A stretch of DNA of 32,036 bases, taken from positions 1 through 32,036 of the forward strand of contig JALSRZ010000174.1 of the NCBI GenBank assembly GCA_026984515.1, written 5' to 3'. How positions within the stretch are numbered: position 1 is the stretch's first letter; each line of letters starts with the position of its first letter. The stretch is from Thiohalobacter sp. GTDB lineage: Bacteria > Pseudomonadota > Gammaproteobacteria > DSM-19610. Below, piece by piece: positions 1 through 32,036 of this stretch. The position numbers were made by a program, and so were the translations under genes. The notes under the pieces are model-generated. The model saw only the letters and a program-made list of their open reading frames with translations, did not search any database and had not been told where the DNA came from.

Positions 1-18
1 GGCTGTGAGAAATTCGGG

Positions 19-2484
19 CTAGAAATCAGCCCGGTATCCCAGGCTGATAAACCAGGCTGAAGAGTCCTGTGTCTGGTCAGTGAAATCCTGTGTCGACCAC
101 TCACCGCCACCCTCGAGTTCAAAACGATAACGCTTGCGCCACCGGTAATCGATGCGTAGCGAGGGCGCGGCCGTCCACTGCGTCGAATTATTATTGCTGT
201 TGTCACGGTAATCGAGCCGGAACTTGGGGTTGATGCGCCAGACCGTCTGTATCGGATAGCGTGTATCCAGGGTCAGGGAACTGATATTGCTGGTACTGGT
301 ATCGGAATAACGCAAACCCAGCACGCTGATGTCACCGTTTTTAACAAGGTTGCTGCCAATCAGTTGCAGGTTGTAGAAATACTCGTTACCGGTACCAGGC
401 ACAGCGTCTACACCGCCGGAACTGTTGGTTCCGGACAGCCTGGAGGCCGTCACGTCACCACTGACCTGGAACTTGTCGTTGAACGGGTGTGAAGCACCCA
501 GCGTCAGTGTGGTGACATCGGCCGTACGGTCTTCCGCCAGTTGCCGGATCTGGTCCTTGCTGAAGCTGTTCAGCAGATCGTCGATCGAGGTCAGGGTCTG
601 TCCCTGCAGGGCATTGGTCGTCGTCAGGATCGGGCTGTTGCGGTAATCCACCGATGCATTGATTGTGGTGCGGTCCGGCAGGGTCCAGGTGCCCAGCAGA
701 ATCAGCGTGTTCAGCGAATCGAAGGAGATGTCATAATCGACAAAGCTGAGCAGGGAGCGAACCGGGTCGAAATAACGCGCCTCGCCGCCAATGGCACGGC
801 GGTCAAGGATGCCATTGTTCTGCTGCTCGATGAAAAAGGCCTCGAAATCCCAGGCATTGGCGAAGGTACCCAGGTCCGCGCTGACCCCGTAGAGGTAACG
901 GTCGGTCTTCAGTGAATCGCGGGTGGAGAATACGGGATAACCCGCCACGCCGTTGAGCGTCAGCCAGTCCGTGAGCTGGTACCCCAGCAGCAAACCGTCA
1001 AAGCGGCCCAGCACACCACCGGTATTACGGGATTGCCGGCCCAGCCTGGCAGAGACGCGGTACTTCTTCTGGCTGGCATCGACATACAGGCTGCTGACAC
1101 TGGTGTTGCTGCCCGGACCGTCACTGAGAAAATCGTGCTGGTAGGAGCCGGTAAATCTTGACTGGAAATCATACTGGTCGGAACGCTTGCGTGCCGTGAT
1201 ATCCAGGTCATTGGTAATTGATGACTGCGTGACGAGGTCACCACCGGCATCCGTACGACTCTCGTCACGCCGGTAAAACTGCGAAAAGCCGCCGTAGACC
1301 TGCCACGGGTTGGAACGCGTGCTCGTCTTTCCCTTGCTGCCCAGCTTGTTGGGCTGCTGTCGGGCAGTGGTCAAGCCGGCCAGCCTCTGCCTGACACGAG
1401 CGGCACCTTCGGTACCGGGGTAGAGTTCCAGGTAGCGCTGGTACTCGCGCACGGCGTGAGCGTACTGGCGCTTGCGTTCACGCGCCAGCCCCAGGTACTC
1501 CAGCGCATCGCGACTGTACTGGTTATCCGGGTAACGCAGCACCTTGGTATAAAGCTGGATAGCATGACTGACCTTGCCCTCCGCGATTGCTTTACGCGCT
1601 TGCTCCATGATGCCGAATATTTTGTCATTTTTCCGGGCTGACGGGCCGGGGAGCGGCCTGCGCACAGGTACACTGAGTGGTGTAGTCAGTATATCGGTTT
1701 GCTGCAGGGCGGCGTTGATCTCTTTGGAACTGGCGTACGCGACCCATGCGCCGGGATATAGCTTCAGCAGCTGCTTGCGAAACGCCTCGGCCTGTTTGCG
1801 GGTATCGAAGAAACCGAGGCGCAGGCGATGCCATACACGGCCCTGGATAGGGAAACGGGTGGTATACGTGACGTATTTATCCACCCCGGGTATAGCCTTG
1901 AGTGGCGGCTGGTTTTTCCCTTCCAGAAAAGATTCAAGGTTGATGACGTAGTGCTGCGTCAGCGTAAACGGATGTCGACTGCCCTTGCCGGATGAAGTTT
2001 TCGGTACATTTTTCTCGGCCCGGTTTTCATCTGCAAGCGGATTATTGGAAGTGACCACTCTGACCAGGATATGTCGCCGGTCCGCGCCCGGGTACAGCGT
2101 GTAGGAGACCTTGCGGGAAAACCGAAGTGTCAGCACCCCGCGCTCGGCACTGACGGTCTCGTAACGTGTATCGATCAGGGGAACGTAGCGGCTTGAAGAG
2201 GTAGTCACAGTCTGTTGATCACTGGCTTCCACCTGCTTCGAGAACAGATTGTTGCTGATCGTCCTGAACTGGATCTGCAACTCATCACCGGCACGCTCCG
2301 GGGCATGGTTGATGTACTGCAGGGGGATGGTGAAATCAATTCGTATCGTGGCCGGGTTCTCGTGGTCGTCGATGGTGACGGTGTCGATGACACCGGCGGC
2401 CTGCGCCGTGGCCGAGCAGCACAACATGGCTGCCAGGGCTGTCCGGAAAACCAGTTGCAAACATCCTGTAAAGTTGATTTTCAT
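19..2484 (-). CDS. Outer-membrane beta-barrel with N-terminal beta domain, SPOR-like and TPR domains (porin of the cytochrome conduit)
   Basis: Predicted outer-membrane barrel of 821 residues that would hold a multiheme cytochrome across the outer membrane. Residues 1-29 are a Sec signal peptide ending near AQA. Residues about 31-146 form a beta domain that is repeated as the stand-alone protein just upstream. Residues about 175-258 look like a SPOR (peptidoglycan-binding) domain, with alternating strands and the stretch RLGFFDTRKQAEAFRKQLL. Residues about 285-375 contain two to three TPR helices. From about 392 onward the sequence alternates polar and apolar residues in barrel fashion and ends in ...YRADF, the terminal aromatic residue expected of BAM substrates. 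The ATG at 2484 is preferred over the longer start at 2550 because it opens directly into the signal peptide and leaves 22 bases after the upstream stop. The role in electron transfer is inferred from the operon; an unrelated TPR/barrel export protein is the main alternative. Confidence 0.8.
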   Translation of the reverse strand: MKINFTGCLQLVFRTALAAMLCCSATAQAAGVIDTVTIDDHENPATIRIDFTIPLQYINHAPERAGDELQIQFRTISNNLFSKQVEASDQQTVTTSSSRYVPLIDTRYETVSAERGVLTLRFSRKVSYTLYPGADRRHILVRVVTSNNPLADENRAEKNVPKTSSGKGSRHPFTLTQHYVINLESFLEGKNQPPLKAIPGVDKYVTYTTRFPIQGRVWHRLRLGFFDTRKQAEAFRKQLLKLYPGAWVAYASSKEINAALQQTDILTTPLSVPVRRPLPGPSARKNDKIFGIMEQARKAIAEGKVSHAIQLYTKVLRYPDNQYSRDALEYLGLARERKRQYAHAVREYQRYLELYPGTEGAARVRQRLAGLTTARQQPNKLGSKGKTSTRSNPWQVYGGFSQFYRRDESRTDAGGDLVTQSSITNDLDITARKRSDQYDFQSRFTGSYQHDFLSDGPGSNTSVSSLYVDASQKKYRVSARLGRQSRNTGGVLGRFDGLLLGYQLTDWLTLNGVAGYPVFSTRDSLKTDRYLYGVSADLGTFANAWDFEAFFIEQQNNGILDRRAIGGEARYFDPVRSLLSFVDYDISFDSLNTLILLGTWTLPDRTTINASVDYRNSPILTTTNALQGQTLTSIDDLLNSFSKDQIRQLAEDRTADVTTLTLGASHPFNDKFQVSGDVTASRLSGTNSSGGVDAVPGTGNEYFYNLQLIGSNLVKNGDISVLGLRYSDTSTSNISSLTLDTRYPIQTVWRINPKFRLDYRDNSNNNSTQWTAAPSLRIDYRWRKRYRFELEGGGEWSTQDFTDQTQDSSAWFISLGYRADF

Positions 2485-2506
2485 ATACCGGTTGGCGTGT
2501 GCTTGT

Positions 2507-2953
2507 CTACAATAATTCCTGGATAACGACACTGAGGCTGCGATAATCATTGCCCGGGATTACCTGGTAACGGACCGGCCGGGTAAAGCGGACAGTGACA
2601 TAAGGACCTCCGGCGATGTCCCCTTCATAGAGCACTTCGTCTATCGCTGCTTTTTCTGCATCCGGGGGAACCATGCCTTCGCGCCGGAACACCGCGCCCA
2701 GGTCCGATGCCGGGACGCGCACCGGGGCGACACGGATACGCAGTTCTTCGCCGCTTTCCTGCGGGAAATGTGACTGATAGCGAAACGGGAACGTCAGTTT
2801 CACTTCCAGAATTACATCATGATGAACCGTATTGAGCAGGGCACTTTCTATAATCCTGTCCCTGGCGGGCGGCCCGGAAATCGCAAACCCTGCAGCAAAC
2901 AGGATGAGCGCTGCCAGGAACAGCACCAGGTGTCGTTTGGTCTTGTGACTCAT
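2507..2953 (-). CDS. Small membrane-anchored or exported protein sharing the porin's N-terminal beta domain
   Basis: A 148-residue protein with a hydrophobic N-terminus (residues about 8-27) that could be a signal peptide or an uncleaved anchor; no lipobox cysteine is visible. The rest matches the first folded domain of the downstream barrel protein: LTFPFRY here versus FTIPLQY there, GEELRIRV versus GDELQIQF, and VRFTRPVRYQVIPG versus LRFSRKVSYTLYPG. The two therefore share one domain, either by duplication or by splitting off from the porin. It has AGGGA seven bases before the ATG and lies between the large cytochrome and the porin gene, so an accessory or assembly role in the conduit is likely. 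The function is not known to me, and no heme motif is present. Confidence 0.75.
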   Translation of the reverse strand: MSHKTKRHLVLFLAALILFAAGFAISGPPARDRIIESALLNTVHHDVILEVKLTFPFRYQSHFPQESGEELRIRVAPVRVPASDLGAVFRREGMVPPDAEKAAIDEVLYEGDIAGGPYVTVRFTRPVRYQVIPGNDYRSLSVVIQELL

Positions 2954-2997
2954 TCAGCGGTCCCTGTCGTGTTTTCCATGCCGGACATGCCGGGTTC

Positions 2998-4884
2998 CTA
3001 GTCGAATCCGCCATCGCTGACACGGTGTTCACCGCTACGACGTTTCTTGATGGTGGTCAGGGAACTGTCCGTGTAGGTGTGACAACTACCGGAACAGTCT
3101 CGCAGTTCGCTGACCGTGTACGATTTCTTCGGGTTCTCCACTTTCTTGTGTTCGCCCGCCTTGTACTTGTTGGCATGACAACCTGCACAGTCCGGTTTGT
3201 ACGAGGGTGACGACCAGGTGACCGTCTGGGAGTTGGAGCGGTGGCAGGCGGTACAGGACAGGTTGCCGCGATGGTCGCCCGGGTACGCTCCCGAGTTATG
3301 ACGGAAACTGATTGGCGTCCAGCGAGTATTGTTGTGACAGCTGTCGCACTGCAGGGAAGTTACGAAATGATTCCCCGGCTTGCCAGTGGCCTGTGTACCA
3401 TTATGACAGCTGGAACAGGAACCGGTCACGCTGTTGTGGTCGAAGCTTGCCGGTGTCCAGGAGCGGGTCGAATGACAGGTGTCGCACTGGGCGCTGGTCT
3501 GGATATGGGTGGCGGTTTTACCGGTGGCAGTCGTGCCATTGTGGCACTGTGTGCAACTGCCCGGCGCAACGCTATTATGGTCAAACACCGCCGGGGTCCA
3601 GCCATTGGTGGTATGACAATCGTCACAGGTATTGCCGGAACTGATATGGTTCGATGTTTTGCCGGTCGCGGTCGACCCGTTGTGACAGGAGAAACAGGTG
3701 CCGATCACGTCGGCGTGATCCACCCGGATCACCGGCGTCCAGCCTGTATTGCGGTGACAATCCTCGCACAGGGTATTGGTCTGGATGTGAGTCGGGTTCT
3801 TGCCTTTGGCGGTACTGCCGTTGTGGCAGCTCGCGCAGCTTCCACTGACACTGCTATGGTCGAATACCGCGCCCGACCAGCTGCTGGTGCTGTGGCAGTC
3901 GTCACAGGTATTGCCGGAACTGATATGGTTCGATGTTTTGCCGGTCGCGGTCGACCCGTTGTGACAGGAGAAACAGGTGCCGATCACGTCGGCGTGATCC
4001 ACCCGGATTACCGGTGACCAGGACGTGCTGCGGTGGCAGTCCTCACACAGCATGGAGGTCTGGATGTGGGTCGGGTTCTTGCCGGTGGCGGTCGAACCAT
4101 TGTGACAACTTGAACAGCTGCCGGTGACACTGCTGTGGTCGAATACCGCACCCGACCAGCTGTTGGTACTGTGGCAGTCATCACAGGTGTTGCCACTGTT
4201 GATGTGACTGGCGGTTTTTCCCGTGGCAACCGTGCCATTGTGACAGGAGAAGCAGGTACCGGTCACCGACGCGTGATCCACCCGGCTCACGGGCGACCAG
4301 GCAGAAGTGCGATGGCAATCCTCGCACTGGTTGCCACTTTGTATATGGCGCGCACCCTTGCCGGTGGCAATGCTGCCGTTATGGCAGCTGGAGCAGTTGC
4401 CCGTGACATCACTGTGGTCAAAACGCGCACCCTGCCAGGTACCACCGGCGGTATGGCAATCCTCGCAGTTATTGCCACTGCGGATATGGGATGGCGTTTT
4501 GCCGGTCGCAACCTGGCCGTTATGACAGGAAGAACAGCTCCCAACCACGGAGGAATGATCAAATCGTGTCAACTGTTTCCACGAAAAACTGGAGTGGCAA
4601 TCTTCGCAGTTGCCGCTGGTGGAAACATGGTTCGGCGGCAGGCGTTCGCCACCCAGCCGGGACGTCGTCGCATGACAGGATGCGCAACGCCTGGGGGTGC
4701 CTTTGAAAATACCGCGCGTGTGGCAGCTGCCACACTCTGCGTCCTGGTGCGCACCGTCGAGCGGGAACCCCGTGGAGAAATGGTCAAAACCCTCTTTACC
4801 GGCGGCATTGGCTGCAAGAGGCAGCAGCAGGCCGGCCAGCACCGTCCATACCAGGAATATTCGACTAATGTTTGATCTGTACAT
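2998..4884 (-). CDS. Giant multiheme cytochrome c (23 CxxCH plus one CxxxCH)
   Basis: A secreted protein of 628 residues with a Sec signal peptide (residues 1 to about 27, cleavage near AANA) and 23 CxxCH motifs, plus a final CSGSCH close to the C-terminus, so up to 24 c-type hemes, about one per 26 residues. Most modules read CxDCHxxxxW...FDHxxVxGxCxxCHNGxxATGKxxxH. The internal His of FDH/VDH and of the following THI/NHI segments are good distal ligands. The centre is made of nearly identical 93-residue, four-heme units. The C-terminus is lysine- and arginine-rich. The ATG at 4884 is preferred over the long upstream extension because it starts the signal peptide, has GAGGA nine bases ahead, and overlaps the previous gene by only 20 bases. 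Expected role: electron carrier at or beyond the outer membrane, served by the porin downstream. Surface location is inferred; a periplasmic location cannot be excluded. Confidence 0.88.
   Translation of the reverse strand: MYRSNISRIFLVWTVLAGLLLPLAANAAGKEGFDHFSTGFPLDGAHQDAECGSCHTRGIFKGTPRRCASCHATTSRLGGERLPPNHVSTSGNCEDCHSSFSWKQLTRFDHSSVVGSCSSCHNGQVATGKTPSHIRSGNNCEDCHTAGGTWQGARFDHSDVTGNCSSCHNGSIATGKGARHIQSGNQCEDCHRTSAWSPVSRVDHASVTGTCFSCHNGTVATGKTASHINSGNTCDDCHSTNSWSGAVFDHSSVTGSCSSCHNGSTATGKNPTHIQTSMLCEDCHRSTSWSPVIRVDHADVIGTCFSCHNGSTATGKTSNHISSGNTCDDCHSTSSWSGAVFDHSSVSGSCASCHNGSTAKGKNPTHIQTNTLCEDCHRNTGWTPVIRVDHADVIGTCFSCHNGSTATGKTSNHISSGNTCDDCHTTNGWTPAVFDHNSVAPGSCTQCHNGTTATGKTATHIQTSAQCDTCHSTRSWTPASFDHNSVTGSCSSCHNGTQATGKPGNHFVTSLQCDSCHNNTRWTPISFRHNSGAYPGDHRGNLSCTACHRSNSQTVTWSSPSYKPDCAGCHANKYKAGEHKKVENPKKSYTVSELRDCSGSCHTYTDSSLTTIKKRRSGEHRVSDGGFD
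3620..4008. repeat. 110-bp perfect direct repeat inside the 24-heme cytochrome gene
   Basis: Positions 3620-3729 and 3899-4008 are identical over 110 bases at a spacing of exactly 279 bases, which is 93 codons. The unit encodes four hemes (CDDCH, CASCH/CSSCH, CEDCH, CFSCH). The next unit at the same spacing (around 4178-4287) is homologous but clearly diverged. This is coding repetition produced by tandem duplication or gene conversion of a four-heme module. Confidence 0.9.
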
Positions 4885-6436
4885 CACGGAAGTCCTCGCT
4901 GTTATGGCAGCGTGAGCAGTCAGAGCCAAAATGGCCCTGGTGTATATCATCCTGACGGTGACAGGCGTTACATTGCTGTGACTGTTTGAGCGGGCCTTTG
5001 ACCGGTCGCTTGTGGCAGTCGTTGCAACGCAGCTCGGCATGTGCGCCCAGCAGTTCGTAATCAGTCTGTTTGTTGTGATCAAAAATCCACACGGACCAGG
5101 CATTGGGGTTGTGACATTCCTGGCATTCGGTACCCAGTGTGCCCTTGTGTTCATCGTCATTCTCATGACAGCTGATGCACTCCAGGTCCGTATCTCTGAA
5201 AGCGGCGGACAGGTGGCATTCCTCGCAGGGGGCGGTGGCATGTAATCCAAGCAGCGGGAAACGAGTCAGATCATGGTCGAATACGATGCCTTCGTCCCAG
5301 CCGCTCGCCTGGTGGCAACGCTGGCACTGCTTGCCCTCCTGCCCGTTATGAACATCATCCGTACGATGGCAGCTGACGCATTCAACAGACAGTTCGTCCT
5401 TGTACATGTCACCACGATGGCAGGCATTGCACAGCAGTTTTTCGTGCTTGCCCTGCAAGGGAAAATCGGTATTGCGCTGGTGATCAAAATGGCTTTTTTT
5501 CCACTGCGTTGCGTTGTGGCAGGTCTGGCATTTCTTCCCGTAGCGGCCGTGGTGAGCATCGTCTCCACGGTGGCAGGACACACAGGTGGAAGACGGCTTT
5601 TTGTCCTTCACAGGGTCCTTGTGGCAGGCCTCGCAACGGACCTTTGCATGACGACCCCTGAGGCGAAAATCCGTATCCCTGTCGTGATCGAATTCGGATT
5701 CGGACCACTTGCTTTCGTTATGACATTCAGCGCACTTTGGACCATTGGCGCCGTTATGCACATCGTCCAGGGCATGGCAAGCCTGGCAACTGCTGGTGGT
5801 GTCCTTGTACTTCTCATTGATGTGACAACTGCTGCAGGCCGTGCTGCGGTGGGCACCGTGCAGGGGAAAGTCGGTCTTGTCATGGTCATAGTCGAATTTT
5901 TTCCAGCTTTTTACGGTATGGCAGCTCTGGCACTCGTTACCCAGGTTGCCATGATGGGGGTCCTGCTTGCCGTGACAGCGGTTGCAGGTGGATGCAGCTT
6001 CGGAAAACTTCTTGCCCTGTTTGTGGCAGGCGCTGCAGGCCACGTTCATATGTGCACCTTCCAGGTGAAAATCGGTGTGCCGGTGGTCAAATGCCAGCGG
6101 ATCCAGCCGGACGATGTCCGCATCCCGGCCGAGGTGTTCGCTGTGACAGCTCTTGCAGCTGGTAGTGGCAATATTTTCAATGCGGCCGTGGTACCCGGAT
6201 GCCTTCCTGATATCCCTGTCGATGTCCTCGTGACAGTCCAGGCACAACTGTGACTGTGTCTTTTTGCTGAAGCGGGAATGGCATTTACTGCACTCGCTTT
6301 CCAGTTTCGCGTGCCCTTGTATGACTTCGCCGGGCATCAGCAACGTCTCGATATCCAGTGCCATAACCGGATCCTGTGCTGCCATCATTGCTGTGCCTGC
6401 CATTGCCATCATGAATGCCCGTATCAGTCTGTCCAT
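4865..6436 (-). CDS. Periplasmic 21-heme cytochrome c
   Basis: A 523-residue exported protein with a signal peptide (residues 1 to about 26, ...MAAQDPVMA) and 21 CxxCH motifs, about one heme per 25 residues. The repeating plan is three hemes per roughly 55 residues: CxxCHxxxxWxxxxFDHDxxTDFxLxGxH, then CxxCH, then CxxCHxxDDxHxG. The conserved FDH and GxH histidines are likely sixth ligands, giving bis-His hemes. The repeat style differs from that of the neighbouring 24-heme protein, so the two are not simple duplicates. The gene follows the b-type membrane protein by 19 bases and overlaps the next gene by 20, fitting one transcript. The probable role is to carry electrons across the periplasm between the inner-membrane b-hemes and the outer-membrane porin/cytochrome. 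No clear Shine-Dalgarno sequence precedes the ATG. Confidence 0.88.
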   Translation of the reverse strand: MDRLIRAFMMAMAGTAMMAAQDPVMALDIETLLMPGEVIQGHAKLESECSKCHSRFSKKTQSQLCLDCHEDIDRDIRKASGYHGRIENIATTSCKSCHSEHLGRDADIVRLDPLAFDHRHTDFHLEGAHMNVACSACHKQGKKFSEAASTCNRCHGKQDPHHGNLGNECQSCHTVKSWKKFDYDHDKTDFPLHGAHRSTACSSCHINEKYKDTTSSCQACHALDDVHNGANGPKCAECHNESKWSESEFDHDRDTDFRLRGRHAKVRCEACHKDPVKDKKPSSTCVSCHRGDDAHHGRYGKKCQTCHNATQWKKSHFDHQRNTDFPLQGKHEKLLCNACHRGDMYKDELSVECVSCHRTDDVHNGQEGKQCQRCHQASGWDEGIVFDHDLTRFPLLGLHATAPCEECHLSAAFRDTDLECISCHENDDEHKGTLGTECQECHNPNAWSVWIFDHNKQTDYELLGAHAELRCNDCHKRPVKGPLKQSQQCNACHRQDDIHQGHFGSDCSRCHNSEDFRDVQIKH

Positions 6437-6455
6437 GTATCTGTTTCACTGCCCG

Positions 6456-7349
6456 CTAGTACATATGTACTGCGACCACATGCACACTGCCGGAAATGAT
6501 CAGCATCAGGAACAGCGGGAAATGCAGCAGATGCCAAAGCGAAAACAAGCGATTGTAAAACTGGAATTCCGCAATCTTGCGGATGCTTTCCAGGCGTGCT
6601 CCCACGTGGCGCAGTAGCAGACGCCGATCGCGGGAGGTCAGGGAACCGGGCACCTTCAACCATAGCGACAGGTACAGGAGCCAGGTCCGCGTACCCAGTG
6701 ATACCAGCCGGAACACACTGGTAATAAACCCGGCCGGTTTCTGCCGTGCCTGCTTCTCGAAGGTTTCAATACGCCGCGCCGCGACCGGCCAGTCGGACAG
6801 GGCGCTCTGCAGCGCTCCCTGGAGCAGGGCAGAGTGGCGGACCAGCTCATCCAGTGTGGCCTGGCGGCCGTACAGGCCGTGGTGGATCCGCGTATAGAAG
6901 TAACGGCCCACCAGGCCACTGCTGGCGACAACCAGCATACAGAACAGGGCCACATTGCTGTTCAGGGAGCCCAGTTGAAAACCGCTGTGGAACAGAATGC
7001 AGACCGGCCCCAGCACGCCGAACAGCATGTGCGTACGGAACCAGATTTTTACCGGCCCCAGGTGGCGCATGATCCGCAGGTGCTTGCGTAACGGGTAGAG
7101 CAACAGCAACAGCATCATGCTCCCGCCAATTATCCCCAGCGCATAGCCCATGCCGGATTCAGCGGTCAGTGGTTGCTCCAGCCGGTTGTTCCAGCCCAGG
7201 TACACCACGTACAACACCAGCAGATACATCACCAGCAGCAGGAAGCCGCGGGATCTGGGCCGGTAGAGATCGATCAGTGCCGTTCTGTCCGGTTTTCGCT
7301 CGGGAGCTACCGGTATGGATTCAATGTTTGCTTCAGCCGCGCCGGACAT
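6456..7349 (-). CDS. Inner-membrane di-heme b-type cytochrome-like protein
   Basis: A 297-residue membrane protein with helices at about 36-52, 67-85, 105-122, 130-148 and 270-292, and a soluble segment (about 150-260) between the last two. Two histidine pairs, His107/His121 and His276/His290, are each 14 residues apart within a helix. This is the spacing used to ligate two stacked b-hemes between a pair of helices, as in ferric-reductase-like and other di-heme membrane cytochromes. As first gene of the cytochrome operon it is the natural link between the quinone pool, or the cytoplasmic side, and the 21-heme protein. Heme binding is inferred from spacing only. The segment 150-260 is rich in Arg and Leu and I do not recognise it. 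Confidence 0.7.
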   Translation of the reverse strand: MSGAAEANIESIPVAPERKPDRTALIDLYRPRSRGFLLLVMYLLVLYVVYLGWNNRLEQPLTAESGMGYALGIIGGSMMLLLLLYPLRKHLRIMRHLGPVKIWFRTHMLFGVLGPVCILFHSGFQLGSLNSNVALFCMLVVASSGLVGRYFYTRIHHGLYGRQATLDELVRHSALLQGALQSALSDWPVAARRIETFEKQARQKPAGFITSVFRLVSLGTRTWLLYLSLWLKVPGSLTSRDRRLLLRHVGARLESIRKIAEFQFYNRLFSLWHLLHFPLFLMLIISGSVHVVAVHMY

Positions 7350-7380
7350 AATGGTCGTTTGCCTTTCTGGTTCTTTGTAG

Positions 7381-7409
7381 ATGCTTCCGCTCTCTAGCGG
7401 TCAGAGCAT
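7381..7409 (-). promoter_or_regulatory. Compound hairpin in the leader of the cytochrome operon
   Basis: An outer stem ATGCT/AGCAT (7381-7385 with 7405-7409) encloses an inner stem CCGCT/AGCGG (7387-7391 with 7396-7400) and a 4-base loop. It lies about 32 bases before the ATG of the first cytochrome gene. It has no T-tract, so it is not a simple terminator. It may be an mRNA leader structure or an operator; its function is unknown. Confidence 0.4.
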
Positions 7410-7803
7410 ATTCTGGCTTTACCGCGCTGCCCCGGTCTGTGTGCCGTTTCACATAAATTGGGACTTAAAGACCAAATTGCAAAATGGATGCCAACCTGCC
7501 CGGGGATGCCTGCTACCGCTGAATTTCCGCTCAAGTGCCTGTTTTACGGTAAATACCGGAATCCGGGCACAGGATTTACCATCGAAAATGGCGCTTTTCC
7601 TGTCGGGGTTAAACGACAGATAGCTGTCCGTGTTAAATCCCGGGATCTGGTATCGAAGCAGACGAAAATACGAACCGGCCTGTCGCCGACCAGCGACAGA
7701 CTGCCCGGGACAGGTGCAGAGACAAGGCTGCACTGCAGCCAACCAGGACCTGCTTGCACATGGTACGCCTCCTGCTTGTAAAACCACCGGACTGTGCGCG
7801 GCT

Positions 7804-7823
7804 TCACACTATGAAATATGTGA
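7804..7823. promoter_or_regulatory. Inverted repeat TCACA-N10-TGTGA upstream of the oxidoreductase
   Basis: Two 5-bp arms, TCACA and TGTGA, are separated by 10 AT-rich bases about 85 bases ahead of the ATG at 7908. The arms are in the reverse order to a CRP/FNR box (TGTGA-N6-TCACA), so it is not a standard CRP site. It could be an operator for a dimeric regulator, but this is a weak call. Confidence 0.25.
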
Positions 7824-7907
7824 CACGCTGGTCTTCAGGTATTCGGGTACCGGCGCCGATGAAACTTCCGTCCGGCTTAACTGGCAACAACACTTGACTG
7901 ACCCACT

Positions 7908-9218
7908 ATGAAAGTAACGCTCTCACTGTTCCTGTACCTGCTTCCCATGCTGCTGATTTTCAGCTGGTATATGAATCGCAAACAGCAACAGCACCGGAAC
8001 AGCCTGGGAACCCTGGAAGAAAACCGCAAATCCGGTTTGCTCGAACCATCATCGCTGCACCCCCTGATCGATGTCACCCGCTGTATGGGTTGCGGTTCCT
8101 GCGTCAGTGCCTGCCCGGAGGGGGATGTGCTGGGTGTGATCGACGGCAAGGCACACCTGGTCAACCCTACCCACTGTATTGGTCACAGTGCCTGCAAGAC
8201 CGCCTGCCCGTTTGACGCTATTACGCTGGTATTCGGAACTGAAAACCGGGGCATGGACATTCCCGTTATCAAGCCCAACTTTGAAACTACGATGGACGGT
8301 ATCTTCATCGCCGGTGAACTGGGTGGCATGGGCCTGATACGCAATGCCGTGGAGCAGGGGCGTCAGGCGCTGGAGCACATCTGCAAACACCCGGGGGTCG
8401 GGGCTTCCGGCGACGACCGGCTGGACCTGCTGATCGTCGGTGCCGGCCCGGCCGGATTCACTGCCTCACTCGGCGCCATACAGCACGGGCTGAAGTCGGT
8501 CACGATCGAGCAGGAAACGCTCGGCGGGACCGTCAGCCACTTTCCGCGCGGCAAGCTGGTCATGACCGCGCCGGTAAAACTGCCAGTAGTGGGCAAGATG
8601 CCGTTCACCGAGACCACCAAGGAGACATTGCTGGAATTCTGGGAAAACGTGGAGAAGAAAACCGGGTTGAAAATCCGTTACCAGGAACGCCTGGAAGAAG
8701 TAGTCGCTGAAAACGGCGGCTACCAGGTAACCACCTCCAAAGGGAGTTACCGTACCCGCACCCTGTTGCTGGCCATCGGCCGTCGTGGCACACCCCGCAA
8801 GCTCGGCGTACCGGGAGAATCCTTGCCCAAGGTGGTCTACCGGCTCATCGATGCGGAACAGTACCAGGGGCAACAGGTGCTGGTGGTCGGTGGCGGCGAC
8901 AGCGCCCTGGAGGCCGCCACCAGTATTGCCGGGCAACCGGGCACCGACGTTACGATTTCCTACCGCTCCGAGGCATTCTCGCGCGCCAGGGAAAAAAACC
9001 GCCAGAAGATTGAGCAGGCTGAACAGGATGGTCGTCTTCGCGTGCTGTTCAAATCCAACGTGATCGAGATCAGCGACCGACAGGTGGTCCTGGAGCAGGA
9101 AGGCAACACCATCACCCTGGACAACGACGCCGTTATCATTTCTGCTGGCGGCATCTTGCCCACACCGTTCCTGAAGAAGATCGGCGTCCAGGTGGAGACC
9201 AGACATGGGACCGCCTGA
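7908..9218 (+). CDS. Membrane-tethered ferredoxin-domain FAD/NAD(P) oxidoreductase
   Basis: A 436-residue protein. Residues 3-21 form one membrane anchor, and the positive residues after it predict a cytoplasmic body. Residues 59-69 hold a classical CxxCxxCxxxCP [4Fe-4S] site. The second site is Cys90-His93-Cys96-Cys100, with His where Cys is usual. A segment with GELGGMGLIRNAVEQG follows. A thioredoxin-reductase-like module comes next, with an FAD Rossmann motif (GAGPAG, residues 178-183) and an NAD(P) motif (GGGDSALEAA). It lacks the redox-active CxxC of thioredoxin reductase, so electrons probably pass between NAD(P)H, FAD and the iron-sulfur clusters, then to a membrane partner. The adjacent divergent cytochrome operon offers such a partner in the b-type protein, but this is inference. 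The final 14 bases overlap the next gene. Confidence 0.82.
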   Translation: MKVTLSLFLYLLPMLLIFSWYMNRKQQQHRNSLGTLEENRKSGLLEPSSLHPLIDVTRCMGCGSCVSACPEGDVLGVIDGKAHLVNPTHCIGHSACKTACPFDAITLVFGTENRGMDIPVIKPNFETTMDGIFIAGELGGMGLIRNAVEQGRQALEHICKHPGVGASGDDRLDLLIVGAGPAGFTASLGAIQHGLKSVTIEQETLGGTVSHFPRGKLVMTAPVKLPVVGKMPFTETTKETLLEFWENVEKKTGLKIRYQERLEEVVAENGGYQVTTSKGSYRTRTLLLAIGRRGTPRKLGVPGESLPKVVYRLIDAEQYQGQQVLVVGGGDSALEAATSIAGQPGTDVTISYRSEAFSRAREKNRQKIEQAEQDGRLRVLFKSNVIEISDRQVVLEQEGNTITLDNDAVIISAGGILPTPFLKKIGVQVETRHGTA

Positions 9219-11205
9219 CTGGCGCAATGGCTGGCGCTGCCTGTTGCTGTGCACAAGCCTGCTGTTCACGGCACCGGCGCCTGCCGACGACTACAGTGAT
9301 GCACAGCTTGCCGTCCGTACACGCGACTATGCGCATGCCTACACGCTTTTGCTGAAACTGGCGCGCGCCGGTCACGCCGACGCGCAGTACCAGCTGGCTG
9401 CCATGTACCGTTCGGGACGTGGCACCGGAAAGGACCATGACAAAGCCGCCTTCTGGTACCGCAAGGCGGCTGAACAGGGACATGTGAAGGCACAGTACAA
9501 CCTGGGGGTGCTGTACGAAAACGGCTGGGGCGTAGAACAGGATGAAGCGCAGGCCGTGCAGTGGTACCGGAAGGCAGCTGCACAGGGACACAAAAAGGCG
9601 GAAGAAAAACTCGACAGCAGATCACGAACAGCGCGACTACCTGCGGCAGAAAACAGCGCGGCTGTCGATCACAAAAACCTGCACCACGCAGCACTTAAAG
9701 GAGATAAACGCGCGGTACGGCGCATCCTGGAGCAGGGCGTCAACGTGAATACACGCGACCGCTACCAGGTCACTGCCCTGATGATCGCCGCTGAACAGGG
9801 GCACGCGGAGCTGGTCAGGCTGCTGCTGAGCGCTGGCGCCGATATCAATGCAAGGGACCGGGATGGTGAAACCGCACTGCTGAAAGCAGCCGCGGCGGGC
9901 CAGGTCTCCTGTGCAGGCAAGTTGTTACAGCAGGGCGCACACATCAACCAGGCGGACAAGCTGGGTAATACGGCTTTGATCTTGGCGGTGCGCGCCAATC
10001 ACACAGCGGTCGTGGACCTGCTGTTAAAAGCGCATGCCGCACCGAATCACGCCAACCGCAAAGGCGACACAGCACTGGATATAGCCGAGCGTAACGGTTA
10101 CAGGGCAAGCGCCAAACGCCTTCGTCAGGCCGGTGCCCGACGCACCGCCAGGCCGGCCGTTAAAAAAAGCAATGCCCAACGCGTACAACAGGCAGCACGG
10201 GCGCGCGGTAAAAACGATGTGCCGCTGATCGTTGAAGCCGCCTGGCGAGGTCAGCGTGATGCGGTTCGCACCCTGTTGTCGCGTGGCACGGATATCGAGA
10301 CCCGGGATGCAGAAGGCTATACCGCACTGACACGAGCAGCCTGGAACGGACACGAAGCCGTGGTACAGGACCTGATTGCCGCAGGTGCCAATGTCAATGC
10401 CGGCAGCCAGGAAGGTGCGACACCGTTGTTGCTGGCAGCCAAAAACGGTCATGACCGGGTGGTGCAGCAGTTATTGATTGCCGGCGCCAGAGACCGGCCG
10501 GATGAGCAGGGCAACACCGCCCTTGGCAGCGCCATTCAGCAGGGGCACAGCCACCTTGTCAAACTGTTGCTGGACCGCGGCGGCAACATCAAAACCGGCA
10601 GCAATAACGGCACCAACCCGCTGATTGCAGCCACCAGGAACCAGGATGCACCCACTGTCACGGTCCTGGTCAAACACGGTGCCTGCCTGGACTGCAGTGA
10701 TGCCAGCGGCAGAACCGCACTATGGTATGCAGCCGAGCAGGGTAGCAACCGCCTGACCCGGCTGTTGCTCGGTGCGGCGGGGAAACGCGCCACTGCACTT
10801 GTACGCCAGCCTGACAAGGACGGCTACACCTCCCTGCATCGTGCCGCACTGAACGGCCACGAAGAAGTGGTCAGCTTACTGCTGAAATACGGTGCCGATG
10901 TGCATGCCCGGGCAGCCGGTGGCAACACAGCACTGTTACTGGCGGCACGACAGGGACACCGCAAGTCCGTCGTGCGGTTGCTGCGAGCCGGTGCCGGGGT
11001 CGATATCAAAAACGCCCGTGGCAACACGGCACTGATGCTGGCCGCGGGTAACGGTCACACCGGCGTAGTAAAAGTACTGCTTGAGCACGACGCCAATCCC
11101 GCACTGCGCAATCAACGCCGGGAGCAGGCGGTCGATATGGCTGGCCAGGGTAAGCACACGGAGATTGTCAGCCTGTTAAAGGCATCCGCTCCCTCCTTCT
11201 GGTAG
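9205..11205 (+). CDS. Exported Sel1-repeat / ankyrin-repeat protein
   Basis: A 666-residue protein with a signal peptide (residues 1 to about 27, ending APA), so probably periplasmic. Two Sel1 repeats (about 57-92 and 93-128, with QYNLGVLYENGWGV and WYRKAAAQGH) are followed by about 15 ankyrin repeats in two blocks (about 155-317 and 346-660), with repeated TALxxAAxxGHxxVVxxLLxxGA. The basic linker between them (about 318-345) is probably flexible. The start is well placed: AGGTGGAG lies about seven bases ahead and the ATG overlaps the end of the oxidoreductase gene, suggesting translational coupling. Both repeat types bind proteins, so it may scaffold the neighbouring electron-transfer proteins, but no partner is shown by the sequence. 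Confidence 0.85.
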   Translation: MGPPDWRNGWRCLLLCTSLLFTAPAPADDYSDAQLAVRTRDYAHAYTLLLKLARAGHADAQYQLAAMYRSGRGTGKDHDKAAFWYRKAAEQGHVKAQYNLGVLYENGWGVEQDEAQAVQWYRKAAAQGHKKAEEKLDSRSRTARLPAAENSAAVDHKNLHHAALKGDKRAVRRILEQGVNVNTRDRYQVTALMIAAEQGHAELVRLLLSAGADINARDRDGETALLKAAAAGQVSCAGKLLQQGAHINQADKLGNTALILAVRANHTAVVDLLLKAHAAPNHANRKGDTALDIAERNGYRASAKRLRQAGARRTARPAVKKSNAQRVQQAARARGKNDVPLIVEAAWRGQRDAVRTLLSRGTDIETRDAEGYTALTRAAWNGHEAVVQDLIAAGANVNAGSQEGATPLLLAAKNGHDRVVQQLLIAGARDRPDEQGNTALGSAIQQGHSHLVKLLLDRGGNIKTGSNNGTNPLIAATRNQDAPTVTVLVKHGACLDCSDASGRTALWYAAEQGSNRLTRLLLGAAGKRATALVRQPDKDGYTSLHRAALNGHEEVVSLLLKYGADVHARAAGGNTALLLAARQGHRKSVVRLLRAGAGVDIKNARGNTALMLAAGNGHTGVVKVLLEHDANPALRNQRREQAVDMAGQGKHTEIVSLLKASAPSFW

Positions 11206-11305
11206 ACCACAATCGTTGATTCCGGCTGTCTCCCGGGCTGTTGATCTCCGCTTTTCGCCTGCGCTATGCTGCGCCCTTCGTTCGCTGCCGCGAGTTATCA
11301 GCTCC

Positions 11306-11324
11306 TCAACAGGCTGTTGAAAAG
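11306..11324. repeat. Short copy of the MITE terminal sequence
   Basis: The sequence TCAACAGGCTGTTGAAAAG contains 14 bases (CAGGCTGTTGAAAA) identical to the left end of the MITE-like element at 11859-11999, and it also forms a 6-bp palindrome around GGC. It lies eight bases before the phosphatase start codon. It may be a lone terminal repeat or the scar of an excision. Confidence 0.45.
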
Positions 11325-11331
11325 CGTTTAT

Positions 11332-11811
11332 ATGATGAGTGAGATCAAGGTACTGTTTGTCTGCATGGGCAATATCTGTCGATCACCTACGGCGCAGGGT
11401 GTGTTCGAGTCCGTGGTAGAAGAAGCAGGGCTGGGCGGACGAATCCGCATAGATTCAGCCGGCACGCATGCCTACCACGTGGGGGAACAGCCGGACCGGC
11501 GCGCCATGCAGGCAGCCGCTGGCCGTGGTATCGATCTCAGTGGACAGCGTGCACGGCGCGTGCAGAAATCGGATTTTGAACGCTTCGATTACGTGCTGGC
11601 GATGGACAGCAGCAACCTCGACGACCTGCTGTCCATGTGCCCACGGCCATACCGCGACCGGGTCAGCCTGTTCCTGGAATTTGCAGACAAGCCGGTTCGC
11701 CTGGACGTACCTGACCCTTATTACGGGGGCGGGAAGGGTTTTGAAGAGGTGCTGGACCTGGTGGAAGCCGGGTCACGCGGCCTGCTGGAAAGCATTCGAC
11801 AACAATTGTAA
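11332..11811 (+). CDS. Low-molecular-weight protein-tyrosine phosphatase
   Basis: A 159-residue cytoplasmic phosphatase. The P-loop CMGNICRS (Cys11 nucleophile, Arg17) is at the N-terminus in the usual CX5R position, and the general-acid motif DPYY occurs near residue 125. The length is typical of the family. The start is placed at the tandem ATGs at 11332/11335 because the family begins just before the P-loop; the 22 residues upstream are not family-like. The Shine-Dalgarno sequence is poor. Related enzymes dephosphorylate tyrosine kinases of polysaccharide export (Wzb/Etp type) or have housekeeping roles. No kinase or polysaccharide genes are visible here, so the substrate is unknown. A rho-independent terminator follows the stop codon. 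Confidence 0.9.
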   Translation: MMSEIKVLFVCMGNICRSPTAQGVFESVVEEAGLGGRIRIDSAGTHAYHVGEQPDRRAMQAAAGRGIDLSGQRARRVQKSDFERFDYVLAMDSSNLDDLLSMCPRPYRDRVSLFLEFADKPVRLDVPDPYYGGGKGFEEVLDLVEAGSRGLLESIRQQL

Positions 11812-11815
11812 TAAC

Positions 11816-11846
11816 CCGGCCTGAACGAAATCAGGCCGGTTTGTCT
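11816..11846 (+). terminator. Rho-independent terminator of the phosphatase gene
   Basis: A 9-bp perfect stem CCGGCCTGA/TCAGGCCGG (11816-11824 and 11831-11839) with a 6-base loop is followed by TTTGTCT, starting five bases after the TAA stop. Confidence 0.75.
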
Positions 11847-11858
11847 GCAGTTTCCCTG

Positions 11859-11999
11859 GCAGGCTGTTGAAAAAGTCTCTGGCGAATGCGAGACAAGGCG
11901 AAAAGCGGCGAAAAAGCGCAGTTTACCGGCTGTAAATGAGCATTTTGAGCCGGTTTTCAACGCCGGATCGTGCCGCCAGAGGTTTTTTTAACAGCCTGC
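11859..11999. mobile_element. MITE-like element with imperfect 26-bp terminal inverted repeats
   Basis: This 141-bp element has no coding capacity. The left end begins GCAGGCTGTTGAAAAA and the inverted right end begins GCAGGCTGTTAAAAAA; both continue to TCTGGCG, and 23 of 26 bases match. The interior is GC-rich with AAAGCG repeats and a GAGCCGG/CCGGTTTT region. It sits exactly between the convergent phosphatase and rne genes and stops nine bases from the rne stop codon. No target-site duplication is clear. It could fold into one long hairpin and help terminate rne transcripts. Elements with CAGGCTGTTGAAAAA ends are, from memory, common in gammaproteobacteria. Confidence 0.65.
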
Positions 12000-12008
12000 T
12001 AAACCGGA

Positions 12009-14390
12009 CTACTGGTCATCCCCCACAGCGGAAGGCCGGGATTCAGGCGTCGCCGGTTTGGGCGCTGACGGTCTGGAAGCCTCGGTGGCAGGAGCCGGTT
12101 TGGGCGCAGACGGTTTTGCGCTTTCACCACTAGCGGTACTGCGCGCTTCCGGGGCGGGGCCGGCCGGCGCCTGATTTTCCACAGGCTTTTGCGCAACGGT
12201 TTCCGACTTGCTGCGCGCGCCTGATCCGCTGTTCCCGGAATCCGCCGGCCTGGCATCCTGCCCGGTCTTTGCGTCACCGGTAGCCTGTTTCTGTTCACCG
12301 GCATTGCTGCGCTGCCCCGAACGACGGCGACCCCCACGGCGACCACGCCGGTTACCGCTGCGCGCCTGGCCCTGGTTGCCTTTGCCTTCGGTCGCCGGCT
12401 GCTGGTTTCCCTGCTGCTGGCTGTCCACGGCCTGTGCCTCGCTGCGGCTTTCCTCTTTCTTGCCACCTTTCTTTTCGGAGTCGCCGGACTTGCCCCGGGG
12501 GCGGCGATTCTGGTTGCCGCCGGTGCGCTGCTGTTTGGTCTGCCGGTTGCCTTCACCGCTGCGAGCAGCCTGTCCCTGACCGCCGCGGCGGCGTCCGCCT
12601 CTGCTGCGACCACCACCCTGGTTGCGGGCGCGTTGCGGGCGTTCCTCGGGTTTTGGTTCTTCTTCAACCGGGGTCCCCTTGCCAAACAGGCTGTCCCATA
12701 CCCGGCGAATGAGTCCCGGTGCCTGTGGCGCTGTTACCACAGCCGCTTGCTGGCGAATCACCACCGGTGCCGGCGCCTGCGGCGCGACGGTTTGCACTGC
12801 CGGTTTCTCCACTTCCGGAGCCCTGGCACCACCGAGTTCAGCCAGCACGCCTTCCTGCTCGTCCGGCTTCTCGGTAATCATTGTGTGGCTTACTGCGCCA
12901 TCTTCACCCTCGAGTTCATCGCTGCGTACGCGCTTGATCTCGTAGTGCGGGGTTTCCAGGCTCGGCGTGGGAATCAGGGTGACACTGATTTTGTGTCGCT
13001 GTTCCAGGTTATACAGGATGTCGCGTTTTTCGTTGAGCAGGTAGGTACCTACGTCGACCGGTACCCGCGCGATCACGCGACCGGTTTTTTCTTTCATGGC
13101 GTCTTCTTCGAGAATGCGCAGTATCGACAGCGCCAGTGATTCCACACCACGCACCGTACCCTGGCCCATGCAGCGCGGACACACGATCTGACTGGATTCC
13201 CCGAGCGATGGCCGCAACCGCTGGCGTGACATTTCCATCAGGCCAAAGCGGGAGATGCGACCGATCTGCACCCGTGCCCGGTCGACACGCAGCGCATCGC
13301 GCAGCCGGTTCTCCACTTCACGCTGGTTGCGGGTCGGCTGCATGTCGATAAAGTCGATCACCACCAGGCCGCCGAGGTCACGCAGCCGCAGCTGGCGGGC
13401 GACTTCATCCGCGGCCTCCAGGTTGGTATTCAGGGCGGTTTCTTCAATGTCGCTGCCCTTGGTGGCACGCGCCGAGTTGACGTCGATCGACAGCAGCGCC
13501 TCGGTGTGGTCGATGACAATGGCGCCACCGGACGGCAGATGGACTTCACGCTGGAAGGCGGTTTCGATCTGGCTTTCAATCTGGTAGCGCGAAAACAGCG
13601 GTACCGGGTCATCATAGCGTTTCAGCTTCTTGAGGTTATGCGGCATGACCTGGGTCATGAACTCGTTGGCGCGTTCATGGATCTCGGCATCGTCGATGAG
13701 GATTTCACCCACGTCACTGCGCAGGTGGTCACGCAGGGCGCGGATGATGACATTGCTTTCCTGGTAGATCAGGAACGGGGCAGGGCGCTGTTCCGCAGCT
13801 TCGGCGATCGAGGCCCATAGTTGCAGCAGGTAGTCCAGGTCCCATTGCAGTTCTTCGGCGACCCGACCGATACCGGCGGTGCGCACGATCAGGCCCATGT
13901 CGCTGGGGATCTCGAGCTGCGCCATGGCGTCGCGCACCAGGTTGCGGTCCTCGCCCTCGATACGGCGCGACACGCCACCCGCACGCGGATTGTTGGGCAT
14001 CAGCACCAGGTAGCGGCCGGCAAGACTGATAAAGGTGGTAAGGGCAGCGCCCTTGTTACCGCGCTCCTCCTTTTCGACCTGGACGATGACTTCCTGGCCT
14101 TCGCGGAGCGCGTCCTTGATGGTAACGCGGCCGCCACCCTTGCCCGCACCTTCGCGGAAGTAACTGCGTGCGACTTCCTTGAGCGGTAAAAAGCCGTGCC
14201 GGTCGGCACCGTAGTCTACAAAGGCGGCCTCGAGGCTGGGCTCGACGCGGGTGATCTTGCCTTTGTATATATTGGACTTTTTCTGACCCCGGGATGGTAC
14301 CTCAATATCGAGATCGAAGAGTTTCTGGCCGTCGACCAGCGCGACACGCAGCTCTTCCGGCTGCGTGGCATTGATAAGCATTCGTTTCAT
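12009..14390 (-). CDS. rne: Ribonuclease E
   Basis: A 793-residue endoribonuclease that cuts single-stranded A/U-rich RNA and scaffolds the RNA degradosome. The catalytic half aligns with the Escherichia coli enzyme without a shift: metal ligands Asp303 (SIDVNSA) and Asp346 (VVIDFIDM) and the zinc-link Cys404/Cys407 (CPRCMGQG) fall at the same residue numbers. An S1 RNA-binding domain occupies about 35-125. The C-terminal part, from about residue 510, is low-complexity: Arg/Gly-rich blocks with RRGGRRR motifs, then an Ala/Pro/Ser tail. It is shorter than in E. coli (793 versus 1061 residues), so degradosome contacts probably differ. The start matches the conserved MKRMLINA N-terminus. Divergent rluC lies 548 bases away, as in enterobacteria, leaving space for a regulated leader. 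Confidence 0.97.
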
Positions 14391-14938
14391 TGGAGTTATC
14401 TCTCATGCGCTCGACTGGGCCACTGCACAGGTCGACGATGCGGACTGGAAAACAGCGCATACGGTACGCCGGATACAGCGCGCCACGGAAGCGCGGTAAC
14501 CACGCCAGCAGTACGGATATCAGGCCGATCATCAACACAAGCGGTAATGGCACAGGAGCAACCATAAATTGTTCGTTTAATGTAATTACGTACAGGTAGA
14601 GACCCTGTGGTCTCTGCTCGATCCCCGCAGCACGTCCAGTACGTGATCCGGTGGAAGCGAATTAGGGTTCCAGTGCGGGCAAACAGGGCCGGCCAATGCC
14701 GCCATGAGTCTTGCCATGCGCGCTCGACTATAGCAGCCCATACCTGTGAATTCAAACGCTTATCGGCGCATGCTGGAACGCCCTGAACCTTGATATATCG
14801 CGATATTTCCCCTATTGCGTCGTTTCGCAGCCCGAAAAACAAGGCTTGTTATGCCGCCCGACACGGGGATATCACGTCTCTCCGAGGTGCTGGATTTAGC
14901 GCAGCGCAGTGCCGGTAACACTGGTAGAATCCGCCGCC
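14391..14938. promoter_or_regulatory. rne / rluC divergent control region with likely long rne leader
   Basis: This is 548 bases without a convincing gene. It contains a 7-bp stem-loop AGAGACC/GGTCTCT (14598-14615) and a perfect 12-bp palindrome ATATCGCGATAT (14795-14806). In E. coli a structured leader of about 360 nt mediates RNase E autoregulation. The same divergent order and the length here suggest a comparable leader, but homology of the hairpins was not tested. Confidence 0.5.
14925..14930 (+). promoter_or_regulatory. Candidate -10 box (TAGAAT) of rluC
   Basis: TAGAAT lies eight bases before the ATG at 14939, so transcription would begin at or next to the start codon and the mRNA would be nearly leaderless. 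No good -35 box was found at the right spacing. Confidence 0.35.
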
Positions 14939-15907
14939 ATGGAAAATACGGACAAGCCGGCCGTACGGTGGATGGATATTTCGGCCGAGCAGGCAGGACA
15001 ACGGATCGATAATTTCCTGCTGCGGGTATTGAAGGGGGTCCCCAAAAGCCGCGTCTACCGGCTGCTGCGCAAGGGCGAGGTGCGCGTCAACAAAGGTCGT
15101 ATCCGGCCCGAATACCGGCTGCAGAGCGGTGACCGGGTGCGCATCCCCCCGCTGCGTGTCGCCCGGGTCGGTGACGTGGCTGTGGCCGGCGCTGCGCCCG
15201 GCGCACTGGCGAAGGGCATCCTGTATGAAGACGATCGCCTGCTGGTTCTGAACAAACCGGCGGGAATGGCGGTCCACGGGGGTAGTGGTCTCGATTTCGG
15301 CGTCATCGAAGCCCTGCGTGCCTTGCGCCCGGACGCACCGTACCTGGAACTGGTGCACCGTCTGGACCGCGCCACCTCCGGTTGCCTGATGATCGCCAAA
15401 AAACGCAGTGAACTGCGCACCCTGCATGCACTGTTGCGCAGCGGCGAAGTGGACAAACGCTACCTGCTGCTGGTACAGGGCGACTGGAGCCATGGGCCGT
15501 TCAGAATCGATGCGCCGCTGCGTAAGAACCAGCAGCGCGGCGGAGAACGCGTGGTGCGCGTCGATCCGCAGGGCAAGACCGCCCTGACACAGTTCCGCTT
15601 CCTGGAGGCCTACCCCGGCGCCAGCCTGATGGAGGCAGCACTGAAAACCGGCCGTACACACCAGATCCGGGTGCACGCCGCCCACGCCGGGCATCCGCTG
15701 GCCGGGGACGAAAAATACGGGGACGAGGCCTTCAATCGTCGTATGCGCCAGGCCGGTCTGAAACGGATGTTTCTGCACGCCCATTACCTGGCTTTTACAG
15801 ACAGCGAACGGGACCGCAGCGTTGAGGTCAGCGCACCGCTGGGTACGGATTTGCGTTCAGTGGTTCAGCAATTGGAATATTCGCCCGATACAGGGCACGA
15901 CAGGTAG
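14939..15907 (+). CDS. rluC: 23S rRNA pseudouridine synthase RluC
   Basis: A 322-residue enzyme that isomerises uridines in 23S rRNA (positions 955, 2504 and 2580 in E. coli). An N-terminal S4 RNA-binding domain (about 15-75, with AGQRIDNFLLRVLKGVPKSR) is followed by the RluA-family catalytic domain with the motif HRLDRATSG, whose Asp is the nucleophile. Further family motifs are LNKPAGMAVHGGSG and TGRTHQIRVH. Sequence and length match RluC rather than RluD or RluA. The ATG at 14939 is chosen over the in-frame GTG at 14909 because family members begin about 15-20 residues before the S4 domain. Eight bases separate it from the next gene, so it probably heads a three-gene unit with the phosphatase and peptidase. 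Confidence 0.95.
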   Translation: MENTDKPAVRWMDISAEQAGQRIDNFLLRVLKGVPKSRVYRLLRKGEVRVNKGRIRPEYRLQSGDRVRIPPLRVARVGDVAVAGAAPGALAKGILYEDDRLLVLNKPAGMAVHGGSGLDFGVIEALRALRPDAPYLELVHRLDRATSGCLMIAKKRSELRTLHALLRSGEVDKRYLLLVQGDWSHGPFRIDAPLRKNQQRGGERVVRVDPQGKTALTQFRFLEAYPGASLMEAALKTGRTHQIRVHAAHAGHPLAGDEKYGDEAFNRRMRQAGLKRMFLHAHYLAFTDSERDRSVEVSAPLGTDLRSVVQQLEYSPDTGHDR

Positions 15908-15915
15908 CAGGCAGT

Positions 15916-16644
15916 ATGACCAAACAGGAAAATACAGGCATGCCGGATCACATCCGGCTGGTGATCTTCGACTGGGACGGGACCCTCATGGACTCCGAGA
16001 CCCAGATCGTGCACGCCATGACCGCCGCCATCCAGGATATGCAACTCGAAAAAAGAAGCGCGGACCAGTGCCGGAACATCATCGGCCTGGGCTTGAAGGA
16101 AGCAGTCGATACCCTGTACCCGGGGCGTGACAGCGCTTTCCGGGAACTGTTTGTCGAGCGCTACCGGCATCACTGGTTTAGCATTGCACACACCTCTGAA
16201 CTGTTTCCCGGTGCCACGGAAACACTGCACCTCTTAAAAGAAGCAGGCCTGCTGCTGGCGGTCGCAACCGGCAAGGGCAGGGCGGGCCTGGACAAGGTGC
16301 TGGACACAACCGGCCTGCAGACCCTGTTTGCCGCTACCCGCTGTTCGGATGAAACGCAGTCCAAACCACACCCGCAGATGCTGCTGGAAATACTGGCACA
16401 ACTGCAGGTCGAACCCGGGCAGGCCCTGATGATCGGTGACACAGAGTATGACCTGTTGATGGCCACCAACGCAGGCGTAAGTCCGGTCGCCGTCAGCTAC
16501 GGCGTTCACGACCGCGAACGCCTGTTGCAGCACCGGCCACTGGTGTGCCTGGACAACATCAGCGAACTGGTTGACTGGCTGGCCGAACAGGGTCTGGTCG
16601 AACAGAATCTTGTTATACCGCCGCAACTGGCAGCGGCTGATTAA
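15916..16644 (+). CDS. HAD-superfamily phosphatase (subfamily IA, Gph-like)
   Basis: A 242-residue cytoplasmic hydrolase. Motif I is FDWDGTLMDS (Asp19 nucleophile, Asp21), motif II is AVATGK, motif III is the Lys of SKPHPQML, and motif IV is MIGDTEYDLLMA. The helical cap lies between motifs I and II, as in phosphoglycolate phosphatase relatives. A HAD-IA gene directly after rluC is a recurrent gammaproteobacterial arrangement; the substrate is not settled by sequence and may be a small phosphate ester or pyrophosphate. AGG precedes the ATG. A second start at Met9 (15940), just before the core domain, is possible. Confidence 0.9.
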   Translation: MTKQENTGMPDHIRLVIFDWDGTLMDSETQIVHAMTAAIQDMQLEKRSADQCRNIIGLGLKEAVDTLYPGRDSAFRELFVERYRHHWFSIAHTSELFPGATETLHLLKEAGLLLAVATGKGRAGLDKVLDTTGLQTLFAATRCSDETQSKPHPQMLLEILAQLQVEPGQALMIGDTEYDLLMATNAGVSPVAVSYGVHDRERLLQHRPLVCLDNISELVDWLAEQGLVEQNLVIPPQLAAAD

Positions 16645-16656
16645 GGAAGGAGCACT

Positions 16657-17622
16657 ATGGAATCGTACCCACACAAAGACGAACAACAGACCGGTGAGTG
16701 GCAGCAGGGCGTAATCAACAAACTCGCTTTTGCCGCGGTCAACGAACAAAGGCGCGCACGCCGCTGGGGAATCTTTTTCAAGTTCCTCATGTTCATCTAC
16801 CTGGCCGCCGTCCTCTACCTCTATACGCCCGACGTCGATCTGAGCGCAGCTGCAACCGGCAAGCACACGGCGCTGGTCGATTTGAAGGGTGTGATCGCCG
16901 CCGACAAGGAAGCCAATGCAGACGACGTGGTCGCCGGTCTGCGTGATGCCTTTGACAACAAGAACACCGCGGGGGTCATCCTGCGCATCAACAGCCCGGG
17001 CGGCAGCCCGGTACAGGCGGGTTATATCAACGACGAGATCAAACGCCTGCGCAAGGAACATCCCGATACACCGTTCTACGTGGTTATCAGTGATATCTGC
17101 GCCTCTGGCGGCTACTACGTTGCGTCTGCCGCTGACAGGATCTATGCTGACAAGGCCAGCATCGTCGGATCCATCGGGGTGCGTATGGACGGTTTTGGCT
17201 TTGTCGATACCATAAAGAAGCTGGGTGTCGAGCGGCGACTGCTGACCGCCGGCGAACACAAGGGCTTCCTGGACCCCTTCCTGCCGGCCAGGCAGGAAGA
17301 CATCGAACAGGTACAGAAACTGCTGGATGATATTCACCAGCAGTTTATTGACGTGGTAAAAGCCGGTCGCGGCGACAAGCTGAAACAGGATGACCCCGAC
17401 CTGTTCAGCGGCTATGTCTGGACCGGCGAACAAGCTGTCACCCTCGGACTGGTGGACGAACTGGGCAGCGCGAGCTACGTGGCGCGGGAAGTGATCGGCG
17501 AAGAAACCATCGTCGACTATACCCAGACCGAAGACTGGCTTACCCGGGTCGGGAAACGTTTCGGTACGGCCCTCGGCCGCGGTGTTGGTGAAGTGCTCGG
17601 AGCCAGCCTCACCCTGAAATAA
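16657..17622 (+). CDS. S49-family signal peptide peptidase (short SppA type)
   Basis: A 321-residue inner-membrane serine protease that degrades cleaved signal peptides. One transmembrane helix (about 38-56) places the protease domain in the periplasm. The Ser-Lys dyad fits Ser150 in CASGGYYVA and Lys202 in GEHKGFLDPF; the spacing of 52 residues equals that of Bacillus SppA (Ser147/Lys199). The oligomer-forming segments INSPGGSPVQAG and VGSIGV are present. It is a single-domain protein, about half the size of E. coli SppA. GGAAGGAG precedes the ATG and 12 bases separate it from the HAD gene, so it is the probable last gene of the rluC unit. Confidence 0.92.
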   Translation: MESYPHKDEQQTGEWQQGVINKLAFAAVNEQRRARRWGIFFKFLMFIYLAAVLYLYTPDVDLSAAATGKHTALVDLKGVIAADKEANADDVVAGLRDAFDNKNTAGVILRINSPGGSPVQAGYINDEIKRLRKEHPDTPFYVVISDICASGGYYVASAADRIYADKASIVGSIGVRMDGFGFVDTIKKLGVERRLLTAGEHKGFLDPFLPARQEDIEQVQKLLDDIHQQFIDVVKAGRGDKLKQDDPDLFSGYVWTGEQAVTLGLVDELGSASYVAREVIGEETIVDYTQTEDWLTRVGKRFGTALGRGVGEVLGASLTLK

Positions 17623-17626
17623 CGCA

Positions 17627-17662
17627 CAAAAAAAGAGGGCGGAGATCCTTTCTCCGCCCTCT
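17627..17662 (-). terminator. Rho-independent terminator for the VPLPA-CTERM gene
   Basis: A perfect 12-bp stem AGAGGGCGGAGA/TCTCCGCCCTCT (17634-17645 and 17651-17662) with a 5-base loop is followed, on the minus strand, by a run of T (A-tract from 17628). On the plus strand no T-run follows, so it mainly ends the minus-strand gene, though the hairpin may also stabilise the 3' end of the peptidase mRNA. Confidence 0.85.
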
Positions 17663-17679
17663 GATGTGCCCGCTGTCGG

Positions 17680-18327
17680 TTACCTGCGGCGTGCCATGCC
17701 GGCCAGGCCCAGCAGACCGGATCCGAACAACCATACGGCGGCAGGAACCGGTACCGGCGCCATGCCCAGGCGCAGGTCCATGCCGTAGGTGGCGAGTCGA
17801 TTGCCGAACGCGTCATCGTAACTGCCGGTAAAGGTACCGCCACCGAAGTTTGCGCCCCACAAACTCATCACCATCATGCCGTTGCCGGCAACGAATGAAT
17901 TGGGGTCCTGGTCGGTTTTTCCACAGCACAGGTAACCCGGCCAGAAACCGATTTCGTCATCCTGTAGCACGCCGGTGGGGTTGCTGAAACGGATGCTCAA
18001 CTGACTGTTGGCGGCCAGCGTACCGCTGCCATCGAAAATCAGGCCGGAACCGGACAGGGTAAAGGTGCCACCGGTACTGACATTCATGGTGACATTCAGG
18101 GTACCGCTGCCATCATCGAACGTGCCTGACACGACACCGATACTGGGGATATCGGCCAGCGTGTTGCCGGAAGCGATGTTGGAACCCGACGCATCGTGAA
18201 ACAGGGATGCGCCGAAGCCACTGCTACCGTCCATCACGGTGAGGATTTTATAGACGGTGCCAGCCTGTGCCAGACTGCTGGCGGCAAGCAGCGTAACGGC
18301 TGCAAAGAGTTTGCTCTGGGTGTTCAC
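17680..18327 (-). CDS. Exported protein with VPLPA-type exosortase sorting tail
   Basis: A 215-residue protein with a signal peptide (residues 1 to about 22, ...SSLAQA) and a C-terminal sorting tail PVPAAVWLFGSGLLGLAG followed by Met-Ala-Arg-Arg-Arg: short motif, membrane helix, basic cluster. This is the VPLPA variant of PEP-CTERM, processed by an exosortase in bacteria that make exopolysaccharide. The body is Gly/Ser/Thr-rich and beta-predicted, of unknown function, with a CC pair in the middle. The start is GTG at 18327 with AGGGGGAT six bases ahead. No exosortase or polysaccharide gene is in the window, so the processing enzyme must lie elsewhere. The protein is expected at the surface or in the matrix. 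Confidence 0.85.
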   Translation of the reverse strand: MNTQSKLFAAVTLLAASSLAQAGTVYKILTVMDGSSGFGASLFHDASGSNIASGNTLADIPSIGVVSGTFDDGSGTLNVTMNVSTGGTFTLSGSGLIFDGSGTLAANSQLSIRFSNPTGVLQDDEIGFWPGYLCCGKTDQDPNSFVAGNGMMVMSLWGANFGGGTFTGSYDDAFGNRLATYGMDLRLGMAPVPVPAAVWLFGSGLLGLAGMARRR

Positions 18328-18442
18328 TGGTTATCCCCCTGGATAGAAAATGAATGGTTTCGTCTGAAACTGTTTTTTTCAGTTTTTAATAGCGGGAGAC
18401 GTCGGAATTCAAAACAGGGCTCCTCACTTACCCTGATCAGTA

Positions 18443-18458
18443 AGCAACAATCGTGCAC
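18443..18458 (-). promoter_or_regulatory. Possible sigma-54 promoter of the VPLPA-CTERM gene
   Basis: On the minus strand the sequence reads GTGCACGATTGTTGCT. It keeps GCACG, four bases, then TTGC, as in the -24/-12 consensus TGGCACG-N4-TTGC, but the first GG is replaced by TG. It lies about 115 bases before the GTG start. PEP-CTERM genes are often under PrsR/sigma-54 control, which makes it plausible. This is a weak match by eye. Confidence 0.3.
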
Positions 18459-18589
18459 ATTTTATAAGCGATTGTATTTATTAGTTTATGGAATATTTTC
18501 CCACGCAATTATGTAATCCAGCTCGACAAAAAGTCGGGGATATTTACACCTTTTCGTACCTGGGACGTATTGCAGGCGATGAACACCGG

Positions 18590-18615
18590 AGAAGCGCTGA
18601 TCAGAAGCGCTGATC
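18590..18615. repeat. Tandem 13-bp direct repeat at the end of the GTPase gene
   Basis: AGAAGCGCTGATC occurs twice without a spacer (18590-18602 and 18603-18615). The second copy overlaps the stop codon of the minus-strand GTPase. GATCAG/CTGATC arms within it allow a short hairpin. Confidence 0.6.
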
Positions 18616-19981
18616 AGATCTGTTCAATCAGCAAGGCAAGGGAAGCGACCAGGTCGGCGCGCCGGTTATCCCGCTTGCGCAGCCTGGAGAACCGCTTTTC
18701 AAAGCGTCGGCGGGTGGTGGCGTCGATCAACTGCACCTGCTCCGGGCGAGGCGTGAGTTCCAGCGGTCCGCGATAGGCGTGGGTGCGTTGTTCGATCATA
18801 CGCCAGTGCAACAAGGCCCGGCCGAGCACCACGTAGGGAAAATTGAGATTACGCATCGGACCGACGCTGAGTTCCTTGCCACCCAGGGCATGCCCCAGCA
18901 TCCTGACGTTGGCGATACGCTCCGCCGTCAGCCATGCAGAAACACCACCGGCAACGGCGCCGAGACCGCTGCCCAGCAACAGTGACGCACCGTGCACCGC
19001 CAGGTCGATCACGCTGCCGGCTGCGGCCCCGCCAAGCGCGCCGGTGGCAACCAGTTGCCGGCGCGTGAGTCCGAACAGACGCCAGGTCTGCTGTGAGAAC
19101 AGGTCCTCATCAAGTAACAGCGCGCGCGGCTCGTGCCGCTCCAGTTTGCGGTGATTGTAGATCTGTTCCACTTCATCCCGGCAGTGCTGTTCCATCGCCA
19201 CCAGGTCCTGTTTGTATTCCTGCAGCAGGGTATCGCGGGCAGTGGCCATGTCTTCGTCTGCGGTGAGCCTGCGGCTGCGTACGTGCGTAAGGGTGCGGGC
19301 CAGCGTCTCGGCGATCACGCGTGCTGCCAGTGTGTGCCGGCGCGCCTGCTCCTCGCGCAGAATGTGTACCGCTTTTTCCAGGGCGCCGCGCCACTCCTCA
19401 CGGAGTTCACCGAAGGCCAACAGCAGTTGCACGCGCCGCTCGAAATCGGCAGTCATGGCGTCAAACACACGCACAATGCGAAAATACTGCCCCAGCGCCT
19501 TGTTCCAGTCCGCCGAGTAATCCGCATCGCTGATCATATTGATCAATGCCATGCTGGGTTGTCCGGTCCAGCGCAGGATCTCCATCTCGGCTTCATATTC
19601 CTCGCCGAAGGGGCGGGAACCGTCCACCACGTACAGGATACCGGCACCGGCAAGCACCGGCTCAAGCAGGCTGCACTCGGCACTGAACAGGGAATCATGC
19701 CGGTGTTCATCCACGAAGCGACGCACGGTATCGCTGCGCTCCACGGCAGACCCGGCATGACCGCGCATCCACTCCAGCGCGGCGCGGGCACGCTGGAAAC
19801 CGGGTGTGTCGATCAGCTCATACAGCACCTCCCCGTCGACTGTCATCGGGTAACGACGAATGTCCACCGTGGTGCCGGGTAGCGGTGAAATGGCCACGCT
19901 CTCGTCCTGCGACAGGGTAGAGACAATACTGCTCTTGCCCTTGTTGGGATGACCGACGATGGCAAAGACCGGTGCACTCAT
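18614..19981 (-). CDS. DUF3482-type GTPase
   Basis: A 455-residue P-loop GTPase of the Era/TrmE-like group with a DUF3482 C-terminal region. The G1 motif is GHPNKGKSS (residues 10-18), G2 contains Thr37/Thr38, and G3 is DTPG (58-61). The usual NKxD G4 motif is replaced by NMISD. After a helical middle portion there is a glycine-rich hydrophobic stretch (GALGGAAAGS and GLGAVAGG, about 315-355) that may contact the membrane. The gene overlaps the preceding DUF2868 gene by four bases (ATGA), so the two are translationally coupled. These two families are regularly found together, but the function of the pair is unknown to me. A membrane-associated, septum- or envelope-related GTPase is one guess. 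Confidence 0.85.
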   Translation of the reverse strand: MSAPVFAIVGHPNKGKSSIVSTLSQDESVAISPLPGTTVDIRRYPMTVDGEVLYELIDTPGFQRARAALEWMRGHAGSAVERSDTVRRFVDEHRHDSLFSAECSLLEPVLAGAGILYVVDGSRPFGEEYEAEMEILRWTGQPSMALINMISDADYSADWNKALGQYFRIVRVFDAMTADFERRVQLLLAFGELREEWRGALEKAVHILREEQARRHTLAARVIAETLARTLTHVRSRRLTADEDMATARDTLLQEYKQDLVAMEQHCRDEVEQIYNHRKLERHEPRALLLDEDLFSQQTWRLFGLTRRQLVATGALGGAAAGSVIDLAVHGASLLLGSGLGAVAGGVSAWLTAERIANVRMLGHALGGKELSVGPMRNLNFPYVVLGRALLHWRMIEQRTHAYRGPLELTPRPEQVQLIDATTRRRFEKRFSRLRKRDNRRADLVASLALLIEQI

Positions 19982-21468
19982 GCAGCCTGACCGACCGCTT
20001 CGACATGCAGGTCCGGGTCACCCAGCTGCGCCAGCGTGGCCTGCCAGGTTTCCAGGTCGGCTGCACGGACCGTATCCTCACCACTCCACAACAGGATAAC
20101 AAGGGGTGTTTTTGCACTGCACTCACGTCGCAGAGCACGTAAGAAATCCAGGAAATCAAGCAGTGGCGGCTCCCAGGATTTGACCAGTATGCCGATGCCC
20201 TGTGGTTTTTGTTTGCACAGGGAGGTGACCAGATCAATGTCCTGGGCAGTCGTCTGCCGCCCGCCGGCACGAAGAAAATCCAGCGCCTCGATCCCCATCG
20301 CTTCCAGTCGTCGACTGATTTCATCCGGATAACCGCACACCCCGGACCAGTGGATGACCGGGCAGCGCAGGGCGTAGTGAGTATTCCCGGGTGTACGGGC
20401 GGTATGGTCTGTTGCAGGCGCGAAGGCCTGTTCCGGTTCCGCTGCAAGGGTAGTGATCAGGGGTGAATTCATGCGCGCCAGCAATTCGGGCGCTCCCGGC
20501 AGGTTGCACAGTGCCTTGCGCAGGTGAAACCGGAGACGGTACCAGGAAATCACCAGTGTGAGCAGCCTCGGCAGCAATCCATAGGTGCTTATGGCAGCAA
20601 TCAGGAAGGGCCACCACTGACCCAGCTCGAGCGCCTGCCGCGGGGATAGCACAGCGGTGCCCGCCAGCGAGCCTTCGTCCAGCCGGTAGTAGCGACTGCC
20701 GGCCACCAGGTCCAGGCCCGGAACGGCATCCGGAGCCAGGCCGCTCCAGGGCACAGACAGGCTGACCAGCAGCTGGTGAAAAGCCTCATTGCTGATCGAC
20801 AGCGTGGTACTCCACACAAAGGCCAGGTCGGAAAAGGTCACCAGAAAAAAAGCGGCCGCCAGTGCGCCGACATTGAAACTGAACGCGAACAGTTGTGACC
20901 AGAAGGAAAACAGCCAGCGAGCGGCCGGCGCCAGGATAGCCGCCTGCTCCGGGTCCCAGAGCATACTCAGGCCACGACGACCCTTTGCGCCGAATACCGT
21001 AGCAAGATGAGCGGCCAGCCGGCCCGGGTTGAGAAAACCCGGCATTGCGCCTGTGCGGCTGAACAGCGGCAGGCGTGCCGGTAACATCGCCAGCAGCCAC
21101 AATAACAGCAGCAGAATCTGCGGCAGCACCAGCACCACCACCGCATTGACGATATTGATCGGCTGTCTGCCGTCGTAGGAGAGCACGGTACGGGCCAGTC
21201 CCCAGCCTGCCAGCAGGCCGGCAATGACCAGCACCAGGCACAGGAGATGATACAGTCGGACACTGCGCAGGCCGTTTTCATGTGCGGTAGTAACCCGGTA
21301 TTGCTGCAGCCAGGCGCGAACCTGGGCAGCAGGCCGGTTGCGATAGCGCTGTGAGTCGATGCCGATAGCGCGGTCGCGCTGTTTGCGCTGCTCCAGGTCG
21401 ACGGCGCTGTCAGCATCCAGAACCTCGTTCAGTTCGACCAGGTCAGCCAAAAGAGAGGAATGTGCCAT
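19978..21468 (-). CDS. DUF2868 membrane protein, partner of the GTPase
   Basis: A 496-residue protein. An N-terminal helical region (1-65) is followed by hydrophobic helices at about 70-92 and 106-128, further ones near 190-220, and another near 285-310. A C-terminal soluble domain (about 355-496) carries the segment PVIHWSGVCGYPDEISRRLE. The combination matches DUF2868, a family of unknown function encoded next to DUF3482 GTPases. The last four bases overlap the GTPase start codon. The soluble C-terminus may present the docking site for the GTPase, but that is only inferred from the coupling. A divergent potassium-channel gene starts 144 bases upstream. Confidence 0.8.
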   Translation of the reverse strand: MAHSSLLADLVELNEVLDADSAVDLEQRKQRDRAIGIDSQRYRNRPAAQVRAWLQQYRVTTAHENGLRSVRLYHLLCLVLVIAGLLAGWGLARTVLSYDGRQPINIVNAVVVLVLPQILLLLLWLLAMLPARLPLFSRTGAMPGFLNPGRLAAHLATVFGAKGRRGLSMLWDPEQAAILAPAARWLFSFWSQLFAFSFNVGALAAAFFLVTFSDLAFVWSTTLSISNEAFHQLLVSLSVPWSGLAPDAVPGLDLVAGSRYYRLDEGSLAGTAVLSPRQALELGQWWPFLIAAISTYGLLPRLLTLVISWYRLRFHLRKALCNLPGAPELLARMNSPLITTLAAEPEQAFAPATDHTARTPGNTHYALRCPVIHWSGVCGYPDEISRRLEAMGIEALDFLRAGGRQTTAQDIDLVTSLCKQKPQGIGILVKSWEPPLLDFLDFLRALRRECSAKTPLVILLWSGEDTVRAADLETWQATLAQLGDPDLHVEAVGQAA

Positions 21469-21612
21469 GCATTCATTGTAACCTGAATTGTGACTGCAAT
21501 AGCTACGCCGGCAGTGAACAATCAGATCGCTTCGGTGTCACTCGCTCATAGCAAACGATCCGAATTCTCTTTATGATACATGCTACTGAAACCCTGAACT
21601 GACTGAACCGAC

Positions 21613-21975
21613 ATGGCCTTTACACTTGAATTCATCCAGATGTTCTTCATCGCCCTGTGGTACGCGACACCGGTGATCGGGTTGCTGGCGCTGGTGATCG
21701 TCGTTCTGGGTCGCTTCATCGGGATTCGCGAAGGCTGGTCCTGGGCTGACAGCATCTACTATGCCTTCATCACGGCCACCACCATAGGCTATGGTGACTT
21801 CCGCCCGAAAAAAGCAATCTCCAAGTACCTGGCCATCGCTATCGGTTTTGTCGGCATTGTGCTGACCGGCATCGTAGTAGCCCTTGCCCTGCATGCGGCC
21901 AGCCTGGCGTTCAAGGATGCCCCTGACTACGAACGCCTGATCCAGCGGATCGAGCAGATCGAAAAATCCTACTAG
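21613..21975 (+). CDS. Minimal two-helix potassium channel protein
   Basis: A 120-residue ion-channel subunit. TM1 is at about 8-35 and the pore helix with selectivity filter TTIGYGD at residues 56-62. TM2 is at about 72-95, and a short charged C-terminal helix (YERLIQRIEQIEKSY) may help assembly. It lacks the RCK/TrkA-N regulatory domain seen in many bacterial channels, so it would form a KcsA-like tetramer without a ligand-gating domain. There is no recognisable Shine-Dalgarno sequence. The gene is divergent from the DUF2868/GTPase pair, and a repeat element begins directly after its stop codon. Confidence 0.85.
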   Translation: MAFTLEFIQMFFIALWYATPVIGLLALVIVVLGRFIGIREGWSWADSIYYAFITATTIGYGDFRPKKAISKYLAIAIGFVGIVLTGIVVALALHAASLAFKDAPDYERLIQRIEQIEKSY

Positions 21976-22136
21976 GAGCCTGTCGGGTTTAGGCAATCGT
22001 AGCGAGACGGTGGCAGGTCGTGTGATAAGCGGCGTTCGCGACCGAGGGCCGCGCAGGCATAGTCGACACGATGTCGAGCAGCCCGACCGAGTGAATGCCG
22101 CTTAGCGCGCGGCATGACGCCGCCGCAGCAGGAAGT
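21974..22136. repeat. Structured non-coding repeat element (candidate)
   Basis: A GC-rich block begins at the channel stop with GGAGCCTGTCGGGTTTAGG. It contains a near-perfect inverted repeat AAGCGGCGTTC / GAATGCCGCTT (22027-22037 and 22093-22103), shorter inner palindromes around GTCGAC and ATGTCGAGC, and repeated GACCGAG. No gene is evident. It directly abuts the truncated serine hydrolase, so it probably marks a rearrangement. From memory it resembles dispersed repeats in related gammaproteobacteria, but this was not checked. Confidence 0.4.
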
Positions 22137-22145
22137 CGGTGAGAA

Positions 22146-22487
22146 ATGCGCTATCCATCGCTGCGTATTGGCGTGCGCCTGTTGCCGCACGGCAAAGACA
22201 CCGCACTGGACCTGAGCGGTCCGGACCGGCCGCGTTATGCCGAACACCGGGGCGACTACCGGCAGAACGTAGGGAGTGTCGGTAAACTCGTCGTTGCACT
22301 GGCACTGTTCCAGGCACTCGCCGATGCCTGGCCGGACGATACCGGCCAGCGCATCCGGGTACTGCGGGATACGCTGGTAACGGCCGATGCGTTTTCACAG
22401 AAGGATCATCACAAGATCCGTATCTTTGACATGGAAAACCGCAAGCTGACACGTCGTATCATGCAGGCGGGTGACCAGGGCACGCTT
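22146..22487 (+). pseudogene. Serine hydrolase fragment (N-terminal catalytic part, truncated both ends)
   Basis: About 114 codons encode part of a beta-lactamase/penicillin-binding-like serine hydrolase. The SxxK catalytic motif occurs as NVGSVGKLVVAL, followed by a helical domain through RIFDMENRKLTRRIMQAGDQ. There is no signal peptide: the upstream end runs into the structured repeat. After GDQGTL (codon ending at 22487) family-like sequence stops abruptly, and the SxN and KTG motifs are missing. The open frame continues to 22700 only by reading antisense through a second, oppositely oriented fragment. It is therefore a remnant and unlikely to be active. The family assignment rests on motif memory. 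Confidence 0.6.
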
Positions 22488-22759
22488 GTGGTTGATCGCC
22501 GGTCTGGAGAGGATCTGTTTCATCTTGCGGGTCAGCTCGGGTCCGACCAGGCGGTTGGTTTCCAGCAGGTAATAGAAACGCGCGCCCTGGATCGCGGTTA
22601 TGTACTGTCCCGCAATTTCGGGTACGCATCCGTGGCGCCGCTGGCAGCCGACAGGGTCAGCAGGGCGAGGAAGGTCAGGACGACCAGGGAGCGCTTGTAG
22701 ATCGAATGGTTGATGCTTGCAAATATAACAATAAAAGGTACCGTGTAGATACCTGACAT
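22485..22759 (-). pseudogene. Second serine-hydrolase-like remnant with signal peptide, frameshifted and truncated
   Basis: Read on the minus strand, an ATG at 22759 opens a signal peptide (KRSLVVLTFLALLTLSAASG) and stops at TAA 22598-22600 after 53 residues. A one-base shift near 22619-22624 rejoins a second frame encoding GARFYYLLETNRLVGPELTR and then ILSRPAINHK, a segment typical of class-A-like serine hydrolases. The homology ends at 22485 where the oppositely oriented fragment ends, the two sharing CTTG. The catalytic region expected between signal peptide and this segment is absent. It is clearly broken; whether it came from the same gene as the plus-strand fragment by inversion is open. 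Its 5' end overlaps the next gene's start. Confidence 0.5.
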
Positions 22760-23681
22760 GACGGACTGTAGCATGCACCGACTTTACCTGATCCTGGCTG
22801 CCGCACTGCTCTGTAGCGGCTGTGTCGCCGCTAATCCGCCGCAAAGGATCAACCTGAATGCCATTACCTGGATGCAGTCCAGCGGTGAATACCGCGCACT
22901 GATGCTGGGAGCCTACCAGACGGCCCGGGATAATCTCGACAGGGCCCTGCACGACCCGTCCTGGACCGCACTGCTTTCGCAGGTACCAGCCAGCGCGGAG
23001 GACGCCGAGGCACTTGGCAAACTGCCGCCGGCCGTGGTGCTCGATATCGATGAAACGGTATTGAGCACCATGCCATACCAGGCCTGGCTGCTGAAAAATC
23101 ACCAGCCCTTCGTCCCTGTCAGCTGGCACGCCTGGGTCAGCGAGGCACGTGAGGAAGCGATACCGGGTGCACTGGACTTCGTGCACTACGCCATGGAAAA
23201 GGGTGTCAGGATCTTTTACCTATCCAACCGTGCTGCGTGGGGCGCATTCGATACCAATCGCAATGGCAGGATTGACCCCGGTGAAGAACAGGTGGAACTG
23301 AAACCCTTTACCATCACCAACCTGGTCCGGCTGGGCTTTCTCCCCCAGCCAGGTATTTCCAATGAAGATTCAGTACGGCTGCGCGCCGAAAGGGATGCGA
23401 ACGGGCAACCGAAAGAAGGCTGGGCTACGTCGGACAAGACCGCCCGGCGTGAATCCCTGGCAGCCGACTACCGGGTAGTGCTGCTCATGGGCGACAGCCT
23501 CAACGACATCACTGCTCATGAAACACCGGGGCCACACCAGGAGCGCTGGGGACGTTCGTGGATCCTGTTGCCCAACCCGGCCTACGGGCACTGGGAACGA
23601 CGCCTCTACGGCGCCACGGGCAAGCTGTCCCGTGAAGAAAAATTCCGCAGGAAACTGGACAGCCTGGATACGTGGCAATAA
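22758..23681 (+). CDS. Acid phosphatase / 5'-nucleotidase lipoprotein, e(P4) family, with EF-hand-like loop
   Basis: A 307-residue envelope phosphatase of the class-B-like HAD group. The N-terminus MHRLYLILAAALLCSGC carries a lipobox-like end with Cys22 as the lipidated residue, although the -3 position is Cys rather than Leu. Motif I is DIDETVLS (Asp96, Asp98), the second motif is YLSNR, and GDSLND near residue 250 is the metal-binding motif. Residues 165-176 (DTNRNGRIDPGE) match a calcium-binding EF-hand loop, an unusual insertion. Family members release phosphate from nucleotides such as NMN. The longest start (22758) is given; ATG at 22773 has GGA seven bases ahead and may be the real one. 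The end overlaps the transporter gene by ten bases, suggesting shared use of nucleotides. Confidence 0.87.
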   Translation: MTDCSMHRLYLILAAALLCSGCVAANPPQRINLNAITWMQSSGEYRALMLGAYQTARDNLDRALHDPSWTALLSQVPASAEDAEALGKLPPAVVLDIDETVLSTMPYQAWLLKNHQPFVPVSWHAWVSEAREEAIPGALDFVHYAMEKGVRIFYLSNRAAWGAFDTNRNGRIDPGEEQVELKPFTITNLVRLGFLPQPGISNEDSVRLRAERDANGQPKEGWATSDKTARRESLAADYRVVLLMGDSLNDITAHETPGPHQERWGRSWILLPNPAYGHWERRLYGATGKLSREEKFRRKLDSLDTWQ

Positions 23682-25078
23682 ACACAGCCCCAGACGCAGA
23701 CCCGGTGCGGCGTTCAGGGAGCGAGCACCTGCTCGGGCTTTTCACCGAGGTAAAGGCAGGAGAGGGCACCACGGCGCTGCTGATGTTCGCCAACGTGTTT
23801 CTCATCCTGTGCGCCTATTATTTCGTCAAGCCGTTGCGGGAAGGCTGGATCGCCATCTCGGATATCAGCGGGCTGTCCAAAATGGAGGTCAAGGCCTATT
23901 CCAGCTTTGCCCAGAGCGTTTTCCTGTTGTTGATCGTCGGCTGGTACGCGCGCCTGGCAGCTCATCTTGACCGGGTCACGCTGATTACCCGCGCTACCCT
24001 GTTCTGTATTTCCAACCTGGTCATTTTCTGGTTTCTGCAGCCGGGCTATTTTTTCGAGGCACTGCCGTTTTCCGGTATCGTTTTCTATGTCTGGGTGGGT
24101 ATGTTCGGCGTCTTCGTGGTGGCCCAGTTCTGGACCTTCTGTGCCGACGTCTATACCGATGAACGCGGCAAGCGCATGTTGCCCATGATCGCCATCGGCG
24201 CGACCTCCGGGGCCGCTGCCGGCTCCTGGATCGTCAGCCAGCTGGTGGACTCGGGCCTGGTCGACACCAAACTGCTGCTGCTTCTGGCGATCATCCCGCT
24301 GCTGGCGTCGATTGCGTTGACCCGAACCGTCAACCGCCGGGAAAACGGTACGGCATCACCTCCCGCCGGGGACAGTACGGCACAACAGGGCGCCGGTTTC
24401 CTGCTCAACGGCGCCAGGCTGGTGTTGCTCAGCCGCTTCCTGCTGGCAGCAGCCATCGTCACCCTGTTGACCAACTGGGTGAATACCAATGGTGAGAACC
24501 TGCTGTTCCGGGTGATCCAGGAAACGCTCGCCGGCCAGGCTGCCGAGCAGGGAGTGACGGATTCCCTGGCCGTACTCGAATTCACGCGCGACGGCACCAC
24601 CGTTTTTTACGGCGATTTCTTTTTCTGGGTCAACATCGTCGCGCTGCTGCTGCAGGCCTTCGTGGCATCGCGGCTGCTGAAATACGGCGGCTTTGCCAGC
24701 ATCGTGCTGATGCTGCCGGTAATTGCACTGCTGTCCTATACGGCCATGGCCCTGCTGCCGGTCCTGGCGATTGTCAAAATGATGAAGATTGCCGAGAACG
24801 CCACGGACTACTCCATCAACAATACCGCCAGGCACGTACTCTGGCTGCCGGTCAGTTCGGCAACGAAATTCTGCGGCAAACCGGCCATTGACACGCTCTA
24901 TGTACGGCTGGGGGATGGCCTGGCCGCGGTTACCGTACTCGTCGGCGTCCACCTGCTGGCGATGAGTACCCGCTCTTTCTTTATTTTCAACGCATCACTG
25001 GTACTATGCTGGCTCGCATTTACCTTTATGATGATTCGCGAACACCGCAAGGCGGTGCTGGCGACGGATCCGGCCTGA
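23672..25078 (+). CDS. ATP/ADP-translocase-like (Npt1/Npt2-related) membrane transporter
   Basis: A 468-residue polytopic protein with about 10-12 hydrophobic helices. The motif AYYFVKPLREGW in the first helix region and the cytoplasmic loop VYTDERGKRMLPMIAIGATSG fit MFS-like relatives of the plastid/chlamydial nucleotide translocase family. A hydrophilic loop (about 225-245) lies in the centre. Free-living members are of unknown substrate and should not be assumed to exchange ATP for ADP. The start is a GTG inside the end of the preceding phosphatase gene; the ten-base overlap indicates coupling. Together they may scavenge nucleotides or their products, which is inference from the pair only. 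Confidence 0.75.
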   Translation: MAINTAPDADPVRRSGSEHLLGLFTEVKAGEGTTALLMFANVFLILCAYYFVKPLREGWIAISDISGLSKMEVKAYSSFAQSVFLLLIVGWYARLAAHLDRVTLITRATLFCISNLVIFWFLQPGYFFEALPFSGIVFYVWVGMFGVFVVAQFWTFCADVYTDERGKRMLPMIAIGATSGAAAGSWIVSQLVDSGLVDTKLLLLLAIIPLLASIALTRTVNRRENGTASPPAGDSTAQQGAGFLLNGARLVLLSRFLLAAAIVTLLTNWVNTNGENLLFRVIQETLAGQAAEQGVTDSLAVLEFTRDGTTVFYGDFFFWVNIVALLLQAFVASRLLKYGGFASIVLMLPVIALLSYTAMALLPVLAIVKMMKIAENATDYSINNTARHVLWLPVSSATKFCGKPAIDTLYVRLGDGLAAVTVLVGVHLLAMSTRSFFIFNASLVLCWLAFTFMMIREHRKAVLATDPA

Positions 25079-25095
25079 CACCGGGAGGACGCAAC

Positions 25096-25638
25096 ATGAG
25101 TTACCTGTCAACGGGTCCAGGCATGGACCAGCAGATTCGCAACAGCTTCCGCACTACCGGGATACTGCTGGTACTGATTGGCCTGGTTGCCATGCTGCTG
25201 CCCCAGGCAGTGTCCATCGTGCTGTCAGTGTTTATCGGTTCGCTGCTGATCCTGTCCGGCCTGGTGGTGGCCTGGGGCACCTGGGCCGGCTACCGCGCCA
25301 GCGCCATGACCTGGCTCAAACCCTTTGTGCTGATTCTGATCGGGTTGCTGATCGTGTTCAACCCGGCCGCCGTTGCCGCCGCGCTGGGACTGCTGCTGGT
25401 GATCTACTTCCTGTTAACCGGCTTCGCCAGCATCACTTTTGCCCTGGACCTGCGTCCGCACGGCGGCTGGCCCTGGCTGCTGCTGAACGGCCTGCTGTCC
25501 ACCACCCTGGGCATCGTTTTTCTCGTCGGCTGGCCTTTCAGTTCGGTGGCCTTGATTGGTCTGCTGGTAGGTATCAGCCTGGTGTTCGAAGGCATCACCC
25601 TGCTGGCCGTCAGCAGGGCAATGAACACACCAGGCTAG
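25096..25638 (+). CDS. HdeD/DUF308-family membrane protein
   Basis: A 180-residue membrane protein with six hydrophobic helices in three similar hairpins, as in HdeD-type (DUF308) proteins linked to acid tolerance in E. coli. Residues such as [20 protein letters not shown] and [19 protein letters not shown] show the repeated pattern. The ATG at 25096 has GGGAGGA about seven bases upstream and is chosen over the longer frame from 25006, which would overlap the transporter gene. It follows that gene by 17 bases. The stop overlaps the convergent yceF stop in the shared tetranucleotide CTAG. Confidence 0.85.
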
Positions 25639-26234
25639 GGAACAGTGATTCCCGCTGCATTCAGCCAGCTGGTCAGGCGGATCAGCGGCAGTCCGATCAG
25701 TGCATTGGGGTCATCCCCGTGCATGGACTCGAACAGGCTGATACCAAGCCCTTCCGACTTAAAACTGCCGGCACAGTTGTAGGGCTGCTCGATGCGCAGG
25801 TAGCGGTCGATCTGTTCGTCGGTCAGCGGACGGAACAGGACCCGGAAAGGAACCAGCTCCACCCGGGCCTGGTCACTGGACGCGTCGTACAGGCAAAGGC
25901 CGGTCAGGAAATTCACCTCCTTGCCGGCCAGACGACGCAGCTGCTCACAGGCCGCGGCATGGTTGCCGGGTTTACCCAGTACCTCGCCAGCGCACACAGC
26001 GACCTGGTCAGAGCCGATGATCAGCGCATCGGGATACTGCTGTGCGCCTGCACGTGCCTTGGTCTCTGAAAGACGCAATACCAGTGCTTCCGGACTTTCA
26101 TCCGGCCGGCGGGTTTCATCCACGTCCGGCGCCAGGGTGGCAAAGGCGACACCCAGGCGCTGCAACAGCTCATGCCGGAACGGGGAGGTCGACGCCAGGA
26201 CCAGTGTTCGTTGTTGTCCGCTGTGTGCAGTCAT
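25635..26234 (-). CDS. yceF: Maf-type nucleotide pyrophosphatase, YceF subgroup
   Basis: A 199-residue enzyme of the Maf family, which hydrolyses modified nucleoside triphosphates; the YceF branch prefers 7-methyl-GTP. The N-terminal substrate loop [12 protein letters not shown], the catalytic region [14 protein letters not shown] and IIGSDQVAV, and the YceF-type signatures [16 protein letters not shown] and [13 protein letters not shown] are all present, following the E. coli protein closely. It overlaps the gshA end by four bases (ATGA), so it is translated together with gshA. In many gammaproteobacteria yceF is near rluC and fatty-acid genes; here it has moved to a thiol-metabolism unit. 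Confidence 0.93.
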
Positions 26235-27805
26235 GACTGGGCGAAATAACGCTGCAGGTAGTCATCAAAGGATACCTCATCGGCAGCTTCCCAGGCCTGC
26301 TGGTCTTCCAGGGACTTGGCCGCCAGTTCGGAAAAGTAACGTTCACTGGTCTCACTCAGGGGCAGGTTATTGAAAAAATGCCGGTGAATTTCAGACATGC
26401 GTTTGGCGAAATGATAGAAACCCTCGCCGCGTTCGCGCATTTCACGCAGCATGCGCGCGGACGGCGTCAGACCGGGATCCTTTACCTTGTTCCACTGTGC
26501 CTCCAGCGCAGTGCAGTAGGGCGTTCCTTTAGAGCTGCGATCCAGCAATTCACACACCGCGTGCATTTCCTGCATGAGTTCGTCCGCCCAGTCACGTAGC
26601 AGAACCGGGCTGCTGTTGCGGACCAGTTTCAGCTCCGGGTCACGCCCCTGGTGTGCCGTGCGCAGCTCGTTTTCGTCGATGGCCCTGCGTTCCTGTTCAC
26701 TGATGACGGGACTATCATGCAACAGGCAGAACAGCAGGAAACATTCCAGGAAATGCAACTGCCGCTCGTTGATTCCCAGCGGGTCAAAGGCGTTGACATC
26801 CAGTGAGCGCAGTTCCACGTAGGAGACGCCGCGGCGCTTTAACGCCAGCGTAGGTTTCTCGTTGCCCTGCAGGATCTGCTTGGGACGGATGGTGCTGTAG
26901 TACTCGTTCTCGATCTGCAGGATATTGGCGTTCAACTGCCGGTATTCACCGTCCACCTTGACACCGATTTTTTCGTATTCGGGGCAGGGTTTTTCGATGG
27001 CACAGGTCAGACTTTCCACGTAGGCATCGAGGCTGTCATAGTTGGCCTTGATGCCGTACTCGTTCTCCTTGTTGTTCTGATAACCGATATCGCCCATGCG
27101 CAGGGACGTGGCAAAAGGCTCGTAGTAGGTATTGCTGTCGAATTCCTTCAGCGTGGTGGGAACCCCGCCCAGGAACGACTTGCAGATGGCCGGCGAAGCG
27201 CCGAACAGGTAGGGAACCAGCCAGCCAAAGCGTTGCAGGTTGCGTATCAGCACCATGTACGATTCGGATATGAAGTCCTGCAACGGCAGGCGGTTGCCTT
27301 CCAGCTCGGCATACACCGGCCAGAACTCCGCCGGGAAGGAGTAGTTGAAATGCACCCCGGCAATGACCTGCATAACCCGGCCATAACGATGGCCCAGGCC
27401 GACACGGTACACGTGTTTCATCATACCCGGGTTCGAGCTTCCGTAGTCGGCGATGGGGATGCTGGTTTCGCCGGCCACTACACAGGGCATGCTGGTCGCC
27501 CAGAAATACTCCCCGTCGAGGCGCTGGTATACGTACTGCTGTACGTCGCGCAGGAAATCCAGCACCTGGCGGATATGGTGGAACGGCGGGGTAATAAATT
27601 CCGTCAGCGCTTCCGAATAATCCGTGGTGATATAGGGATGAGTGAGCGCAGAACCCAGCACCTGCGGGTGTGGAGTCTGCGCAATGCCGCCTTCTTCGTT
27701 GACGCGCAGGCTTTCCTTTTCCACCCCGATCGAACTGTTCCGCATCAGTTGCGACTGTTTCAGGTCGATCAGTCGCCGCAGCCGCCGGTGCGCCTTCCGG
27801 TACAC
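26231..27805 (-). CDS. gshA: Glutamate-cysteine ligase (class I)
   Basis: A 524-residue ATP-dependent ligase that makes gamma-glutamylcysteine, the first step of glutathione synthesis. Class I proteobacterial features: [20 protein letters not shown] at the N-terminus, [35 protein letters not shown], and [15 protein letters not shown] near the middle. The open frame extends further upstream through the preceding gene; the GTG at 27805 is selected because it lies two bases after that gene's stop codon and gives an N-terminus of the length found in E. coli GshA (518 residues). The next gene, yceF, overlaps by four bases. No gshB is visible in the window. Confidence 0.95.
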
Positions 27806-27807
27806 GT

Positions 27808-29211
27808 CTACAGGAGTTCCAGGTCCGGCGGGTACTGTTCCGACCCGGTACCGGACTGGCGTGCCAGGTCGCGTAGTGCTGGTTGTATCGCTTCCTCGAT
27901 CACCGGGTGGTAGAAGGGCATGCACACCATTTGCCGAACGGTCAGCTTCTGTTCCATACACCAGTTCAGCAGGTGCCCGAGGTGTTCAGCGTGCGGCGCG
28001 ATCATGGCCGCACCCAGCAGGCGGCCACTGACCTTGTCGGCATACAGGCGCAGCACGCCCTTGTTCCTGCCCATGATCAGGGCACGGCCCAGCATGCCGA
28101 ACGGCACGGTGCTGATCAGGGTGTTATCCAGCTCGAGTTCTGAATACGCAGCCCCCACCATCACGATCTGCGGGTCCGAGAAGGTGATATACAAAGGCGT
28201 GGTGCGACGAAAGGCAACCGGCTTGCCGGTACCTGCATTGATACCGGCAATACGCCCTTCATCGGCGGCCTCGTGCAGCAGTTGCCGGTCGTTATCCACG
28301 TCGCCGGCCAGATAGACCGGGCTGTCGCCGATCTGCATGGTGTTGGGGTTATAGTCAGGCAGTCCGTTGTCATTCAGCACGATACCGGACTTGTCCAGTT
28401 CCAGACGATCGATATTCGGACGCCGGCCGATCGCTACCAGCACCTTTTCAACCTCGACGGAACGTTCACCGGCGCGCACCTGTAACTTGCCGTCCCTGCC
28501 TTCCCTGATGGTGGCCGGGTGACCCAGCCACAGGGGCATTTCCTTGCCCAGCAGCTGTATCGCCACTTCATTGACCTGCGGGTCATCCAGGTTGCCGATC
28601 ACCTCCAGTTGATCGATGCCGGTCACCTCTACGCCGAGTCGCTGACAGGCCTGCCCGATTTCCAGGCCGATTACGCCCAGTCCGATCACCGCCAGGGACG
28701 CTGGCAGGTCTTCCTGTTCAAAGAATTCATCAGTGGTCAGTATGCGATCGCCGAACTCCCGCCAGGGGGGAGGCACGATGGGTGTGGAACCGGTCGCAAT
28801 GACCATGCGTCTGGCCCGAATACGGCGATCACCCACCTGCAACAGACCCGGCTCGACAAAGCGTGCATATTCCGCAATGAACTCATCCCCCATTTCATCG
28901 GTACTGGTGGACAGGACCTTGTCGACAAAAATATCGCGCAGATCCTGTACATGCTCCATGGCTGCGGGAATGTCGATGCCCAGCGCATCACCACCGGTAA
29001 TGCCTTCGCGTTTAAAAATGGCGCGACGGTGGAAATCCTCGGCGATCTGGATCAGCGCCTTGGAAGGCATGCAGCCGACCCGCGAACAGGTGGTACCCAG
29101 CTCGCCACCATCCACCATGACATAACTGTCGGTGAGACGTTTGACCTGCCCAAGGGCATAGAGACCGGCGCTACCAGCGCCTATGATTGCGACATCGACT
29201 TGCTGTTCCAT
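27808..29211 (-). CDS. Dihydrolipoamide-dehydrogenase-like pyridine nucleotide-disulfide oxidoreductase
   Basis: A 467-residue FAD enzyme. The FAD motif GAGSAG is at residues 11-16; the redox-active disulfide is Cys42/Cys47 in GTTCSRVGCMPSK; the NAD motif is VIGLGVIGLEIG; the C-terminal catalytic pair is in FYHPVIEEAI (His-Pro...Glu). All key residues of the lipoamide dehydrogenase/glutathione reductase superfamily are present. The disulfide loop CxxxxC is that of dihydrolipoamide dehydrogenase, but there are no pyruvate or 2-oxoglutarate dehydrogenase genes nearby. It is coupled to gshA instead (two-base gap), so a role in thiol redox, perhaps with another low-molecular-weight disulfide, should be considered. 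The ATG at 29211 is preferred to 29274, which would overlap the GGDEF gene. Confidence 0.85.
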   Translation of the reverse strand: MEQQVDVAIIGAGSAGLYALGQVKRLTDSYVMVDGGELGTTCSRVGCMPSKALIQIAEDFHRRAIFKREGITGGDALGIDIPAAMEHVQDLRDIFVDKVLSTSTDEMGDEFIAEYARFVEPGLLQVGDRRIRARRMVIATGSTPIVPPPWREFGDRILTTDEFFEQEDLPASLAVIGLGVIGLEIGQACQRLGVEVTGIDQLEVIGNLDDPQVNEVAIQLLGKEMPLWLGHPATIREGRDGKLQVRAGERSVEVEKVLVAIGRRPNIDRLELDKSGIVLNDNGLPDYNPNTMQIGDSPVYLAGDVDNDRQLLHEAADEGRIAGINAGTGKPVAFRRTTPLYITFSDPQIVMVGAAYSELELDNTLISTVPFGMLGRALIMGRNKGVLRLYADKVSGRLLGAAMIAPHAEHLGHLLNWCMEQKLTVRQMVCMPFYHPVIEEAIQPALRDLARQSGTGSEQYPPDLELL

Positions 29212-29246
29212 AGTACGAGAGGTATTTGCCAACGGGGTGTACCGGC

Positions 29247-30380
29247 TCAGCGTATGGCTTGCTGCTGCTGGCATTCAGCCAGTGCCAGCCCGCCACCGGT
29301 GTGCGCGGATTTGGAATGATAGAGTGCCTGGTCGACCTGCTCCAGCAGGCTGGCGAAGTCATCGCCGTGCGTCGGTGCCACACCCAGACCGAAGGTGACA
29401 CTGACATCGATGCTGTTTGCCGCAGCCCAGGCATTGACCTTGCCCTGGATTCGACTGGCAACCGCTTCGGCCCGGTTCAGGTCCGAGTCTTCCAGCAGCA
29501 TGATAAATTCATCGCCACCGTAGCGGGCGGCGATATCCGTACTGCGTATCGAACTGCGCACGATGTCGGCAAACTGCTTGAGAACCAGGTCACCGGCTGC
29601 GTGACCCAGTTCGTCGTTCACCGCCTTGAATTTGTCCAGGTCGGCAAACAACAGGGCGAACATGCGCCGGTTCCTGTGCAGGCGCTGGAACATGGTCCTG
29701 GCGATATCCTGCAGGGCACGCCGGTTGAGCAGACCGGTCAGGGTATCCAGGTTGCTGTGCAGTTCCAGCTCATGACGGCTGCGCTCGATACGTCCCATCA
29801 GTATGTAGGCATAGATCAGGATGATTCCGCCGAACAGGTTCAGGAAAATCAGGCCGGGCGAAAGTTCTGCGCCGCTGAGGGTATAGCGAGCGGTCAGTAC
29901 CAGCATGCTGGCGGTGAAACTGCCCAGCATGGATTCGGCAAACAGGCGCATGCCATAGCGCATGCCGTTACCCAGTACCACCATGATGAACACCAGCAGT
30001 GAGGGCGGGATCGGATAGGGGTCGTTCAGCACACAGGCCGATACCATAATGATATCCACCCACATGGCAATGTGGTAGCGCAGGGGGTGGATGTGAAATT
30101 TTGCCGCGTGCAGGTATAGCAGCGTATTCAGTACAAAATAGGCACCAAACACGATGTTGAGTTGTGCCAGTGTCCAGTAGGAGGGCGTGATGCCGTCGAC
30201 CAGGTTGAAAAACAGCCCCCCCAGCAGGAGAAAGATATAGCGGGTGAAAAACTGGACCTGCTGTTCCTGCCAGGTCGGATAGCGGTACACCCCGTCCTGT
30301 ATGCCGGTGCCCCGCGAATCCGTCTGCTCCCGTCGATCGGTGTGGCTGCGGCGATCTGTTGACCGGCGTTGATGTTTCAT
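29247..30380 (-). CDS. Membrane-bound diguanylate cyclase (GGDEF)
   Basis: A 377-residue signalling enzyme that makes cyclic di-GMP. A cytoplasmic Arg/Asp-rich leader (RRSTDRRSHTDRRE, residues 5-18) precedes five to six membrane helices (about 45-195), which form an unidentified sensor. The GGDEF domain follows (about 205-365) with DTLTGLLNRR, FADLDKFKAVND and an intact active site ARYGGDEF. The RSTD five residues before GGDEF is a canonical RxxD inhibitory site, so product feedback is likely. The gene is 35 bases upstream of the lipoamide-dehydrogenase-like gene and may share its transcript. There is no EAL domain. The signal sensed cannot be told from sequence. Confidence 0.9.
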   Translation of the reverse strand: MKHQRRSTDRRSHTDRREQTDSRGTGIQDGVYRYPTWQEQQVQFFTRYIFLLLGGLFFNLVDGITPSYWTLAQLNIVFGAYFVLNTLLYLHAAKFHIHPLRYHIAMWVDIIMVSACVLNDPYPIPPSLLVFIMVVLGNGMRYGMRLFAESMLGSFTASMLVLTARYTLSGAELSPGLIFLNLFGGIILIYAYILMGRIERSRHELELHSNLDTLTGLLNRRALQDIARTMFQRLHRNRRMFALLFADLDKFKAVNDELGHAAGDLVLKQFADIVRSSIRSTDIAARYGGDEFIMLLEDSDLNRAEAVASRIQGKVNAWAAANSIDVSVTFGLGVAPTHGDDFASLLEQVDQALYHSKSAHTGGGLALAECQQQQAIR

Positions 30381-30470
30381 TTATTCGTCTTCTTCAACAA
30401 TCCGTTGGTAGTCGGATAACGATCCGTCGAACGGCGAATTGTAATGGTTTTCCGCTGCCCAAGGTAGTGG

Positions 30471-31232
30471 CTACCAGTAGTTTTCCACCGTTATGTGACC
30501 TGGGGCACGACGCCGGTTGCGTGCCAGTCCGCGCGCCTGGAGTTCGGCCTGGGTGGATTTCACCATGTCCGGGTTGCCGCAGATCATGATCTGCGAGGTC
30601 CCGGCTGCGATCTCGAGCGCCGCGCGCTGCTCCAGGCGCCGGTCGTGGATCGCTGCCGGAATGCGGGCCCGGATGGCAAAATCGGTATCCTCCCGGCTGA
30701 CGAAAGGAATGAAATCGAACTGGTCCGGGTAACGGTCACGCAGGGAGGCAATGGTTTCTGCAAAGCTCAGCTCTTCGGCCAGGCGCACTGCATGCACTAA
30801 AATGATGCGCTGGAACCGCCGCCAGGGCTCCGCGGTCTTCAGAATCGACAGGAACGGTCCGATGGCGGTGCCGGTGGACAGCATCCAGAGGTGCGCGGCA
30901 TCCGGCACCTCGTTCAGGGTCAGAAAGCCGGAGGCCCGGCGCATGACCTGGATCGGATCCCCGGCCTGCAGAGTGATCATGGCGTTGGTCAGCGGGCCGT
31001 CCGGAACCGTAACGAAATAAAATTCGCGTGGTGTTTCATCCGGAGCGTTGACGTAGGAATAAGGCCGCGAGATAAACTCGTCACCGATCACCAGTCCCAG
31101 CTTGGTAAACTGGCCGGCCGTAAAGGGATCGACCTCCGCTTCCACGCGGATTGAGTAGAGCTTGTCCGTCCACTGCCGCAGGCTGTGAACACGTCCTTCG
31201 CACCAGCGCCTGGGGTCGATCTTCGTGGCCAT
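30471..31232 (-). CDS. fpr: Ferredoxin-NADP+ reductase
   Basis: A 253-residue FAD enzyme, the bacterial subclass II type, moving electrons between NADPH and ferredoxin or flavodoxin. The FAD-binding motif RPYSYVNAP is at residue 56, the NADP-binding site is GTAIGPFLSIL, and the C-terminal NADP-site motif MICGNPDM precedes the family-typical end ITVENYW. Size and order match E. coli Fpr. It starts two bases from the preceding unknown gene, suggesting coupling. Ninety bases separate it from the GGDEF gene, which probably has its own promoter there. Confidence 0.93.
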   Translation of the reverse strand: MATKIDPRRWCEGRVHSLRQWTDKLYSIRVEAEVDPFTAGQFTKLGLVIGDEFISRPYSYVNAPDETPREFYFVTVPDGPLTNAMITLQAGDPIQVMRRASGFLTLNEVPDAAHLWMLSTGTAIGPFLSILKTAEPWRRFQRIILVHAVRLAEELSFAETIASLRDRYPDQFDFIPFVSREDTDFAIRARIPAAIHDRRLEQRAALEIAAGTSQIMICGNPDMVKSTQAELQARGLARNRRRAPGHITVENYW

Positions 31233-31234
31233 CT

Positions 31235-31942
31235 TCAGGCATGCCCGCCGTTACTGCCCGCCGGCCTGTCACGCCAGCTGCGTTCGATCAGCTGCAGGCG
31301 CTGCCAGGCATCCACGAGCATCCGTTCAGGATCGCGGTGTTGCAGGAAGGTGCGCGCTTCGTTGAAGATAGTCGCCAGTTGTGCTTCATCGAACAGTTGC
31401 AGGGTCGGTTCCAGGGTAGCCACCGGTTCACTGAGCAGGGAAGGAATGAGCTCGTCTTCCGGTATGGGCGAATGCTCGGCGGTGAGTGCAGCCACCAGCG
31501 GCAGTTCCTGCAGGCGGAAATGCAGGTCGCGCGCCACCGTTTCGTCTTCGAGCTGTTTACGTGCGTAGGCATCATTACCAATGCCGCTTTCAACGGCCCG
31601 CATAATGGTGTCGATCAGCCGACGTATGGCGGTTTTTACCGCGCCCTGGTCCCCGGGCAGGGTACAGCACTGCTGGTAACTGCGGTCCAGCGCTTCCTTG
31701 ATCTCCAGGATGGTTTCACTCGGTGTGTTGGGTTCCAGCGCCGCGGCGCGCTGTACCAGTTGCTGAAATTCCGACATGAAGTGGTCCAGGTCGGCGCCGT
31801 CCTGCAGGCGCGCACCGGCCAGCACTTCGTTACTGACCTCGCGCCTGGACTCCTCGAACAGCGGGTTGTCTTTCCTGCGCAGCAGGTGCTGTTCGCGGAT
31901 ACCGACCTGTTCGGCACAGACCGCATTCACTATATTGAGCAC
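31235..31942 (-). CDS. Protein of unknown function, mainly alpha-helical
   Basis: A 235-residue soluble protein, largely helical and acidic, without signal peptide, membrane helix or recognised motif. Cysteines are few (an early Cys near residue 9 and a CC pair near residue 92). Its start is GTG at 31942, inside the final codons of the upstream acetolactate-synthase-like gene, and it ends two bases before fpr, so the three genes appear to be one transcript. I do not recognise a family; the genomic link to acetolactate synthase and ferredoxin reductase is the only clue. Confidence 0.75.
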   Translation of the reverse strand: MLNIVNAVCAEQVGIREQHLLRRKDNPLFEESRREVSNEVLAGARLQDGADLDHFMSEFQQLVQRAAALEPNTPSETILEIKEALDRSYQQCCTLPGDQGAVKTAIRRLIDTIMRAVESGIGNDAYARKQLEDETVARDLHFRLQELPLVAALTAEHSPIPEDELIPSLLSEPVATLEPTLQLFDEAQLATIFNEARTFLQHRDPERMLVDAWQRLQLIERSWRDRPAGSNGGHA

Positions 31943-32036
31943 TCGATTTCACCCAGTCGCCTGGTGAGCTTGCGGTTCTCGCTGTAATCCACCGGTACGG
32001 CGATGAGTGCAGGACCCTCCTGCCGGAAAGCTTCCT
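31930..32036 (-). CDS. Acetolactate-synthase-like TPP enzyme, C-terminal end only
   Basis: The last 34 residues before TAG at 31930-31932 contain GPALIAVPVDYSENRKLTRR and LGEIECSI. This matches the C-terminal end of AlsS/IlvB-type thiamine-diphosphate enzymes, where a segment like PVLIAIPVDYRENMKL is conserved. The gene continues beyond the right edge of the window. AlsS-type enzymes condense two pyruvates to acetolactate. Its stop overlaps the start of the unknown gene by 13 bases. Confidence 0.7.
   Translation of the reverse strand, partial: EAFRQEGPALIAVPVDYSENRKLTRRLGEIECSI

Follow-up and report, generated by a model that had tools for sequence, protein, structure and literature searches.

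A probable PCC3-type trans-envelope electron conduit and its flavoprotein partner in a Thiohalobacter-like gammaproteobacterium

The window analyzed here (the whole stretch of DNA, 32,036 nt) opens with a locus of at least seven genes that probably encodes a trans-envelope electron conduit. It belongs to PCC3, a porin-cytochrome c complex described by He et al. 2017 (PMC5566968), and not to MtrCAB. Like other PCC3 clusters, it brings together a porin, putative extracellular and periplasmic giant cytochromes, and a conserved inner-membrane protein (IMP). The assignment to a PCC3-type conduit is supported because every feature of the type that could be tested here was found, and because the gene order of the cluster is conserved in dozens of genomes.

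Five of the genes form a run on the - strand (19-7349), separated, from the IMP gene to the porin gene, by 19, -20, 44, and 22 bp. An earlier note on this DNA had described such a run, with overlaps or gaps of under 50 bases, and the largest gap is indeed 44 bp. That note had read the five genes as a porin/giant-cytochrome conduit; the conduit is supported, as one of PCC3 type, but the set lacked the genes for a flavin/Fe-S oxidoreductase and an ankyrin-repeat protein. These two genes lie on the + strand beyond position 7349, diverging from the IMP gene, and belong to the conduit set. The 558 bp between the two groups (7350..7907) are presumed, from the gene layout, to be a shared promoter region; a search for consensus promoters gave 4, against 4.5 expected by chance, with none in this divergent region.

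Cytochromes, porin, and inner-membrane protein

The periplasmic cytochrome (523 aa; 4865..6436, - strand) has 21 CxxCH motifs and matches Pfam Cytochrome_C7 over nine stretches (E 2.4e-24). Its hemes are arranged as seven three-heme units, with a period of about 67 aa in the regular part. The second giant cytochrome (628 aa; 2998..4884, - strand) has 23 CxxCH and one CxxxCH (Cytochrome_C7, E 6.7e-37); its start is taken as the ATG at 4884, the mechanically called 750-aa open reading frame beginning too early. Both motif counts are as first noted, and far above those in residue-shuffled versions of the cytochromes (mean 0.29 CxxCH, maximum 3, in 2000 shuffles); the figure of up to 45 hemes also holds, for c-type motifs (21 + 24). 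Motifs recur with a 23/24-residue spacing and a three-heme period, and there are 24.9 aa per heme in the 21-heme protein and 26.2 in the 24-heme protein. This is in keeping with published PCC3 cytochromes, which have median heme numbers of 34 and 21 (21 being the periplasmic one), few amino acids per heme, and repetitive sequence (PMC5566968); the periplasmic count here equals that median, at about 25 aa per heme. A sequence search for solved homologues of the 21-heme protein found none at E 0.001.

The 24-heme protein has a Sec signal peptide but no lipobox, and by analogy with PCC3 would sit outside the cell. In related loci its counterparts range from 11 to at least 70 hemes, while the periplasmic cytochrome has 21 in 42 of 50 loci, 24 in 6, and 18 in 2. 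A nearly fixed number inside and a free one outside suggest that the periplasmic cytochrome acts as a ruler for the periplasm.

The porin (821 aa; 19..2484, - strand) is predicted to have a signal peptide, a beta domain, a SPOR domain (Pfam, E 2e-5), TPR helices, and a C-terminal barrel at residues 395-821. Whether this protein forms a barrel had been named as a test that could overturn the conduit reading. In its AlphaFold model (pLDDT 77.6) residues 395-821 contain about 22 predicted strands, counted manually from the DSSP string, and end in Phe; the barrel resembles solved outer-membrane barrels by Foldseek (best E 1.6e-10) and also by VIA. A beta-barrel is the form described for PCC3 porins; the strand number here compares with up to 42 transmembrane regions quoted for others of the type. 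The N-terminal side, with SPOR and TPR, makes up a periplasmic part of about 390 residues. Its N-terminal domain is akin to the small exported protein encoded next to it (148 aa; 2507..2953, - strand; 26% identity, E 8e-12), which, by sequence comparison, we take to be an accessory, since it is recognized in only a minority of loci.

Published PCC3 IMPs are about 300 aa long, with five transmembrane (TM) helices, two copies of WX3HX13H, and SGXXG (PMC5566968). The IMP here (297 aa; 6456..7349, - strand) has five hydropathy peaks, corresponding to five predicted TM helices, both WX3HX13H motifs (W103-x3-H107-x13-H121 and W272-x3-H276-x13-H290), and SGLVG at residue 144; these contain the two His pairs picked out earlier. 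All three motifs are kept in all 58 related IMPs. The His spacing fits a bis-heme FRD/NOX or cytochrome b fold, and the IMP is a probable bis-heme b electron carrier. Its AlphaFold model is helical (pLDDT 79); Foldseek gave no PDB fold at E 0.001 or better (best E 0.31), and the VIA match to cytochrome b561 (Z 9.2, rmsd 4.5 Å over 142 residues) is of a quality that unrelated helical bundles reach as well. A plasmid search with the IMP as query returned a single match, at 24% identity.

Relation to other electron-transfer loci

The combination of cytochromes with an outer-membrane barrel, for electron flow across the envelope, is shared with MtrCAB, MtoAB, and PioAB, but the heme number here is more than twice as large. 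Membership of the Mtr/Mto family was considered and rejected on the decaheme, the porin, and the extracellular cytochrome alike. The cytochromes reach 101.6 bits against the MtrA/DmsE family model (TIGR03508; cut-off 192.2) and 18.9 bits against OmcA/MtrC (cut-off 209.3); the porin has no match to Pfam MtrB/PioB at E up to 0.1, and the whole host genome has no Mtr-family decaheme above cut-off.

PCC4 and other MHC-IMP clusters also have an IMP with HX13H next to a multiheme cytochrome and to a redox protein of the cytoplasm, although PCC4 IMPs are stated to be without significant overall homology to those of PCC3 (PMC5566968). The genome with the window has another such locus (the FHA-decaheme locus, on contig C142), in which genes for a FAD/NAD(P)/4Fe-4S protein, a WX3HX13H protein, and a decaheme cytochrome stand in a row. 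Unlike the PCC3-type locus, it has no barrel homologue nearby, and its flavoprotein is longer than the one in the window, with all-Cys cluster motifs.

The host, a Thiogranum/Thiohalobacter-like gammaproteobacterium, is probably a sulfur-oxidizing autotroph, since its genome carries dsrA and RuBisCO. A further cytochrome/porin pair of this genome, with 33 hemes or more, is on contig C164. It may lie next to the window beyond its end, a point at which both contigs break. An apparent loss of the conduit in another genome of the genus was rejected as an artifact, because the match runs into scaffold Ns.

A flavoprotein that accompanies the conduit

The first of the divergent genes (7908..9218, + strand) encodes a membrane-anchored Fe-S/FAD oxidoreductase of 436 aa, with an N-terminal TM helix, a ferredoxin-like domain, and a FAD/NAD(P) domain. 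The ferredoxin-like domain has motifs for two [4Fe-4S] clusters, C59/C62/C65/C69 and C90/H93/C96/C100. The second of these, C-x2-H-x2-C-x3-C, is invariant in 47 of 47 flavoproteins; a His ligand to this cluster is probable. The FAD/NAD(P) domain is TrxR/YpdA-like (PDB 7a7b, E 1.2e-26; 3ab1, E 2e-13), as in TrxR-like ferredoxin-NADP reductases (FNRs) and YpdA/Bdr; it differs from these in that a TM helix and a 2x[4Fe-4S] ferredoxin-like domain precede it in the same polypeptide, and in having no conserved redox cysteine. The second divergent gene (9205..11205, + strand) overlaps the flavoprotein gene by 14 bp and encodes an exported protein of 666 aa with Sel1 (Pfam, E 5.8e-23) and ankyrin (Ank_2, E 1.8e-108) repeats, which is probably periplasmic and is a possible assembly or scaffold factor.

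None of the published four-gene PCC3 descriptions consulted includes the Fe-S/FAD oxidoreductase, the ankyrin protein, or the gene for the small exported protein, and the main text of He et al. 2017 (PMC5566968) does not mention FAD, 4Fe-4S, or ankyrin. Across 51 related loci, however, the flavoprotein gene diverges from the IMP gene in 45 and the ankyrin gene in 40. IMP carriers made up 41 of 369 sampled genomes of the class (about 1 in 9); the flavoprotein was present in 40 of these 41, against 4 of the other 328 (Fisher p 8e-48, a value computed as if the genomes were independent, despite their common ancestry). In a phylum-wide draw it was present in 6 of 6 IMP carriers. In the five class genomes that have two IMPs the flavoprotein is likewise present twice, and its gene lies on a different contig from the IMP gene in several genomes. 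The flavoprotein thus almost always travels with PCC3, and probably feeds electrons into the conduit or drains them from it. A cytoplasmic redox partner in nearly one-to-one association is a candidate for the missing link between PCC3 and metabolism.

Inner partner and direction of electron flow

The function of PCC3 has been called untested in published work (PMC12442390). Our tentative proposal, which we regard as plausible but somewhat short of probable, is that PCC3 is a NAD(P)H-linked, NOX-like trans-envelope reductase, not primarily a quinone-linked system for iron oxidation, with an obligate ferredoxin/FNR-like flavoprotein, a probable His-ligated [4Fe-4S] cluster, a 21-heme ruler, and an outer cytochrome of variable reach. 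In our main reading of this locus, which we consider likely, the FAD would exchange electrons with NAD(P)H on the cytoplasmic side, and these would pass by two Fe-S clusters (the second with its probable His ligand) and two b-hemes in the IMP to the 21-heme protein, which would bridge the periplasm at near-fixed length, and, by way of the porin, to the 24-heme protein, with its variable outward reach, to or from an extracellular partner (NAD(P)H - FAD - FeS - heme b - 21 hemes - 24 hemes - outside). In the periplasm, the assembly would be anchored by the ankyrin protein and by the SPOR and TPR region of the porin. We slightly favor outward flow, in which an acceptor outside the cell would take up electrons from NAD(P)H, much as in NOX or ferric reductases; the reasoning is purely thermodynamic, in that the redox potential and the membrane potential would both drive electrons in this direction. 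Quinone may nevertheless be the real inner partner instead of NAD(P)H, as in the original PCC3 model.

That model, put forward in PMC5566968, has electrons moving inward from a donor outside the cell, for example Fe(II), and entering the quinone pool via the IMP, with an auxiliary role for the flavoprotein. We consider it rather unlikely for this locus. PCC3 hosts do include known Fe(II) oxidizers, and in Sideroxydans CL21 expression of both PCC3 copies exceeds the mean, with the IMP gene of copy 2 rising when cells can oxidize iron (PMC12442390). Published expression data for Sideroxydans PCC3 nevertheless speak mostly against iron oxidation: on Fe(II), strain ES-1 down-regulates both of its clusters (PMC8788666), and proteomics on magnetite did not detect the extracellular cytochrome that belongs to one of them (PMC12016527). 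A route through quinone only would also leave unexplained the near-obligate co-occurrence of the FAD/Fe-S oxidoreductase with the IMP, and the present host combines dsrA and RuBisCO with the lack of any Mtr-family decaheme over cut-off. An iron-specific function finds no support in either the locus or the host and was rejected; the oxidation of, or respiration with, iron suggested in the earlier note is accordingly unsupported.

A further alternative is that the conduit exchanges electrons directly with partner cells or with a conductive matrix and is not a system for mineral respiration, the variable outer cytochrome being tuned to reach. The spread in outer heme number and the cytochrome/porin pair on contig C164 speak for this reading; minerals or humics would fit these observations equally well, and we regard it as improbable. 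Least likely is that the cytochromes are electron stores (capacitors) within the envelope, with the outer membrane not crossed: dense hemes in low-complexity repeats and the missing lipobox of the outer cytochrome would suit this, but the barrel gene is conserved, with the strand and gene order that other PCC3 clusters show.

To our knowledge, no PCC3 has been studied biochemically. Carriers of the IMP are common in the class, and the flavoprotein partner gives a concrete handle on the direction of electron flow.

The proposed conduit genes and their relation to PCC3

All five minus-strand genes described in the earlier note are found in the window, and its heme-motif counts are borne out: 21 CxxCH in the 523-aa product of the first cytochrome gene (6436-4865), and 23 CxxCH plus one CxxxCH in that of the second (4884-2998). 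Residue-shuffled cytochromes have a mean of 0.29 CxxCH, and never more than 3. The second gene starts with an ATG at 4884, giving a 628-aa protein with a clear signal peptide, and overlaps the first by 20 bp; the remaining gaps between conduit genes are 19, 44, and 22 bp. Long open frames (246-326 aa) lie antisense to both cytochromes at 3241-6253; these are probably shadow ORFs of repetitive coding sequence, not genes.

The inner-membrane protein (IMP; 7349-6456, minus strand) has five hydrophobic peaks by hydropathy, two W-x3-H-x13-H motifs and an SGLVG motif; Pfam and NCBIfam searches place it in no family. As described by He et al. (2017, PMC5566968), a PCC3 porin-cytochrome complex combines a porin with two kinds of giant cytochrome, extracellular and periplasmic, and a five-TM protein of ~300 aa bearing SGXXG and two WX3HX13H motifs. 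The window set matches in the porin, both giant cytochromes, and the five-TM protein motifs, the last kept in 58/58 related IMPs recovered; the published median of periplasmic hemes, 21, equals the number in the window's periplasmic cytochrome. Mtr/Mto family tests gave no match above the cut-offs among the conduit proteins, nor an Mtr-family decaheme above its cut-off in the genome. Judged by its sequence against the published description of PCC3, the core is a further PCC3 member.

The 21-heme protein consists of seven successive three-heme cytochrome c7-like units, with spacing of about 17/18/33 in its regular part, while the 24-heme protein has one heme per 23/24 residues. Non-motif histidines outnumber hemes in both (29 and 25, respectively), making bis-His ligation possible in each.

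The barrel gene (2484-19, minus strand), started at 2484, encodes an 821-aa protein beginning directly with a signal peptide; a SPOR domain (E 2e-5) and then TPR-like helices precede the barrel. A failed barrel prediction had been named beforehand as a refutation of the earlier reading; AlphaFold predicts about 22 strands (counted from the DSSP string) in residues 395-821, and the model aligns with TonB-dependent receptor barrels, among them PirA, Cir, and BtuB (360-380 residues, 4.3-4.7 Å), and matches porins in Foldseek, so the reading survives this test. The small fifth gene (2953-2507, minus strand) encodes an exported product with a sequence relationship to the barrel protein's N-terminus.

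Divergent genes for probable partners of the inner-membrane protein

The five genes stand, but they are not the complete set. Opposite the IMP, on the plus strand, are genes the earlier note overlooked, for a 436-aa Fe-S/FAD oxidoreductase (7908-9218) and a 666-aa exported Sel1/ankyrin protein (9205-11205). The conduit's parts and their pairing are conserved. In 369 genomes drawn from the class, the IMP occurs in 41, the flavoprotein in 44, and both together in 40 (Fisher p 8e-48, ignoring shared ancestry). The four flavoproteins without an IMP comprise two contig-end fragments, a paralogue of 31% identity, and one from a genome that is 72% complete. All five genomes with two IMPs have two flavoproteins, and in a phylum-wide draw 6/6 IMP carriers had the flavoprotein, two further matches being 31-39% paralogues. 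Genome G104 (20 contigs, 100% complete) is among those with the IMP and flavoprotein genes on different contigs, so linkage is not enough to account for the pairing. At 40 of 51 loci the ankyrin gene lies divergent to the IMP gene.

The flavoprotein has a single N-terminal TM helix followed by basic residues, by which its catalytic part should be cytoplasmic. Its FAD/NAD(P) domain is nearest to YpdA/Bdr, thioredoxin reductases, and TrxR-like ferredoxin-NADP reductases, but the protein's conserved cysteines are confined to the Fe-S motifs. The second cluster motif, CIGH(G/S)AC-x3-C, occurs in 47/47 flavoproteins; His replaces the usual second Cys, suggesting a His-ligated cluster. The first cluster's second Cys is Ser or Thr in five of the 47.

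Contig C142 of the same genome has a minus-strand run of four genes (L017:1464-9903; domain names from reading the sequence): a caspase-like/Sel1 coiled-coil protein, a cyclic-nucleotide-binding-like FAD/NAD(P)/multi-[4Fe-4S] protein, a WX3HX13H membrane protein, and an FHA-like decaheme cytochrome, the last three in a row. This strengthens the case that flavoproteins of this type pair with membrane proteins of this type, and the run may be related, in a redox-sensing role, to the inner half of the conduit.

The PCC3 cluster has been published as four genes (PMC5566968, PMC10734462, PMC12442390, PMC8788666). FAD or 4Fe-4S is not mentioned in the main text of He et al. (PMC5566968), nor ankyrin in the PCC3 literature searched. 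The putative flavoprotein partner is likewise absent from the openly accessible descriptions searched.

Heme numbers and distribution

The heme number of the periplasmic cytochrome takes three values across 50 complete relatives (21 in 42 of them, 24 in 6, and 18 in 2), each made up of whole three-heme units; 37 complete outer cytochromes have 11 to 70 (median 25), and one cut at the end of its stretch has at least 83 motifs. Published Gallionellaceae counts agree (periplasmic 21, 24, 27 vs. outer 10-35; PMC10734462). The simplest reading would be a fixed periplasmic span and an outer reach that is free to vary; a periplasm-spanning role for the periplasmic protein has already been proposed.

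In some relatives a single cluster has two giant outer cytochromes (L111, L120, and L131, with 24 + 70, 24 + 42, and 24 + 34 hemes). In the window's own genome, contig C164 (L149:1-6883) encodes another giant cytochrome, truncated at the contig end and with at least 33 heme motifs, then another barrel protein of SPOR/TPR-like type (733 aa) and a large protein with Ig/cadherin-like repeats; this set may continue the window's operon past the contig break. Contig C45 (L151:3125-8207) carries two neighbouring frames, one of 1258 aa with 10 heme motifs and one of 443 aa with five; the searches made found no relation to the conduit.

Within the order the cluster is patchy: 8/20 genomes give a match with an E of 1e-3 or lower, which is clear in seven. 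An apparent loss in the same-genus genome G008 (L015:7430-10881) was rejected, the gap being scaffold Ns; the giant repetitive cytochromes probably break assemblies.

Host and favoured direction of electron flow

The nearest named relatives, all MAGs under the labels Thiogranum, Thiohalobacter, or Gammaproteobacteria, show 53-72% identity. The host genome has dsrA, above its cut-off, and RuBisCO, which fit a sulfur-oxidising autotroph.

A role of the conduit in iron oxidation is less likely. Against it, both PCC3 clusters of Sideroxydans ES-1 drop on Fe(II) (PMC8788666); in its favour, the IMP gene of PCC3 copy 2 is up with iron-oxidising ability in Sideroxydans CL21 (PMC12442390). Outward electron flow is slightly favoured, for purely energetic reasons; electrons would pass from NAD(P)H through FAD, 2[4Fe-4S], heme b, the 21 hemes, the porin, and the 24 hemes to the outside.
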